DNA of 64,000 bases, taken from positions 1 through 64,000 of the forward strand of contig JAMFSJ010000035.1 in NCBI GenBank assembly GCA_026225255.1, given 5' to 3'. This document shows, piece after piece, positions 1 through 64,000 of the stretch; the first letter of the stretch is position 1; each line of letters begins with the position of its first letter. Source of the DNA: Methylacidimicrobium fagopyrum (GTDB lineage Bacteria; Verrucomicrobiota; Verrucomicrobiia; Limisphaerales; UBA11358). The position numbers and the translations under genes were made by a program. The notes below the pieces were generated by a model. That model made no database searches. It was given only the letters and a program-made list of their open reading frames with translations, and was not told the DNA's origin.

Positions 1-162
1 GGGAAAAAGTGTTATGATCTGAAACGAAACATTCGTGACATCGGGATACGCTTCAATCGGCAATTCGCGAAAGGAAACGATTCCCGCGATGGTGAAAAGC
101 GCCAGCAATACCAACACGATCGCGCGATGGCGCAGCGCGTAAAATGTCATCCGACCGATCAT
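1..162 (-). CDS. RND heavy-metal efflux pump, N-terminus only (CusA/CzcA type)
   Basis: Only the first 54 codons lie in the window; the gene runs off the left edge. The start ATG overlaps the stop of the upstream adaptor gene as ATGA, so translation is probably coupled. The protein opens with MIGRM, a hydrophobic first membrane helix and then FRELPIEAYPDV, the N-terminal signature of inner-membrane RND transporters of the heavy-metal family, which use the proton gradient to export metal cations. Substrate cannot be told from this fragment. Its place after an outer-membrane factor and a periplasmic adaptor completes a tripartite efflux operon. Confidence 0.85.
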   Translation of the reverse strand, partial: MIGRMTFYALRHRAIVLVLLALFTIAGIVSFRELPIEAYPDVTNVSFQIITLFP

Positions 163-1307
163 CCGTTATCTCCTTCAATGATCGATTCCAACAAAAGACA
201 GCCGTCGCTGACGACGTGTTCTCCTGAAGAAATGCCGTTGAGAATCGCCGTGCGGCCATTATTCTCGCCGCCGAGTTCGACTTTGCGCCGCTCAAATTGT
301 CCGGGCGCGATTTGGACAAAAACGCAGTGCTCTTCGTCTTTCAGAAAAACCGTTTTTGTCGGAACGTCCACGCCGGTTGTGCCGCTGGAAGCGACCTCTA
401 CGGTCACATACATTTCCGCGCGCAGAAGATTTTCGGCATTATCCACGAAGCAACGCGCTTTGATGGTCCGCGTGGTCGGATCGAGCCCGTGGCCGATGAT
501 TTCAAGCCGCCCGTGAAAAATTTTATCAGGATACGCGTGGGTGTGGATGAAAACTTCTCGCCCGGGCGTGAGCGAAGCCACATCCAATTCACTGACGTCC
601 AAAAAAAGCCACAACCGCGTCGGATCGGTGACGACGAATTGCGGATCAATGAATTGCTGCGCATTTGCCAGCATCAAGTCAGGCCGGATTTCCTGTCCCG
701 GATTGAGATTTTTTCCCACAACGACGCCCGCTAGCGGCGAACGCAGCGCGTAAATTTCGTTCGTGCTCGTGTCGTTACCGCCATAATTGGCGAGGGTCGC
801 CTCGGCGCGATCGTGTTCCGCTTCCGCCACGACGAAAGCCGCTGCGGCCGCCTCGACATCCTTTTGCGCCGCCGCGCCGTGCGCAAATAATTCTTTGGCG
901 CGCGCATTTGCCTTGTCCGCCGCCGCAAGATTTCCGACCGCTATGCGCGCGTTCGCCAGCGCTTGACCAAAGTCCGGCGAATCCAGCAACGCCAACGCGT
1001 CGTCCGAATTCACATGCTGATTTACTTCGACCGAAATGTTGAGGACGCGACCGGCGAGCGGTGAATACACCCGCGCCGTCACGTCATCGTCCCAAGCCAA
1101 TCGGCCATACAAACCGACCGCCGCCAGCTGGCGCGCTTGCGCCGGTTCGATCATGAGATAACTCAATTGCGGCGCATTGGTGGCGAACGTAATTTTGCTG
1201 CCCTCAACTTTTGCCACGGGCGCATCCGGCGATTTTTGCTCGTGGCGGCAACCGGTTAAAGCCATGGCCACGAGCAAAAATAAATTAAAGATTTTGAAGG
1301 TTTTCAT
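159..1307 (-). CDS. RND efflux periplasmic adaptor (membrane fusion) lipoprotein, CusB/CzcB-like
   Basis: 382 aa. The N-terminus is a lipoprotein signal: MKTFKIF, a hydrophobic core, then the lipobox LTGC at residues 17-20, so the mature protein should be anchored by a lipidated Cys. A barrel/lipoyl half follows (SPLAGRVLNISVEVNQHV), then an alpha-helical hairpin rich in Ala around residues 115-175, the second lipoyl half (LRSPLAGVVVGKNLNPGQ) and a beta-barrel part. This is the HlyD/CusB architecture that bridges inner-membrane pump and outer-membrane channel. It sits 21 bp after the outer-membrane factor gene and overlaps the pump gene by 4 bp. There is no His- or Met-rich metal-binding N-terminus, so the metal is unknown. 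Confidence 0.9.
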   Translation of the reverse strand: MKTFKIFNLFLLVAMALTGCRHEQKSPDAPVAKVEGSKITFATNAPQLSYLMIEPAQARQLAAVGLYGRLAWDDDVTARVYSPLAGRVLNISVEVNQHVNSDDALALLDSPDFGQALANARIAVGNLAAADKANARAKELFAHGAAAQKDVEAAAAAFVVAEAEHDRAEATLANYGGNDTSTNEIYALRSPLAGVVVGKNLNPGQEIRPDLMLANAQQFIDPQFVVTDPTRLWLFLDVSELDVASLTPGREVFIHTHAYPDKIFHGRLEIIGHGLDPTTRTIKARCFVDNAENLLRAEMYVTVEVASSGTTGVDVPTKTVFLKDEEHCVFVQIAPGQFERRKVELGGENNGRTAILNGISSGEHVVSDGCLLLESIIEGDNG

Positions 1308-1328
1308 GGGGAAGCTTCACGGGGGAAT

Positions 1329-2741
1329 TCATTGGCGAATAATTTGGTTTTTGATGACTTCCGTGGCCGCCTTCAAATCGGCAACGGCGCTCGCCGTATC
1401 GGCTTGGGCTTGCGCCGCGGCGAGGCGTGCGTCGTTGTCGGCGCGTTCGGCTTCCAGCAGATCCACCAAAGTCGCGCCGCCTTTTTCGTAAGCAAAAACC
1501 ACGGATTCGCGCACTGTTTGCGACTTGGGAATGATTTGGTTTTGATAACGCAGCCAGCGTTCGGAGGCCTCCCGAAATTCACTTTGCGCGTGGGCGATAT
1601 CGGAAACCATCTGCGCTTTTATTTTTTCCAGCGCGAAAGAATTTTGATCCACCACTGACTGCGCCGCTTTGATTTCGCCACGGTTAAAATTCCACAACGG
1701 CAGCGGAAAGCTGACGCCCACATTCAGCGTGTCGATCGGTGGACCGCCGCCGGGCGGCTCATGTTCCGCGCCGAGAGAAAGCGTCGGATCAGGAATCCGC
1801 ATGGCTTTCTGAAGCTTGAGATTGGATTTCGATTGCTGCAAATCAGCTTCCGCCGCAAGTATGTCCGGCCGCGTCGCGTTCGCTTCTGATCGGTCAAATT
1901 GCGGAGCGGCAACGGAGATTTGCGCGAGCGAATCCGCTGGCGTCCAATGACCTTCAGGCTGTTCCATGCCGAGCAAAATTTCTACCGCGATCCGCGCTTG
2001 CACCGCTACGGCCTCGGCGGATTTCGCCTGCAGCTCAAACGTGTCGGCGTTGATTTCAATTTGTTTCTCGTCCGAATCGGAAATGTCGCCCGCATTCAAT
2101 CTCGCCTGCGCAATGTCCGCTTCGTGGCGCAGCATCCGTGCGGACTCATTCAAAATGCGCGCATTTTCTTTGGCCAATAAATCGGCCACGTAATTTTTCG
2201 TCACGCCCTGTTCCAAGAGACGGCGCGCATCAAAAAATCGCGCGCGGGCGCCAGCAATCCCAGCGCGGGCGGCCATTTGCCGAGCACGCCGTTTGCCACC
2301 AATCTCGATCAACTGGCTGACGGCAGCGATGGAATCATAATTGCGATCCACCAGTCCGTTGCCTAAAACCGTGCCGCTTTCGCGGTCGCCGATTTTTGCC
2401 GTGGAAAGCGAGGCGATGGGATTGGAAAACTCCCTGGCGACGATGAGTTGCGCTTGCGCCGCGTCAATGCCGCTTTGGGCCGCGAGCAAATCCCAGTTGC
2501 GCGCGAACGCCATTTGTTTTGCGCCTGACAGCGAGAGGGCATTCGTCACCGACGAATTATTCTGCCCGAGCGTGGACGAAGGTAAGCTTCCCATCACCAC
2601 GGTGATGGCCAACCGCAGAAGGACGGACACCTTGCTGGCTCGATTCCTCGACAACAAACCCCGATCTGATCGGCAAGATGTCCGTCCGCCTAAGGTTAGC
2701 GGACAATTTAAGATGGCGTTGATCAGTTTCAACGGCATCAC
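1329..2741 (-). CDS. Outer-membrane efflux protein (TolC/CusC family)
   Basis: 470 aa from the longest start. The protein shows two repeated long coiled helical segments, each with Ala/Gln-rich heptads (AQSGIDAAQAQLIVAREF and the C-terminal RADNDARLAAAQAQADTASAV), as in trimeric outer-membrane factors. The signal peptide lies well inside the reading frame (VSVLLRLAITVVMGSLPSSTLG). The true start may therefore be the GTG at 2630, which would give a 433 aa precursor, rather than the ATG at 2741. That GTG falls in one arm of an inverted repeat (2621-2688), noted separately. The gene is first of the tripartite efflux genes and lies 62 bp downstream of the response regulator. Metal efflux is inferred from the pump type. 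Confidence 0.88.
   Translation of the reverse strand: MMPLKLINAILNCPLTLGGRTSCRSDRGLLSRNRASKVSVLLRLAITVVMGSLPSSTLGQNNSSVTNALSLSGAKQMAFARNWDLLAAQSGIDAAQAQLIVAREFSNPIASLSTAKIGDRESGTVLGNGLVDRNYDSIAAVSQLIEIGGKRRARQMAARAGIAGARARFFDARRLLEQGVTKNYVADLLAKENARILNESARMLRHEADIAQARLNAGDISDSDEKQIEINADTFELQAKSAEAVAVQARIAVEILLGMEQPEGHWTPADSLAQISVAAPQFDRSEANATRPDILAAEADLQQSKSNLKLQKAMRIPDPTLSLGAEHEPPGGGPPIDTLNVGVSFPLPLWNFNRGEIKAAQSVVDQNSFALEKIKAQMVSDIAHAQSEFREASERWLRYQNQIIPKSQTVRESVVFAYEKGGATLVDLLEAERADNDARLAAAQAQADTASAVADLKAATEVIKNQIIRQ
2621..2688 (-). repeat. Inverted repeat over the likely start of the outer-membrane factor gene
   Basis: Arms 2621-2635 and 2674-2688 are complementary over about 14 of 15 positions (core GGACGGACA), with a loop of about 38 nt that contains a second small palindrome at 2661-2673. 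In the mRNA the downstream arm would contain the candidate GTG start at 2630. It could be a translational control hairpin or a small repeat that landed in the leader. The sequence cannot decide between these. Confidence 0.5.
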
Positions 2742-2803
2742 GGTAGCGAGCTCGCCGTAAAATGTCTGCGTGGTGCGGCCTTGAATTTTTGAGAGGCGGA
2801 ATC

Positions 2804-3469
2804 CTACACGCGCCGACCCGAATTTTCTTCCTCGTGCCAGCGCACGGCTTCGCGCAACAGTTCAGTGGCGGTGGTCAGATTCAATTTCACTTTGATGCGC
2901 GCGGAATAACCTTGGATCGTTTTAAAACCGACGCGCAGATGGTCGGCGATCTGGCGCGTATTGTAGCCCCGGCCCAATAATTGGAAGACCTCCAGTTCGC
3001 GGTCACTGAGCTGGGTGATGGGAGCGGCATGGCCGGATTTGCCGGCGAGAAATTTTTGCGCCAGTAGGGCCGTGATTTTTTCACTCACGTAAATTTCGCC
3101 ATCCAGCACGCGGCGGATGGCTTGCACCACTTTTTTGGTGGCTTCACTTTTCATGATGTAACCACCGGCGCCCGCTCGCAGCGCCCGTTCGGCATAGAGC
3201 ATTTCGTCGTGCATGGAAAGCACGAGCACCGCGACATCGAACTGGCTGGCCTTGATATCTTTGATGAGTTCAATGCCGGAGCCGCGCGCCAGTGAAATAT
3301 CCACGATCGCGATGTCGGGTTTAACGATGGCGATGAGCCGCAGGGCATCAGCGGCATCACCCGTTTCGTCACAAACCTGAAAATCGGGTTGCTGATTGAT
3401 CAAGTTAGTGAGCCATTCGCGCACCAGCGGATGATCGTCGACCAGCAAGATCTTAATTTTTTGCGCCAT
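2804..3469 (-). CDS. Response regulator, NarL/FixJ (LuxR-type HTH) family
   Basis: 221 aa. The receiver domain (1-120) has the acidic pair DD at 11-12, phosphoacceptor Asp57 in IVDIS and the conserved Lys107 in MKSEA. The LuxR-type output domain (about 150-215) begins SDRELEVFQLLGRGYNTRQIADHL, followed by the recognition helix KTIQGYSARIKVKL. The start overlaps the histidine kinase stop region by 17 bp, which pairs the two as a two-component system. The efflux operon follows in the same direction after 62 bp, so the regulator may control it. Metal-efflux operons are usually run by OmpR-type regulators, so the NarL type here is slightly unusual. Confidence 0.93.
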   Translation of the reverse strand: MAQKIKILLVDDHPLVREWLTNLINQQPDFQVCDETGDAADALRLIAIVKPDIAIVDISLARGSGIELIKDIKASQFDVAVLVLSMHDEMLYAERALRAGAGGYIMKSEATKKVVQAIRRVLDGEIYVSEKITALLAQKFLAGKSGHAAPITQLSDRELEVFQLLGRGYNTRQIADHLRVGFKTIQGYSARIKVKLNLTTATELLREAVRWHEEENSGRRV

Positions 3470-4526
3470 GAATTTTAGAGATGAAAATAGGATTGCTTGA
3501 AAGTTTGCAAGTAACGCGCGTAAGCCCTTCCGGCAAACGCTCGATGCTAAAACTCGCGCCGATCATATTGGCGCGATACGCCATGATGCGCAATCCCATG
3601 CCTTGACTACTGAGCGCATTTTCCGAAAGGCCCACGCCATCATCTGTGATCGTCAACACGATGGCGGTTTCAGTTTCTGCGAGGTTGATGCGGATGCGTT
3701 TAGCCCGGCCATGTTTGATGGCATTTGTGATGGCTTCTTGGGCGATCCGATACAATTGCGTGTTGCTCGCGGCGTCCGGCATCGGCAATGGTCCGCGACC
3801 CTCAAATTCACAGGCCACCTTGAAACGCTCGCTAACATTGCGCGCCAGTTCTTGAAAGCCATCCATCAATCCTTCATCCGCGATTTCAACCGGATGCAAA
3901 CCCCGCGCAAATGTGCGCGTCAAAATGATCGCTTCCTCAACTAATTTCACCAAATGTTTCGCCGACGTTGCTTCGGGTTGAGCTTTATTTTCCAATTGTT
4001 CGGTCAGCACCTGGCTGGCAAATGCCGTGGCCGTAAGATGCTGGCCGAGGCTATCGTGCAAATCATGGCCGATCTGTCGTTGCTCTCGTTCGCTGATCTC
4101 CAATAATTCGCGCTCCAACCGCTCGCGCTCAATAATTTCTTCCTGCAAGGCCGCCGTGCGTTGCCGGACACGCGCCTCTAGTTCCCGTTGAAGTGAATGC
4201 AAAACCGTCAGTAACCAAACGATCACCAGATAAAAGGCGAGCAGGATGATGGCGTTCCAGACCGGCACAAGGGGGCTTGAAAATTTTATACCTTTTGCCA
4301 AATCACCACCTAGCGACACAACCACACTCAAGATGGAGATGAAGACGGCGAAACCGCGCCCGACAAACCAAGTTGCCAGCCCGATGGCCAGCAAATAAAA
4401 AACTGAAAAAGAGGTTTCGAAGCCAGCAATGAAATCCACGAACCCAATGGTGGCTACCAGACCCAACGTCACCATCGCCAAAAAAATGCGCGAACGGCGT
4501 TCGAACTTCTCAACCCATCGAAACAT
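3453..4526 (-). CDS. Membrane sensor histidine kinase, HisKA_3 (NarX/LiaS-like) type
   Basis: 357 aa. About four hydrophobic segments lie in residues 14-110 with no large periplasmic loop, so the stimulus is probably sensed in or near the membrane. A short coiled coil (110-150) leads to the HisKA_3 dimerisation box REQRQIGHDLHDSLGQ, whose phosphoacceptor is most likely His157. The C-terminal ATPase has an N box (QEAITNAIKHG) and G1 box (ITDDGVGL). It is the first gene of the minus-strand run: kinase, regulator, outer-membrane factor, adaptor and pump. The ligand is unknown. Family and pairing are secure; control of efflux is inferred from position. Confidence 0.93.
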   Translation of the reverse strand: MFRWVEKFERRSRIFLAMVTLGLVATIGFVDFIAGFETSFSVFYLLAIGLATWFVGRGFAVFISILSVVVSLGGDLAKGIKFSSPLVPVWNAIILLAFYLVIVWLLTVLHSLQRELEARVRQRTAALQEEIIERERLERELLEISEREQRQIGHDLHDSLGQHLTATAFASQVLTEQLENKAQPEATSAKHLVKLVEEAIILTRTFARGLHPVEIADEGLMDGFQELARNVSERFKVACEFEGRGPLPMPDAASNTQLYRIAQEAITNAIKHGRAKRIRINLAETETAIVLTITDDGVGLSENALSSQGMGLRIMAYRANMIGASFSIERLPEGLTRVTCKLSSNPIFISKIHGAKN

Positions 4527-4609
4527 AAAATAACTTTCGCGCCATTACCGTGTTTTGCCAACACTAATCACAAATATGATTTTTTTATGCATTTAAAATT
4601 TTCCAAGCT

Positions 4610-5160
4610 GTGACAAAATCCATAAAACTGCCAATTAGCCAAACCTTCGCTGACAAAGTGAGTCCCGAACTCAAATTATTATATCAGCTTTGCTGGCATC
4701 TGGGAACAAGTCAGGGTGATATTACCAACTTGAAAGATGCGGATATGGACTGGCAGCATGGCACTGCTCTGGACCGGAAAAGTGAACCGCGTCAATCCTT
4801 GTAACTCAGGCGCCGCCAATACCTATTAAGACAACTGTAAGTCAATTTTTCAGACAACCACCCGGTGCAATGATGTCTAATCCAATCAGATGCAGCGATA
4901 GTGAGCACAAAACCTTCCAGAAACAATTAGCAGCGAGCCGGAGTGTCACAACGCGAAGCGATGGAGTTAATGCGGACAGTGATCCGCGCCTAACGGCGAA
5001 AACTTATACGGATACGTCTTTGCTTCCGCTTCAAAGTGCGATTGGAAAATTGCTTTCTAGTCTCACAAATAGCCTCACAAAAACCAGTCGCAACGGGTCA
5101 TTTACTGTGTTGGTCTGTCGCAGAACCCACAGTTATAAAAACCAACAATCAACCTGAAAA
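4610..5160 (+). pseudogene. Decayed tyrosine recombinase (phage-type integrase)
   Basis: Only pieces remain. The frame opened by the GTG at 4610 reads LKLLYQLCWHLGTSQGDITNLKDADMDW, which matches the start of the catalytic domain of verrucomicrobial integrases. Near 4950 another frame gives GVSQREAMELMR. After a frameshift near 4975 a third frame gives SDPRLTAKTYTDTSLLPLQ, the C-terminal part that normally carries the catalytic His/Tyr (RHSDPRLTAKTYTD). The tail may continue in yet another frame to about 5210. The middle, which should carry the first catalytic Arg, is missing. The gene cannot make an active recombinase. It marks an old integration at the left end of the accessory region 4560-9760. 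Confidence 0.75.
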
Positions 5161-5344
5161 TAAAGGAGTATTGTCGCTGTTTGGCGCTGCGTGGTGTGTT
5201 ATGTCTAATGTAAAAGCACGTTGATCTTGTCGGGTTTGCGAGAGTTCCAAGTTCCAAGATTCTGGACAAAAGAAATAACGCACCCGTTAAGTGGATGTAA
5301 AAAACCGTGCTTCAATCCCGGCTTAACCGGATATTAAAAATGGG

Positions 5345-6140
5345 TTAAGCTTCGATTAACGAAGCTTGGTTGCCGATGCGAATCCGCGATCCCGTTACCA
5401 AATTGCCGCGCACAGGCGCTGGCCAACTTTCTTCAGGCATTGTTTCAGAGACCATCTCTTCGCTCGGTGCCGGCGCCGGCGCGGGCTTACGAACCGTTTT
5501 GCGAATCGAATTTCGCGCAGCCTGCATGTCTTCTTGAACGGTTTTATCGCTTGGCAAAAGAAAATCATGAATCGCCCAGTGAATCTAACGGCGGTTGCTT
5601 TGCTTAAATTGCCCGTGCCGAGCATCGCGCGGACTTCATCGTACACATCGCTAATTACTGAAATATGCCGCCTACTCACCAAAAACTTTTTAAATTATCG
5701 CATTACCGGAATTTTTGAAAACATTCTGCGCAACCACTTTTATGTCTGCCTAAGTATTTGCCGCGGCGAGTTTCACTCAGCGCTTAACGCGGCGACGAAA
5801 TTGACGACAATTCCATTCCCCCTAATCAGCGACGCGAGTCATGCAAGCGATAAACTGCGGAGTAGTGCCCACTGCCATTGGGATACCGTGATTGCAAATG
5901 GCAGTGTCAATCCAGTCAACCAATTCTGGCCGCGTATACATCCGCCGACTTTGGTTAAAAACAAAGTGCGCCTCATCGATCACTAGCATCAATTTGGAAC
6001 GCTTTAATACATCTTCAATATAGGCCTACATTTCCGGCGCGGTGCGTGTGTAACTTGAGGCAATCCCAGGCGCCTTCGCAATTTCTTAAAAGGTGATTGT
6101 CTTAGACTCCGAGAGCGAACAAAACTTGCCCGGTGTTGTT
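5345..6140 (-). pseudogene. Decayed AAA ATPase (transposition-helper / TniB-MuB-like)
   Basis: Read on the minus strand, fragments in different frames line up as one ATPase. A segment near 5930-6020 reads LKRSKLMLVIDEAHFVFNQS, a Walker B box with DEAH, followed by DWIDTAICNHGIPMAVGTTPQF. Further on come CRQFRRRVKR and then, in another frame, SRRHISVISDVYDEVRAML. A last frame change near 5575 gives WAIHDFLLPSDKTVQEDM and a C-terminus ending at 5345. In-frame stops occur near 6028, 5832 and elsewhere, and no clear Walker A remains. AAA proteins of this kind accompany DDE transposases or phage functions. Together with the integrase relic it points to a dead mobile element. The family is a recollection; the decay is directly visible. 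Confidence 0.65.
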
Positions 6141-6181
6141 TTCATCGAGACTTCCTCTTGGCAAATCAACGCGATTTCAAC

Positions 6182-6219
6182 TTGACACATTTATTATGTA
6201 AGCCTACGTTAGCTTACAT
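6182..6219 (+). promoter_or_regulatory. Promoter with palindromic operator, apparently leaderless start
   Basis: A perfect -35 box TTGACA (6182-6187) is followed after 17 bp by TACGTT (6205-6210) as a -10. The palindrome at 6196-6219 has 8-bp perfect arms (ATGTAAGC and GCTTACAT) about a near-symmetric centre. It covers the -10 and the first bases of the XRE start codon (ATG at 6218). Transcription would begin at or next to the ATG, giving a leaderless mRNA. An operator here fits repression of the operon by its own XRE protein. Confidence 0.7.
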
Positions 6220-6583
6220 GAAATCTAATTTAGCCATCTCAATGGGACAGCGGCTCCGCGAACTGCGCGAACATGCTGGCCTTTCTCTACGCGAAGTTGC
6301 GAAAGCCGCTAAAATTTCAGCACCCTTTCTCTCCGACGTGGAATTGGGCCGCCGCTTCCCTACAAATGAGACTTTGAACTTGATAGCCCAAAAACTTCGC
6401 GCATCAGCCGATGACCTAAAAAAACATGACCACCGCTCTTCCTTAGCCGATCTCAAGCGCCTTGCCGAAGGTAGTCCCAGCCTCGGTGCCGCTGTGCGCG
6501 CACTAGTCGACGAGGTTCAATCTGGCAAATTGACTCTTGAAGAACTCGCGACAAAGCTTCGCCGCGCTGGCAAAACAAAGTAA
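6218..6583 (+). CDS. XRE-family HTH transcriptional regulator
   Basis: 121 aa from the ATG at 6218. Residues about 10-65 form a Cro/C1-type HTH (RLRELREHAGLSLREVAKA, then ISAPFLSDVELGRRFPTNETL). The tail is helical and charged. The longer frame from 6158 would run through the promoter and is not preferred. It is the first gene of a same-strand run with a GNAT-like protein, an ImmA/IrrE peptidase and a beta-family protein. XRE regulators next to ImmA-type proteases are classically inactivated by cleavage, as in the ImmR/ImmA pair of ICEBs1. That relation is inferred here, with the GNAT gene in between. The palindrome over its start suggests autorepression. Confidence 0.9.
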   Translation: MKSNLAISMGQRLRELREHAGLSLREVAKAAKISAPFLSDVELGRRFPTNETLNLIAQKLRASADDLKKHDHRSSLADLKRLAEGSPSLGAAVRALVDEVQSGKLTLEELATKLRRAGKTK

Positions 6584-6613
6584 CTGGCTTCTATATTTAT
6601 CACCTATTAAAAC

Positions 6614-7276
6614 ATGAATAAACCCCGCAAGAATGTGAAAGGCTCCCTTAAGGAGATTGAACAGGGCGAGCTCATGCATTTGAATAAGGTAAAACATATC
6701 TACAAAATCGTTCATGGCTGGGATCTACATTCCTCCTTCGAGTGCGATAAACTCTGGAAACAGGGCTGGATCACCCTACTCGAGCAAATACAGCAGGAAG
6801 AGCCCGACGAGACCAAACAAAACGAAATCTTCGCCTCTATTTCGACCGAAGATTTCCATTGGGACTGGTTCGGGAAGGCCGTGAAATACAGCACTGATGA
6901 ATACGAGTGGTTCCACCTCTACGCCGATGGCAAACCACAGGCGGCTTGCTTGATTTACCATCCGAAAACCAGTGCCTTGGAACCTGGCGATATTTTCTAT
7001 GTTAAGTTTGTAGCGGTGGCGCCTTGGAACCGCATTTCCGACTTCCGCGCCCGCGAATTTAGTGGGCTAGGCAAGCTCCTTCTTCGCGCAGCGCAGCGTT
7101 TCGCCGTGAAAGAGCTCAAGCTTCGCCCCGGATTTTGCCTGCATTCCTTACCAAAAGCGGAGGTTATCTATAAAAAACTTAAGATGGTAAAAGTTGACGG
7201 CAGAGAAGACGACCAATCACTCGCTTATTTTGAGCTTCCGCCGTCTCTCGCTAAACAATTAATGGCGGTAGACTGA
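6614..7276 (+). CDS. GNAT-like acetyltransferase-fold protein of an accessory cassette
   Basis: 220 aa. The second half has the GNAT layout: FYVKFVAVAPWNR (strand 4 region), then REFSGLGKLLLRAAQRFAVKEL, which resembles the acetyl-CoA loop (Q/RxxGxG/A) and its helix, then LHSLPKAEVIYKKLKMVKV, the usual C-terminal turn of the fold. The first 90 residues are basic and acidic mixed, with no recognised domain. It starts 30 bp after the XRE stop and ends one base before the ImmA/IrrE start, so it belongs to the same operon. The substrate is unknown. A fold assignment without catalytic proof is all that can be claimed. Confidence 0.75.
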   Translation: MNKPRKNVKGSLKEIEQGELMHLNKVKHIYKIVHGWDLHSSFECDKLWKQGWITLLEQIQQEEPDETKQNEIFASISTEDFHWDWFGKAVKYSTDEYEWFHLYADGKPQAACLIYHPKTSALEPGDIFYVKFVAVAPWNRISDFRAREFSGLGKLLLRAAQRFAVKELKLRPGFCLHSLPKAEVIYKKLKMVKVDGREDDQSLAYFELPPSLAKQLMAVD

Positions 7277-7277
7277 T

Positions 7278-8156
7278 ATGAGCACTCATCACGAAGACTG
7301 GTCGGATTTCACGCACACAACACGAACATTAAAGATCAGCGCGGGTGAATTGTTCAATCACTTCCGTGAATTCCAAGGTTTTATCGCTGGGCTTTCCCGA
7401 AAGGATTTGGTTGCCCGCCACTGGCTAAAGACTGCTGACGACTGCTCGCCGTTGACGACAGTTTTCTTCGATCTTCCGTTCTCGAAACAGCCTACGCTCT
7501 TCCGCAAATCCGCCAAAGCCGACGAAAACCTATTGGCAATCTGGCAAGCTAGTGCCCGGGCCCAAGCGGAATATTTCTGCCTCGCTGAAGAGCTGCCGGC
7601 CTTCACGGGCCTGACCAAAGAACACCTGCGGAAACTCGCCATCTTGAGCGTGGATCCGCAAGTCGTGCGGCAACTGCCATCAATTCTATCAGAGCTTGGA
7701 ATTATTTTGATCTATGTCCGCGCTTTACCCGGAATGCGTGCTGACGGTGCGGTTTTCCATTTGAGCACAGGTCAGCCCGTCATCGCGATGAGTCTACGAT
7801 TTCCGCGCCTGGATTATTTCTGGTTCACGGTTCTTCATGAACTTGCACACTTGGTTCTACATGCCAACCAGCTCACGGATCCGGTATTCTTCGACGTCGA
7901 GGCCAGTGAGGAGATGGACCGAATCGAGAAGCACGCCAATCGTCTTGCCAAAGATTCGATCGTCGACCGCGAGGCTTGGCGTAATTGTGGACTCAAATAC
8001 GACAACAGCGACAAGGCCTTGCAGGTTTTCGCCGCTGAACATAGCATTCACCCGAGCTTGATTGCCGGGCTTCTCCGAAAGGAGTCCGGCAACTATAAGC
8101 GCTACAGTTCAATCATTAACGAACATGACGTCCGCAAAATCATATTCCAATCATGA
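7278..8156 (+). CDS. ImmA/IrrE-family metallo-endopeptidase
   Basis: 292 aa. The zinc motif HELAH lies at 187-191, and a third ligand Glu217 follows in RIEKHANRLAKD, the normal ImmA/IrrE arrangement. The N-terminal 120 residues are of unknown type, and the C-terminus is basic. The stop overlaps the start of the next gene as ATGA. Known members cleave XRE-type repressors (ImmA on ImmR, IrrE on DdrO) in response to stress signals. The XRE protein encoded two genes upstream is the natural candidate target. The catalytic motif is intact, so the protein should be active. Confidence 0.92.
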   Translation: MSTHHEDWSDFTHTTRTLKISAGELFNHFREFQGFIAGLSRKDLVARHWLKTADDCSPLTTVFFDLPFSKQPTLFRKSAKADENLLAIWQASARAQAEYFCLAEELPAFTGLTKEHLRKLAILSVDPQVVRQLPSILSELGIILIYVRALPGMRADGAVFHLSTGQPVIAMSLRFPRLDYFWFTVLHELAHLVLHANQLTDPVFFDVEASEEMDRIEKHANRLAKDSIVDREAWRNCGLKYDNSDKALQVFAAEHSIHPSLIAGLLRKESGNYKRYSSIINEHDVRKIIFQS

Positions 8157-9214
8157 TCCGCTATATTCCATTCCTTAAGGCCAAAGGCGGCGAATTCACT
8201 GCTATGAGTGCGCTTACTCCTGGGGTGAAGCAATCTATCTGCCCATTTTTTGACTTTCCTCACAAGAATCCAAGCTATGATGCGGAAACCTTTGCAGCGA
8301 AGACGTTCAGCATCGTCACAAAACTGAAAAAGCATTGGGGCACAAATGCGGAATTCTACTTTGACGACCTCGACGTTGGCCAAAATCTCATCGTTAAGGG
8401 AGATCAGCAATACGCCTACATAATCAAGGCATTGAAAGGCTCGCAGTTCATACCAGTCGTGGCCCTCGACCGAACAAAACATAATTCTGCCGTAGTCCAA
8501 CTAAAGCGCGATGGCGAAATCGCTTCCGCTGTTGTGGCCTTCCGCGCTGAACAAGGTGACTTCGAGGACTTCCAATCCAAGCAGGATCAGATCGACTATG
8601 ATCTGTCTGCCGTCTTCAAAGAGTTCGAAGCAATCGATCTGATTCTTGACTGTCGCGTATGCAGCAGCTTAGAAGTCTCCCAGACCGCCAAGCAAATCGC
8701 AGCATTCACTCAAAAGTTTTACGCTGCCTATAGAAAGGTTCGCCACGTCATAATTACCGGCTCTTCAATCCCAGCCGCGATTGGGGATATCATCGAGGTG
8801 AAAAGCACTATGACTTTGATACGGCGAGAGCTTGAAATCATCGCTAAAGCGCGCAGCCTTTCAGAATATGAACTGATCATTGGCGATTATGCAACTGTGA
8901 GTCCTTTTTATTCCGACACAGATCTTGACCCCAAACTGATGCAGACGGTTATGACTCCTCGCTTAATTTACCCTTTCAACAGTTCCTATTTCGTTGCCCG
9001 TGGCGCATCTATGAAATCAGGAGGTCAGGATCAGTATGTTGGATTGACAAGAGATTTATGCAAACGGGATTTTTTCCGGCAAGGGTATTCCGCCGGCGAG
9101 CATTATTTTTATGAGAAGAGCAAACGAATTGGGAAAAACGCCACTAACGGCACAGTGGTGAAGCCATCCGTCGTCGCCCACGTCACCTACATGGTGCTGG
9201 GCACCAAAGTTTGA
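8153..9214 (+). CDS. T4 beta-family protein (beta protein domain)
   Basis: 353 aa. The N-terminus RYIPFLKAKGGEFTAMSALTPGVKQ is the recognisable opening of the beta family named after a phage T4 protein. Repeated strand-helix units follow (EAIDLILDCRVC, KVRHVIITGSSI, LSEYELIIGDYAT), suggestive of a barrel. No catalytic residue can be named. Such proteins turn up in defence-rich and prophage regions, often beside sce7726-type genes, as here. It is translationally coupled to the peptidase gene (ATGA overlap). Its last 28 bp overlap, tail to tail, the convergent sce7726 gene. Biochemical function is unknown. Confidence 0.85.
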   Translation: MIRYIPFLKAKGGEFTAMSALTPGVKQSICPFFDFPHKNPSYDAETFAAKTFSIVTKLKKHWGTNAEFYFDDLDVGQNLIVKGDQQYAYIIKALKGSQFIPVVALDRTKHNSAVVQLKRDGEIASAVVAFRAEQGDFEDFQSKQDQIDYDLSAVFKEFEAIDLILDCRVCSSLEVSQTAKQIAAFTQKFYAAYRKVRHVIITGSSIPAAIGDIIEVKSTMTLIRRELEIIAKARSLSEYELIIGDYATVSPFYSDTDLDPKLMQTVMTPRLIYPFNSSYFVARGASMKSGGQDQYVGLTRDLCKRDFFRQGYSAGEHYFYEKSKRIGKNATNGTVVKPSVVAHVTYMVLGTKV

Positions 9215-9759
9215 GCCCTGAATCGGCGGCCAATCAAAAGATCGCAGATGGTCATGCTAAGCTCAAGCTCGCGACGGGTCTCAGCGATCAATTGTGCTAA
9301 AAGCCGCCGAGGCTTACGCTCCGCGCCAGGCTCCGATACAAGCTCCAGCATCTCACTCTTCCAAAGGGTCATTGTTGCCGACTGCTTTTCGAAAGTAGGA
9401 TTTAGTCTTGCCGCCCGGATATGACGGAATCGCACATTCTCACCGACGGCTATTGCCACCATGATGCCCCAGAATCGTGGTGCCAGCCTCAGAGCTCGCT
9501 GCAAATTGCATTCGGTCGTGACCAGAGTAATCCGCCGAAACACCGCATTGTAATACATGCCCTGAATGGCAATTCTCTCGATGCGATCGGTTGCTCCCTT
9601 GATCTCATAGCAATGGGCTTCAGAATGTAAAGCAACGACGTCGGCAATTGCCTTGCCATTATGCACGTGAAGTTCTTGGATTACCGCACGCGGACGGCTC
9701 TTTTGTCGATCAAGCTTTTGCAATAAAGCCTCGCGAATCGTAGCATCATTAAGTTCCAT
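9187..9759 (-). CDS. sce7726-family protein, predicted PD-(D/E)XK nuclease fold
   Basis: 190 aa. Residues 25-60 read VIQELHVHNGKAIADVVAL, then HCYEIKGATDRIERI. The Asp in ADVV and the ExK in YEIKG fit the core of PD-(D/E)XK nucleases (strand-D, strand-ExK). The rest is helical and basic. The family is known to occur beside sce7725/beta-type genes in bacterial genomes, which is the case here, although the two genes converge and overlap by 28 bp. The whole set looks like a defence or conflict cassette. The nuclease call rests on motif reading alone. The family name is from memory and fairly secure. Confidence 0.8.
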   Translation of the reverse strand: MELNDATIREALLQKLDRQKSRPRAVIQELHVHNGKAIADVVALHSEAHCYEIKGATDRIERIAIQGMYYNAVFRRITLVTTECNLQRALRLAPRFWGIMVAIAVGENVRFRHIRAARLNPTFEKQSATMTLWKSEMLELVSEPGAERKPRRLLAQLIAETRRELELSMTICDLLIGRRFRAQTLVPSTM

Positions 9760-10212
9760 TATTTTATAAACGAGATATTGGCGAAATTTCTACGGGGCAT
9801 GATAGGGCTTTGCAATCTTAAACGCACGATTTTAGCAACCGTTCAGCAATTCTCTCCATTTTCTAGGTTTATTGAAGCCTTTGATAAACATTAACCAGCC
9901 TTTATCAATGCTTTAAACCGCCATTCTTGCCGCCCAAGATAACGAGTGACCTTTATGGGCGGTTTTAACCCTCTACCCCATTTGATCCGCGGTGATTCTG
10001 TCGGGTTTAGGGGTGGAGGGCATCAAATCATTGGCTTTTTTGAATGCTTTCTATGGAACTGTGGAACCCAACAATCAAAATAAAACCCGATATTTTTTGT
10101 CGACTACAAACCATCAGGTGGAGCCCGTATTTGTTGAAGTTTTCTCTTATTTTCTGCTATTTCCTTAATTCCCGACTATATCACCATGGAGACTTAGTAT
10201 CTTCTAAGAAGA
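9760..10212. other. Intergenic stretch between sce7726 gene and tRNA-Val
   Basis: About 450 bp with no credible coding frame. It is AT-rich and should hold the promoter of the sce7726 gene at its left end. Short complementary segments (AAACCGCC near 9913 and GGCGGTTT near 9960) could form a weak stem. No copy of the tRNA 3' end, no transposase and no repeat array was seen. Confidence 0.6.
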
Positions 10213-10287
10213 TGGTGCGCGATACAGGGTTCGAACCTGTGACCCCTACCGTGTCAAGGTAATGCTCTACCACTGAGCTAACCGCGC
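10213..10287 (-). tRNA. tRNA-Val(GAC)
   Basis: 75 nt on the minus strand with a full cloverleaf: 7-bp acceptor stem starting GCGCGGT with one G-T pair, D arm GCTC/GAGC, anticodon stem TTACC/GGTAG with loop TTGACAC (anticodon GAC, valine), a 5-nt variable loop, T arm with TTCGAAC, and an encoded CCA end. The 3' end points toward the accessory cassette at 4560-9760, the usual orientation for an island inserted at a tRNA gene. Confidence 0.97.
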
Positions 10288-10510
10288 ACAAAAAGTGGAC
10301 GCGGAGTCTCGCAGACTCGCCAAAAATGGCAAGGCAAAAAAAGCGGAAAGTAGGAAAGCGAAAACCACAACTTTAACCCGGTTCACAATGGCCGGAACTT
10401 CCCGGCAATCTTTGCATTTGGTTTACCCACGGCCAACGCCACTTTGAAAACACCGTTGGAAAAGGTTGTTGAAACTCGACACTGCGCTGGCGGAAGTTTA
10501 ATTTTTAGCC

Positions 10511-11464
10511 ATGAATTTTCTCGTCACCGGCGGCGCGGGCTTCATCGGCTCGCACGTGTGTGAACGCCTTTTGCGCGATGGTCACAGCGTGTGGGCGTTC
10601 GATGACTTGAACGATTTTTACGATCCGCAATTCAAGCGCGCCAATATCCGCGACATCCAGTCGCTCGCCCTGCCCTTTGAGTTTTTTCACGGCGACCTGT
10701 GCGATGTGGACGCCGTGAACGAAATTTTTTCGTCCGTTAAATTCGATCAAATCATCCATCTCGCGGCGCGCGCGGGCGTGCGTCCGAGTTTGGAACAGCC
10801 GGCGCTTTATGCCCGTGTGAACGTCGAAGGCACGGTCAATCTCTTCGAAGCGGCGCGCAAAAACGGCGTTAAAAAAATCACCGTCGCGTCGTCGTCGTCC
10901 GTTTATGGCGTGAATGCCAAAATGCCGTTCACCGAAAGCGATGCGATCATCTCCGCCGTTTCGCCTTACGCCGCCAGTAAACTCGCGTGCGAGGCGCTCG
11001 GTCACACTTATCATCACGTTTACAAAATGGACGTGGCGATGCTGCGTTTTTTTACGGTTTACGGCCCGCGCCAACGGCCGGATCTGGCGATCCACAAATT
11101 CACGAAGTTGATTGATGCCGGCAAACCGATTCCCGTTTTTGGCGATGGCAGCACGGCGCGCGATCATACTTACGTCACGGATATCCTCGACGGCGTGATG
11201 GCCTGCACGAACAAGGAATTTGGTTTTGATATTTTCAATCTCGGCGAATCGCAAACGGTGAAATTATCCGAACTGATTTCGTTGATCGAAAACGCGCTCG
11301 GCAAAAAAGCGATCATTGACCGGCAACCGCTCCAACTCGGCGATGTGCCGATCACGTTCGCGGATATTTCCAAGGCCCAGGCGAAACTGGGCTATAATCC
11401 ACAGGTCAAAGTGGCGAAGGGCATCCCGCTTTTTGTTGATTGGTTCCGCCAAAACCGGCAGTAA
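10511..11464 (+). CDS. NAD-dependent nucleotide-sugar epimerase (UDP-glucuronate 4-epimerase-like)
   Basis: 317 aa, extended short-chain dehydrogenase. The Rossmann motif TGGAGFIGSH is at residues 6-15. The NDFYDPQFKRANI segment (about 35-47) is typical of UDP-glucuronate 4-epimerases. The catalytic pair is in SPYAASK (YxxxK), with an upstream ASSSSVYG. The C-terminal half carries TVYGPRQRPDLAI and the substrate-binding part. It would supply UDP-galacturonate or a related sugar for surface polysaccharide. Related 4-epimerases and 4,6-dehydratases share most motifs, so substrate is the less certain part. It stands alone, with a hypothetical gene 27 bp downstream. Confidence 0.85.
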   Translation: MNFLVTGGAGFIGSHVCERLLRDGHSVWAFDDLNDFYDPQFKRANIRDIQSLALPFEFFHGDLCDVDAVNEIFSSVKFDQIIHLAARAGVRPSLEQPALYARVNVEGTVNLFEAARKNGVKKITVASSSSVYGVNAKMPFTESDAIISAVSPYAASKLACEALGHTYHHVYKMDVAMLRFFTVYGPRQRPDLAIHKFTKLIDAGKPIPVFGDGSTARDHTYVTDILDGVMACTNKEFGFDIFNLGESQTVKLSELISLIENALGKKAIIDRQPLQLGDVPITFADISKAQAKLGYNPQVKVAKGIPLFVDWFRQNRQ

Positions 11465-11491
11465 TAAGAGCAATCAAAATTTGATTAACCC

Positions 11492-12064
11492 ATGAGCACT
11501 GAAAAATTCGCCCGCCCGTCGCTCGCCGCCGCCTCGGAAGCTTGGGGAAAATGTCTCGCCAGCCACGGCTTGCCGACGGATTCGCTCTGGATTTTCGCGG
11601 AAAATTTGTGCATCGAACCGGCCACCGCCACGCCGGGTAATTTTCATTTTGGGTTCCAAACAAAATTTGCGCGGCCGGATGACGACGCCTTCGAGATCGC
11701 CTACGACCATTTTTCGGATACGGATGCGCGCCTGGTTTTTTACCGGCTCGGCTCGTCCGAAAAAAAATCCGTCTGCATTCTGTTGTGCGATTCGTGGTTC
11801 GAGGGGAAAAATCCGCGTGACGGATTTGAACGGCGCGACGATTGGAATATTTCTTTTCACCCGGGCCACGCAGGCGAAATCGAGGAGATCACGGATTTGA
11901 CGCGCTGGGTTCGTCGCGTGAAACGGAATCGCGCGTTCCATGATTTTGATTTCAGCATGTCGTTGGAAACGATCGAGGAAATCAAGCAGCACGGACGAAC
12001 GCTCGCGCCTTACGAACGTTTCGCGGATAAAATGATCGGCCGCTTGCGCACGGTGCTCGGCTGA
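11492..12064 (+). CDS. Conserved-looking hypothetical protein
   Basis: 190 aa, soluble, mixed alpha/beta, rich in Phe, Asp and Arg (DDDAFEIAYDHFSDTDARLVFYRLG; DDWNISFHPGHAGEIEEITDL). No motif is recognised, and there is no signal peptide or membrane segment. It follows the epimerase by 27 bp on the same strand and may share its transcript. Third-position GC matches the neighbours, which supports a real gene; the frame on the opposite strand (11474-11992) is the weaker reading. Function unknown. Confidence 0.7.
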   Translation: MSTEKFARPSLAAASEAWGKCLASHGLPTDSLWIFAENLCIEPATATPGNFHFGFQTKFARPDDDAFEIAYDHFSDTDARLVFYRLGSSEKKSVCILLCDSWFEGKNPRDGFERRDDWNISFHPGHAGEIEEITDLTRWVRRVKRNRAFHDFDFSMSLETIEEIKQHGRTLAPYERFADKMIGRLRTVLG

Positions 12065-12073
12065 AATCAGCCT

Positions 12074-12886
12074 TTATTTGCCGACCGCGCCGAAAACTTG
12101 CTTCAACAGATCCGTCGTGCGGGCCACCGGATTTTGGCGGATTTGTTTTTCTTCATCCGCCACCATTTTAAAAAGCCCGTCTAACGCCTTGTTCGTGACA
12201 TAAGCGTCCACGTCCAGCGCATCCGTGCCGAGATAATTTCCGGCCAGGCCGCTCAGGGTGCTACCAAATCCGCTGCTGGTGCCGGTGGCTTTCGCCAGCA
12301 TGTTTTTATAGGCGCTGGTCACTCCGGTTGCGCTCGTCGCTTTTTGGACGATGGGATAAAATTTCGCATATAAATTTGTCTGCGTGGTGCGACGGAAATA
12401 TTGCGTGGCCGCATCTGGCGGTCCGGTCAAAATCGCCTGCGCATCCGCGATGGTCATCTGCGCCATGGCGTTAACGAAAACCGTTGCCGCCACGGGCACG
12501 GCCTGTTCGGCCGCGTGGTTCATGGTCGCCACAAATTCATCCGCCAGCTTGCCTTGGTTCACGGCGCGCAAAGCCTTATCCACCGACTGTAATTTATCCG
12601 GCAACGGGATTTTCACTTCAACGTTCGTCAAAAATCCGCCGTCGTGACCGAGGGACGCGACGGCATGCTGCAAACCGTTGGTCAGCACCGCCTTGAGCCC
12701 GCCCACCATTTGATCCTGCGATAATCCGGCCAGCGCAGCCAAGGCCGATGACGTCGCCGTTGGCGAAGCCGCATTGGTGGCGGCGACGGTATTCGTTGAA
12801 GTCGTGCCCAGCAATGAAGTCAACCAACCTGCGTGCGCGCAATTCAGGGAAGCGACAACCAGCAGTAAGCCGAGGATTTTTTTCAT
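12074..12886 (-). CDS. Secreted DUF4197-family protein
   Basis: 270 aa from the ATG at 12886; the longer frame from 12931 runs into the upstream MCE gene and is rejected. A signal peptide is clear (MKKILGLLLVVASLNCAHA). After a low-complexity Thr/Ala/Ser linker, the body reads GLKAVLTNGLQHAVASLG, IPLPDKLQSVDKALRAVNQG and TDLLKQVFGAVGK, as in DUF4197 proteins, which are periplasmic or outer-membrane-associated and of unknown role. It starts 10 bp after the MCE gene, so it is probably the last gene of the lipid-transport operon. A role in that pathway is inference. Confidence 0.85.
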   Translation of the reverse strand: MKKILGLLLVVASLNCAHAGWLTSLLGTTSTNTVAATNAASPTATSSALAALAGLSQDQMVGGLKAVLTNGLQHAVASLGHDGGFLTNVEVKIPLPDKLQSVDKALRAVNQGKLADEFVATMNHAAEQAVPVAATVFVNAMAQMTIADAQAILTGPPDAATQYFRRTTQTNLYAKFYPIVQKATSATGVTSAYKNMLAKATGTSSGFGSTLSGLAGNYLGTDALDVDAYVTNKALDGLFKMVADEEKQIRQNPVARTTDLLKQVFGAVGK

Positions 12887-12896
12887 GTTTCTGAAT

Positions 12897-14216
12897 TTAT
12901 TTTTTTGCCGCCGCTGCTTTCGCGTCCGCATCCGCTTTTTTCATTTCCGCATTTTCTTTCTTGAACGCGGAACGCAGCAGCCAGTGACGTTTCAAGCCTT
13001 GCACCAAAGTATCCGAATCCACCACCATTTTGGAGATGCCGTAGAGCAGGTTCGGATTCGATTGCACCTGCACATTCAGATTGCTCGTGATATCGGCGAT
13101 GTGATCCAGCGTCTCGCCCACGCTGAAGACGAGCGTATTCAAATTGGTGTCCGTGTGCGTGAGCAACGAATTCAGGTTCGTCAACGCCCCTTGAATCTGG
13201 CCGTTGCCGTTCGGGCCGAGCGCCCAGAGAACCGGGCCGCCGGGTTCGCGTAATTGCGCGCTGATGTCGGCAAAATTCGTCACTAACGGCTGAACGGAAA
13301 CAATCGTCTTGTTCAAATTGGAAGTCGCGAGCGCGGCGTTGGCGAGCGTGGTATTCGCGTTATCCAGCACGGCGGCGAGCTTGTTGGTGAGCGCCAAAAT
13401 TCCCGGCAACGCGTTTTGCACTTGCGTGACCATCGCTTGCAATTGATCGGTCACGGCCGGTGATTCGGCAGCTTTTAACCAGGCGGCCGCATCGTCCGGC
13501 GTAAAATTTTCGTAACGATGCGTGCGCGGATGCCAGGAAGCAGCAATGCTCCGTTGATCTTTTTCGGTATTGTCGTAAGCGTAAACCGAATTTGATTCAA
13601 AATGGCACGTGGCTAATTTTGCCGCGTTCGTCGCATCGAATATCTCGGCAAGATAGTTGTAAGCAAAGAAAACGATATTAGTGTTTTCATCCAGCACGTC
13701 CTGTGAAAGCTGCCAATGTCCGGGTGCCTCGGTTGCGCGCTGGCGGGCGTCCTCCAATGTCATAACCAATATGGGCTGCGTGACGCAAATGGCATAACCC
13801 TGTGCGCCGCGCGTCACTTCCAATTGCCGTCCCAGAAAACTTGCCGCATTCACTTTGACAACCGAACCGCCCGTCTGCAGATAGCGGATGTAACGGAAAT
13901 AAGGTTCGGTGATCTCAAATTTTATGGCGACGTTATGCGCATCACCCGGCGGCATGGCGTGGATGTCGGTGATTTTCCCGACCGGAAAACCCATCATCAC
14001 CACCGGGTCGCCCACATTCAAACCCGCCGAGCTTTGGACAAAAGTATGAAAATCCGCCTTGATCTTGAACCAGCCCTGACGTTCCGCCGTGTGATAAATG
14101 TAATAGCCAAAGCCGAATAACAGCAGCGCGGTCGCCAGAAAAACGAACCAGCCGACCATGCGTTCCATGCGACTCAAACGCGTGCGCAGTTGCGGGGTTA
14201 AATCTTGAAGGGGCAT
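12897..14216 (-). CDS. MCE-domain substrate-binding protein (MlaD-like)
   Basis: 439 aa. One N-terminal membrane helix (about 22-42) anchors it in the inner membrane. The MCE domain follows (about 50-135) with FVQSSAGLNVGDPVVMMGFPVGKI, the hallmark hydrophobic lipid-tunnel domain. The long C-terminal half is helical (LAAVLDNANTTLANAALATSNL), as in MCE proteins that form a periplasmic bridge, and longer than E. coli MlaD. The C-terminus is Lys/Ala-rich. Genes for ATPase and permease lie directly upstream with 4 bp and overlapping junctions. The set is expected to move phospholipid between membranes; direction is not evident. Confidence 0.9.
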   Translation of the reverse strand: MPLQDLTPQLRTRLSRMERMVGWFVFLATALLLFGFGYYIYHTAERQGWFKIKADFHTFVQSSAGLNVGDPVVMMGFPVGKITDIHAMPPGDAHNVAIKFEITEPYFRYIRYLQTGGSVVKVNAASFLGRQLEVTRGAQGYAICVTQPILVMTLEDARQRATEAPGHWQLSQDVLDENTNIVFFAYNYLAEIFDATNAAKLATCHFESNSVYAYDNTEKDQRSIAASWHPRTHRYENFTPDDAAAWLKAAESPAVTDQLQAMVTQVQNALPGILALTNKLAAVLDNANTTLANAALATSNLNKTIVSVQPLVTNFADISAQLREPGGPVLWALGPNGNGQIQGALTNLNSLLTHTDTNLNTLVFSVGETLDHIADITSNLNVQVQSNPNLLYGISKMVVDSDTLVQGLKRHWLLRSAFKKENAEMKKADADAKAAAAKK

Positions 14217-14220
14217 AATT

Positions 14221-15009
14221 TTAATTTGGAGTTTCTTCGGCCAACGCCATCAATTCCCTGACGGCGGCGTGACCGGTGGTTTCGATCTCGGTCCAGGAAC
14301 CGAGCGGGATAAATTTTTTCTCGTGCAACAAGGCAAATTTTCGCTGCGCATGTTGCCACGGACGAAAATCATCGGTGGAAGCGACGAGCGTCAACGGACG
14401 ACCGCCCAGCCATTCGTGACCGTGCGAGAGTTGCTCGAGAAAGCGCAACATCCACTGGCCGTGCCGCGCGCCGAGACCGGTCAACGGATTATCGAGCAGC
14501 AATAGTTCCGGCTTGAGCACGAGGGCACGCGCCAACGCCGCACGCACACGCCAGCTCGCGGCGACATTTGATGGCGTCAGATCGGCAAACGGCTTTAATT
14601 CCAGCATTTCCAACAATACTTCAACGGTTCGCGCCGATTCTACGGCGGTCAGATTTTTTTGATAACGCAAAGGCAGCGCGACGTTTTCCGCGACGGTCAG
14701 GCGGTTGAATAATTGTCCACCTTGAAACACAAAACCGACGCGCAAACGCTCGGCCAGTTGCGCCTCACCGAACGAATCCGTCGCGGAGCCGAAGACATGA
14801 CAAGTGCCATTCGCGGGATTCATCAAACCGGCGGCGAGCATGAGCAGATCGCTTTTGCCGGAATATTGCTGGCCGCCGACCACCCAAAATTCACCGGGTA
14901 AAACCGACCAGTTCACTTCCTCGGCCACCACCAACGCCGCGTTGCGCATCGAAGTCACGGTGACATCACGCAATTCAATGACGTTGGGATTGAAGGTGTC
15001 GTCGCTCAT
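14221..15009 (-). CDS. ABC transporter ATP-binding subunit (MlaF-like) with degenerate catalytic motifs
   Basis: 262 aa from the ATG at 15009, which overlaps the permease stop as ATGA; the long frame upstream of it is a shadow. Walker A is intact (GGQQYSGKS), as is the Q-loop region (GFVFQGGQLFNRLTVAENV). The signature loop, LSGGM in MlaF-type proteins, reads NVAAS in SNVAASWRVRAALARAL. Walker B ends LLLLDNP, with Asn in place of the catalytic Glu. The switch region reads VASTDD with no His where SHD is expected. ATP binding is likely kept, but hydrolysis may be slow or absent. It is the ATPase partner of the adjacent MlaE-like permease and MCE protein. Confidence 0.88.
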   Translation of the reverse strand: MSDDTFNPNVIELRDVTVTSMRNAALVVAEEVNWSVLPGEFWVVGGQQYSGKSDLLMLAAGLMNPANGTCHVFGSATDSFGEAQLAERLRVGFVFQGGQLFNRLTVAENVALPLRYQKNLTAVESARTVEVLLEMLELKPFADLTPSNVAASWRVRAALARALVLKPELLLLDNPLTGLGARHGQWMLRFLEQLSHGHEWLGGRPLTLVASTDDFRPWQHAQRKFALLHEKKFIPLGSWTEIETTGHAAVRELMALAEETPN

Positions 15010-15866
15010 GAGAACAGATACAGCACGATAAACAACGCGTCCACCAGCACACAAACGATGACCCCTTGCGAAACGGCGCGCACGGCGACGCGCGAAACTT
15101 CTTCCAACCGCAACGGCTGCGCGAGGCCGTGATAACAGGTCACGATGGCGATGGTGAATCCGAAGGCAAGGGTCTTCAACGCGAGCAACGCGAAGTCCAG
15201 CCAACTGAGGGCGTCGGCGATCTGCCGGTAATAATCGCCCAGCCGCATCGGGGCGCCTTGCAAAAAGGCGAATAAAAATCCGCTCGCGAGCGCGCCGATG
15301 ATCAAATAAACCGTCAGCGAAAAAATGCCGAGCGCCATGCCGATCACCCGCGGCGCGATGAGATAATGCATGGGATCAATGCCGAGCGCCTCAAGGGCTT
15401 CGACTTCGCCCAGTGCACGCGACGTGCCCAGTTCGATCACGTTCGCCGTGCCGACGCGCGTAAGCACGAGCATCGCCGCAAGCAGCGGACCAAGTTCGCG
15501 CACCACCACGATGACCATCGTGGAACCAAGGAAATTAGCCGCGCCATTTTTCGTTAAAACCGAAACCGCTTGTCCGACAACCAAAAAACCCAATGCCAGT
15601 GCGACGAAGCCAAACATCGGCAATAACGCAACACCAGAGCGGACGATTTCCTGGCGGATGCGCGGATGGATGACATTTTTTGCGACGTTATTTTTCGTAA
15701 GGATGACGCCGAGCGTGATCAGTGCGAACGCGCCGAGCCCCTGCATCGTCAGCAAAAAGAGGAATAATTTTCGCCCCAGATAATCGGTGTAAGATTTGGG
15801 CAGCGGCGAACTACGAAGCACTTGTGTGTTCGCTAACTCGAATGCCTTGGCCAGATTTCCGCGCAC
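15006..15866 (-). CDS. MlaE-family ABC permease for lipid transport
   Basis: 286 aa with five to six membrane helices. The conserved family core is present: VVRELGPLLAAMLVLTRVGTANVIELGTSRALGEVEALEALGIDPMHYLIAPRV, matching the EQ-loop region that contacts the ATPase. The N-terminal 30 residues are cytosolic. It is the first gene of a four-gene minus-strand operon: permease, ATPase, MCE protein and DUF4197 protein. The ATGA junction with the ATPase supports coupled translation. The start is the only reasonable one with this N-terminal length. Confidence 0.93.
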   Translation of the reverse strand: MRGNLAKAFELANTQVLRSSPLPKSYTDYLGRKLFLFLLTMQGLGAFALITLGVILTKNNVAKNVIHPRIRQEIVRSGVALLPMFGFVALALGFLVVGQAVSVLTKNGAANFLGSTMVIVVVRELGPLLAAMLVLTRVGTANVIELGTSRALGEVEALEALGIDPMHYLIAPRVIGMALGIFSLTVYLIIGALASGFLFAFLQGAPMRLGDYYRQIADALSWLDFALLALKTLAFGFTIAIVTCYHGLAQPLRLEEVSRVAVRAVSQGVIVCVLVDALFIVLYLFS

Positions 15867-15964
15867 GCATTCAGGGTAGAGCAGTTTGGGGTGCGGTCAA
15901 AAAGGATTTTGTGATTACAGAAAGAGCATTTGTATTTTTATTTCACTAGCTTCATGTTTTAGCC

Positions 15965-16302
15965 ATGCGTGCGCTCGAAATTCAGAAAATGCCCCGACAG
16001 GAAAAATTAAAACTCATGGAAGAAATCTCTGCAAAAGTGCTGTAGCGGCGGTCTATGACCGCCGTTGGCTGTGAAATTACTTGAAAACCCGGCGGTCACA
16101 GACCGCCGCTACAAGTCGAAATAGCTTTTGCAGAGATTTTAAGGAAGCGTTGTGGACAGATCTGAGCAGCGATGATGATGCTTTTGAATCGCCCGCCTGG
16201 CATGCTGATGCCTTACGCGAAACTTCAGAACGCCGGTCGCGCGGTGAAGAAATCGTGATGGATTGGGAGGAAGCTAAAGCAAAATTGATTCAAGCACCGT
16301 AG
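15965..16302 (+). pseudogene. Addiction-module antitoxin gene split by a palindromic element
   Basis: The 5' part (15965-16045) reads MRALEIQKMPRQEKLKLMEE and stops at TAG 16043. After about 110 bp of palindromic DNA the 3' part resumes: ALWTDLSSDDDAFESPAW, then RSRGEEIVMDWEEAKAKLI, stop at 16300. Together these make a complete antitoxin of the small putative addiction-module family (EKLKLMEELW...SPAWH...W-EAK). A toxin gene normally follows, but none is present; a second repeat element lies directly downstream. The gene is inactive as an antitoxin unless the 3' frame is made separately. Confidence 0.8.
16023..16139. repeat. Nested palindromic element inserted in the antitoxin gene
   Basis: Outer perfect 15-bp arms lie at 16023-16037 and 16125-16139. 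Inner arms of 23 bp with one mismatch lie at 16042-16064 and 16090-16112, and each inner arm is itself nearly palindromic (CGGCGGTC...GACCGCCG). This is a REP/MITE-like unit; similar CGGCGGTC palindromes are common in verrucomicrobial genomes (recollection). No transposase is encoded. Confidence 0.85.
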
Positions 16303-16440
16303 GCGCGCCATCTTTATAGATATGAATTAAATAGGCATAGAGCTCCGTAGGAGCGGCCTATTGCTGGTGTGGTGTTAAATATAGCGCTCCTACGGAGCTT
16401 GAAAATTTATTGAATTTGGTTTCTACAAAGATGTCGCGCC
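16302..16440. repeat. MITE-like element, copy 1
   Basis: 139 bp. Outer 18-bp arms (16302-16319 and 16423-16440) match with two mismatches. The inner 15-bp arms (16341-16355 and 16385-16399; core AGCTCCGTAGGAGCG) are perfect. A second copy with the same nested plan is at 58270-58414. It starts at the stop codon of the broken antitoxin gene. There is no coding capacity. Confidence 0.85.
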
Positions 16441-16502
16441 GACGGCGTTGGGAAATGGATTTTAACTTTTCGCGCCTTTGCTTCTCGGCGCCTTTGCGTT
16501 AA

Positions 16503-18989
<2,487 letters not shown>

Positions 18990-19011
18990 GCTGAAGTTGC
19001 CTGTTTTTGAA

Positions 19012-19200
19012 AGCCGGGCTTGCCTTGTCCCAAAGGGACAACTGGAAATTAGCCCGGCACATCGTGCCGGGATTGAGTCGCATCACATAATCCGTCCTGA
19101 CGGGACGGTGGAAAATCCGACTTAATCCAATGTCCCTTGCGGGACTAAATTATTTACGGGATTATTCCAGCCACGTCGTAGCTGGCTAATTTCCAGTGCC
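19012..19200. repeat. Cluster of short palindromes between ligA and thiE
   Basis: About 190 bp non-coding. It contains several small inverted repeats: GTCCCAAAGGGAC, CCGGCAC..GTGCCGG, CGTCCTGACGGGACG, GTCCCTTGCGGGAC. A long-range pair, CTGGAAATTAGCC (about 19040) against GGCTAATTTCCAG (about 19183), encloses them. It looks like a composite repeat and may also end transcription of the two convergent genes. Confidence 0.65.
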
Positions 19201-19222
19201 GCGCTGCGGCATTTTCTGCGCC

Positions 19223-19861
19223 CTACGCCAGTTTCTGGCGGAATTCGGCGCAGGCTTTCGCCACATCTGGCGCATTGAGAATGGCGGAGACGACGCAGAT
19301 GCGGGTCGCACCGACCGCCAGAACATCATCAATTGTCTGCAAATTAATTCCGCCGATGGCGAACCACGGAACGGTTGCGTGAGCCGCAGCCCAGCGGACA
19401 TATTCGAGCGTCACGGGCTTGGCGGTCGGTTTGGTGCCGGTGGCGTAGATCGGACCGATGGCGATATAATCGGCACCGGCGTCGAGCGCGCGTTGAGCTT
19501 GCGCGGGCGCGTGGGTGGATAAACCAATTTTTAGTTTTGAATTTTTAGTTTTAAGTTCGGAAACGTGCGTGTAGCCCGCATCAAAAAAATCTTCCTGACC
19601 CAAATGGCATATGTCTGCGCCGATTTCGTCGGCAATATCCAAATGGTCGTTGATGACGAACCCGACGTTCGCGCGCTGGATGATCGGTGAAATTTTTTCG
19701 GCGAGGCGACGGATTTCGTCGGCCGTGGAATTTTTGGCGCGGAGTTGAATCAGATCGCTGCCGCCGTCGCAGAGTTGTTGGGCGACGAGTTCGGGCGCGC
19801 GGCCATGCAGATAGGCCGTGTCTACGAAGGTATAAAGTTTGCAATCCGCGAGCGGTTTCAC
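19223..19861 (-). CDS. thiE: Thiamine-phosphate synthase
   Basis: 212 aa TIM barrel. It shows QLRAKN (substrate phosphate side), INDHLDIADEIGADICHLGQED (the usual IND..DLA..GADGVHLGQ.D), GLSTH, DYIAIGPIYATGTKP and FAIGGI, all hallmarks of ThiE, which joins the pyrimidine (HMP-PP) and thiazole phosphates. Residues 102-112 carry a Lys/Asn/Ser-rich insert (LKTKNSKLKI) from an AT-rich stretch at 19525-19557, matching inserts in two other genes here. No other thiamine gene is nearby. It converges with ligA across a repeat cluster. Confidence 0.93.
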   Translation of the reverse strand: MKPLADCKLYTFVDTAYLHGRAPELVAQQLCDGGSDLIQLRAKNSTADEIRRLAEKISPIIQRANVGFVINDHLDIADEIGADICHLGQEDFFDAGYTHVSELKTKNSKLKIGLSTHAPAQAQRALDAGADYIAIGPIYATGTKPTAKPVTLEYVRWAAAHATVPWFAIGGINLQTIDDVLAVGATRICVVSAILNAPDVAKACAEFRQKLA

Positions 19862-19989
19862 GGGGGAATTTTAACCACGAAAGACACGAAAGACACGCAA
19901 CAAAAAATTGGGTCTGGTTGGGCGTGCGCGGACACGTCGCGGCACTCCCAATGGGATGTCAGTGTTGGCTCGCGTCACCCAGATAAAAT

Positions 19990-21024
19990 TCATCGGGTTT
20001 TTTCAAACAGCATTCGCCAAAACCATTCGTTATGGGTGGCCACGGCAAGCAGCGGATTTTGCAGCCCGGGCGTGAGCAGCAGGCGTTGTATCCATTTGGC
20101 CCACACGAGGCGACGGGCGAAGGTTTCGTCGCAGCGTTGCGAGATTTTTTGGCGGGCGACGTTCCAAGAGGTTTCTCCGCGACTCCAGGCGGCGAGCGGT
20201 TCAATTGCCAGCTCCGCGGATTCAAAGGCCATGGACATGCCGTTGCCAGTCACGGGCGGAATCATGGTGATGGCGTCGCCAATACAAATTTCGGCGCGTA
20301 ACACGGCGCGCTGCGGGCGCAAGGAAAGTCCGGCGACGGCGCAAAAAGAATGGGCATTGAACTCCGCGGCGGCGAGGCGTTGATGTAAAGGTGAGCCGAT
20401 TTTTCCGCACAGAATTTCACGCCAGTTTCGGGCGGAGGGATTTTCATCAGCACGTTTTCGAAATAAGCCGCAAACGTTCACTTCGTCCTCATTGAGGCGG
20501 CATAAACCAACGTAACCACGGGGCGAAACGTGCATTTCCAGATCGGCGGCGAGCGAAACCTTTCGGACGTGAACTTTCAATCCAAACCAACGAGTTCCGG
20601 TTTGATTTACGGGGACGCGACGACCGGTGGAGCGGACGATGCCTTCGCCAAACTCGTGGGTAAAGCGTCGGGCTTCGAGCAGTTGACCGCCGAGTTGACG
20701 GAATTTTTCGGCAAGGCTGTTGTCCAAAACAAAACGTGAAAGGCAAAGGGCGGGCTCAGGCAAAATGCGGGGCGCGGTTGATTTGGTTTCAGAGAAAAAG
20801 GCGACGGTGCGGGCGATATTTGCGGGTTCGAGCTCGGCTTGCAAGCCAAGCCGCGTGAGGGCGGCCTGGCCGCGGCCGCTGATGAATTCGCCGCAAACAC
20901 GATGGCGCGGATAATTTCCAGCTTCAAAAATCGTGACGGGAATTTCCTTTTTTCGCAACGCGATTCCCAATGTCAATCCCGCCAAACCGCCGCCGACAAT
21001 CGTAATGGGTTTGAGCGTGGGCAT
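19990..21024 (-). CDS. FAD-dependent oxidoreductase (geranylgeranyl-reductase/monooxygenase type)
   Basis: 344 aa from the ATG at 21024, just after the upstream methyltransferase stop; a frame 21 bp longer overlaps that gene. FAD-binding GGGLAG is at 11-16, followed by FEAGNYPRHRVCGEFISGRG, and the late FAD motif CIGDAITMIPPVTGNGMSMAFESAELAIEPL. This is the class that includes geranylgeranyl reductases and aromatic hydroxylases. As third gene after a type III polyketide synthase and a methyltransferase it could hydroxylate a resorcinol ring to a quinone, as SrsC does in Streptomyces. That role is inferred from gene order. Confidence 0.85.
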   Translation of the reverse strand: MPTLKPITIVGGGLAGLTLGIALRKKEIPVTIFEAGNYPRHRVCGEFISGRGQAALTRLGLQAELEPANIARTVAFFSETKSTAPRILPEPALCLSRFVLDNSLAEKFRQLGGQLLEARRFTHEFGEGIVRSTGRRVPVNQTGTRWFGLKVHVRKVSLAADLEMHVSPRGYVGLCRLNEDEVNVCGLFRKRADENPSARNWREILCGKIGSPLHQRLAAAEFNAHSFCAVAGLSLRPQRAVLRAEICIGDAITMIPPVTGNGMSMAFESAELAIEPLAAWSRGETSWNVARQKISQRCDETFARRLVWAKWIQRLLLTPGLQNPLLAVATHNEWFWRMLFEKTR

Positions 21025-21025
21025 G

Positions 21026-21709
21026 CTATTTGATCCGTCGCGCAATGAAGAGATGACTGAAAAGACCGGCGCGGTGTTCGGTTAATTCCCAGTTTATTTT
21101 GTCCGGCCACAAAGCCGAAAGTTCCCGGCCGGAAAATCCGGCGTGCACGCTGATTGCCGCGTCGTGTTGCGTGACGGAATTGCAACCGATCGCCCACAAC
21201 AGGTTGCTGAAAAGCAGCGGCAAACGTGCCCGGCGCGGTTCCAGCGCAATAAATACTTTTGCACGACGGGAAATCACGCCGAGCAATTCAGTCAGACGCA
21301 GATTGTCAAAATGATGCAGGAACAGATTGGCGACCACGATTTCAGTCGGGATAGGCGGCCAATCAAAAACGTCGGCGATGATGGCTTCTGCAGGCCAGCC
21401 CAGCCTTGCGAAGGCCGCGAGTGTTTCCGCAGAAATATTTTCCTGCCGATCGAGCAAAGTGACCGTCATGTTCGGCCAATGTGACGAAATTTTTTGCGCG
21501 ACGCGGAGTAAAAATCTGCCATCGCCCGCGCCGAGCTCGGTGATTTGCTTGAGCGTGTGACCGGCTAAATTATCTTCCAATGCGCGCGCAATGATGGTGG
21601 AGTTGCCCATCAGCTTATTCACGCGACGCAAATCACGGCGTGAGCGGATCGCCAGCGGATCATCCGGCGGCAATACGTCAAGCAGCTCGGCTTGGACGCG
21701 GCGTTTCAT
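21026..21709 (-). CDS. Class I SAM-dependent methyltransferase of the polyketide operon
   Basis: 227 aa from the ATG at 21709, which overlaps the stop of the upstream gene (ATGA). Residues 55-75 give motif I, ITELGAGDGRFLLRVA. Motif II (VTLLDRQ) and the later VVANLFLHHF follow, and the C-terminus ends with the usual beta hairpin (LFSHLFIARRIK). The substrate is unknown. Position between a type III polyketide synthase and a flavoprotein suggests O- or C-methylation of the polyketide product. The longer frame to 21775 lies within the synthase gene and is rejected. Confidence 0.85.
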   Translation of the reverse strand: MKRRVQAELLDVLPPDDPLAIRSRRDLRRVNKLMGNSTIIARALEDNLAGHTLKQITELGAGDGRFLLRVAQKISSHWPNMTVTLLDRQENISAETLAAFARLGWPAEAIIADVFDWPPIPTEIVVANLFLHHFDNLRLTELLGVISRRAKVFIALEPRRARLPLLFSNLLWAIGCNSVTQHDAAISVHAGFSGRELSALWPDKINWELTEHRAGLFSHLFIARRIK

Positions 21710-22770
21710 GCGTGGCTCACTTCTAAAATTGCGCCGTGACAACTGAAACCGGCCCCGAATGCAGACATCCACCACAGGCCGTCGGGAACGGTGTCGCGCA
21801 AGGCGCGTTCGAGCACAAAATAAACAGTCGGGCTGCTAATGTTGCCAAATTCGCGCAGCACGGCAGAACTGTGGCGCACATCGGCTTCGCTCAAATCCAA
21901 CTTATCGCGCAAGGCGAGAATCACGTCGCGACCGCCGGTGTGCAAAATCCAGCCGGTGATCTGTTCGCGCTTTAGGTCGGCGGCAGCGAGCGAATCGAAA
22001 AATAATTTTGCGGCGATCTCGCTGGCAACTTGTGGCACTTGCGGTAATAAAATATTCCGCAACATTCCGTTTTTATGGCCGAAGCGAAGGGTATCGCGTT
22101 CGGCGGTCACGAGTTCTGACGCGGCAAATTTCCATTCCACACGGCGGCGGTTGGGCAACGGTTGATGAGATAAAACCGCCGCGCCCGCGCCATCGGCAAA
22201 CAAACAGGCGCTGATCAAAACGCCGGCATCGTCATCGAGAAAAAAAGCCGCGCTGCAAACTTCGACGCAGATGGAGAGAACTTTTTTGGCGCGACCGGCG
22301 GTCAGAATGGATTCTGCCGTGCGCAAATTCGGCAAAGCCGCACCGCAGCCTTGACCGACCAGATCGAGGGTAAAAATATCGGGCCGCAGACCAAGCTGTT
22401 CGCTGACATAGCTGGTCAGGCCGGGACATAAGTAACCGGTGCACGTGCTGATGATGACAGCGTCCATTTCGTGCGCGGCGCAACTAGCGTCTGCCAATGC
22501 CCGCCGCGCCGCAGCGGTGGCGAGCGCCGGCGCGTGTTTGGTAAAGCGAGCCTGCAGGGCATCGGGAGTTTGATCGAAAATTTCCTCGAACGGATCCAAC
22601 GCCAGATGACGCGCATCAATACCGTTGTTACCGCATAGCACTTTTTTGAGGATGGCTTGGGAGCGTGGTTTCAGTTGCGAAATCTGGGGCAAGTTTTTCA
22701 CGGCTTCCCAACTGTCGCGCTGGGCGTAGCGTTGGGGCGGCGTGGCGGTGCCGAGTCCGACAATAAACAT
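21706..22770 (-). CDS. Type III polyketide synthase (chalcone/stilbene synthase family)
   Basis: 354 aa from the ATG at 22770 (MFIVGLGTATPP), which gives the normal N-terminus; 25 extra residues upstream look unreal. Catalytic triad: Cys142 in VGQGCGAALPNL, His277 in HTGGRD and Asn310 in FGNISSP. The C-terminal GFG-like loop reads SAFGAGFSCHG. Such enzymes condense malonyl-CoA on an acyl starter to give pyrones, resorcinols or phloroglucinols. The operon order (synthase, methyltransferase, flavoprotein) parallels srsABC for methylated phenolic lipids and quinones. The product here is inferred only. Confidence 0.95.
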   Translation of the reverse strand: MFIVGLGTATPPQRYAQRDSWEAVKNLPQISQLKPRSQAILKKVLCGNNGIDARHLALDPFEEIFDQTPDALQARFTKHAPALATAAARRALADASCAAHEMDAVIISTCTGYLCPGLTSYVSEQLGLRPDIFTLDLVGQGCGAALPNLRTAESILTAGRAKKVLSICVEVCSAAFFLDDDAGVLISACLFADGAGAAVLSHQPLPNRRRVEWKFAASELVTAERDTLRFGHKNGMLRNILLPQVPQVASEIAAKLFFDSLAAADLKREQITGWILHTGGRDVILALRDKLDLSEADVRHSSAVLREFGNISSPTVYFVLERALRDTVPDGLWWMSAFGAGFSCHGAILEVSHA

Positions 22771-22894
22771 AAATGAGACTAACGCGCATTTAAGTCGCAC
22801 GCTACTTTCAATTGGTGAGAGGCGGAACGCGTGGAAATGTTCCAAAGAAAAATGAGGCTTCGGCGCGACGGCGGCTCGCCCCGCTGGAATTTAA

Positions 22895-22931
22895 AATAAA
22901 AAAATGGCGGCGGGAATTTTTCCCCGCCGCC
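22895..22931 (-). terminator. Rho-independent terminator of the phosphofructokinase gene
   Basis: Read on the minus strand, a 9-bp GC stem (22923-22931 with 22906-22914, GGCGGCGGG) is followed by ATTTTTTTATTTT. It lies 17 bp after the stop of the gene at 22948. Confidence 0.85.
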
Positions 22932-22947
22932 GTTCATGCAAAAAGAT

Positions 22948-24237
22948 TTACTTCACGCCGACCAAGTAACCGAAGCGCGTCGCGAATTCGCCCGGCGTCA
23001 CGTTGATGACGGTGGCGAGTTTGCCGAGCTGTTTGGCGTCTTCAAAATCTTCGCGTTCGAGCCGAATCATGTAGGCCTGCGCGCATTCAAACGCTTCGCC
23101 GTCCACGTTGACCTTGCGGTTTTGCATGCGACCGGTCTTTGGATCTAACATATTGTCGAACGGCAGCGGATTCATTTTGCCGTCCACGAAGCTGATGATC
23201 GCACCAAATTTTTCGGCCTCGGGCGAACGCAGAAATTTCACCGCCGCGTAACCGAGATCGCGTGTATATTCGGCGTCGAACGGAATCGGGTCGGCACAAC
23301 GCAATTCGTAGCCAAGATCTTTGTCGATGAACGTCATCTTGATCCCGAGTTTTTCGAGACGTTGCGTGAGAAGTTCTTTCATCAGGCGACCAAATTCAAT
23401 TTCGCCCAAGCGCAGATGGCCGTGGTCGTCGCGAACGACTTTGCCAAAACGTTCCAGCTGGCCGCCGGGCAGCGCGGCGATCAAACCTTTTTCGCCGATG
23501 GATTCGATCAAACCTTCGGCGAGCACGACGAGACCGTAGTTTGAGCCTTCGGCTTTGCGCTTGATGATGGAGCCGATGATGATGTCGCAGACCTCATCCA
23601 CGGTCACTTGGCGGCCGCGAAATTCTTCGGAGATGACGCTGAGCGTGGCGGCGGAAGCTTTGCCGATGCCGAGCGCGAGATGACCGGCGGCGCGGCCCAT
23701 GCTGATGATGAGATACCAACGCGACGTCGTGCGCGCGTCTTCCATCAAATTGCGAACGATCTGCACGCCATAATGACGCGCCGTTTCGTAGCCGAACGTC
23801 GGGGCGGTGCCGGGCAACGGCAAATCGTTATCAATCGTTTTGGGAACGTGGGCAACTTTGATTTTGCCGCCGCTGCGTTTCGCCACGTGGCTGGCGGAAA
23901 AAGCCGTGTCATCGCCGCCGATGGTCACAAGCGCGGTGATACCGAGTTTTTCGAACACGGTGAATATATTTTTCATCGCCTCTTCCGACTTGGTCGGATT
24001 CGTGCGCGCGGTGCCAAGAATGGAACCACCTTTGATGTGAATATCCTTCACATCGCGGATGGACAATGGCTTGATCTGCGTCGTGTCGCCCGCCGAAAGG
24101 TGTTTGAAACCGTCGCGAAAACCAATGATTTCGTAACCTTGGTTGATGCCTTCGATCGTGGCTGCGGCGATGACGCCATTGAGTCCGGGAGCCGGACCGC
24201 CGCCCACCAAAATTCCCAATCTGCCTTTATTAATCAT
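22948..24237 (-). CDS. 6-phosphofructokinase, pyrophosphate-dependent type
   Basis: 429 aa. The N-terminus ILVGGGPAPGLNGVI is the PFK nucleotide/phosphate loop. The residues that mark PPi rather than ATP use are present: GGDDT (Asp pair) and PKTIDND (Lys where ATP enzymes have Gly). The FGYETARHYG helix and SMGRAAGHLALGIG fructose-phosphate site follow. PPi-PFK works in both glycolysis and gluconeogenesis in the cytosol. It is a single gene with a clear terminator. Phosphoryl donor is inferred from these residues, so sedoheptulose phosphate as an alternative substrate cannot be excluded. Confidence 0.9.
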   Translation of the reverse strand: MINKGRLGILVGGGPAPGLNGVIAAATIEGINQGYEIIGFRDGFKHLSAGDTTQIKPLSIRDVKDIHIKGGSILGTARTNPTKSEEAMKNIFTVFEKLGITALVTIGGDDTAFSASHVAKRSGGKIKVAHVPKTIDNDLPLPGTAPTFGYETARHYGVQIVRNLMEDARTTSRWYLIISMGRAAGHLALGIGKASAATLSVISEEFRGRQVTVDEVCDIIIGSIIKRKAEGSNYGLVVLAEGLIESIGEKGLIAALPGGQLERFGKVVRDDHGHLRLGEIEFGRLMKELLTQRLEKLGIKMTFIDKDLGYELRCADPIPFDAEYTRDLGYAAVKFLRSPEAEKFGAIISFVDGKMNPLPFDNMLDPKTGRMQNRKVNVDGEAFECAQAYMIRLEREDFEDAKQLGKLATVINVTPGEFATRFGYLVGVK

Positions 24238-24343
24238 GTGTTTCCCTAAAAGTTAAGTTGATGGCTACAAGGACGGTTCAGCATTGCACAATCATCTAAA
24301 ATTTCAATTTCATTCTTCCGCGACAAAATCCACAATTCACAAA

Positions 24344-24889
24344 ATGCAACGCGCTGTGTTTCTGGATCGCGATGGCACGCTCATCGCTGAAAAAAATTAT
24401 CTGCACCGGATCGAAGACGTGGAAATTTTCCCCGGCGCGGCGGCGGCATTGAAAAAATTGGCGGACGCGGGCTTCAAACTATTTATCGTTACGAATCAAT
24501 CCGGCATCGGGCGCGGCTACTTCACCCTTGCCGACGCCGAAAACGTGAATGAATTTCTCGGCAGCGAATTGAATCGCGACGGCATTCGCTTCGAAAAAAT
24601 TTATATCGCACCCGAAGCGCCCGACCAGCCGAGCCGTGGACGCAAACCATCGCCGCAGTTTTTATTTGATGCGCGCGATGAGTTTGATTTGGATTTGGCG
24701 CAGAGTTTTATGGTCGGCGACAAATTAATTGATCTAGAATGCGGCTGGAATGCGGGCGTAAAAAAAAGTATTTTAGTCCGCACCGGTTACGGCGCAAAAC
24801 AAGAAGGTGAATCGGCGGGAGAACTGAAAAACGCCGTGGTTGTGGATAGTTTGACGGGGGTGGCGGAAGCGATTTTAAATTCTAAATAA
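24344..24889 (+). CDS. HAD-IIIA phosphatase, GmhB-like
   Basis: 181 aa from the ATG at 24344; the upstream TTG at 24284 only adds a non-conserved leader. HAD motif I is FLDRDGTLI, motif II is VTNQSGIGRGYF, and motif IV is FMVGDKLIDLECGWNAGVK. IAPEAPDQPSRGRKPSPQ holds the region where GmhB enzymes have zinc Cys residues, but no Cys is present in it. GmhB removes the 7-phosphate of D,D-heptose 1,7-bisphosphate in LPS core synthesis; histidinol phosphatase is a close relative. The missing zinc Cys makes the substrate uncertain. glmS follows 71 bp downstream. Confidence 0.85.
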   Translation: MQRAVFLDRDGTLIAEKNYLHRIEDVEIFPGAAAALKKLADAGFKLFIVTNQSGIGRGYFTLADAENVNEFLGSELNRDGIRFEKIYIAPEAPDQPSRGRKPSPQFLFDARDEFDLDLAQSFMVGDKLIDLECGWNAGVKKSILVRTGYGAKQEGESAGELKNAVVVDSLTGVAEAILNSK

Positions 24890-24960
24890 ATCGCAGATGA
24901 TGCAGATTTTTTATCTGCGGAAATCAGTGTAATCAGCGGGCAAGTTTATTTGATAACTTT

Positions 24961-26826
24961 ATGTGCGGAATCATTGGCTACGTCGGAAAAAAATCGGCTT
25001 CACCCATTCTGCTCGAAGGGTTGCGGCGCTTGGAATATCGCGGTTACGATAGCGCGGGCGTGGCCGTGCTGGATAAAACCCAGCTGGTTGTCCGCAAGAA
25101 ACTCGGCAAAATTGACGAAGGTATCGCGCGACTTTTAAAGAGTGAACCGGTCGTCGGCAGTCTCGGCATCGCGCACACACGTTGGGCGACGCATGGGGTT
25201 CCGGCCGATAAAAATTCGCATCCGCATTTTGACCAATCGGAAAAAATCGCCGTCGTCCATAACGGCGTCATTGAAAATTATGACGCGATCAAACAGAAAT
25301 TGATCCGCGCCGGTCACAAGTTTAAATCCGATACCGACACCGAAGTGCTTGCGCATCTGATCGGCGAACATTATCTGAAATCCAAAAGCGGAAAGCGGAA
25401 AACAGAAAGCGGAAATGAATTGGCCCAAGCCGTTTCCGATGCGTTGCGCGAAGTGATCGGCACTTATGGGCTCGCGGTGATTTGCACGGATTTTCCAGAC
25501 ACCATCATCGGGGCGCGCCGCGGTTCGCCGCTCATTATCGGCCTCGGTAAAGACGAAAATTTTCTCTCCAGCGACGCAAATGCCATTGTCGCACACACGA
25601 AAAAAGTCGTTTATCTGAACGACTACGACGTCGCGACGATCACGCCGGAACGTTTTGACGTCACGAATCTCGGCACGGACACGGCGAACGTCCAGATCAG
25701 CAATCTCGAATTTTCGCAAGAGGATGCGGCGCGCGGCAAACACGCGCACTTCATGCTCAAGGAAATTTACGAGCAGCCGCAAACGGTGGCGAACGCGTTG
25801 CGCGGTCGTCTGGATTTTGAAGGTGCGACCGCGAAGTTCGGCGGTTTGAACATGACGCCCGCCGAGTTGCGTGGCATTGATCGTATCGTCATCGCCGCGA
25901 GCGGAACGAGCTGGCACGCGGCGCTCGTTGGCGAATATCTCATCGAGGAACTCGCGCAACTGCCGGTTGAAGTCGAGTTCGCTCACGAATTTTGCTATCG
26001 CAATTGTCCGCTCGAAAAAAACACCGTGCTGCTCGTCCTCTCACAATCCGGAGAGACGGCCGATACGCTCGCGGCCTTGCGCGAGGCTAAGCGACGCGGT
26101 CATCGCGCGCTCGCCATCATCAATGTCGTCGGCAGCACCATCGCGCGTGAATCCGATGGCGGCATTTATATGCACGCCGGCCCGGAGATCGGCGTCGCTT
26201 CGACGAAAGCCTTTGTTTCCACGCTTTCTATTCTCACCTTGCTCGCGATTCACCTGGGCCGGATGCGCCAACTTTCCGCCAAACGCGCCCTGGAAATTTT
26301 GCACGCGCTCGAAGCGTTGCCAAAACAGATCGAAAAAATTATCGCGCAAAACCACACGATAAAAAAAGTCGCCAAAAAATATGCGCAGGCGGATGATTTC
26401 TTTTTTCTCGGACGCGGCTACACGTTTCCCATCGCGTTGGAAGGCGCGCTGAAGCTGAAGGAAATTTCTTACATCCACGCCGAAGGTTATTCCGCCGCCG
26501 AAATGAAACACGGGCCGATCGCGCTCATTGACGACAAAACGCCGACGGTTTTTCTCGTGCCCCAAGATGCGATGTATGAAAAAACGTTGGCCAATCTCGC
26601 GATGATCCGGGCGCGCAAAGGCCCGATCATCGCGCTCGCGACGGAAGGCGATCAAGGCATCAAGCGCGTGGCGGACGATGTAATCTATCTGCCGAAAACG
26701 CTCGATCTGCTGAACCCGATTCTCGCGACCGTGCCGTTGCAATTATTCGCGTATCACATCGCCCTCGCGCGTGGCTGCGACGTGGATAAGCCGCGTAATC
26801 TGGCGAAGAGCGTGACGGTGGAATGA
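24961..26826 (+). CDS. glmS: Glutamine--fructose-6-phosphate aminotransferase
   Basis: 621 aa. Cys2 (MCGIIGYVG) is the N-terminal nucleophile of the glutaminase domain, with RWATHG near 79-84. Two SIS domains follow (AASGTSWHAAL, SQSGETADTLAALR; LGRGYTFPIALEGALKLKE), and the C-terminus LAKSVTVE is diagnostic. It makes glucosamine-6-phosphate, the entry to peptidoglycan and LPS amino sugars. Residues about 141-152 (KSKSGKRKTESGN) look like an insert from a purine-rich repeat. No glmS ribozyme was recognised upstream; the 71-bp leader contains only a weak GCAGAT/ATCTGC stem. Confidence 0.98.
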   Translation: MCGIIGYVGKKSASPILLEGLRRLEYRGYDSAGVAVLDKTQLVVRKKLGKIDEGIARLLKSEPVVGSLGIAHTRWATHGVPADKNSHPHFDQSEKIAVVHNGVIENYDAIKQKLIRAGHKFKSDTDTEVLAHLIGEHYLKSKSGKRKTESGNELAQAVSDALREVIGTYGLAVICTDFPDTIIGARRGSPLIIGLGKDENFLSSDANAIVAHTKKVVYLNDYDVATITPERFDVTNLGTDTANVQISNLEFSQEDAARGKHAHFMLKEIYEQPQTVANALRGRLDFEGATAKFGGLNMTPAELRGIDRIVIAASGTSWHAALVGEYLIEELAQLPVEVEFAHEFCYRNCPLEKNTVLLVLSQSGETADTLAALREAKRRGHRALAIINVVGSTIARESDGGIYMHAGPEIGVASTKAFVSTLSILTLLAIHLGRMRQLSAKRALEILHALEALPKQIEKIIAQNHTIKKVAKKYAQADDFFFLGRGYTFPIALEGALKLKEISYIHAEGYSAAEMKHGPIALIDDKTPTVFLVPQDAMYEKTLANLAMIRARKGPIIALATEGDQGIKRVADDVIYLPKTLDLLNPILATVPLQLFAYHIALARGCDVDKPRNLAKSVTVE

Positions 26827-26888
26827 ACCCTTTGAGCGGATCATTTTTTGTCTAGTTCCGGTTTTTGCTGGCGCCCAGCGGATTGAAT

Positions 26889-26906
26889 CCGCAAGTTAAC
26901 TTGCGG
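26889..26906. promoter_or_regulatory. 18-bp perfect palindrome upstream of a small membrane protein gene
   Basis: CCGCAAGTTAACTTGCGG is fully self-complementary and ends 8 bp before the ATG at 26915. With no loop it is a better protein-binding site than a terminator. Its position also overlaps where a ribosome-binding site would be. Confidence 0.45.
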
Positions 26907-26914
26907 TAATTGCT

Positions 26915-27259
26915 ATGGAAACCACTGATAAAATTGTGGCCGACGCTTTCGATGCGTTGACGTTGAACGAAGTCCAATTGTTGCTCGCGGAAAAACGCAC
27001 GGCGCTCTCGACGTTGCGCACGGGCATCGCCGTCTTTGCGCTGCCGCTGTCCGTCTTGAGCGTGCTCATTGCCACGTCAAAATTTTATCAGATTCAACAG
27101 GTCATCCTCTGGTTGGTGCCGTTGTTGCTGATCAATCTCGGCCTGGTCGTGCTGGGCGTTTATCTCATCACGCGTGCGGTGCGGCACATCCAGCATTACG
27201 ACCGGTTGATTGGCGGCTTGAAACGCAAACACAGCCGGCTCGCGGAACTGCTGGATTGA
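26915..27259 (+). CDS. Small two-helix membrane protein (DUF202-like)
   Basis: 114 aa. Two clear membrane helices, about 36-55 and 63-86, face each other with a short loop (KFYQIQQ). Just before the first helix, AEKRTALSTLRTGIAV resembles the ERTxLAxxRTGIAL motif of DUF202/YidH proteins. The C-terminus is basic and cytosolic (GGLKRKHSRLAELLD). Its function is unknown in the family. It lies between glmS and rdgB on the same strand, with 88 and 46 bp gaps, so co-transcription is possible but not shown. Confidence 0.78.
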   Translation: METTDKIVADAFDALTLNEVQLLLAEKRTALSTLRTGIAVFALPLSVLSVLIATSKFYQIQQVILWLVPLLLINLGLVVLGVYLITRAVRHIQHYDRLIGGLKRKHSRLAELLD

Positions 27260-27305
27260 ACCACGTTTGATTGCGTGAGATTTTCGTAATTGATATTTTG
27301 GCGGC

Positions 27306-28001
27306 GTGATCACACTGCTCATTGCTACGCGTAACGCCCACAAGGTCGGAGAAATTCGCGCTATTCTCGGCAACGCCTTCCAATTTCTCACGCTCGATGA
27401 TTTTTCCGGCACGTCGAAAGTCATCGAAGACGCGGACACTTTTTCTGGCAACGCGACCAAGAAAGCCGTGGAACTGGCGAAGTGGCTGGCGGCGAACAAT
27501 TCAAAATTGAAAATTGAAAATTCAAAACCGGACTTCGTGCTCGCCGATGATTCGGGGTTGGAAGTGGACGCACTGAACGGCGCGCCGGGCGTTCATTCCG
27601 CGCGTTTTGCGGCGCTGGATCAAAATGAAAACTCACCCGACGTTGACAACAACGCCAAGCTCTTGCGGCTGCTGAAAAATATTCCCGCCGCGCAACGCAC
27701 CGCGCGTTTTCGCTGCGTCATCGCGCTCGTGCCGGTTGGTTTTCCGAAAACTGAAAATGCTTCACCGGTTTGTTACGCCGACGAATCGGAGCGGCAAGTG
27801 GAATTGTTCGACGGCACTTGCGAAGGAAAAATTCTTGCTGCACCGCACGGAGAAAATGGTTTTGGCTACGATCCGCTGTTTGTGCCGGACGGATTTGAAC
27901 AATCCTTTTCCGAACTCGGCGACAGCGTGAAAAATCAATTAAGCCATCGCGCGAAGGCTTTGGAAAAACTAAAACTGTTTTTAACCGCTAATCGGCACTG
28001 A
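27306..28001 (+). CDS. rdgB: Non-canonical purine NTP pyrophosphatase (RdgB/HAM1)
   Basis: 231 aa with a GTG start, slightly longer than usual (about 200). It shows LLIATRNAHKVGEIRAIL (substrate loop), VLADDSGLEVDALNGAPGVHSARFA (the core metal/phosphate motif) and GFGYDPLFVPDGF with SHRAKAL at the end. It clears dITP, XTP and related damaged nucleotides from the cytosolic pool. Residues 65-74 (NSKLKIENSK) come from an AT-rich direct repeat (27498-27527) placed in a surface loop before the DDSG motif, the same kind of insert as in thiE and the PLP decarboxylase. Confidence 0.96.
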   Translation: MITLLIATRNAHKVGEIRAILGNAFQFLTLDDFSGTSKVIEDADTFSGNATKKAVELAKWLAANNSKLKIENSKPDFVLADDSGLEVDALNGAPGVHSARFAALDQNENSPDVDNNAKLLRLLKNIPAAQRTARFRCVIALVPVGFPKTENASPVCYADESERQVELFDGTCEGKILAAPHGENGFGYDPLFVPDGFEQSFSELGDSVKNQLSHRAKALEKLKLFLTANRH

Positions 28002-28060
28002 TCTTCGCTAATTAGAAACTGGCGGGAAACCCAGCCCGGCGCCGTTTAGAAAACCCTCGT

Positions 28061-29758
28061 TCATTTCTTCAACCGGAAGAAAACGGATGTGTTCGTGGTC
28101 TGATTGGTGACGACGTTTTGATAGCCGTTCAGCGTAGAAAAATTTGTCACCGCCTGCCAGTTCACGAAGTTCGTGGCGGATTGCAGTTGATAGGCGGTCG
28201 CCCACGCGGGCCAACTGACACTATTATTCGGGCTGGTCCGAACCAGATTTATGGTTGGCGTCACGCTAACCGTGGCGATCACGGAGGCACTCGCACCGGG
28301 CAAACTTTGAATCGTGAGATAGACCGGATAATCACCCGAATTGGTGTAAGTGTGCGCGCCGCGAACTTCTTTTTGGCCGGATAGATTGGTGGTGATCACG
28401 CCGCTGGTGAGAATGTTATCGCCCCAATTAATGGTCGCTGTGAAATTGGTGGGCGAACTTTTCGACACGCCATTCGTAAACGTCGCCAAAAGTTGGTTCG
28501 TGAATAACGTCAATGTTTGCGCGGTGAAATTGGTGGCCACGGCGGCGATGGCGGTGTCGCCAAAAGTGAACGTGTAGATTTGTTCATCGTAGGTCTGGAA
28601 AGTTGAACTGGAACTGACATAGATGTCGAAACTCAATGAGCCGGCATAATTGGAATTGGGCACGGCAATCATTTGCAGGTGGTTCGTGGTGCTGGTGAAC
28701 GTGGAGTTCGTGCCGTTCACCGATGAATTGGCATCGGCATAACTGACATACCAGTAATTGGTGCTGCTATTGATGACCGTCGTAGTGACCGTGTTGGTCA
28801 ACGATTTATTGAGCGGGGCGACGAGATTGGTGACCGCGTTTGGATTGAGAAAAGGCGGATCGTTTTGCGTCTCCGTGACCGTCGTGGCCGTGAAAGTATT
28901 CGTCGTGCGTCCGCCCGCCCCATCGTCAGCCACGACGCTGATATTTCCCGCAACGCCAACTTTATTCGTTCCCGTGAGCGTGAGCACCGTGTCGAAATTA
29001 TCCGGCACGAACGACGCTTGCGTAATGATCACGTCGGCGAACGGACGGCTATTACCGTCGGCGGGCGTGTTGATAACGTTGGTCAACACATTGAAACCAC
29101 GCAGCAATTGGCCATACAACGTGTAACCGAAATCGAGAAACCGTTGCGATCCGACGGTGACAAAAAACTGCGAACCGTCCGTGTCTTTACCGGAATTCGC
29201 CAGCGCCAATTGGCCATTACCACTGAAGATCGCCGCTGAGTTAAATTCGTCGTCGTAACGGAAGCTCGGAGCGCCCGTGCCGTTCGTGCTGGGATCACCG
29301 CCTTGAATCACAAAGCCTGGAACCACGCGATGAAAAATCGTGTTAGAATTATAAAATCCGGAGTCCGAAAATCCTTGCATCACGTTCACCGTATGCGGCG
29401 CGAGGTCGCGGAACAGCATGAAAGTCAGGTCGCCGATATTCGTCACGGTGACGGTGCCACCGCGATAAGGAGTTTGGAATGCGCCGGGCGCGTTGGCGGG
29501 CGCAACTTGCACGACGGTCATTTTCCAAAACGGATTATTCGTGTGCACCGTGACCGTGATGGAATTGACGCTGCTCGTGGCGGTGAAGGTCAAAGGCCGT
29601 CCGTTCGGCGAACTGGCGGTGATGGGGATGATCAACGATTTACCAGCAGGAATACTCGCGGCACTGATCGGATCAATCTGCGGGGCGGCGCAAACGGGCA
29701 GCGTCAGCGACAAAAACGCCAGCGTGAGACAAAAGCCGGCAGCGCGAAAAAATTGCAT
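28061..29758 (-). CDS. Secreted cyclophilin-type peptidyl-prolyl isomerase with long C-terminal extension
   Basis: 565 aa from the ATG at 29758. Signal peptide: MQFFRAAGFCLTLAFLSLTLPVCA. A beta-rich domain (25-100) precedes the cyclophilin domain (about 105-245: FHRVVPGFVIQGGDP, GQLALANSGKDTDGSQFFVT, LDFGYTLYGQLLRG), with the catalytic Arg in FHR and Gln in SQFF. The next 300 residues are Thr/Asn/Ser-rich Ig-like or PKD-like repeats. It ends in a WxxxATAYQLQSATNFVNWQ...FFRLKK tail that is frequent on verrucomicrobial exported proteins (recollection). It should act outside the cytoplasm. It stands alone. Confidence 0.9.
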   Translation of the reverse strand: MQFFRAAGFCLTLAFLSLTLPVCAAPQIDPISAASIPAGKSLIIPITASSPNGRPLTFTATSSVNSITVTVHTNNPFWKMTVVQVAPANAPGAFQTPYRGGTVTVTNIGDLTFMLFRDLAPHTVNVMQGFSDSGFYNSNTIFHRVVPGFVIQGGDPSTNGTGAPSFRYDDEFNSAAIFSGNGQLALANSGKDTDGSQFFVTVGSQRFLDFGYTLYGQLLRGFNVLTNVINTPADGNSRPFADVIITQASFVPDNFDTVLTLTGTNKVGVAGNISVVADDGAGGRTTNTFTATTVTETQNDPPFLNPNAVTNLVAPLNKSLTNTVTTTVINSSTNYWYVSYADANSSVNGTNSTFTSTTNHLQMIAVPNSNYAGSLSFDIYVSSSSTFQTYDEQIYTFTFGDTAIAAVATNFTAQTLTLFTNQLLATFTNGVSKSSPTNFTATINWGDNILTSGVITTNLSGQKEVRGAHTYTNSGDYPVYLTIQSLPGASASVIATVSVTPTINLVRTSPNNSVSWPAWATAYQLQSATNFVNWQAVTNFSTLNGYQNVVTNQTTNTSVFFRLKK

Positions 29759-29884
29759 AGTGGAACAATATAAGTTCATTGGAAAATTTCAAGAGGTGGC
29801 GGTGCTTTCTCTGCCACATACGGAGACGGCCTGAAAGCTCGCGCCTGCATCACGCCTTATGCCACGTTGATAAAATTTAAGATG

Positions 29885-31867
29885 TTACCGAGTTGAGATG
29901 CGAACGAAGCCTTGCCGGGACGAGGCACCGAAGAGAGAAAAAGGCACGGATACCGTTTTTACGGTGCCATTGCCAATGAGGTTGGTAAAGGTCAGCCAAC
30001 TGCCGACGAGTAAGTTGGTTCGATATTGGACGGTGTGGGTGCGCGCGGCTTGGGAAAGAAATTGCAATTGAAAATTCGCCCCACCGGCAGGCAGGGCCAG
30101 CAAGCTAACCACGAGTGGTGGCGGGGCCAAGGCGTTAATTAAATTAGTGCCATTCATGGTGCCGAGGCCGGTGCAGAGATCATAGCCGTTGGTGGCGTAA
30201 AATAAATTCGGGCTGCGTGACCAAGTATTGTTGCCGGACGTGATATCGTAAAAACAGGCGGCCGTATTGGTCTGGGTCCCAAGAAGGTAGAGCGCAGGGT
30301 TGACAAAACCGACCGGGTTTTCGCCTCTGGCCGCCGCCTGTTGATTGACTAGAGCCATGAACCCGGCCCATAAAGGTGCGGCGGCACTCGTGCCGCCAAT
30401 ATCGAATAAAGACAGGCCATTACTTTCGATCACAAAAATGTCATCCGCGTTTGCTGCCACATCGGGAATATTTCGATAAGCAGCTGATCCACCGCGCAGT
30501 GCCAGGTTGCTGACATTTGTCTGCCAACTAGGAATCGTATAGTAACTACTGATGCCACCACAGCCGGCAAAGCCACTGCCCCAGTTCCAAACCACTTCCG
30601 ATGTCCGGGCGCCCGATCCGTTCAGTGTGAGGGTCGTCCCACCCACTTGGACAATGTAGGGATTGCTGCTGGGAGCCAAACCGAGGCTGGGGTTATCCAC
30701 TCCGTTTACCGAACTAGCTCCAGTCGTAAACGCGCCATCATCACCGGTGGCATTAAAAAAGGTTTGCCCGACGGCAGCCATACTTTGGAAAATCCCATCC
30801 GTGGTCGCGCTCGGCCCGGCGGCAAAACTCCAAGAACAACTCAGATTCAGCACATTACTGTTGGCTAACATGGCGTTTAGAATATCATTTTGAGTGGTCG
30901 CCCCCGTGTTGTAGGGGCTGATCTCGTAGGAAATAATTTTCGACAACCCAGGTGCCATGGCCATGGCCATTTCGATATCCAAGGCCACTTCACCTTCAGC
31001 ATCGCCGTCGTAGCTGGCCGGAGCCGGAGTGCCGTTATAGCCATCCAATAAGACCGCTTGCACGATTATGTTCGTCCGGCCATTGCCTGCCGCCACGGCA
31101 TACTTGTTAATATCGCCGGGATAATAACCTTCAAATTCTACCAGTCCAACGCTCTGCCCTGCGCCCGTCAACGTTGAACCGGGAGCGTAAGCATTGCGAA
31201 AATCGTTGCCAAATAAATTACCGGAACCACCGGGGGCAGTGCCGCCGACGTTGTTGATATTTGGCTTCACCCGATTCCTGACCAATAACGGGCGTGGCCG
31301 TGAAAAATTGCTCAGGCCTTCAATATCGGCAACGGGCAAAGCCGCGTCTACCGTCGGCTCCGTGTCAGGTGCAAAAAAATCACGCGCCTCGGTTGGATGT
31401 TGATACGTCCGTAACGTGATATGAAAAGCCTGTTCCACCGCCGCCGCCGAACCGATGACATCAAGCAGAAGTCGGTTGTCATGCGTCTTCACGATGGTCA
31501 GACCGTTGGTCTGGGCAAAGGCTTGGACCGCCGCGTAGTCCTCGGCCGTGGGACCAAATCGCGTGGTCAGTTCTTCACGCGTCAAAAATTGGCGGTAGTT
31601 TGAACTGGCTGGGTCGGACACCTGAGCGGCAAAATTTTCGAGTCCGGCCGGATCACGCAGCGAAACCCCAATCGCCAACCGCAGCTCATTGGTAGCTGCA
31701 TACCGGCCTTTGGCGGTCAAACCAGCCACGACCTTCGGCACATGATCGGATAATTCTTTAAAACTGGCGCCCAAAACTGAGGAGATTCCACAAACTAGAA
31801 TGACGGTAAGCCAACCGAAAATAAAAAGCCAATTACCCCTGGCCGGGTGGCGAGTCGTGGGGCTCAT
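29885..31867 (-). CDS. S53 family (sedolisin/kumamolisin) serine-carboxyl peptidase
   Basis: 660 aa from the ATG at 31867, next to a signal or membrane segment (GNWLFIFGWLTVILVCGISSVLGA); the upstream 58 codons are not convincing. A pro-kumamolisin activation domain spans about 35-170 (SNYRQFLTREELTTRFGP; RLLLDVIGSAAAVEQAFHITL). The peptidase domain has the Glu/Asp pair in GEVALDIEM, the oxyanion Asp in ATGDDGA and the nucleophile Ser in GGTSAAAPLWAG. A short beta-rich tail follows. It is an acid-active, secreted, self-processing endopeptidase by family knowledge. No partner gene adjoins. Confidence 0.93.
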   Translation of the reverse strand: MSPTTRHPARGNWLFIFGWLTVILVCGISSVLGASFKELSDHVPKVVAGLTAKGRYAATNELRLAIGVSLRDPAGLENFAAQVSDPASSNYRQFLTREELTTRFGPTAEDYAAVQAFAQTNGLTIVKTHDNRLLLDVIGSAAAVEQAFHITLRTYQHPTEARDFFAPDTEPTVDAALPVADIEGLSNFSRPRPLLVRNRVKPNINNVGGTAPGGSGNLFGNDFRNAYAPGSTLTGAGQSVGLVEFEGYYPGDINKYAVAAGNGRTNIIVQAVLLDGYNGTPAPASYDGDAEGEVALDIEMAMAMAPGLSKIISYEISPYNTGATTQNDILNAMLANSNVLNLSCSWSFAAGPSATTDGIFQSMAAVGQTFFNATGDDGAFTTGASSVNGVDNPSLGLAPSSNPYIVQVGGTTLTLNGSGARTSEVVWNWGSGFAGCGGISSYYTIPSWQTNVSNLALRGGSAAYRNIPDVAANADDIFVIESNGLSLFDIGGTSAAAPLWAGFMALVNQQAAARGENPVGFVNPALYLLGTQTNTAACFYDITSGNNTWSRSPNLFYATNGYDLCTGLGTMNGTNLINALAPPPLVVSLLALPAGGANFQLQFLSQAARTHTVQYRTNLLVGSWLTFTNLIGNGTVKTVSVPFSLFGASSRQGFVRISTR

Positions 31868-31928
31868 AATATTCACGCGGTGATAATCGGTTTCACTTGC
31901 CAATGGAGCGTCAGTTTTTTGCTCAAAA

Positions 31929-32786
31929 CTATTCCAGCAAGTCGCCGAGCTGAAGTTTCTTGCGCAATTTGCCGTTGTCAGCGCACATGGCGTAACGATA
32001 TTTGCCGGGCGCGACGGGGGCGAAAAATTCGCCGCCCGCACATTCTACGAGTAGACTACCGGCGGCGATGTCCCACAAATTGATGCGCCGTTCAACGTAG
32101 GCATCAAGACGTCCGCTGGCGACGTAAGCAAGCTCCAGCGCCGCGGAACCGAGGATGCGGATTTTTTTGACGCGGCGCGCGAGGCGGTTCACGTGCGGCA
32201 TACTTTTATCCAAATTTTCTTTCTTCTTGGAAAAACCGATAGCGATGACGGCATCGCGCAATTGCGAGCGGTCGCTGACGCAGATGACTTTGCCGTTCAA
32301 CTTCGCTTTGCCACCGCGAATGGCCGTCCACAATTCATCGGTGAACGGATCGTAAATCACGCCGATCAAAGATTCAAATTGGTGGGAAGAGACTCCGACG
32401 AGCCCTGAATTTTTACGTTTCGCGGTATTTAAGCTAGAACTCGACGGAGTCTCGCTCCACCGTTCCAACGCGATGGAAACGCAGGCGTGCGGAATGCCAA
32501 AAAAATAATTTACCGTGCCGTCAATCGGGTCCACGACCCAGCGATATTCGGCGTTCATGTCGCCGGAAATGCCTTCTTCGCCGAGCAACGGAATTTCCGG
32601 GAAGGCGACCCGCAACGTTTTTTCAATCAGCTTTTGGCAGCGCACATCGAGTTCCAATTTGATGTCATGCGCTTCGCTGGAATTGACGCGTTTAGGCTTG
32701 TGCCAGTTGGTGTGCATGACTTTTCCCGCCGCCCGCGCCGCGTGCACGGCAGCGGCCAAAGCGGCGGCGGTTGAAATAGGTTTCAT
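31929..32786 (-). CDS. Inositol monophosphatase family protein (SuhB-like) with a palindromic insertion
   Basis: 285 aa. Metal-binding motifs: EEGISGD and WVVDPIDGTVNYFFG, then the late LWDIAAGSLLVECAGG. The family dephosphorylates inositol-1-phosphate or related sugar phosphates such as PAP. The usual IALER...GVIYDPF stretch is split by about 28 residues (109-136, Ser/Asn-rich) encoded by an inverted repeat at 32381-32461. Catalytic motifs are untouched, so the enzyme may be active. The C-terminus is basic. A KefB-like antiporter gene lies 6 bp upstream on the same strand. Confidence 0.92.
   Translation of the reverse strand: MKPISTAAALAAAVHAARAAGKVMHTNWHKPKRVNSSEAHDIKLELDVRCQKLIEKTLRVAFPEIPLLGEEGISGDMNAEYRWVVDPIDGTVNYFFGIPHACVSIALERWSETPSSSSLNTAKRKNSGLVGVSSHQFESLIGVIYDPFTDELWTAIRGGKAKLNGKVICVSDRSQLRDAVIAIGFSKKKENLDKSMPHVNRLARRVKKIRILGSAALELAYVASGRLDAYVERRINLWDIAAGSLLVECAGGEFFAPVAPGKYRYAMCADNGKLRKKLQLGDLLE
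32381..32461. repeat. Palindromic element in frame inside the suhB-like gene
   Basis: 22-bp arms at 32381-32402 and 32440-32461 match at 18 positions (core GAGACTCCG.CGAG), around a 37-bp AT-rich centre. It encodes residues 109-136 without a stop. A related single arm lies between genes at 57393-57419. Confidence 0.8.
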
Positions 32787-32792
32787 AAAAAT

Positions 32793-34523
32793 TCAGTTCA
32801 CGACTTCGTTGCGCGCTTCGAGCTGCTCGGCCTGCGCGGCGCGCTTTTCTTGGAGCAGATTTTTCCCAGCCGCTTCGATGACGTGTAATAAATCGGCGGC
32901 TTCGAGCAAACGCGGCGCGCTGACATAGCTCGCACCCGCTTCGTAAAGCGCGGGAATATCGGAGAGCAATTCGGCATGCACGATGATTTTCGCCGTGGGA
33001 TTCAGCTCGCGTAATTGACGCAGCAATTTCAAATTATTCGCGCCCTTGAGAATTGTGTTCGGCAGCGAACAAATGATGATTTCGACCTGCGAAACCCCAG
33101 CGTGATGCAACAGGTCGCGTTGCGTGATGTCGCCGTAAGCCACCCGGACGCCGCGCTGACGCAGGCGTTCATTCACGAGTGGATTGAAATCCACCACGAT
33201 GATTTCCGAGATCAACGAGGGTTGTTCGCGCTGGATTTCGGCGATCAGCGAGCTGGCCGTCCACGAGAAACCGAGCAGACAGATACGTTTAGGCTGCTCG
33301 GCTTTCTTGGTAAAAAAAACCGTGTTGAGATCGTGCAAATGAAGTTTGTTCAACCACGGCGTGATTTTTTGCAGGAGAAAATTACTGCCCAGAATTCCAT
33401 AAGTGGAGCCGACCGCAAGAAACGCAAACGAAAAGGCGACGACGCCGATCGTGTGATCGGAAACATCCCCACTTTCCTTACCTAACGTCAACAGCACCAG
33501 GGAAAGCTCGCTCACCTGGCAAAGATTGATCGTGGGCAACAAGCCGACGCGATAACCTTGCTTCATCGAATAAAGCACCGGAAAAACCGTGGCAAACCGG
33601 CTGAGGATCAGGATCAGGCAAAAGAAGAACATCCACAAAATATAGCTCAAGGTCGGCACGGGAATCGCCATGCCCAGCGACACGAAAAAGAGCGTCACAA
33701 AAAAATCGCGCAGGCTCGTGACCCGCGCCGCCACATCGAGCGTGTAAGGAAAAGTAGAGATCATCACGCCCGCAAACAACGCGCCCATCGCGGGCGATAG
33801 TTTGAGATAATCCGCAAAACCGGCCATCGCAAAACACCACGCGAGCGCGCCGACGAGAACCATTTCCGGTAATCGCGCAACCATTTTAAAAACGGGCGGC
33901 AAAATATAACGGCTGGCGAGAAAGCCGGCGGACAACAGTAAAATAACGCAGCCAAAGGCGTGGACGAGCGGGTCAATGGCCGGATTTTTCAGATTCGGCT
34001 GGACGGCCAGAAATAAAATCGTGGCCACATCTTGCAACACCAGCACCCCGAGCGTGATGCGGCCGGCGAGCGTTTCTAATTCGCGTTTGTCGTAAAGAAT
34101 TTTGACGATGATGACCGTGCTGCTCATCGCCGCCGCGACGCCGAGATACAACGCTTCCAACCGGTTTGCCGCCGGGCCAATCAAACTAAAAATCAACCAG
34201 CCGATCAGGGTGCAACCGACGATTTGCGCCAGAGCCGTCAGCGTGATCACGCGGCCGGCGCTCAACATTTTTTTTAGGTCAATCTCCAGCCCGATCATGA
34301 ACAGCAGCAGCGAGAGACCGATTTCTGAAATAGTTTTGATGGATTCCGTGTTGGTGATCAGCGCGGAACCATTGTGGCCGAGGGGCAATCCGTGCGGGCC
34401 GATGATGTAGCCGGCAACGAGATAGGCGAGCAACAAGGGTTGACGAACAACCTGCGACACGACCGCCGTAATCCAAGCGGCAATGATGCAGATGGCAATA
34501 TCGGTGGCTAAGCCATGTTCCAT
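32793..34523 (-). CDS. Cation:proton antiporter, CPA2 type with RCK domain (KefB/YbaL-like)
   Basis: 576 aa. About twelve membrane helices span 5-385 (QPLLLAYLVAGYIIGPHGL; LLLFMIGLEIDLKKML; LSPAMGALFAGVMIS). A cytosolic RCK_N/TrkA-N Rossmann domain follows (about 410-540: ICLLGFSWTASSLIAEI, VVDFNPLVNERLRQRGVRVAYGDI). It exchanges K+ or Na+ for protons and may be gated by nucleotide at the RCK domain. The G-x-G motif there is degenerate (GFSWTA), so nucleotide binding is uncertain. It is probably co-transcribed with the downstream suhB-like gene (6 bp gap). Confidence 0.92.
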   Translation of the reverse strand: MEHGLATDIAICIIAAWITAVVSQVVRQPLLLAYLVAGYIIGPHGLPLGHNGSALITNTESIKTISEIGLSLLLFMIGLEIDLKKMLSAGRVITLTALAQIVGCTLIGWLIFSLIGPAANRLEALYLGVAAAMSSTVIIVKILYDKRELETLAGRITLGVLVLQDVATILFLAVQPNLKNPAIDPLVHAFGCVILLLSAGFLASRYILPPVFKMVARLPEMVLVGALAWCFAMAGFADYLKLSPAMGALFAGVMISTFPYTLDVAARVTSLRDFFVTLFFVSLGMAIPVPTLSYILWMFFFCLILILSRFATVFPVLYSMKQGYRVGLLPTINLCQVSELSLVLLTLGKESGDVSDHTIGVVAFSFAFLAVGSTYGILGSNFLLQKITPWLNKLHLHDLNTVFFTKKAEQPKRICLLGFSWTASSLIAEIQREQPSLISEIIVVDFNPLVNERLRQRGVRVAYGDITQRDLLHHAGVSQVEIIICSLPNTILKGANNLKLLRQLRELNPTAKIIVHAELLSDIPALYEAGASYVSAPRLLEAADLLHVIEAAGKNLLQEKRAAQAEQLEARNEVVN

Positions 34524-34650
34524 GCGGAAGAAAAACTAAACGAGTAGATGAATTAAGAAAGCAGGAAAGCAGGAAAAATACGTAAATATCTGATAGCCAA
34601 CATCTAACAAAACAATACCAACTTTATCCGACCGCGATTGAGGGCCACGA

Positions 34651-34968
34651 CTAAGCGCGCGCGGGCTTGTTTTTTTCCGCCGGAGATTGGAAATTATTCG
34701 AAATCAACGCCAGGCTGCACGGGCGACCATCGTCGGTTTTCATTTTGCCGACGGCGCGATCCCACTGCGTTTTGCCATCCACTTCGAACCGGTAAAAACA
34801 CCAGCCGGACGGCAATTTCAATTTGGCGATCCAATCATTGGCCTGCCGTTGCATCCGCACGCGTAAACGTTTGCGATTGGCAAACGCTTCCAGAACTACG
34901 GAGCGCGCCGCGCCCGATGCGGAAAGTTGAAATAACGTTTCGCCCGTGGCAAAATCAGTGCAATACAT
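34651..34968 (-). CDS. Small protein with isoamylase/AMPK-type glycogen-binding (E-set) fold
   Basis: 105 aa. It reads as a single early-set domain: SVVLEAFANRKRLRVRMQRQANDWIAKLKLPSGWCFYRFEVDGKTQWDRA. The pattern of strands ending in W..YRF.VDG matches CBM48/AMPK1 domains that bind alpha-glucan. There is no enzyme domain. The role could be binding glycogen or serving as a regulatory subunit. There is no signal peptide, and the neighbours point in the same direction but are about 110 bp away on each side. Assignment is by pattern only. Confidence 0.6.
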   Translation of the reverse strand: MYCTDFATGETLFQLSASGAARSVVLEAFANRKRLRVRMQRQANDWIAKLKLPSGWCFYRFEVDGKTQWDRAVGKMKTDDGRPCSLALISNNFQSPAEKNKPARA

Positions 34969-35077
34969 GCCCCCATTAAACCGGAAGCTCCGCGCGACCG
35001 CCTTCGGTTAATTGCTGAAATATGGCGGTAGATTGCGGTCGCGGTGCGAAATTTTCATGCCGCTCCCGTCAAAACTC

Positions 35078-37294
35078 TCACGGACAATGCACCAGCACGC
35101 GCAGCCGCATGATGTGGTAGTTGCCCGCATTGGCGGCGAAGGTCCAGTCGGGATTGCCTTGAGTTTGATTGCCGATACCGATGTCCGCGTGCACACCTTC
35201 GCGCCAATGATTGATCGCGAAGAGCGTTTGCCGCGCGTCATGGTTGTGCACTTGCATGGAACCGTAACCGTCGCTTAAAGCGTCCGGTTGATCGCCGAAA
35301 TCAAAAGCATTATTGGACGCGTTCGGCACGTTGGCGCTGTTTTGTTGCCCGTAATTGTTCGGCCAAAATTCAAGGTTGCCGCCCTTCAAGCCCGTTCCCG
35401 TGACGATGCCTTTAACGTTGGAATACACATTCAAGTGCGCGACGTTCTGTTGGAAATGCGCGCCGGAATTAACCGTCGGCACGCCGATCTGGCTGAGATT
35501 CGTGCTGAACGCATCCATCGAAACATACATATCTTGTGTGTTCATACTCGCGTCTTGCAGTTCGATGAAATAGGCGACGCGGTCGAACGGTTTCTGGATG
35601 CTGCTGTGATTATCTACGTCGTAATTGATCGTGGAACCGAGCTTCGTCAGGTCGAGATCATAAACTGTTTGAAAATTTTTCGCTTCGGGCACGTTCATAC
35701 TGAGCCAGTCACGTTTGGGCACGTTACCGGCGCGAAACGCACCAGCGGGAAGTTTTTCTGCGTTCATCAAATTCGGTTCCGCCAAATCGCTCCAGGCAAA
35801 ACGCAGCGCCACCGGATGCTTCACGTCCGACGCGGAAAGAATCACGCTGTCGCCGTCAATGCGGGCGCTGGCTTTGACAAAACCGCCTTCGTTCGCGTCA
35901 ATGATCTCAAACCAGTTCAGCGGCTGCCCATCGCGGCTGGCGAGTCCGCCGCCGACGTTGTCGAATTTGATCCGCAACGTGTCGCCTTCGATTACCAACG
36001 ATTTGAAAGTCGGTCCCCTGGCGACTAAATCTTTTTGCGCGTAAGTGTTTTTGAGTGCCAGCAACGCGAGCCGATGACCCACGTCTGATTTATTCTTCGG
36101 ATGAATGTCGCGCAGATTGCCGATGTCATTCACGACCGCCATGCCCGCGTTGGGAATCGTGTTCGCGGCGATGGTTTGCGCTTCCCACAGTTCGGCCAAT
36201 TTTTCCGGACTGTCGCCGTAGTTGAACGGCGCGATCTGCACAAAGTAGAAGGGAAAATCACCTTCGCCCCACACCGTGCGCCAACCGGCGAGCAACGCTT
36301 TCATACGCTCAGCGTAACGCATGCCTTCGCTCTCGTTCGCTTCGCCTTGATACCAGATCGCACCGCGTATCGGGAACGGTTGGAGCGGATAAATCATGCC
36401 GTTGTAAAGTGCGGTGGCCTGTTGCAAATCATGCGGTGCGCGCAATTCATCGGGATAACTCGGCGGCGGCGGAACCACTTGTTTCGCCGTCATCGCCGCG
36501 CGCGCGGATTGCACCCAGTCGTTAAATTGATCCAACGTTTGCGCCAGTCGCTGTTGGTGTAACGCGGTCTGCGGATCGCTCAGTTGAACGCGTTCGTATT
36601 CGTCCTTCAACGCGGGCACCGCGGCGAAACCGGCCGGCGGCGTCCACGATTCGATCCTCGTGCCGCCCCAATCGGCATCAATCAAACCCACCGTCACCCC
36701 GAGTTTTTCATTCAGTTCGCGACCGAAAAAATAACCGACGGCGGAAAAGCCATTCCAGCCGCCTTCCGCCACGGTTTCGGGCGTGCAAACTTTCCACATA
36801 CCGTTCATATCGGTCTGCGGTTCGGGCGTCCAACGATTTTCCACCATGAGCAGGCGGAGGCCGGGATGATACGCCGTGGCGATTTCGGCCTTGGCATTAT
36901 CCACATTACCGAGGCCGAACTCCATGTTCGACTGACCGGAACACAACCACACTTCGCCGATCATGACGTCGTCAAATTTGACCGTGCTCGAACCGCTGAC
37001 GGTGAGCGTGTAAGGGCCGCCGGCGTCCATCGCCGCGAGCGTAACCTTCCATTCGCCGCTCGCAGTGGCGGTCGTGGTTTGCGTCACCGAACCGAGTTGC
37101 ACCGTGACGGTTTCGCCGGGCGTCGCCCAGCCCCAGATGATCAACGGCTTTTCGCGTTGCAGCACCATGTGACTGCCGAACACATGCGGCAAACGGATTT
37201 CTGCCTGCGCGACATTGCCGAGCAGGAGCAGGAGCGCGACCAGCCAAAACGGAACCGCGACGCAACGAGAAATCGAAGTGAAAGATTTTTTCAT
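35078..37294 (-). CDS. Secreted sialate O-acetylesterase with extra C-terminal domain
   Basis: 738 aa from the ATG at 37294. Signal peptide: MKKSFTSISRCVAVPFWLVALLLLLGNVAQA. The esterase body (about 30-500) has the SGNH nucleophile in LCSGQSNMEFGLGN and the block GAIWYQGEANESEGMRY. It removes acetyl groups from O-acetylated sugars outside the cell. Residues about 515-738 form another beta-rich domain (YDLDLTKLGSTINYDVDNHS; GGNLEFWPNNYGQQNSANVP; LRVLVHCP) that I do not recognise and that may bind glycan. The gene stands alone, and this suggests growth on plant or algal polysaccharide. Confidence 0.92.
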   Translation of the reverse strand: MKKSFTSISRCVAVPFWLVALLLLLGNVAQAEIRLPHVFGSHMVLQREKPLIIWGWATPGETVTVQLGSVTQTTTATASGEWKVTLAAMDAGGPYTLTVSGSSTVKFDDVMIGEVWLCSGQSNMEFGLGNVDNAKAEIATAYHPGLRLLMVENRWTPEPQTDMNGMWKVCTPETVAEGGWNGFSAVGYFFGRELNEKLGVTVGLIDADWGGTRIESWTPPAGFAAVPALKDEYERVQLSDPQTALHQQRLAQTLDQFNDWVQSARAAMTAKQVVPPPPSYPDELRAPHDLQQATALYNGMIYPLQPFPIRGAIWYQGEANESEGMRYAERMKALLAGWRTVWGEGDFPFYFVQIAPFNYGDSPEKLAELWEAQTIAANTIPNAGMAVVNDIGNLRDIHPKNKSDVGHRLALLALKNTYAQKDLVARGPTFKSLVIEGDTLRIKFDNVGGGLASRDGQPLNWFEIIDANEGGFVKASARIDGDSVILSASDVKHPVALRFAWSDLAEPNLMNAEKLPAGAFRAGNVPKRDWLSMNVPEAKNFQTVYDLDLTKLGSTINYDVDNHSSIQKPFDRVAYFIELQDASMNTQDMYVSMDAFSTNLSQIGVPTVNSGAHFQQNVAHLNVYSNVKGIVTGTGLKGGNLEFWPNNYGQQNSANVPNASNNAFDFGDQPDALSDGYGSMQVHNHDARQTLFAINHWREGVHADIGIGNQTQGNPDWTFAANAGNYHIMRLRVLVHCP

Positions 37295-37389
37295 AGTGAT
37301 GGTTTGTGGCGGCATTTTATCGGTGGTTGAAAAATAATGCCATGCTGGAGTTTAAAGATTCATCTTGCGAAATGGTTAGTCGCATCACT

Positions 37390-37579
37390 CTAAGTATTTT
37401 TCGGTTTAACTTCGCCAGTGAGCAATCGCTCCAATTCGCGGGAAAGATTTAATTCGCGGGCCCTTTGTTGTAAATAATCCCGATTCAAAGCCTCCGCTTG
37501 CCGGCGATGATGCCGGCTGTGTCTCCAAGCTGTCGGTCAGACGGCGCAGGCAATCCACAAGCAAATCGCGTTTGTTCAT
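37390..37579 (-). pseudogene. Truncated and frameshifted nucleotidyltransferase-like gene
   Basis: It starts with MNKRDLLVDCLRRLTD in one frame. A second frame gives GDTAGIIAGKRRL, and a third gives LNRDYLQQRARELNLSRELERLLTGE before the stop at 37390. The C-terminal pieces match the end of small nucleotidyltransferase proteins (GII....LD..Y...WARELG....LERLL). The catalytic middle with the GS..DxD motif is absent, so an internal deletion plus frameshifts is likely. The start overlaps the stop of the 67-aa gene as ATGA. The remnant call is by pattern only. Confidence 0.6.
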
Positions 37580-37779
37580 GCCGCGCGGGCCAGTTCCAGT
37601 CGGCGACGCAACAGCCGCTCGACTTCGCTGACATTAGCATTCGGATTTTGGCGGCGGATGCCTTCACGTGCGATATCGCAGGACATTTCGTGCAGATCCA
37701 GCGCCACAGCCAAACGTTGTTCGCCCGTCATACGCCGGTAATACTCAATCTGCCGATCCAATGCGGTTGCCGCAGTCAT
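37576..37779 (-). CDS. Small hypothetical protein paired with a nucleotidyltransferase remnant
   Basis: 67 aa, all helical and charged: MTAATALDRQIEYYRRMTGE, then QRLAVALDLHEMSCDIAREGIRRQNPNANVSEVERLLRRRLELARAA. Proteins of this type (about 70-90 aa, with AREGIR..P..s..E...LL..RL) commonly precede a nucleotidyltransferase gene in bacterial genomes, as here (ATGA overlap). That partner is broken, so this gene may be an orphan. Function unknown; a two-component toxin-antitoxin-like pair is conceivable but unproven. Confidence 0.72.
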   Translation of the reverse strand: MTAATALDRQIEYYRRMTGEQRLAVALDLHEMSCDIAREGIRRQNPNANVSEVERLLRRRLELARAA

Positions 37780-38238
37780 GATGAAATTATAGCAGGGGAG
37801 TTTTAACGGGGCAAAAGCATTCAGCTCAATATTGGCGCGGAAAATATGTCAACGATCACCAATGCATCCGGAATATTCTGCGGGGATTTTACAACCTAAT
37901 TTCCCGTGCGTGTCGATTGAATGATCTGTTTTTTTATACGCCTAGGCGCTGGGGCTCAGTGGCATCGTGGCCTGGAGCTGCTTGAGCGCCTCCACCGATG
38001 AAGTTAGCGAATGACTCAAGCACCCTTTGAGCGTTGGCTGCCAGACTGATGTTGTGGAGGTCGCTATTCGTAGGCATAGACTATTAGAAGCAATGGTATT
38101 GGACGAGTTTTCCAAGCATTTAGATCATCAAGCTCTAGCGGTAGTCTGTAACTGCCACGGCAAACAAAAATGAATTTTCTTAATTTTTTTTAATGGGTTT
38201 AATCTTCTGATTTAGGGAATCCTATTTTGCTTTAGAAA
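37780..38238. other. Intergenic stretch without recognisable gene
   Basis: About 460 bp, becoming AT-rich toward 38238. Frames are short and unlike proteins. No tRNA, terminator of note or repeat family was seen. It marks the edge of the AT-rich two-gene module that follows. Confidence 0.6.
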
Positions 38239-38532
38239 TTAAATCCCTCTTAATGACCATCCCCAATTTTGACCAACTGTCAAAAAAAAGCTTCCTTTTG
38301 CACCTGTGGACTTAAAAGCGATTGTAACAGGTTCAATAAGGTCATCTCTAACCTTTGCGGTATTCTCGCCGTTAAATTCACCTACATATGTATTTGAAGG
38401 TAAAGGGGACGTTCCTTTTTCTCCTTTAATTTCTTGAGAAAAACCAAGATTTGTCAATTTTTGCTTAATCTGCGCCTGCACGCCAGCATTAAAATTATTA
38501 ACTTGAAAAGAAATAGTTACAAGATAACTCAT
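38239..38532 (-). CDS. Small protein of an AT-rich two-gene module, possible ferredoxin-like fold
   Basis: 97 aa. The predicted order of elements is strand (YLVTISFQV), helix (GVQAQIKQKLTNLGF), strand (SNTYVGEFNG), helix (KVRDDLIEPVTIAFKSTG) and strand (GSFFLTVGQNW). That beta-alpha-beta-alpha-beta plan recalls ferredoxin-like folds such as Cas2/VapD, but no catalytic residue can be named. It overlaps the stop of the upstream membrane gene by 4 bp (ATGA). Base composition is clearly more AT-rich than neighbours. Function unknown; acquired origin likely. Confidence 0.65.
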   Translation of the reverse strand: MSYLVTISFQVNNFNAGVQAQIKQKLTNLGFSQEIKGEKGTSPLPSNTYVGEFNGENTAKVRDDLIEPVTIAFKSTGAKGSFFLTVGQNWGWSLRGI

Positions 38533-39179
38533 TTTGCACCTCCCTGTTCACCGGAAGCCGGTTTTATGACTGGAACCGTGGGAATTGAATTCGCCCCTGA
38601 AAATATTTTAGGCCCAAACCACATTAAAACTGCGAAAACAGCTCCAATAAGTGTCCAGGTAAAATAAATTAAATCCTTTGTAGTATTAATTCCTGATTCA
38701 AGCTCTGATTTGAGTGGACAATTTTTTATCGAAGCATTCAAATCTCCATAGTCTTTTTCAAGCTGCTTTAAATCAACAAGTGCTTTGGGATCAGCAAACA
38801 TATACGATTTCAGTGTATTAATTTCTTTTCGCATATCTTCAAGAGTTGAAATTTGTTCTGGTTTTACATCCCCTACACTCATTGCCGTTTCAATTGTTTG
38901 AAGGCGGTTTTCAATCGACGATGTAGACAAGACTTTCATCTGATCATTCAGGCTCGCAATTTTCGCCTGAATATCTGGTATTGCTTGAATTCCTTGGAGT
39001 TGAGCTTCCAACAATTTGTCTTTATGCTGCAAAATGCTTCGAAGTGTTGGGCCAAAATAAAAAAATGAAATTAATACTAATGCCCCCAAAATTACTGTAA
39101 TAAACGCCCTTCTTCGCAATACATTAATTTCATGAGAACGGACATGGTAAAACATTCTTTCGGCTGAGTTGTCATCCAT
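38529..39179 (-). CDS. Membrane protein with coiled-coil ectodomain, AT-rich two-gene module
   Basis: 216 aa. One helix near the N-terminus (FITVILGALVLISFFYFGP, 26-44) and one near the C-terminus (YFTWTLIGAVFAVLMWFGP) flank a 130-residue helical, coiled-coil-like middle (LLEAQLQGIQAIPDIQAKIASL; TIETAMSVGD; DLKQLEKDYGDLNASI). The N-terminal tail (MDDNSAERMFYHVRSHE) would be cytosolic. Codons end in A/T far more than in neighbouring genes. It overlaps the 97-aa gene, so the two are translated together. No family is recognised. Confidence 0.7.
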   Translation of the reverse strand: MDDNSAERMFYHVRSHEINVLRRRAFITVILGALVLISFFYFGPTLRSILQHKDKLLEAQLQGIQAIPDIQAKIASLNDQMKVLSTSSIENRLQTIETAMSVGDVKPEQISTLEDMRKEINTLKSYMFADPKALVDLKQLEKDYGDLNASIKNCPLKSELESGINTTKDLIYFTWTLIGAVFAVLMWFGPKIFSGANSIPTVPVIKPASGEQGGAK

Positions 39180-39258
39180 AAATATGTTCCTTCAGATTGA
39201 TTTTAATGAATAATTGCTAAAAAATAATTTTGGCAATTATTGGCTTCAGTATTTGTAT

Positions 39259-40998
39259 TTACAACTCCAAATCCTTATCCGTCACCGCGCCTTCAGACGC
39301 ACTTGTCACATGCGCGGCGAATTTGGCGAGCACGCCGCGCGGATAACGCGGAGCCGGTTTTTTCCACGCTTTTTTACGCTTGGCCAGTTCCTTCACCGAC
39401 ACGTCGAGCGTGAGCGTGCGTTTGTTGGAATCGAAGATGATCTCGTCGCCGTTCTTCACGAGGGCGAGCGGGCCGCCGACGTAAGATTCCGGCGTGACGT
39501 GGCCGACAACGAAGCCGTGGCTGCCGCCGCTAAAGCGTCCGTCGGTGAGTAATGCGACGTCTTTACCGAGACCCTTGCCCATGATCGCGCTGGTGGGCGC
39601 AAGCATTTCGCGCATGCCGGGGCCGCCTTTTGGGCCTTCACTGCGGATGACGATGACGTGACCGGCTTTCACCGTGCCGTCGAGAATGGCTTTTAACGCC
39701 TTTTCTTCGCCTTCAAACACGATGGCTTTGCCTTCAAAGCGTGAACCTTCCTTGCCGGTAATTTTGCCGACCGCGCCGCCGGGTGCGAGGTTGCCGTAGA
39801 AAATGACAAGATGGCTGTCTTTCTTAATCGGATTTTCGAACGGACGAATGATCTGTTGTCCGGCGGCATAAGGTTTCACCCCGCGCAACGTCTCGGCCAT
39901 CGTTTCACCGGTGACGGTGAGCGCATCGCCGTGCAACAACTTTTTATCGAGCAACATTTTCATCAACGGACGGATGCCGCCGATGGCGACGAGCGCGCTC
40001 ATGCTGTATTTGCCGCTGGGCTTGAGATCGGCCAGCACGGGCACGCGTTTGCCGATCCGGGTGAAATCGTCAATGGTGAGCTTCACTTCCGCCGCGCTGG
40101 CGATGGCCAGCAAATGCAGCACGGCATTGGTCGAACCGCCGAGCGCGATGACCACGGTGATGGCGTTCTCAAACGCTTTCTTCGTGAGAATATCGCGCGG
40201 ACGAATGCCTTTGCGCAACATATCCACGACGGCGGCACCGGCGCGACGGCAATCGTCCATCTTCGCGGGCGAAATCGCATTTTGCGCGGAACTGTTGGGC
40301 AAACTCATGCCGAGCGCTTCGATCGCCGAAGCCATCGTGTTCGCGGTATACATGCCGCCGCAAGAACCTGGTCCGGGGATCGCGCAGGATTCCACGGCGT
40401 GCAATTCTGCGTCGGAAATTTTTCCCGCTGCATGTTGGCCGACCGCTTCAAAGACGGAAACGATGTCGAGGTCTTTGCCGATATTTGGTGAATTGGCCGG
40501 CGCGGTGGCCGCCGTGAGGCAGCCGGGCAAAATCGTTCCGCCATAAACAAAAACCGCCGCCCGATTCATGCGGGCGATGCAGATCAGTGCGCCGGGCATG
40601 TTTTTATCGCAACCGCCGACGGCGACGTAACCGTCCATGCCCGCGCAGCCAACGACCGTTTCAATGGAATCGGCGATCACTTCGCGCGAGACGAGCGAAT
40701 ATTTCATCGCTTCGTTGCCGTTCGAGATGCCGTCGGAAACCGTGATGGTGTTGAAGATGACCGCTTTGCCGCCATTCGCATTCGCGCCTTTTTCCGCTTC
40801 GAGCGCGAGTTTGTCGATGTGCATGTTGCATGGCGTGACGTTGCTCCAGGTCGAAGCGATGCCGATGAGGGGCTTTTTGAAATCGGCTTCGGTGAAACCG
40901 ACCGGATAAAGCATGGAGCGCGCGGCGGCGCGGTGCGGTCCGTCGAGCAACGGGCCGGAAAATGGGCGCAACGAGTTGGCGGATTTATTTTTTTTCAT
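39259..40998 (-). CDS. ilvD: Dihydroxy-acid dehydratase
   Basis: 579 aa from the ATG at 40998; the frame upstream lacks homology. The Fe-S ligands are in [11 protein letters not shown] and [12 protein letters not shown], and [14 protein letters not shown] is present. The C-terminal region has [15 protein letters not shown] and [22 protein letters not shown]. It catalyses the third step of valine, isoleucine and pantothenate-precursor synthesis in the cytosol. No other ilv gene adjoins. It is downstream of nothing obvious and probably has its own promoter in the 40999-41150 interval. Confidence 0.97.
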
Positions 40999-41157
40999 CG
41001 GCAGAAATAATGCCACAGCCCGGCGGTAAATTCCAAGTCCAAGGTGCGGCGAAGTTTTTTGAAATGGTGCTGGAGGCTCGTTGCGGGCGGCTGGGAAAGG
41101 TTGGTTTGCGCTTAGCGCGGGGAAATGGCGCAGATTATATTCACGCTTCAGCCAAGC

Positions 41158-41189
41158 AAACAGGCCGGTCAATGAAGACCGGCCTGTTT
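41158..41189 (-). terminator. Stem-loop downstream of the PEP-CTERM gene
   Basis: A perfect 13-bp inverted repeat (41158-41170 and 41177-41189; AAACAGGCCGGTC) has a 6-nt loop, 28 bp after the stop at 41217. The T-run after the stem is short, so it may be a weak intrinsic terminator or an mRNA-stabilising hairpin. Confidence 0.7.
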
Positions 41190-41216
41190 AGTGATATAAT
41201 TTTATTTAACTATGGT

Positions 41217-41921
41217 TTAGGCGATGCGGTTCTTGCGGAAGCCGCGGAGCGCACCAGCACCAAACGGCAGCAACAACAAAGCACCAGCGACAATGGTCGT
41301 GGATTCGGGCACCGGAGCCACACCAGACACTTGGACAACGAGGTCATTATAGTCGAAGTCGTTTCCGTCTTCAAAAGCGATCACATAAGTTGGCGTGGCG
41401 GCATACGCAGCCCCAGTCAACAAGAAAGTAACCATGCGATCCAAAACAGCCAAACCTGTCGCCGGGTCAATGATCGGCGTATTTAATGATGGATCTGAGG
41501 ATGAATAGGCCGAGACACTTCCGGTCGGCTTATCTAAAAACAAGAAAGGACTGTTCGCCGGCGTGAAAACGGTTACCGGAGGCACAACCGTGCTATTGAT
41601 GGTGCTGGCCGGAACGCTAAAAATCGGCGCCGGATTGCCACTGGGGGTGAGGCTACCCAAATCAGTGGTGGAAAGGGTTTGAGCCGCTCCAGAGTAAATA
41701 GCGATAAAGCTAGCTGCTCCAGATCCGCCGGTTGTCCATTGGATGTCCGAGGTATCATCTACGCGAGCGAAATTGCCAGCTCCGTATTGATTATTCATGA
41801 TTGTAAGGAGAGATGCCTCGCCGTTATTCACGGTTTCGACATCGGTTAGAGCGGCACGACTTGTTGCAGTAGCGAGAACGAGCCCCGCCATCGCAACAAC
41901 TGTTGATTTCATATATTTCAT
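41217..41921 (-). CDS. PEP-CTERM sorted exported protein
   Basis: 234 aa from the ATG at 41921. Signal peptide: MKYMKSTVVAMAGLVLATATSRA. The C-terminus has the PEP-CTERM signal: VPEST, a hydrophobic helix (TIVAGALLLLPFGAGAL), then RGFRKNR. The body contains FEDGNDFDYNDLVVQV, the Asp/Asn-rich turn of DUF4114-like calcium-binding domains. The exosortase/EpsH system would process it at the inner membrane; its enzyme is not in this window. It is probably a surface or matrix protein. Confidence 0.9.
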   Translation of the reverse strand: MKYMKSTVVAMAGLVLATATSRAALTDVETVNNGEASLLTIMNNQYGAGNFARVDDTSDIQWTTGGSGAASFIAIYSGAAQTLSTTDLGSLTPSGNPAPIFSVPASTINSTVVPPVTVFTPANSPFLFLDKPTGSVSAYSSSDPSLNTPIIDPATGLAVLDRMVTFLLTGAAYAATPTYVIAFEDGNDFDYNDLVVQVSGVAPVPESTTIVAGALLLLPFGAGALRGFRKNRIA

Positions 41922-42320
41922 AGTAATAGGTTTATTTTTTACGACTGGTTGAGTTCGTTCTGCCAATAAAATTCTAATCAGCACCACAGTTTATACCCCT
42001 ATCGCGTCCGACCCTCTATGGGATTTAAGGACATCTTCGTTCGCTTTTGGGACATGTTGAATATTTTAGAAAGCCGATCGCCGATCAGCCCGAGGAAGGT
42101 TTCTCCAACGAAACCAGTGTTCCGCCGCCAACGAAATAGATGATTTATGGTTAAAGTTAGAAGTTTCTCTGGTATTTGCCCGGTTTTACTTCGTTTTGAC
42201 TTAGTCGCGACGCAGCTCAGAGCGAAGGTGGAAAGATTGGAGTTTAGAGCTTTTTACACCCCTCTTTGTGGGGGGAATCCAAATGCGGTTGCATCGCCTA
42301 AGCTGCGGCGAAACATTTCC
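41922..42320. other. Intergenic stretch upstream of the GH9 gene
   Basis: About 400 bp holding the divergent promoters of the PEP-CTERM and GH9 genes. A fragment GCCGATCGCCGATCAGCC near 42072 resembles the GCCGATC palindromic family seen at 58221 and 61392. The open frame from 42147 is only an upstream extension of the GH9 frame without similarity to a protein. Confidence 0.5.
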
Positions 42321-44162
42321 ATGATGAAACACGCTTATCACAAACTCGCCATCGTTTGCTCTTGGTTGCTGGTTCAAACCAGCTTCGGACAAGAACTGAA
42401 AATCCTAATCAACCATCTCGGCTACGAAGCCGATGCGCCCAAACACGCGATAATTCTGGGACACGCCGGCGACGTCGTGACGAGCTTCAAAGTGATTGAT
42501 GACGCCACGGGCAAAAATGTGCTTTCCAATTCCGTCACCCAAATCGGGCCGGTGGATCAGTGGAAAGATTGGTTTTTTTGGACAGTGGATTTTGACGCGC
42601 TCAATACCGAAGGAACTTACGTTCTCGAATGCACCACGAGCCACGGCGAGGTTCGTTCGTTTCCGTTCCAGATCCAGCGCGGTTTGTTGGAGAAAAACAC
42701 TTTATCCAGCGTCATCTATTATTTCAAAGGCCAACGCAGCTCCGGTTTATTGGACCAGGCCGACCACCACGCAAAATACGAAGACGCCACCAACCGCGCC
42801 GATGTCCATGGCGGTTGGTATGACGCGACCGGCGATTACGGCAAACATCTCGGCGGACTTGGTTTCTCGATTTATTTTAATATGCAGCCCACGCCGGTCG
42901 CGGACTGGGCTTTGTTCAAGGCGTATCAAACATTGGACCAGCGCGGTGATCAGAATTTTCAGCAATACAAACGTCGCTTGTTGGACGAGGCGATGTATGG
43001 CGCAGACTTTTTAGTGCGGATGAAAAATTCCGGCAGTTCGTTTCTCCGAACGGTGGATGCGCCGGGGCCGGGCAAACGTCCGGAGGATCGAATCGTTGGC
43101 AAAGAAGGCGTCGGTTTCGCGATCAAAACGGTGCGGACGAAAAATGATTTTTCCATCGGCGCGCGGAAAACCATGGCGGGAGAATTTCCTTACGAAGTCG
43201 GCTATCGCTCCGGCGGCGGGGTGGCGATCGCCGCGTTAGCCATGGCCAGCACCTATTTCGTTGGTGGTGATTTTTCCAACGCCACGTATCTGCAGACGGC
43301 GGAAGCGGCGTTTGCTTTTTTAGAAACCAACAATCTCGCGTTCAATCCTGACGGTCAGGAAAATATTTTAGACGACTATTGCGGTCTGCTCGCGGCGACG
43401 GAACTTTTCAAGGCGACCAAAAAACCGGAATACAAAATCGCCGCCGACCACAAGGCGAACCGCTTGATGTCGCGTTTGATCACGAGCGGCGCTTATACGA
43501 ATTACTGGCGCGCGGACGATGGCGCGCGTCCCTATTTTCACGCAGTAGATGCGGGATTTCCCGTGATCAGCCTGCTCGGTTACGCCGACATCGCCGACGC
43601 CGCAACGCGTTCAAAAGTTTTGGTAACGGTGAAGAAATCATTGGAATTTGAATTATCCGTGACGAAGGAAGTTGCAAATCCCTTTGGCTACGCGCGGCAA
43701 CTCGTGCAAACACAAGCGGGACTTCGTCGCACCACGTTTTTTTACCCGCACGACACGGAAACGGCGCCGTGGTGGCAGGGCGAAAATGCCCGTTTGAGTT
43801 CTTTGGCCGCCGCCGCGCGGCTGGCCGCGACCTATTTCACCAACGATCCTGCGTTCAGCCAGCCCTTGCAAACCTACGCGTGGAATCAATTGAACTGGAT
43901 TCTCGGATTGAATCCATACGACAGTTGCATGTTGCAAGGTGCGGGCCGCAACACGATTTTCTACATGTATTTCAAATCCTACGAATACACCGGCGCGCCT
44001 GGCGGTATTTGCAACGGCATCACGAGCGGGCGCACGAATTTGGACGACATTGATTATAACGTTGGTTTTGCCGTGACCGGTCAGGACGAAGACTGGCGCT
44101 GGAGCGAACAATGGCTGCCGCACGACGCGTGGTATTTATACGCCGTCTCGCTGCGACATTGA
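42321..44162 (+). CDS. Glycoside hydrolase family 9 (endoglucanase-like) with N-terminal Ig domain
   Basis: 613 aa from the ATG at 42321 (42324 is equally possible). Signal peptide: MMKHAYHKLAIVCSWLLVQTSFG. The CelD_N Ig-like domain (about 25-120: ILINHLGYEADAPKHAII) is followed by the alpha/alpha barrel. The catalytic Asp region is HGGWYDATGDYGKHLGG. The C-terminal signatures are NWILGLNPYDSCML and the acid-region segment EDWRWSEQWLPHDAWYL. It should cleave beta-1,4-glucans outside the cytoplasm. It may be anchored or free; no dockerin or CBM is present. A single gene. Confidence 0.93.
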   Translation: MMKHAYHKLAIVCSWLLVQTSFGQELKILINHLGYEADAPKHAIILGHAGDVVTSFKVIDDATGKNVLSNSVTQIGPVDQWKDWFFWTVDFDALNTEGTYVLECTTSHGEVRSFPFQIQRGLLEKNTLSSVIYYFKGQRSSGLLDQADHHAKYEDATNRADVHGGWYDATGDYGKHLGGLGFSIYFNMQPTPVADWALFKAYQTLDQRGDQNFQQYKRRLLDEAMYGADFLVRMKNSGSSFLRTVDAPGPGKRPEDRIVGKEGVGFAIKTVRTKNDFSIGARKTMAGEFPYEVGYRSGGGVAIAALAMASTYFVGGDFSNATYLQTAEAAFAFLETNNLAFNPDGQENILDDYCGLLAATELFKATKKPEYKIAADHKANRLMSRLITSGAYTNYWRADDGARPYFHAVDAGFPVISLLGYADIADAATRSKVLVTVKKSLEFELSVTKEVANPFGYARQLVQTQAGLRRTTFFYPHDTETAPWWQGENARLSSLAAAARLAATYFTNDPAFSQPLQTYAWNQLNWILGLNPYDSCMLQGAGRNTIFYMYFKSYEYTGAPGGICNGITSGRTNLDDIDYNVGFAVTGQDEDWRWSEQWLPHDAWYLYAVSLRH

Positions 44163-44298
44163 AAACGGGTTAGCTTCAAATTGTTGAACCGGCTGTCACG
44201 ATTTCCGCCAAAACTCTCGCGGCCTGTCTTGATTATGGATGGTTTTGGCACGTTTCGCGCCACGAAGCGGTTGGCATCAAAGCTGCATTCACTCAAGC

Positions 44299-44580
44299 AT
44301 GGCGCAGTCATCTGGAATCAAAATTGCCGCTTGGGCCAAAGCCGAGCAGCGCCGAGAAACCCGCAAAGAAAATCGCGGGAGCGTTCGCGGCATTTTTGGA
44401 TTTCTGTTCTGCGTGACGGTTCTGGTTTATATTTTTTGTGACCACGCGAATTTACAGAAAATTATTCACACACGAATTTATCCCGCCATCAACCGGGTGA
44501 TGGTTCAGAGTCATAGTCCCTCCTATTTTAGGCAAGGCGCACTCAAGCACGAACACGAAGTCGACGAAATCAATCAGTGA
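44299..44580 (+). CDS. Small single-pass membrane protein (hypothetical)
   Basis: 93 aa from the ATG at 44299 (the frame is open from 44239). A basic N-terminus (AKAEQRRETRKENRG) precedes one membrane helix (IFGFLFCVTVLVYIF, about 34-48). A 45-residue tail follows, with no motif. The gene ends 3 bp before the convergent CBS gene. No family is recognised. The start and even the reality of the gene are uncertain. Confidence 0.45.
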   Translation: MAQSSGIKIAAWAKAEQRRETRKENRGSVRGIFGFLFCVTVLVYIFCDHANLQKIIHTRIYPAINRVMVQSHSPSYFRQGALKHEHEVDEINQ

Positions 44581-44583
44581 TTT

Positions 44584-45030
44584 TTACGCCGCCACCCCGC
44601 CGGCGATATATTGTTCCAGCTGCTCGATCACTGCGTCTTGCGTCGAGATGATCCAATTCACCAAGTCGCCGATGGACACGATGCCAACGACATTGCCGCC
44701 TTCAACCACCGGCAGATGGCGCACCCGTTTTTCCGTCATCAAACGCATACAATCTTCCACCGAATCATCCGGCGAAACCGTTGCGCACGGCTCCAACGTT
44801 TCTTGCACCGTGGTCGCGCGTGACGTTTTGCCCTGCAACACTACTTTGCGCGCGTAATCACGTTCCGTAAAAATGCCGATCAATTTACCCCCGTCGACCA
44901 CCGGCAACGCGCCGATGTTTTTCTCGGCCATGAACTTGATCGCGTCATAGACCATCGCCGCGGGCGTGATCGTCCAGATCGCTGAGGTTTTGTGATGCAG
45001 GATGGAGCTGATGGGGTAAGCGGTTTTCAT
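44584..45030 (-). CDS. CBS-pair domain protein
   Basis: 148 aa from the ATG at 45030. Two CBS motifs lie in tandem: ITPAAMVYDAIKFMAEKNIGALPVVDGGKLIGIFTERDYARKV (20-60) and VSPDDSVEDCMRLMTEKRVRHLPVVEGGNVVGIVSIGDLV (82-122). Such stand-alone pairs bind adenosine nucleotides and act as energy sensors for partner enzymes or channels. The C-terminus adds a short helix (VIEQLEQYIAGG). No partner is evident among the neighbours. Confidence 0.93.
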   Translation of the reverse strand: MKTAYPISSILHHKTSAIWTITPAAMVYDAIKFMAEKNIGALPVVDGGKLIGIFTERDYARKVVLQGKTSRATTVQETLEPCATVSPDDSVEDCMRLMTEKRVRHLPVVEGGNVVGIVSIGDLVNWIISTQDAVIEQLEQYIAGGVAA

Positions 45031-45329
45031 AGGTGTAATACGTTTATCTGCCGATTCTAAAATACTTGCAAGCAAAAGTTTTAATAAAAAATTTAACCCC
45101 GGATGGCCCCGGAAATAAATGGCGGGACGAATGAATATCGGATTTTTGAACCACTACGTGGCCACCGTTCGACATTTGTTTAATCCGTAGTTTTTTGTCA
45201 CGCTTGCGCGGAAAAAATTGTAGGTTAATTTAAGCGCTTGATAACGGTTGGCCCGAAGATAAACGGATTGAAAGCCGGCTGGTTTTTTATCCAGGTTCAG
45301 CGAGGTCATCCGTGGTTGAATTTTTTTGA

Positions 45330-46576
45330 ATGAGTGACGTGAAAACAATTGATTGGTCCGCGCTGCGAAACGATTTTCCGATTCTAGATCAGAAAATCCA
45401 CGGCAAACCGTTGGTTTATTTCGACAACGCCGCCACCTCGCAGAAACCGCGCTCGGTGATCGCGTCGCTGGTGCATTACTACGAGCACGACAACGCGAAT
45501 GTCCACCGCGGCATTCATGAATTAAGCAATCGCTCGACGAATGCGTTTGAAGCCGCCCGCACACGCGTCGCCCAATTCATCAACGCCAAAACGCGGATGA
45601 AATCATTTTCACGCGCGGCACAACCGAAAGCATCAACCTCGTCGCAGCCACGTGGGGTGCGAAAAATCTCAAAGCGGGCGACGTGATTCTGCTCACCGAA
45701 ATGGAGCACCACAGCAATTTGGTGCCGTGGCAATTGCTCGCGCAGAAAACCGGCGCGAAAATTTCTTACATCCCCGTCACCGGCGATGAAGGCTTGCTCG
45801 ATTTGAGCCAACTCGATTCGTTGCTCACGTCGGCGGTAAAATTACTTTCGCTCGTGCACATTTCCAATTCGCTCGGCACGTTGAATCCGGTCGAAGAGCT
45901 GTGCGCCCGTGCGCGCAAGCTCGGCATCGTCACGCTTGTGGACGGCGCGCAAAGTGCCGGCCATTTGCCCGTGGATGTGCAAAGCATCGGCTGCGATTTT
46001 TTTGCATTCTCTGGCCACAAGATTTGCGGGCCAACCGGTATTGGCGTTTTGTGGGGACGCCAGGAAATTCTCGACGCCATGCCCCCGTATCAAGGGGGTG
46101 GCGAAATGATCTTGAGCGTCGGCTACGACAAGACGGAATTCAAACCAGCGCCGCATCGTTTCGAGGCGGGCACGCCGGACATTTCCGGTCCGATCGCGCT
46201 GCACGCCGCTTTGAATTATCTCGATGCCATCGGTCGCGCCAACATCTGGCAGCACGACCAGGAACTGGCACATCATGCCTACGAAAAATTGGCGGCATTG
46301 AAAAACATCCGCTTGTTCGGTCCGAAGTCCGGTTCTGATAAGCGTGCCGGTCTGGTGAGTTTTCTGCTGAAGGACGTCCACGCGCACGATGTCGTGACGC
46401 TGGCGGATCAAGCGGGCGTGGCGTTGCGCGGTGGTCATCACTGCACGCAACCGCTTATGCACAAGCTCGGCGTGGAATCCACCGCCCGCGCCAGTTTCTA
46501 TTTTTATAACACCAAAGCCGAGGTAGATCAGTTCGTGGAAGTGATCAAAGAGATCCAGAAATTTTTTGGGAGCTAA
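45330..46576 (+). pseudogene. sufS: Cysteine desulfurase SufS, interrupted by a single-base frameshift
   Basis: Codons 1-88 from 45330 read a normal SufS N-terminus (LVYFDNAATSQKP; VHRGIHELSNRSTNAFEAARTRV). At 45593 one base is missing. The next frame continues without loss: ADEIIFTRGTTESINL, then to the stop at 46576. That part has the PLP Lys in FSGHKICGPTGIG and the active Cys in RGGHHCTQP. With one G restored the product is 415 aa and full length. SufS supplies sulfur for Fe-S clusters. Either this is a real inactivation or a sequence error; the perfect preservation elsewhere favours error or a very recent change. Confidence 0.9.
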
Positions 46577-46645
46577 ACCGGTTTTGACACGGATTGCTCT
46601 AGAAACCCGCTTGCTGAAATAAATTTTCAAGCTTAGAGTGCCAGC

Positions 46646-46903
46646 GTGAAAACACTTTCCATTCTGGAAGCACAAGGTCAACTCAGCGAACTCATCACCC
46701 AAGTGTATCGGGGCGAAATCGTCGAATTGGCCGATGGCGATCGGCGCGTAACTTTGGCGCCGAGCTGCGGGTTGGATTTGGAAGAAGATAGTCCCGAGCT
46801 AGAATCAGAATTATTGAAGGCGGCCAATGGGCCGTTCACGCCTTATTCGTCGGAAGAAATGCGCGCAGCGTGTGACAAAATTGTTCGTGAAAAACGTGGA
46901 TGA
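46646..46903 (+). CDS. Type II antitoxin, Phd/YefM-like
   Basis: 85 aa with a GTG start. The first 40 residues (SILEAQGQLSELITQVYRGEIVELADGDRRVTLAP) match the DNA-binding fold of prevent-host-death antitoxins. The acidic C-terminal half (LDLEEDSPELESELLKAANGPF) would wrap the toxin. The stop overlaps the toxin start (ATGA). The pair sits between sufS and the rhodanese-like gene, on the same strand. It should be autoregulated by binding its own promoter, but no clear operator was read. Confidence 0.82.
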   Translation: MKTLSILEAQGQLSELITQVYRGEIVELADGDRRVTLAPSCGLDLEEDSPELESELLKAANGPFTPYSSEEMRAACDKIVREKRG

Positions 46904-47232
46904 GTTTGGTGATTCAAAAGACGGGATCGTATCACGCGGATGTCACCAATCAATTCGGCTGGTATTTTGACGAAGCGGGCGAAGAACTGGCGTGGCGATT
47001 TTTCAATGCGGCGGATCAAACGCTTTACAAACTAGCGCGGCAACCTGATTTAGGCCGTCGTCGGAAATTTCGGCATTCGCTTCTGCGCGACCTTTATTCA
47101 TTTCAAGTTGAATGCCCCTTTAGCAAAATTCTGATTTTCTATCGCGTTGCGAAAGACGCTTTGTCAGTTTGGCGATTAATGCACGGTTCGCGCGATTTGT
47201 CGCGCCGATTAGCTAAACCTTTTTATGACTGA
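46900..47232 (+). CDS. RelE/ParE-family toxin
   Basis: 110 aa. The family pattern is visible: YHADVTNQFGWYFDEAGEELAWRFFNAADQTLYKLARQPDLGRRR, then FSKILIFYRVAKDALSVWRLMHGSRDL. ParE proteins poison gyrase while RelE-type proteins cleave mRNA; the LGRRR...R.LMHGSRD form leans to ParE, but this is not decisive. It is translated with its antitoxin and overlaps the next gene by 8 bp, so the downstream rhodanese-like protein is probably read from the same transcript. Confidence 0.85.
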   Translation: MSLVIQKTGSYHADVTNQFGWYFDEAGEELAWRFFNAADQTLYKLARQPDLGRRRKFRHSLLRDLYSFQVECPFSKILIFYRVAKDALSVWRLMHGSRDLSRRLAKPFYD

Positions 47233-47764
47233 ATTGAATTATCAATCTCCCATGAGCGCCGTGTTGGAAAGTTTTCCCGGCGCACAACGGGCGTTGTTCC
47301 GCAAATACCACATCGGCGGCTGCAGCAGTTGCGGATTTCAGCCGACGGAAACGTTGGCGGAAGTTTGTGCGCGCAATGGTAATCTGGACGTGACGGAAGT
47401 GTTGGCGCATATCCAATCGAGTCACGAACTGGACGCGAAAGTTTTAATTTCGCCAAAGGATTTGGCGACACTTTTACAGGCCGACAAAACGGTGAAACTG
47501 GTGGACGTGCGTTCGCGCGAAGAATTTGAGGCGGTGAAAATCGCCGGTTCCGTTTTGCTGTCCCAGGATGTGATGCGCGAACTCATGGCGAGCGGCTCGA
47601 ATACGAATCCGATTGTCGTGATTGATCACGCGGGCAAAAATGGGCTGGACGCGGCGGCGTATTTTATGGGCCACGGTTTGCAGAATGTGCGTTGCCTGCT
47701 CGGCGGACTCGATGCGTGGGCGCAAGAGGTTGAGCCGACGATGCGACGTTACAAACTGGGCTGA
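47225..47764 (+). CDS. Rhodanese-domain protein with N-terminal CxxC domain, lacking the rhodanese Cys
   Basis: 179 aa. The first 65 residues form a DUF1858-like domain with GGCSSCGFQP (CxxC). A rhodanese domain follows (75-175: VKLVDVRSREEFEAVKIAGSVLL; GLQNVRCLLGGLDAW). Where active rhodaneses have Cys at the start of the catalytic loop (C-x-x-G-x-R), this reads IDHAGKNGLDAA, so sulfur transfer at that site is unlikely. It could bind sulfur or metal via the CxxC pair. Its neighbours, sufS and a toxin-antitoxin pair, suggest an Fe-S/sulfur link, which is inference. Confidence 0.82.
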   Translation: MTELNYQSPMSAVLESFPGAQRALFRKYHIGGCSSCGFQPTETLAEVCARNGNLDVTEVLAHIQSSHELDAKVLISPKDLATLLQADKTVKLVDVRSREEFEAVKIAGSVLLSQDVMRELMASGSNTNPIVVIDHAGKNGLDAAAYFMGHGLQNVRCLLGGLDAWAQEVEPTMRRYKLG

Positions 47765-47768
47765 CTTT

Positions 47769-47933
47769 TTAGCCACAGATGAAACACGGATTGAACACGG
47801 ATAAGGAAAAGCATTTTGACACGAATTACGCTAATTTTCGCAAATTAATCGAAGCAAATTTTAATTAGCGTTAATTCGTGAAATTCGTGTCATAGTTTTT
47901 TCCGTGTTTCATCCGTGTTCAATCCGTGGCTAA
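47769..47933. repeat. Nested inverted repeat of 165 bp
   Basis: Left flank (47769-47810) and right flank (47896-47933) carry the same phrases in opposite orientation: TTAGCCAC, GAAACACGGA, TTGAACACGGA. An inner pair (47818-47847 with 47861-47891; GACACGAATT and GCTAATT) is nested inside. It lies between two convergent genes. This type of CCGTGTTTCATCCGTG palindrome is a familiar genome-wide repeat in this phylum (recollection). Confidence 0.85.
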
Positions 47934-47935
47934 CT

Positions 47936-49039
47936 TCAAACGTTAAACTTAAACAGCAGCACGTCGCCGTCTTTGACGATGTATTCTTTGCCTTCCATGC
48001 GATACAAACCTTTTTCGCGCGCGACAACAACTGAACCGCATTTCACCAAGTCATCGTAAGCGACGGTTTCGGCCTTGATGAAGCCGCGTTCGAAATCGGA
48101 ATGGATAACACCGGCGGCTTTCGGCGCGGTGTCGCCGACATGAATTGTCCAGGCGCGAACTTCTTTTTCGCCCGCCGTAAAATACGTGCGCAGGCCGAGC
48201 AAATGATACGTCGCGCGGATCAACACGCCGACGCCGGATTCGGTGACGCCGAGTTCTTTGAGAAATTCCTTCGCTTCGTCCGGAGACAAATCCACCAAAT
48301 CGCTTTCGATCTGCGCGCTGATGATGGCGGCTTCGCAGGCGAGATGCGTTTTGACATATTCGCGGACTTTCAGGACGTAAGGGTTTTGATCGGCCGTCGC
48401 GAGATCGGATTCCTTGACGTTGCAGGCAAAAATCGTCGGCTTGTCCGTGAGCAGAAAAAACGGTTTGGAAATCACGCGCTCTTCCGGCGTGAGATCAACG
48501 GTGAGCGCGGGTTTGCCGGCGTCGAGCGCGGGCTCTAATTTTTTCAAAACCGCTTCTTCGGCGAGCGCAATTTTGTCGCCGCGCTTGGCGTCTTTCGCAA
48601 CTTTATCCAAACGTTTTTTGACGGCTTCGAGATCGCACAACACGAGTTCGGTGTTGATGACTTCGATGTCGCGCACCGGATCCACGCTGCCGGCGACGTG
48701 ATGGATGTCCGCGTCTTCGAAGCAGCGGACGACTTGCACGATGGCGTCCACTTCGCGGATGTGCGTGAGAAATTTATTGCCGAGACCTTCGCCTTGCGAC
48801 GCGCCTTTGACGAGGCCGGCGATGTCCACAAATTCAATCGCTGCGGGGATGACGACGGTCGTCTTCGCGATCCCCTGCAGCACAGCCATGCGTTCATCCG
48901 GCACGGTGACGATGCCGACGTTCGGGTCAATGGTGCAGAACGGATAATTCGCGGCCTCGGCTTTGCGGGTGCGCGTGACGGCGTTGAACAAGGTTGATTT
49001 GCCGACATTCGGCAGTCCGACGATTCCAGCTTTAAGCAT
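47936..49039 (-). CDS. ychF: Ribosome-binding ATPase YchF (Obg family)
   Basis: 367 aa. G1 is [17 protein letters not shown]3 is [21 protein letters not shown], and ACNVKESDL replaces the G4 of GTPases, giving ATP preference. A coiled-coil insert (about 130-200) and the C-terminal TGS domain ([41 protein letters not shown]) complete it. The protein binds the ribosome and responds to stress. A single gene. All motifs are intact. Confidence 0.98.
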
Positions 49040-49332
49040 AAATTTTAATTAATTTTTTCCGTTGCATGGCAAGATGCGTGCGATTTTTCCGGCACAATAT
49101 TTACCAAATAATTTCCCGAACCCGTTCGCGATTCCGTTTTATTTCCAGTCCGCGCAAACGACGCAGATGCCACACGAGCGAATGTTTTGGCTTGTGGGGA
49201 ATGCTTGTCTTGCTTTGGTTAAAAACCGTCGTTGCCACAGGGTTAGGATGTTTTACTGGGTGAAATTGTCAAGCTGGCAGCAAGACTGGTAATAGATAAC
49301 AAAGGCTGACGATGCGACTGCCCTCCACGGCC

Positions 49333-50049
49333 TCAACTCTTGTGGTGCGTGAGTTGCCAGATGACATGCGCCCCACCGTAAAGTCCGACCACCAACAGGC
49401 AAAAACCGGAGATGTGTTGCATTTTCAACAGCGTTTTTTCACTCACTTTTCCGTGGCTGCGCGACACGCTGAAACTCAAGATGGAAAACCAACTAACAGT
49501 GCCGAGGATCACGCCGATGACGCACGCGGTTTTCGCCTGGAAACTGTCCGCAACCCACGGTTGCGCGGGCGAGGTGAGATAAGCATCGTGCGCCAACAAA
49601 TACGCCGCGAGCACCAGCCACGTCAGCAACACGCCGAGGTTGCCCATCACGCGCACAAAACCAGTCATGAAGGCGGAGTGCGGGTGTAATTTTTCGTGGA
49701 GACGGGCGCCGAGTTTTTCCGACGCAGAATCGAGTTTGCTCGGCACGTTGACGGTTTGTGCGGTCAGAAATTTTGCGCCCAGGAACAACAGAAAAATAAA
49801 ACTGACAACTTCCATCAAGGCTTTCACCGTGACGTTTTCGAAAAATGACGAAAAGCCGGTGAACGCGATCGCGCAATAAATCGCTTCCATCGTCGCCGCG
49901 CCGAAGCCGATGAGCAGCGCCCAGAGAAAACCGCGTTTGCAACCTTCATTCAAGATCGTGAGGTTGACCGGACCGACGGGAATCGAGGAAAAAATCAGCG
50001 CAATGACAAAACCTGAGCTGAACGCCAGAAGGATGGGATGCACTTCCAT
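49333..50049 (-). CDS. LysE-family translocator
   Basis: 238 aa from the ATG at 50049, which follows the upstream pssA stop by 1 bp; extra upstream codons overlap pssA. Six hydrophobic segments. The family start GFVIALIFSSIPVGPVNLTILNEGCKRG matches the GxxxxxxxPGP-type opening of LysE/RhtB exporters. Substrate is not predictable; amino-acid or small-metabolite export is usual. It is last in the operon psd, pssA, lysE-like, so a link to phosphatidylserine or serine metabolism is possible by position only. Confidence 0.88.
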   Translation of the reverse strand: MEVHPILLAFSSGFVIALIFSSIPVGPVNLTILNEGCKRGFLWALLIGFGAATMEAIYCAIAFTGFSSFFENVTVKALMEVVSFIFLLFLGAKFLTAQTVNVPSKLDSASEKLGARLHEKLHPHSAFMTGFVRVMGNLGVLLTWLVLAAYLLAHDAYLTSPAQPWVADSFQAKTACVIGVILGTVSWFSILSFSVSRSHGKVSEKTLLKMQHISGFCLLVVGLYGGAHVIWQLTHHKS

Positions 50050-50050
50050 G

Positions 50051-50920
50051 TTAACTGGCTTCGTTGTTCTCGTCTTCGTCCTCTTCGATTTCTTTGCGCC
50101 ACGTGCGCGAAATGTGCGGGCGCACAAAACCGTAAATCAGATAGCCCGTAAAGAACAGCGGCAGGACGTAATACAAAATCTTTTCGCGGAAAATCACGAT
50201 GAGTCCGACGAACATCGCCGCGATGATGAATTTTAAAAAGGTCGTCGTGGAACGCAGTCCCAGACCTTTAAAACTCGGATACTTCACTTCACTCACCATC
50301 ATGGCCGAAAGAAAAATCAGCACCGCTGGCAGCAACCAACCCCAATGGCCGAGGTCTTTGTCCTTTTCATTGAAGTGAATGATGAGCAGCGTCAGCGACG
50401 CGACCAGCCCGGCGGCGGAGGGAATCGGAAAGCCGAGAAAATCTTTGCCGGCACCGGGGAGATTCATGGCGGAGAGACAATTAAAGCGCGCCAATCGGAA
50501 GGCGCCGCAGATCAAATAAATGGACGCGATGAACCAGCCGAGTTCCGTATATTCATCCGGCAGCGCGTTGTGCAAAACGACCCGGTGAACGAGAAACGCC
50601 GGCGCGACGCCGAAGGAAATCAAGTCGGCGAGCGAATCAAATTCGCGACCGAACGGACTTTCGTGTCCGCCCATGCGCGCGACGCGGCCATCGAATAAAT
50701 CAAAAATACACGCGAGCAAAATCGCCCCGAGCGCGAATTTGATGGGCGTCCAATCCACGTGGCCGTTCGCGTCGGGCGTGAGGTTGGCTTCGACGATTTT
50801 GGTCAACGCCACGAAACCGCAAAACAGATTTCCCGCCGTTAACAGGTTCGGCAGAAAATAAATTCTCAGCTTCTGACTTTCGTCAGCCTCCGCCAGTTTG
50901 GTTTCGGGAGTGGAGGCCAT
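50051..50920 (-). CDS. pssA: CDP-diacylglycerol--serine O-phosphatidyltransferase
   Basis: 289 aa membrane protein. The CDP-alcohol phosphatidyltransferase motif is complete: DLFDGRVARMGGHESPFGREFDSLAD. The NLLTAGNLFCGFVALTKI start and the SFGVAPAFL turn mark the PssA subgroup. It has eight or so membrane helices and a charged C-terminus. It makes phosphatidylserine, which the psd product encoded 1 bp upstream decarboxylates to phosphatidylethanolamine. The tight spacing supports one transcript. Confidence 0.95.
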   Translation of the reverse strand: MASTPETKLAEADESQKLRIYFLPNLLTAGNLFCGFVALTKIVEANLTPDANGHVDWTPIKFALGAILLACIFDLFDGRVARMGGHESPFGREFDSLADLISFGVAPAFLVHRVVLHNALPDEYTELGWFIASIYLICGAFRLARFNCLSAMNLPGAGKDFLGFPIPSAAGLVASLTLLIIHFNEKDKDLGHWGWLLPAVLIFLSAMMVSEVKYPSFKGLGLRSTTTFLKFIIAAMFVGLIVIFREKILYYVLPLFFTGYLIYGFVRPHISRTWRKEIEEDEDENNEAS

Positions 50921-50921
50921 G

Positions 50922-51608
50922 TTAAACGAGTTCGGCTAAAATACTTTGGCCACCGACCACGCGATCGCCCAGCTTGGTTTTAATTTTTGCATTCAGCGGC
51001 AGATAGACATTCACGCGCGAACCGAATTGGATGAGGCTGATGCGTTCGCCGCGCAGGACGGGATCGTTTTGCGCGATCCACGGCACAATGCGGCGCGCGA
51101 TGAGGCCGGAGATCAAACGCACACCCACTTTCACGCCTTTGGGTTCAATCGATTCGATGCCGATCAACACATTTTCGTTGAAGTCGGCGCAATCGGCGCG
51201 CATCGCGTTAAGATATTGTCCGTCCTTGTGCCGGAAAAAAGCGACGCGGCCGGTGACGGGCGAGTTTTGAACGTGCACATTGAACACGGAAAGGAAAATG
51301 GAAATGCGCTGACATTCGCCGCCCATGAATTCATTTTCCGTTGTGGTATCAATGGTATCCACTTTGCCGTGGCCGGGCGCGATGACAAGATTCGCACCGG
51401 TTGGCGTCATCGGATCGGGGTCGCGGAAAAAGTAAAAAGTGAAAATGACGAACAGCACCCATAACCCCAAAAGTCCCCAAGCCAGACCTAACACGAACGT
51501 GCCGATTATTTTGCCCAGAAAAGCCGCCACCAACAGCACGAGCACGGCTGCGAGCGAAATTCCGATAAGTTTAAGTGCGGATTTTGCCGCTTTGCCTGAG
51601 TGTTTCAC
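50922..51608 (-). CDS. psd: Phosphatidylserine decarboxylase, short (archaeal-type) form
   Basis: 228 aa. An N-terminal membrane segment pair (about 12-60) is followed by the decarboxylase. Motifs are RISIFLSVFNVHVQNSPVTGRV, and the self-cleavage site region SLIQFGSRVNVYLP, where Gly-Ser splits to give the pyruvoyl cofactor (LGST in enteric enzymes, FGSR in this subgroup). It makes phosphatidylethanolamine, in an operon with pssA. This is the first gene of the operon. Confidence 0.95.
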   Translation of the reverse strand: MKHSGKAAKSALKLIGISLAAVLVLLVAAFLGKIIGTFVLGLAWGLLGLWVLFVIFTFYFFRDPDPMTPTGANLVIAPGHGKVDTIDTTTENEFMGGECQRISIFLSVFNVHVQNSPVTGRVAFFRHKDGQYLNAMRADCADFNENVLIGIESIEPKGVKVGVRLISGLIARRIVPWIAQNDPVLRGERISLIQFGSRVNVYLPLNAKIKTKLGDRVVGGQSILAELV

Positions 51609-51727
51609 GGGTTTAAAATAAAATTTTTACCGACGACTTGCAATTCAGCATTTTCAGTGCAGTTTGCAAGTTCTCGCTTATTCCGGCACGACGCTGGAAC
51701 GCGATCAACTACCAATACCACAAGATC

Positions 51728-52171
51728 ATGTCATTACACACCCCAGATTTGACGAAATTCCCGCCGCGCAGCGCCCGCACCCGTCTCGGCGGCTACGCGA
51801 TTTTGCCGCGTTGCCTCGACAAGGGCCGCGCCACGCTCAATGGTAAAAACGGCGAATATCATTACGCCTGTCCGCTGGATCAAGGTTTTCTCGAATTCGC
51901 CGGCATTGATCCGGAAGCGTTGAAAAAAGAACTGACGAAGAGTGACACGGAAGTTTTGGCGTGGATCCAAGCGAACGCTAAACATCAACGCACGCCGTCG
52001 GAAATCATCGCGTGGACGAATTGGCAGGACAATCGTTCGCCCGATAATCCGGACTCACGCGAATATTTCAACGGCCTGCACAAAGCTGGCGCGCCCAACC
52101 GCACGGACATCAGCAGCTGGTTCGACGTGCTGGACATGGACGATTTCGTGACCTTCGGCGGGAAAGCCTGA
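51728..52171 (+). CDS. DUF5069 domain protein
   Basis: 147 aa from the ATG at 51728; upstream codons are not protein-like. It begins LHTPDLTKFPPRSARTRLGGYAILPRCLDKGRATLNGKNGEYHYACPLD, the typical DUF5069 opening, and ends DVLDMDDFVTFGGK. Soluble, with no signal peptide. The family is common in Verrucomicrobiota and related phyla and has no known function. A terminator-like hairpin follows at 52219-52239. Confidence 0.88.
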   Translation: MSLHTPDLTKFPPRSARTRLGGYAILPRCLDKGRATLNGKNGEYHYACPLDQGFLEFAGIDPEALKKELTKSDTEVLAWIQANAKHQRTPSEIIAWTNWQDNRSPDNPDSREYFNGLHKAGAPNRTDISSWFDVLDMDDFVTFGGKA

Positions 52172-52206
52172 AGACATTTACGATTGGCGATTGCCGATTG
52201 AGGATT

Positions 52207-52250
52207 TAAAAAAACACGCTGCCGACATCTTGTCGGCAGTTTTTTATTTT
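52207..52250. terminator. Bidirectional Rho-independent terminator
   Basis: Stem CTGCCGACA (52219-52227) and TGTCGGCAG (52231-52239) with a 3-nt loop, flanked by a run of A on the left and T on the right, so it can stop transcripts from both the DUF5069 gene and the convergent PEP-CTERM gene. Confidence 0.9.
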
Positions 52251-52999
52251 TTACGACGGAAAGCGAGCAGACTGGCGAGACCAATCCCGGTGAGCGCAAT
52301 CGTTCTCGGTTCGGGAACAGGATTGGCGGTGACGCTGAAGGAATTGAAAACTGCGTTGGCAGTGTTCTCGTCATTATAAGAGCCGGACCAAACCCCGACG
52401 TCCAACGTCGCCGCAATCGAACTCATGGTGATACTGTTAATTTCAGTAAAGTCTGTGCCGTTACGCGAATAATATTGAGTAAAAACATCGCCCACGCGGG
52501 TCATCTTTAGGTAGAGCGATAAGTTGGCGGTATCCGTTAGATTGTAAGGACTATCATCTCCGCCGGATCCGTTGACGACCGAGCGGGTGCCAATTTCACC
52601 GTCAAATGCTTTGTAAAATGCCCCAATCCACGTAGCGGTTGGACTGGCGGTGACCACTGAAGGGTCGAAGGCTCCGATGCCAGCCGTATTATAATTGGGA
52701 TTATTCAAGCTGCCCAACAGGCATTGCATCGTAAAATCGCCAGTGACGCTGACGTATAATAAATGACCCGAAGTTGCGCCGCCTTCCCAGTGACCACCCG
52801 TATCGCTCATGGTCAATTGTCCGCCGGACGCGGCAAAGGTGGACGAAGGGTTATTACCACCATAAGCGCCCAGCCAGCCCGTGCTGCCAACGCCTTGGGT
52901 AAAATCTTGATTTTGGCTGAAATCGGTGGAGAAGGAGTATTGCGCCGAACTTACAACTGGGCTGGCGAGCAAGGCAGCTAGTGGGATTAACCATTTCAT
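52244..52999 (-). CDS. PEP-CTERM sorted exported protein, concanavalin-like body
   Basis: 251 aa. Signal peptide: MKWLIPLAALLASPVVSSAQ. The middle (FSQNQDFTQGVGSTGWLG; FTMQCLLGSLNNPNYNTAGIGAFDP; LSLYLKMTRVGDVFTQYYSRNGTDFTEI) looks like a DUF1349 or LamG-type beta sandwich. The C-terminal sorting signal is VPEPRTIALTG, a short hydrophobic helix and FRRKK. It is expected to be sorted by exosortase and probably binds glycan. It is the second PEP-CTERM protein in the window. Confidence 0.9.
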   Translation of the reverse strand: MKWLIPLAALLASPVVSSAQYSFSTDFSQNQDFTQGVGSTGWLGAYGGNNPSSTFAASGGQLTMSDTGGHWEGGATSGHLLYVSVTGDFTMQCLLGSLNNPNYNTAGIGAFDPSVVTASPTATWIGAFYKAFDGEIGTRSVVNGSGGDDSPYNLTDTANLSLYLKMTRVGDVFTQYYSRNGTDFTEINSITMSSIAATLDVGVWSGSYNDENTANAVFNSFSVTANPVPEPRTIALTGIGLASLLAFRRKK

Positions 53000-53056
53000 A
53001 AGTTAGTGCAACTAGTTTGTATTCAAACAGTTACATTTCAAGCAAAACCTTTCAAT

Positions 53057-53092
53057 AAAAAAGGCGCGAAGATTTTTTCTTCGCGCCTTTTT
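53057..53092 (-). terminator. Rho-independent terminator of the GreA-domain gene
   Basis: Stem AAGGCGCGAAGA (53061-53072) and TCTTCGCGCCTT (53078-53089), 5-nt loop, followed on the minus strand by a T-run. It lies 17 bp after the stop at 53106. Confidence 0.9.
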
Positions 53093-53105
53093 GATGAACT
53101 AAATT

Positions 53106-54956
53106 TTACGCCGCCACTTCTGCGACTTCCGCGACGACCGGGGCTTGCCACGCTTCGATGTGTTCGATGCGTTGCAGGCGTTTTGCGCCGTCACGTTCGA
53201 ATTCCACTTCGTCGCCGACCTTGTGGTTCAGCAACGCGTGCGCGACCGGCGTCAGATAGCTGATGACGCCCTTGTCGGGATCGGAATCCCACGCGCCGAG
53301 AATCGTGAATGTTTCCGGCTGATTGGAGGCGAGGTCGAGCACCCGCACAATCGTGCCCTGGCCGACCACGTCCGTTTTCGCGTTGGAAAAATCCGTGCCC
53401 CGCGCGCGGGCGAGTTGCGCTTCGAGCTCTTCTTTATTGCGCATGAGAATTTTTTGCATCTCTTTCGCCGCTTTGTATTCGTGGTTTTCGCGCAAGTCGC
53501 CGTAACTGCGCGCGATGGCGATCTCCTTCGAGTTGGCCGGAATTTTCTTCTGCACCAATTCCTGATATTCGATACGGCGACGTTCCAAACTTTCCCACGA
53601 AACGAGCAGGCTGGAATCCTGTTTTGTCTGTTCACCGCTGATGAGCGACTGCACGGCGGGATGCGCTTTGACGAGGCGGGCGAGCAGCGAACGCTTGTCC
53701 ATGTCGTCAAACACGGGCGATAATTTCAACGCGCGCGTCAGATCCTTGACCACTTCGATATCGGCAGAAGCCGTTAATTCGCTAATCAAACCTTGATCTT
53801 CCAAGATGAAATCGCGCAAACGGTTCGAGCGTTTTTCTTGAAACTGATCCCGTTCCATCGCCGTGAGCATCGCGCGAAAAACTTCCGGGCCGAGAATGTC
53901 CACGAAATCTTCGTTGCGTTCGCGACCGAACCAGAGGAGCAATTCGCTGCTGGCCGTGTGCTGGTTGATCAGTTTGGAAAGCGTTTCCTTGAGCAAGTTC
54001 AACTTGCCTTGCGCCACCAACAGGCTGGCGAATTCTTTCGCGAGCTTGGCGGAGACAAAATTGATCGCCCCGCGCAAAATTTCAAACCAGCGTTCGGGAT
54101 TCGCTTCGCGGTAAGATTCCAGCGCGCGATGATGTTTCGCCGCGGGAATGGTTTCGACGAGCGGACCGAATTTGATGCCGTCCTGCAACCAGATTTGTGC
54201 GGCGGTGACTTCGCCCGGGGTCGGCGGCACGCCCGCGTCGTGGCATAATTCGTCACGCACAAAAATCGCTTCCAGCGCGACCGCTGGTTGCGTGCGTTGA
54301 TACGCCACGATGTCCGTGTTCAACACGGCAATGATTTCGTTGGCCGCGGCTGCTTTATCGCTCAAATCCGAAACGGCTTTGAGGATTTCCGCCACGACCA
54401 CGATGCGCGCTTTCAAACCTTTGGCCGCCCGAAAATCCGTGAGCGAACGGGATTGCAACGACGTTTCCTGCGCTTGATAAACGACGGGATCGGTTTTCTT
54501 GAGCGGCACGATGAAGTGACCGTCCTTCTTCATTTCGCGCTTCGCCGTGTCCCACCATTTTTTCCAATCTTCCGTGATCACGTCCGGCGTGAGCGATTGT
54601 TGGATTTGATCCACCGTCGCTTTGCCGTCAAAACTATTCAACACCAGCTTGATCAAATCCAGATGATGCGCGGCCAGATGGCGCACGGCATCGAGATCCG
54701 CCGCTTTGCGTGCGAGAATATGGTTCTTGGGAATCGGCTTTAACGATTCCGCCGCAAAACCCAAATCCATCGTGTGTCCAGGCTTACCCGGGAAATCAAT
54801 CGTGAACTTGGCAAAAACTGTGTCCACCGATTTGATTTTTCCGAAACCCCAACTGCGATGCAAACAGCAGCCGCCTTCGACCAATTGGGTCAAGGGTTCG
54901 ACGTGTTTGCCTTCAATTTTTCCCGTAGCGGCCAGTTTTTCGAATTCTTCTCTCAT
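53106..54956 (-). CDS. GreA/GreB-type transcription factor fused to a 460-residue N-terminal region
   Basis: 616 aa, four times the length of GreA. The C-terminal 150 residues are a full Gre protein: IAIARSYGDLRENHEYKAAKEMQ, with the acidic tip pair (Asp and Glu in GDLREN) that drives RNA cleavage by stalled polymerase, then a PreA/GreB_C domain (VGQGTIVRVLDLAS). The first 460 residues are helical and soluble, with no clear family; residues about 20-65 (QLVEGGCCLHRSWGFGKIKSVD) resemble a small SH3-like element. It starts 30 bp from the divergent rsmB. The long region may target polymerase or another factor. Confidence 0.9.
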   Translation of the reverse strand: MREEFEKLAATGKIEGKHVEPLTQLVEGGCCLHRSWGFGKIKSVDTVFAKFTIDFPGKPGHTMDLGFAAESLKPIPKNHILARKAADLDAVRHLAAHHLDLIKLVLNSFDGKATVDQIQQSLTPDVITEDWKKWWDTAKREMKKDGHFIVPLKKTDPVVYQAQETSLQSRSLTDFRAAKGLKARIVVVAEILKAVSDLSDKAAAANEIIAVLNTDIVAYQRTQPAVALEAIFVRDELCHDAGVPPTPGEVTAAQIWLQDGIKFGPLVETIPAAKHHRALESYREANPERWFEILRGAINFVSAKLAKEFASLLVAQGKLNLLKETLSKLINQHTASSELLLWFGRERNEDFVDILGPEVFRAMLTAMERDQFQEKRSNRLRDFILEDQGLISELTASADIEVVKDLTRALKLSPVFDDMDKRSLLARLVKAHPAVQSLISGEQTKQDSSLLVSWESLERRRIEYQELVQKKIPANSKEIAIARSYGDLRENHEYKAAKEMQKILMRNKEELEAQLARARGTDFSNAKTDVVGQGTIVRVLDLASNQPETFTILGAWDSDPDKGVISYLTPVAHALLNHKVGDEVEFERDGAKRLQRIEHIEAWQAPVVAEVAEVAA

Positions 54957-54986
54957 AAATTTTTAATCTCGCGTCCCGAAGCAAGG

Positions 54987-56318
54987 TTGCCAACATTAAA
55001 CGAATTGAACGACGAAAATCCAAGACAAATTGCTGCCCGCATTTTGCGCCAGCGCGAAACCCTCGGTGAATTCACCGAAAACCTGCTCGAAACCGCGCTC
55101 GCACGCACGCGCCTTTCGCCCGCCGATCGTGGCCTATGCCAAGAGATCGTCTATGGCGTCGTCCGCTGGCAAGCCGCGCTCGACTGGCTCATCGCCCGCA
55201 AAACGCCCGGTCGCGAACAAAAGCCCGCGCTGCAAAATCTGTTGCGCCTCGGCCTCTACCAAATTTTCTGGCTCGACCGCATTCCGCCCCACGCCGCCGT
55301 CCACGAAACTGTCGAATTAACCAAGCATTTGGGCTATTTATCCCACGCCGGTTTCATCAACGCGATTTTGCGCGGCTACCTGCGCGAGTTTGATTTGACC
55401 AAAAACTTGCTCGTCGGCATCAAAAACTTGCAACCCGCCGTTGGCTTTTCCCAACCTGAATGGCTGGTGGAAAAATGGCTGAAACAATTCGGTGATGAAC
55501 CGGCGCGGCAACTTTTGGAATCAAATAATACGCCGCCCAAAACGTTCGCCCGCGTCAACACTTTGAAAACCGACGCCGCGAAACTCGTGGAACGCTGGCG
55601 CGAAGAAAATGTAGAATATGATTTTTTCCGGCGCGATTGGACCGGCGAAAATCTGGTCTTTGAATTAAAAGCGCATTCACCGCTCGCCTCGCTCGGCAGT
55701 TTTCGGGACGGCTGGTTTTACATTCAAGACCCCAGCACGCTCTTCGCCGTGACCGAACTCGACCCACAACCCGGTGAAACCATTCTCGATCTGTGCGCGG
55801 CGCCCGGCGGCAAAACCACGTTCATCGCGCAGCTCATGCAGAATCAAGGCCGCATCCTCGCGACCGATATTTCCGAAGATCGTTTGAAATTGATCCGCGA
55901 AAATTTCAAACGTTTGGACGTGACCATCGCCGAAGTGGGTTTGAATAAATATGATTTCGGCGGTGAAGTGGGTCGTCCGCAAAACGTGCAATTTGACCGC
56001 ATTCTCATTGACGCTCCCTGCTCTAATACCGGCGTCATGCGCCGGCGCGTGGATTTGCGCTGGCGGATCACGCCCGAAGAAATCACGCGCCTACGCCAGA
56101 CCCAGCTGGACTTACTGACACTGGCCACGACGAAATTAAAATCCGGCGGCGTGTTGATTTACAGCACGTGTAGTCTGGAGCCGGAAGAAAATACCGAAGT
56201 CGTAAAACAATTTCTTTCCGCGAACCCAAATTTCAAACTGGAATCCGAACGTCAATTGCTGCCTTTCACCGATCAAGTGGATGGCGCATATGTCGCACGT
56301 TTGGAGAAAATTAATTAA
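54987..56318 (+). CDS. rsmB: 16S rRNA (cytosine(967)-C(5))-methyltransferase
   Basis: 443 aa from the TTG at 54987. The frame is open from 54774, but that part overlaps the divergent GreA gene; TTG at 55005 is another option. An N-terminal NusB-like RNA-binding domain (NPRQIAARILRQRETLGEFTENLL) precedes the catalytic domain: LDLCAAPGGKTTFIA (motif I), IDAPCSNTGVMRRR with one catalytic Cys, and YSTCSLEPEENTEVV with the nucleophile. It methylates C967 of 16S rRNA. A repeat element follows at 56339. Confidence 0.93.
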   Translation: MPTLNELNDENPRQIAARILRQRETLGEFTENLLETALARTRLSPADRGLCQEIVYGVVRWQAALDWLIARKTPGREQKPALQNLLRLGLYQIFWLDRIPPHAAVHETVELTKHLGYLSHAGFINAILRGYLREFDLTKNLLVGIKNLQPAVGFSQPEWLVEKWLKQFGDEPARQLLESNNTPPKTFARVNTLKTDAAKLVERWREENVEYDFFRRDWTGENLVFELKAHSPLASLGSFRDGWFYIQDPSTLFAVTELDPQPGETILDLCAAPGGKTTFIAQLMQNQGRILATDISEDRLKLIRENFKRLDVTIAEVGLNKYDFGGEVGRPQNVQFDRILIDAPCSNTGVMRRRVDLRWRITPEEITRLRQTQLDLLTLATTKLKSGGVLIYSTCSLEPEENTEVVKQFLSANPNFKLESERQLLPFTDQVDGAYVARLEKIN

Positions 56319-56338
56319 GCATGAACATGAATACACGC

Positions 56339-56403
56339 ATGGAGCGCCGAGCATTGCGCGGCCTGATGCGTTATGCGATCTCAAGCAATGCTCGGCACTC
56401 CAT
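56339..56403. repeat. Palindromic element, same family as the ligA pre-BRCT insert
   Basis: 19-bp arms at 56339-56357 and 56385-56403 match with one mismatch (core GGAGCGCCGAGCATTGC). The core equals the arms inside ligA at 18686-18754. It lies between rsmB and the next gene. Confidence 0.88.
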
Positions 56404-56419
56404 TATCCTTAATTAAACC

Positions 56420-57385
56420 ATGCCCGCCGCGAACGTCACCATTCACACCAGCCAGTTCCCAGAAAACGTCCGGCGCGATTTGCTGATTTCGCTCCGCACG
56501 CGTCGCCTCAACCACAAGTTTCACTACGACAGTTTCAAGCAAACGCAAAAATGGCTCGCGCTGCACGAAGCGCATTCGCCCGCGCGCACGGATACGGATT
56601 GCCTCGACACTTACGATCTAGCGTTCGTTGAGACAGCTAAAAAAATTGTCGTGCCGAAAATCCATATCCTCAGCCTCGGCTGCGGCGGTGGGCAAAAAGA
56701 TACGCGTTTGTTGGAACTGTTGAAAAAATCCGGCAAGGAAATTTCCTACACGCCGTCGGATGTGAGTGTGGCGATGACGCTGGTTGCCCGTAAAACCGCG
56801 TTGAAAGTGGTATCGGAGAAAGATTGCTTTCCGTTCGTCTGCGACCTCGCCACGACGGACGACTTACCGCCGCTGCTCGCCACTCGCCACCCGTCACTCG
56901 TCACCTTCTTCGGCATGATCCCGAATTTCGAGCCGGACGAAATCCTGCCAAAACTTGCCGCGCTCATTCGTAAAAAAGATTTTCTATTGTTCAGCGCTAA
57001 CCTTGCGCCCGGCGCTGATTATGCCACGGGCATAAAAAAAATCCTCCCGCAATACGACAACGCGTTGACGCATGACTGGCTGCTGACCCTTCTGCTCGAT
57101 CTCGGCCTCGAACGTAACGACGGCAAACTGCGTTTCAGCATCGAGGACGGCGCGATGAAATTGAAACGCGTTATCGCGCGATTCCATTTTTCCCGCAATC
57201 GCGAAATTGTCGTTCACGGCGAAAAATTCAAATTTCAACGCGGGGAATTCCTGCAAGTTTTTTTCTCCTATCGCTACACGCCCGAACGCGTCACAAAAGC
57301 GCTGGCGCGCCATGGCTTGAAAATTCAAGCGCAATGGCTCGCGCAATCCGGCGAAGAAGGTGTTTTCCTCTGCCGCCGCGCCTAA
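56420..57385 (+). CDS. EgtD-like SAM-dependent methyltransferase
   Basis: 321 aa. It shows motif I in IHILSLGCGGGQKDTRLLELL, a PSDVSVAM turn, and FFGMIPNFEPDEILPKLAALIRKKDFLLFSANLAPGADYATG, which follows the layout of histidine N-alpha-methyltransferase EgtD (GS.IGN......F...L......GD.LLLG.D). The C-terminus has the second EgtD subdomain (KRVIARFHFSRNREI; FSYRYTPERVTKAL). No ergothioneine partner gene (EgtB) adjoins, so the substrate may differ. Starts 17 bp after a palindromic repeat. Confidence 0.75.
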   Translation: MPAANVTIHTSQFPENVRRDLLISLRTRRLNHKFHYDSFKQTQKWLALHEAHSPARTDTDCLDTYDLAFVETAKKIVVPKIHILSLGCGGGQKDTRLLELLKKSGKEISYTPSDVSVAMTLVARKTALKVVSEKDCFPFVCDLATTDDLPPLLATRHPSLVTFFGMIPNFEPDEILPKLAALIRKKDFLLFSANLAPGADYATGIKKILPQYDNALTHDWLLTLLLDLGLERNDGKLRFSIEDGAMKLKRVIARFHFSRNREIVVHGEKFKFQRGEFLQVFFSYRYTPERVTKALARHGLKIQAQWLAQSGEEGVFLCRRA

Positions 57386-57392
57386 ACTGGCT

Positions 57393-57419
57393 GGTGGGGC
57401 GAGACTCGGTCGAGCCCTA
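57393..57419. repeat. Single arm of the suhB-insert repeat family
   Basis: The string GGTGGGGCGAGACTCGGTCG resembles the arms at 32381-32461 (GGTGG.GCGAGACTCCGTCG). Only one arm is present, just after the stop of the EgtD-like gene. Confidence 0.55.
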
Positions 57420-57613
57420 ACTAAAAAGGCGTGAATGTTCAAAGAAGCGTCAAATTCAGAACGCTTCAATTAATTTTTAAACCGTAATAGTGTCACCCAT
57501 GTCGTGAGCACGTTTGTTACCTATGTGGTGAGAACATCCAGACGCTCGCCCACCGGTTTCTATTAAATACTCGCTTGATTGCGCGTTGAGAATTTTGGTT
57601 TATCTTGCCGACC

Positions 57614-58216
57614 ATGGAACTTGATCTCGAAAAGGATTTTGCCAGTCACGCTTATGGCATTCTCGCCAGCCTCGTCACGCCGCGCCCGATTGCACTGGTC
57701 ACCACCCTCAGCGCCGACGGCAAAGTAAACGCCGCGCCGTTCAGCTTCTTCAATCTCATGGGCGCGAATCCGCCGATCTGCGCTTTCGCACCCGGGGATC
57801 GCGATAACGGCACGCCGAAAGACACGGCGCTCAATGTCCGTTCACAACACGAATTTGTCGTGAATCTGGTGGATGAAAAAATCGCCGAAGCGATGAATCA
57901 ATGCGCCGCCTCGTTACCGTTCGGCGAAAGCGAACTTGCACACGCGGGCTTGACCGCCGCGCCGTCGTCCATCGTGAAACCACCGCGCATCGCCGAAGCC
58001 CCGGCGAGTTTGGAATGCGTGGAATGGGGCACGTTGCAAATCGGTGGCAATCGCATGGTCATCGGCCTGATCAAGCGCGTGCATGTGCGCGATGAATTGT
58101 TTGACGTGGAAAAGAAACGCGTGCGCACGGAGAAATTATTGACCATCGGTCGCATGGCCTCGCCGCATTGGTATTGTAAAACCGGCGACCGGTTTGAAAT
58201 GATCCGGCCCGCGTAA
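57614..58216 (+). CDS. Flavin reductase-like, FMN-binding split-barrel protein
   Basis: 200 aa from the ATG at 57614. The fold is clear from YGILASLVTPRPIALVTTLSADGKVNAAPFSFFNLMGANPPICAFAPG, the opening of the flavin-reductase-like family, and from ELFDVEKKRVRTEKLLTIGRMASPHW at the end. Such proteins reduce free flavin with NAD(P)H or bind FMN in other redox roles. No monooxygenase partner is next to it. Upstream 57490-57545 holds a possible insertion-sequence end. Confidence 0.88.
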   Translation: MELDLEKDFASHAYGILASLVTPRPIALVTTLSADGKVNAAPFSFFNLMGANPPICAFAPGDRDNGTPKDTALNVRSQHEFVVNLVDEKIAEAMNQCAASLPFGESELAHAGLTAAPSSIVKPPRIAEAPASLECVEWGTLQIGGNRMVIGLIKRVHVRDELFDVEKKRVRTEKLLTIGRMASPHWYCKTGDRFEMIRPA

Positions 58217-58220
58217 ACGC

Positions 58221-58247
58221 CGGAGCGCCGATCTCCTGATCGGCTCG
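58221..58247. repeat. Palindromic repeat arm, GCCGATC family
   Basis: A 27-bp string at 58221-58247 is identical to 61392-61418, where it forms one arm of a longer palindrome. It begins CGGAGCGCCGATC. Confidence 0.8.
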
Positions 58248-58269
58248 CAGCAAAGAAGATGAAAATTCA

Positions 58270-58414
58270 GCGCCGTGGGCGCGACATCTTTGTAGTTTTA
58301 AAAAATCAAAGACGATAAAGCTCCGTAGGAGCGACATATTTCTGGAATATATCGCTCCTACGGAGCTGCAATCTTTAAGCATGTAATACTACAAAGATGT
58401 CGCGCCCACGGCGC
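58270..58414. repeat. MITE-like element, copy 2
   Basis: 145 bp. The outer 26-bp arms are perfect (58270-58295 and 58389-58414), and the inner 21-bp arms have one mismatch (58319-58339 and 58347-58367). Same nested plan and core AGCTCCGTAGGAGCG as 16302-16440; the outer arms are better preserved here. No coding frame. Confidence 0.9.
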
Positions 58415-58442
58415 TCAAATTGGCAGGCTGATTTGGCGGTTT

Positions 58443-59729
58443 TTATTTCCACTGACTCCACAAATTCTCAAAACTCTGCAACTCGCGCGCGGGGCGCAAA
58501 CCTTTTTCGTCATGCCACAAAACCGCCGCATGGCCGTGGGAAAAACGCGTTTCCCACGGTAGCTGATACGCGCCGGCATCGAGCCAAACAAGATGATCGC
58601 CCGCGCGCAACGAACGCGGCAGCGGCAGACGCGCGAGCTGATCGAACGCCATGCACGTCGGGCCGCAAACGGCGGTGAGCGTTTCCTTGCCGGTGCGTTC
58701 GGGGAACAGCAAGAATTCATGCTGCTCCCACAACGACGCCAGCGCGTTCATCGTGCGACCACCGTTGCAGATGAGTTGACGCAAGCCGCGTCGCTCTTTC
58801 ACGTCTAGAATTTTTACCACGAGCGCACCGCAGCCGGCGCTGACGAAACGCCCATTTTCCAACCAGATTTCGCGCAGCTCGGGAAATGGTTTGCTCGCGC
58901 GCCGCAACATTTGGGCGAACGCGCGCAGGCCAAATTCGCCGTCGAATACTTTGCCGCCGCGCGTGAGGACGTGGCGCACCGGCAGGCCGCCGCCAATATC
59001 GAGTTGCAACGGATTGAACTTCGCCGCGCGGCAAACTTCCGCGACCTCCGCGATGGCGCGCTCATAAACTTGCCCGGAGGGAATGTTGGTGCGCAGATGA
59101 AATTGGATCGTCTCGATGCGGGCCTTGGCGCGTTGCAGTTTTTTGATGGCGGTCACCGCCTCGTCCGGTGCAAAACCGAATTGCGTGGGAAATTGCGGAT
59201 GATCGGGATCGTATTCTTCGCTCGTCAAAAGACGGACGCCGAGCCGCCAATTCAGTTTTTTAGCGAACGGCAACAGCGCGTCGAGTTCTGCGCGCGAATC
59301 TAGATTCACCGAGAGTTCGCGCAGCTCAAAGCGTGGCAACCAATGATGTTTGGCCGGGCCGTTGGCGAGAATATTTTCCGGCGCAAAACCTTCCGACAAC
59401 GCCGCGCGCAATTCAAATTCGCTGACAACCTCAATCGGGCGACCTTGCTCGCGCCACCAGCGCAACAGCGGCGCGACGGGCAGCGTTTTGCAGGAAAGCC
59501 AGTGTTGAATTCTTAATTTTGAGTTGTGAGTTTTGAATTGAAAACCGGCTCCGGCGAGCGCGGCATCAAATTCCGCCAGCCGTTCCGCGATAGGCAGCGC
59601 GGAGAAAATATACAACGGCGTGGGCGTGGAAAGTGAAAGCGCCTCGCGAACGAGACGCTTCCAAAAGGCAATGGTTTCAGGCGGGTGACCGAAATTTAGC
59701 CCGGATTTTTTGAGGGAGACTCTGCTCAC
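58443..59729 (-). CDS. PLP-dependent decarboxylase, alanine-racemase fold (LysA/Orn-decarboxylase family)
   Basis: 428 aa from the GTG at 59729, which overlaps the fabI stop (GTGA). The PLP Lys lies in HWLSCKTLPVAPLL, and the barrel continues VVSEFELRAALSEGF, IQFHLRTN and LDIGGGLPV. The C-terminal domain has NGGRTMN, VCGPTCMAFDQLA (Cys of the active-site loop) and GAYQLPW. It would decarboxylate diaminopimelate or a related basic amino acid. Residues 63-75 carry the AT-rich insert (FKTHNSKLRIQHW) also found in thiE and rdgB. Coupling to fabI is unusual. Confidence 0.85.
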   Translation of the reverse strand: MSRVSLKKSGLNFGHPPETIAFWKRLVREALSLSTPTPLYIFSALPIAERLAEFDAALAGAGFQFKTHNSKLRIQHWLSCKTLPVAPLLRWWREQGRPIEVVSEFELRAALSEGFAPENILANGPAKHHWLPRFELRELSVNLDSRAELDALLPFAKKLNWRLGVRLLTSEEYDPDHPQFPTQFGFAPDEAVTAIKKLQRAKARIETIQFHLRTNIPSGQVYERAIAEVAEVCRAAKFNPLQLDIGGGLPVRHVLTRGGKVFDGEFGLRAFAQMLRRASKPFPELREIWLENGRFVSAGCGALVVKILDVKERRGLRQLICNGGRTMNALASLWEQHEFLLFPERTGKETLTAVCGPTCMAFDQLARLPLPRSLRAGDHLVWLDAGAYQLPWETRFSHGHAAVLWHDEKGLRPARELQSFENLWSQWK

Positions 59730-60496
59730 ATCCCCATGATCTGATAGCCGCCGTCCACATAGAGCACCTGACCCGTGATCGCCGCCGCGCCGTCGCTGGC
59801 GAGGAACGTGCCGGTCGCGCCAAGCTCGTCCGGCGTGCACGTGCGCTTGAGCGGCGCGTGCGCTTCGTAATGTTTGATCATTTCCATGAAACCTGAAATG
59901 CCGCGCGCGGCGAGCGTGTTCACCGGGCCGGCGCTGATGCAGTTCACGCGAATTTTTTTCGGGCCCAAATCGTAGGCGAGATAACGGGTGCTGGCTTCGA
60001 GCGACGCCTTGGCGACGCCCATGACGTTGTAATGCGGCACCACTTTTTCCGCGCCGTAATAGCTCATCGCCACGATGCTGCCGCCCTCGGTCATCAACGG
60101 CGCGGCGGCGCGCGACAACGCGACGAGTGAATACGCGCTCACATCGTGCGCCACGCGATACGCTTCGCGGGTCGTGTTCACAAAATCACCTTCGAGCGCT
60201 TCTTTTGGCGCGAACGCAACGGAGTGCAAGAGCAAATTGAGTTTGCCAAATTTTTCGCCAACAGTTTTGAAAACGTTCGCGATGTCTTCGTCTTTGGTCA
60301 CGTCGCACGGCATCAAGAGCGTGTCCGGCCCGAAGGCGGCGACGAGTTCCTCGACGTTTTCCTTGAGGCGTTCGCCCTGATAAGTGAACGCGAGTTTCGC
60401 GCCCGCCTTGGCCCACGCCTGCGCGATAGCCCAAGCGATGGAGCGTTTATTGGCGACGCCGAAGACAATCCCGGTTTTTCCTGCGAGTGATGACAT
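59726..60496 (-). CDS. fabI: Enoyl-[acyl-carrier-protein] reductase [NADH]
   Basis: 256 aa SDR. GIVFGVANKRSIAWAIA is the FabI nucleotide start. The catalytic pair is in YYGAEKVVPHYNVMGVAKA (Y-x6-K), and RVNCISAGPVNTLAARG and YVDGGYQIMGM finish the protein. It performs the last step of each fatty-acid elongation cycle and is the triclosan target in other bacteria. It is followed by a coupled PLP decarboxylase gene. A single canonical start. Confidence 0.97.
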   Translation of the reverse strand: MSSLAGKTGIVFGVANKRSIAWAIAQAWAKAGAKLAFTYQGERLKENVEELVAAFGPDTLLMPCDVTKDEDIANVFKTVGEKFGKLNLLLHSVAFAPKEALEGDFVNTTREAYRVAHDVSAYSLVALSRAAAPLMTEGGSIVAMSYYGAEKVVPHYNVMGVAKASLEASTRYLAYDLGPKKIRVNCISAGPVNTLAARGISGFMEMIKHYEAHAPLKRTCTPDELGATGTFLASDGAAAITGQVLYVDGGYQIMGM

Positions 60497-60750
60497 AAAT
60501 TCGTTAAAGCGTTAAAAAGGTTAAATTGTTTAAGCATCGAAATGGTAAATCGTTTTCCGGTCCTCGCGCAAAGGAAATTCAAGGGGTGGATTTTGGGTTT
60601 GGTGTCTTGGGTCTGGGACTGGGCGGTGGTTCGTTCGCGTATTTAGCGGTTTCATGGCGCGATTGAAATGAGGTTCTTGAAATAATCCTTTCTGGATCGG
60701 CGCGCCAACTCCAACTCGACTCGCCGCGCCGTAAAAGTTAAGTTCACCCC

Positions 60751-61386
60751 ATGGACATTGCCGGTGGCTTGATACAATACCTGATGCTTGTTGCGTTGCT
60801 GACGTTTCACGAATTTGCTCACGCGTGGACCGCGTGGAAATGCGGCGACGACACCGCGCGTTTGCAAGGCCGCGTTTCATTGAATCCGCTCGTGCACATT
60901 GATCCCATCGGCACGGTGCTGCTGCCGTTGTTGATGATTTTTATGCCAACTGGCGCGAGCCGTTTTATGATCGGCTGGGCGAAACCGGTGCCGGTGAATC
61001 CGTATAATTTACGGAATAAAAACTTCGACGACATTCTCGTGACCATGGCCGGCCCGTTGATGAATTTGCTCCTAGCCGTGCTGCTCGTGGCCGCGGCGCG
61101 GGCCGGTTTGTTTTTTCATTCCCTCGGCGTGGCGGAATATTGCGTGCAGGCGGCGGCCATGAGTTTATTGCTGTGCTTTTTCAATCTCATTCCGATTCCG
61201 CCGCTGGACGGCTCGCATATTTTGCGCGTCGCGACCGGCATGACTTGGGAAACTTACCAAAATTTGGCGCGCTTCGGCTTCATCGCGGTGATCCTCGTCC
61301 TGCAAATTCCCCTCGTGCGGGTGCTTTTGTGGAATGCGGTGCACGGCACGCTGGATGGGCTGCAAACTATTTTCAACGTCCGGTAA
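60751..61386 (+). CDS. Site-2 protease family (M50) membrane peptidase
   Basis: 211 aa with about five membrane helices. Zinc motif HEFAH lies at about 23-27 inside the first helix. The third ligand is in FNLIPIPPLDGSHIL (xPxDG). Between them come GWAKPVPVNPYNLRN and MAGPLMNLL, as in the small FtsH-type S2P subgroup. Such proteases cut membrane-embedded anti-sigma factors or signal remnants. No PDZ domain. The substrate is unknown. Confidence 0.93.
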   Translation: MDIAGGLIQYLMLVALLTFHEFAHAWTAWKCGDDTARLQGRVSLNPLVHIDPIGTVLLPLLMIFMPTGASRFMIGWAKPVPVNPYNLRNKNFDDILVTMAGPLMNLLLAVLLVAAARAGLFFHSLGVAEYCVQAAAMSLLLCFFNLIPIPPLDGSHILRVATGMTWETYQNLARFGFIAVILVLQIPLVRVLLWNAVHGTLDGLQTIFNVR

Positions 61387-61391
61387 AACCC

Positions 61392-61459
61392 CGGAGCGCC
61401 GATCTCCTGATCGGCTCGACCCTGATTTCCCGGGCGCCGATCCGGAAATCGGCGCTCCG
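61392..61459. repeat. Palindromic repeat, GCCGATC family, full copy
   Basis: Arms 61392-61403 and 61448-61459 are perfectly complementary over 12 bp (CGGAGCGCCGAT), with further pairing inside (CGATC...GATCCG). Its left 27 bp equal 58221-58247. It lies between the M50 and OPT genes. Confidence 0.88.
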
Positions 61460-61516
61460 CTGAACCCTATCTCCCCCGATTTGGGTAGTTATTAAAGCTC
61501 GCGCTTTGGCGGTGGA

Positions 61517-63451
61517 TTGCCGAAATTATCGCGCGTGCAACAAGGTCATTCAACTCCAGCCGGATCCAGCGAACCCAAAGAATTTCAACTGCCCATCAAC
61601 GGTTTCAAAGGCACCCCCGAAGAAATCGAACGGCAATGGTTTGAGCAAGTTTATCGCGGTCGCGGCGATTCGATGAATCAACTCACCTGGCGCGCGGTGC
61701 TGATGGGGTCCGTGCTGGGCGCCGTGCTGTCGCTCACCAATCTTTACATCGGTTTGAAATCGGGCTGGGGCATGGGCGTCGCCATCACCGCGTGCATTTT
61801 ATCTTACGCCATCTGGACGGCGCTCCTGCAAATCGGCATTGCGAAAACGCCGATGACCATCCTCGAAAATAACTGTATGCAATCCACCGCCAGCTCGGCG
61901 GGTTATTCGACCGGCGGCACGCTCATCTCCGCGTTCGCCGCGTTTATTTTGTTGAACGGACATTCCCTATCACTCGGCTTCACGTTGGCATGGGTTTTCT
62001 TTCTCGCCGTCCTCGGGGTCACGATGGCCGTGCCGATGAAAAAACAGATGATCAACGTCGAGCAACTACGCTTTCCGAGCGGCGTCGCGGCCGCAGAAAC
62101 CTTGCGGGCTTTGCATTCGGAAGGAAAAAAAGGCATGCGCGCCGCCAAAGCGCTCGGCCTCGCGGGCGTGCTCGCGGCCATTGATAATTTTTGGCACGAC
62201 GGCTTCGGTATGTTTGCCAAACTCGCGCCATTTTCCAGCGATGCGTTGGTCACGAAATTCAACGCCTTTTTCTTCGGCCCAGCGTGGATCGGCCGCACCG
62301 TGATGTTCAGTTGGGAACCCATTTTCATCGCGTCCGGTGCGATCATGGGCATGCGCGTCTGCATCAGCATGCTCATCGGCAGCATCGCCTGTTGGATGTT
62401 TTTTGTGCCCGCCCTGCAACATGCCGGGATTTACACGGGGCACGGTTTTCGCGACGGCGTGCAATGGACGTTGTGGCCCGGCGTCTCGTGTCTGGTCGCC
62501 GCGAGTTTGATGACCTTTATTTTGCAATGGCGGATTTCCTTCCGCGCTTTCGCTGACCTCGGAAAAATGTTTTCGTCGCGCTCCCAAACATCGAGTGAAA
62601 TGGATGCCATCGAAACCCCGATGTCCTGGTTCGTGATCGGACAAGTCGTTTCCCTCATCGCACTCGCCGACTTGGCGCACGCCTCATTTAACATGCCGTA
62701 TTGGCAAAGCGCGCTCGCCGTCGTGATGTCTTTCTTGCTCGCGCTGGTCGCCTGCCGCATCACCGGTGAAACCGACACCACGCCCGTCGGTGCCCTGGGC
62801 AAAGTCACGCAACTTACTTTTGGCGCGCTCAATCCCGGCAATATGAACGTGAATTTGATGAGCGCGAATATCACCGCCGGCGCCGCCACTTCGTCCGCCG
62901 ATCTGCTGACGGATTTAAAAAGCGGTTACCTGCTCGGGGCGAATCCGCGCAAACAATTTCTCGCGCAATTCGCCGGTATTTTCATCGGCACCGTCGTCAG
63001 CGTATTGGCCTTTTCCCTCATCATCAATAAACCCGAAGTCATCGGTTCGGATCAATTCCCCGCGCCCGCCGCGCTGACGTGGGCGGCGGTTGCGCAAGCG
63101 TTAAGCAAAGGTTTCGAAGCCCTCGCGCCGGTGAAAATTTGGTCCATCGTAATCGGTGGCCTGGTGGGAATTATTTTTTCGCTGCTGCCCCTGATTTTTC
63201 CGAAGCACCAAAAATATTTACCATCCGCCTCCGGCTTCGGGCTCGCCTGGATTTTTCAATGGTATTACGGCGTGCTGTTTTTCATCGGCGCGGTGATCGC
63301 CTACGGCTTTCAGAAAAAATCACCGGCGAAGGCGGAAGAATTCACGTATCCCATCGCGTCCGGCGTGCTGGCCGGTGGCGCGCTCATGGGCGTGGCGATC
63401 ATCTTCTGGCAAAACGGCCCGGAGATGTGGCAGAAATTTTTCCACCACTGA
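61517..63451 (+). CDS. OPT-family oligopeptide transporter
   Basis: 644 aa from a TTG start, with about 14-16 membrane helices. The family N-terminus is LTWRAVLMGSVLGAVLSLTNLYIGLKSGWGMGVAI, followed by NCMQSTASSAGYSTGG, a conserved OPT block, and LRFPSGVAAAETLRALH. The C-terminal half repeats the fold (LTFGALNPGNMNVNLMSANITAGAATSSADLLTDLKSGY). It imports peptides or metal-peptide complexes with protons. The TTG start is accepted because the conserved region begins about 45 codons later and no ATG precedes it usefully. A tandem repeat follows. Confidence 0.93.
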   Translation: MPKLSRVQQGHSTPAGSSEPKEFQLPINGFKGTPEEIERQWFEQVYRGRGDSMNQLTWRAVLMGSVLGAVLSLTNLYIGLKSGWGMGVAITACILSYAIWTALLQIGIAKTPMTILENNCMQSTASSAGYSTGGTLISAFAAFILLNGHSLSLGFTLAWVFFLAVLGVTMAVPMKKQMINVEQLRFPSGVAAAETLRALHSEGKKGMRAAKALGLAGVLAAIDNFWHDGFGMFAKLAPFSSDALVTKFNAFFFGPAWIGRTVMFSWEPIFIASGAIMGMRVCISMLIGSIACWMFFVPALQHAGIYTGHGFRDGVQWTLWPGVSCLVAASLMTFILQWRISFRAFADLGKMFSSRSQTSSEMDAIETPMSWFVIGQVVSLIALADLAHASFNMPYWQSALAVVMSFLLALVACRITGETDTTPVGALGKVTQLTFGALNPGNMNVNLMSANITAGAATSSADLLTDLKSGYLLGANPRKQFLAQFAGIFIGTVVSVLAFSLIINKPEVIGSDQFPAPAALTWAAVAQALSKGFEALAPVKIWSIVIGGLVGIIFSLLPLIFPKHQKYLPSASGFGLAWIFQWYYGVLFFIGAVIAYGFQKKSPAKAEEFTYPIASGVLAGGALMGVAIIFWQNGPEMWQKFFHH

Positions 63452-63463
63452 TTTTTGCGGCCA

Positions 63464-63596
63464 TAGGGAAAAAGCGGGAAAGCGGGAAACTAAAACGGCA
63501 ACTGACTGTTGACGTTCTGGCTCTCAACCTTCCCCGTTTCCCGCTTTCCCGCTTTCCCGCTTTCCCGCTTTCCCGCTTTCTCGCTTTTTCTTTCCT
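63464..63596. repeat. Purine-rich tandem repeat and its inverted copy
   Basis: 63532-63589 holds about six units of the 8-mer GCTTTCCC (four perfect at 63543-63574, degenerate ends). About 50 bp to the left, 63465-63489 has the complementary phrase AAAGCGGGAAAGCGGG, so the two could pair as a long hairpin. It lies between the OPT gene and the sigma-factor gene. Similar GGAAAGC phrases occur near 10340, 25385 and 34560. Confidence 0.85.
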
Positions 63597-63648
63597 CATT
63601 TGTAATTTTTTTGTTTTCGCCCGCGACTAATGAATCAAACTAAACGCG

Positions 63649-64000
63649 TTGAATTCAGAAATCCAAGTGGCTGAAGGCAAGTTTCTTGCGCTGGTGGCCG
63701 AGAATCGGTTGAAGATTCTCAAGGTCTCTCATGTTTACGCTTGGAACCATGAAGATCAGCAGGATTTGTATCAGGAAATCTTGATCCAAATCTGGCGCAG
63801 CCTGCCGAAGCTGAAAAACAGCGCTTACACCAACACGTGGATTTATCGCGTCGCGTTGAACACGGCGATCAGTTTTGGGCGCAAACATAAATCGCGCCGC
63901 GAGAAAACCATCAGCCACGATCACGGCGTGATCCAGCAATTGCTGGACGCCAAAGCGGCGAGCGAACCAGAAACGGATCCGCGCCTGGCCGTTTTATTTC
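63649..64000 (+). CDS. ECF-type RNA polymerase sigma factor, N-terminal part
   Basis: 117 codons visible from the TTG at 63649; the gene leaves the window. The frame reads FLALVAENRLKILKVSHVYAW, then EDQQDLYQEILIQIWRSLPKL, the region 2 core (EDLxQEVFxxxWR), then TWIYRVALNTAISFGRK, the end of region 2. The following 30 residues are the linker toward region 4, which is not in the window. The start is uncertain because no ATG fits this frame. The gene just upstream is an OPT transporter, so regulatory partners are unseen. Confidence 0.85.
   Translation, partial: MNSEIQVAEGKFLALVAENRLKILKVSHVYAWNHEDQQDLYQEILIQIWRSLPKLKNSAYTNTWIYRVALNTAISFGRKHKSRREKTISHDHGVIQQLLDAKAASEPETDPRLAVLF

Follow-up and report, generated by a model that had tools for sequence, protein, structure and literature searches.

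The suhB-like gene of Methylacidimicrobium fagopyrum carries an 81-nt stretch that, judged by its sequence, is very probably one copy of a mobile palindrome specific to this lineage, inserted in frame and tolerated as a translated loop. The gene lies in the window, a stretch of 64,000 nucleotides analysed as a whole, which lies in contig C66 of a genome of 3.9 Mb and 86% completeness (G000), whose nearest named relatives are uncultured MAGs of Limisphaerales / Verrucomicrobia subdivision 3; all genomes compared here are MAGs or were treated as such. According to the proposed course of events, two GTGG-tagged REP units joined head-to-head as a dimer, similar to a REPIN or BIME, would have inserted in frame into suhB in an ancestor that G000 had in common with its closest relative, G004, if not with others. 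The element would then be translated rather than removed, as a flexible surface loop of about 27 residues in a beta-hairpin turn, presumably with SuhB activity unchanged. It would survive because the REP consensus contains a stop codon in none of its six frames and because nearly any peptide is acceptable in the turn. Selection would remove insertions that fell elsewhere or broke the frame, and the same filter would let unrelated repeats build up at this turn in sister species.

The SuhB-like phosphatase and its repeat

The gene product (Table 1) has the fold and the metal-site motifs of the inositol monophosphatase/SuhB family. In a profile search, Pfam Inositol_P matches at 7e-49, its match being broken in two by the insert; NCBIfam also assigns the protein to the SuhB family, and the motifs GEE, DPIDGTVN and WD.AA are invariant across 35 SuhB sequences. 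An AlphaFold2 model built from a 35-row alignment (mean pLDDT 87) matches E. coli SuhB (2qfl) with a Z of 32.8 and an rmsd of 2.3 over 250 residues. Among the best solved relatives, the aligned stretch stops at residue 107 and restarts at 142. As anticipated by an earlier sequence-only reading of this DNA, the model makes the insert a disordered surface loop in a beta-hairpin turn, joining the strands 100-110 and 137-146, with pLDDT < 50 at 120-133.

Table 1. Coordinates of the features in the window
Feature	Position	Strand	Description and basis
SuhB-like inositol monophosphatase family CDS	31929..32786	-	285 aa, ORF complete and uninterrupted; Pfam, NCBIfam, fold match
Inserted element	32381..32461	-	81 nt, head-to-head REP dimer; translation RWSETPSSS...LVGVSSH; edges from 99 arms
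Inverted-repeat arms	32381-32402 / 32440-32461		22 nt, 82% complementary, 37 nt apart
REP unit 1 (5' in suhB)	32438..32461	-	GGTGGAGCGAGACTCCGTCGAGTT; sequence and family consensus
AT-rich spacer between both REP units	32405..32437		33 nt; sequence
REP unit 2 (3' in suhB, inverted)	32381..32404	+	GGTGGGAAGAGACTCCGACGAGCC; sequence and family consensus
Single REP unit, GAGACTCC family	57393..57416	+	7 nt past the stop codon of gene 56417-57385
Heptamer-type repeat (AAAGCGG-like)	25377..25415	+	In frame in glmS (24901-26823)
Two palindromes (33-nt and 22-nt arms)	17903-17993, 18686-18754		In frame in LigA (ORF 16503-18986, 828 aa)

The sequence-only reading had described a palindromic repeat in frame in this phosphatase, and its arms were found exactly where it had put them, within a complete ORF. 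Its claim of 28 inserted residues came close: the distance from SIALE to GVIYDPF is 33 residues in G000 and 7 in most congeners, a net gain of 26 residues (78 nt), and the element itself amounts to 27 codons. The RNA fold of the inverted repeat has z = -4.4, and 0 of 200 shuffles were equally good. No target-site duplication was seen. Translation of the element would yield tryptic peptides such as WSETPSSSSLNTAK. Between G000 and G004, dN/dS is 0.39 in the insert and 0.14 in the remaining SuhB, the 33 insert codons being too few for this value to be used.

The REP unit is 24 nt long, with the consensus GGTGGGGCGAGACTCCGTCGAGCC followed by a weaker CTAA/TTT, as derived from an alignment of 99 distinct arms drawn from fetched copies in G000, G001, G004 and G024. 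The outer edge of the unit is exact, the columns beyond GGTGG being almost without information; the inner edge fades across about seven columns. The terminal tag is GTGG in 62 of the 99 arms, GCGG in 11 and GTAG in 5. Close pairs are head-to-head without exception (28/28), with spacers of 13-112 nt. A single unit would pair as a GGC/GCC and GAC/GTC stem with a tandem GA mismatch, and its DNA fold is weak, at -2.8 kcal/mol no better than that of shuffled sequences; for the dimer the fold is strong (z -9.7).

A pattern search for the core GAGACTCSGTCGAGYYC gave 38 matches in the G000 genome versus 2 for a reversed control. The significance of the repeat rests on this genome-wide count, as the loose 14-mer count inside the window (5 observed, 4.1 expected) is not above chance. 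Copies of the GAGACTCC family number at least 10 in seven of 49 congeneric genomes searched (G000, G001, G004, G016, G023, G024 and G071); the family is sparse or absent in the others and rare among 387 genomes drawn from the phylum. The unit is short and multicopy, has defined ends and is specific to a lineage. The sister arm noticed earlier between genes at 57393 is a full single unit of this family.

In seven scanned genomes (six with hits; 66-97% complete), a GAGACTCC unit lay within 1.5 kb of none of 24 PF01797 genes, a distance result to be read in the knowledge that a RAYT can act from afar. Likewise, neither of two REP families was found near the four free-standing PF01797 genes of G000. 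No transposase was found beside the GAGACTCC repeats, which, like the weak fold of the single unit and the lack of a target-site duplication, counts against the mobile-palindrome explanation; their presumed mover is a RAYT-type Y1 transposase acting in trans.

The SuhB turn in related genomes

SuhB is present in nearly all relatives searched. The distance from SIAL(Q/E) to GVIYDPF is exactly 21 nt (seven residues, HREQSVV-like) in 27 congeners of the tree set, and 42-132 nt in 13 congeners, all 13 inserts being multiples of three in stop-free ORFs. These numbers bear on whether the strong hairpin that forms in the computed fold of the suhB mRNA is removed from the message or the protein by translational bypassing, RNA processing or intein-like splicing. 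Removal is hardly credible, for bypassing would require neither a kept frame nor the absence of stops, and no intron or intein features were seen.

One and the same GAGACTCC dimer occupies the turn in G000 and G004 only, and divergent dimers of the family occur in G024 and G001. Judging from the sequences, sister species fill the turn with four or more other repeat types: a AGTGACAAGTGGCAGGTGACA palindrome in G021, G022 and G030, an AAAGTCC heptamer array in G013 and G031, an AAAACTC array in G023, and a GTGCTGTGTGCTCC / CATCACGCATCGCGCATCACG palindrome in G035. Three of these types were tested for copy number in their own genomes, and all three proved multicopy. The AGTGACAAGTGGCAGGTGACA type has 63, 49 and 26 matches in G021, G030 and G022, respectively; the AAAGTCC type has 14 and 13 in G013 and G031, and the type of G035 about 40 partial matches in that genome. 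Searches of G000 with the AGTGACAAGTGGCAGGTGACA and AAAGTCC types gave 0 matches.

The insert could instead be ancestral to this SuhB subfamily and functional in it, as a contact loop might be, its likeness to a repeat being secondary. Other families of the order do have loops of 14-29 residues at this turn, and G004 keeps the same insert. This origin is nevertheless highly improbable, because the insert matches a genome-wide repeat from end to end, boundary included, and because the loops of the congeners are unrelated in sequence and belong to other repeat families. The loop also has low model confidence and not one conserved residue. Relatives conserving the same residues as part of the domain had been named in advance as evidence against an insertion; the alignment gave the 27 congeners with a seven-residue turn.

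In a SuhB tree built without the loop, which has several open nodes, the change between long and short loops needs at least four steps and that of loop type at least ten. The way in which a mobile palindrome and its counterparts came to share this hot spot may be considered separately from the mobile-palindrome explanation itself, with which more than one way is compatible. New repeats may replace old ones, by landing in them or recombining with them, or may be targeted by sequence, rather than landing independently and being filtered. Replacement would fit a clade of nine rows with a different repeat type on nearly every branch, as well as miaA of G001, where the REP unit is tandemly duplicated. 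The tree also groups G035, which has an insert, with the short-loop L101, and G013, likewise filled, with short-loop rows including L093; as the 21-nt loop of these near neighbours is bare, repeats do also land on bare turns. No target consensus shows outside GGTGG, which speaks against targeting. Replacement or targeting is possible but rather unlikely.

Repeats and transposase domains inside other genes

The sequence-only reading was right about the insert but missed the other repeat families at the SuhB site and many parallel cases. The search that it proposed for the core in other coding genes was positive. About 28 element sites were inspected in G000, and about 12 are in frame in long ORFs: family searches identified RecN, AddA, MutY, RibD, MurG, YgfZ, RluE, SuhB, a HAD-NUDIX fusion, a YoaA/DinG helicase and a squalene/phytoene-synthase-like protein, and a BatD-like protein is named from its ORF alone. 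Of 19 sites fetched from G001, 11 are in frame, in PdxJ, IspG, PanC, MiaA, GlmS, ComB, RecN, YgfZ and a YoaA/DinG helicase, and, by motif only, in a XerC-like recombinase and a sugar-isomerase-like protein. In RecN, MutY, RibD, MurG and others, the insert is bracketed by matches to the family model. Bare orthologous sites were found for RibD in G004, G005 and G013, for RecN in G013 and G034, and for PdxJ in G000 and G013.

Orthologues of GlmS, MutY, YgfZ and RibD carry other repeats at the matching loop. The glmS loop with the heptamer-type repeat in the window, for instance, is taken by a GAGACTCC element in G001 and, in G004, G013 and G024, by other repeats. Both palindromes that had been reported in ligA are real (Table 1). 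The forward REP unit is read non-randomly in its three frames (WGETPSSP, GRDSVEP and GARLRRA), at a ratio of 12:3:2 (p = 0.005), counted by hand once per orthologous site; Arg-rich frames occur in only 3 of 32 arms, the arms of one dimer not being independent. YgfZ of G024 (L192) has several distinct in-frame repeat inserts, including a SPLPAKRGEGQGEG / PSPPFHGREGE-type. The window also contains an octamer tandem array, CTTTCCCG, of 7.5 copies at 63529-63587.

Larger inserts occur in PriA and AlaS, as whole Y1/RAYT-like transposase genes lying in frame between palindromes. PriA of G000 (L091, contig C57, ~46238-47758, minus strand) contains a whole Y1/RAYT-like transposase domain in frame just before Walker A, flanked on both sides by REP dimers of another family, CTGCCGACA...TGTCGGCAG, as found in a PF01797 search. 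The palindrome that flanks this embedded transposase also lies between genes in the window, as CTGCCGACATCTTGTCGGCAG at 52219-52239, where a following T run makes it terminator-like. The PriA site is filled in six genomes, each insert carrying its own flanking repeats. That of G030 (L285) is of the same type as in G000 and 65% identical to it; those of G024 (L248), G021 (L286), G031 (L284) and G035 (L283) form a second type, with 68-76% identity among the three compared and ~35-39% to the first type over ~110 residues. A third transposase type is found in AlaS of G004, G020, G026 and G067, with a related sequence in G064, and G060 has a Y1 transposase domain in frame at another AlaS site (loci L245, L288, L289, L290, L291 and L292 for G004, G020, G026, G067, G064 and G060).

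All seven PriA and AlaS inserts scanned exceed the Pfam cut-off for Y1_Tnp, and by eye these inserts keep the HxH motif (MPxHVHxL) and the Tyr-x-x-x-Asn-Pro region. Such in-frame transposases back a RAYT-type mechanism for the smaller inserts without proving it. They stand out because TnpA-REP proteins have been described as usually single-copy and presumed domesticated (PMC8266576).

These cases point to mobile DNA being carried inside essential protein-coding genes as a habit throughout the genus. REP-type palindromes are not bound to lie outside genes, and the housekeeping proteins of one verrucomicrobial lineage seem to have been enlarged at reusable loops. Tentatively, fixed permissive loops of core genes might be standing sites for the whole REP mobilome, with embedded Y1/RAYT-like genes and their palindromes persisting, translated, in PriA and AlaS. 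If so, embedding in an essential protein would shield the transposase gene from deletion, in an intein-like manner but without splicing. The set of sister genomes, in which one gene may have its site empty, filled or filled differently, allows direct tests of REP movement, of the frames and loops tolerated and of the activity of the embedded transposases. Caution is also due with odd loops in metagenome proteins, which may be mobile DNA.

Relation to known systems

Intragenic REPs with a GTAG tag are known, and in the survey by Di Nocera et al. 2013 (PMC3733652) the largest number of such cases is that of Opitutus terrae, of the same phylum, DNA ligase and uvrA included. The same survey describes the GTAG-20 repeats of O. 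terrae as mostly GTGG-tagged and reports different REPs at about one site in recB of two Xanthomonas species. The GAGACTCC unit resembles GTAG-type REPs in having a variant of the GTAG tag at one end, mainly GTGG as in GTAG-20 (PMC3733652), to which it is likened by tag and description rather than by consensus alignment. It further shares with GTAG-type REPs and REPINs the head-to-head dimers with short spacers. It differs in that no adjacent RAYT was found, that unrelated repeat types, heptamer arrays among them, share one loop in SuhB, GlmS, RibD, MutY and YgfZ, and that entire transposase genes lie in frame in PriA and AlaS.

The Rickettsia palindromic elements (RPEs) are similar as in-frame palindromes in conserved or housekeeping genes, and here empty sites occur in relatives. 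RPE-1 is longer. RPE-4 and RPE-6 are described as CGTC-tagged in the GTAG survey (PMC3733652). Judged by its tag, which is GTGG and not CGTC, the GAGACTCC element is not filed as an RPE; it also differs in forming dimers in a presumably free-living verrucomicrobium. With REPINs it has in common that two inverted REPs and a spacer make up the repeated unit. Whereas REPINs mostly lie outside genes and are tied to a RAYT, about 40% of the sites here fall in coding frames, with no RAYT found linked to them.

A literature search that covered few subscription journals turned up no mention of these repeats in Limisphaerales, nor of transposases inside PriA or AlaS. As intragenic REPs are already known from O. 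terrae and Xanthomonas, the SuhB insert represents a new family within a kind already described. Two features exceed that kind: unrelated repeats systematically share loops, and transposase genes are embedded.
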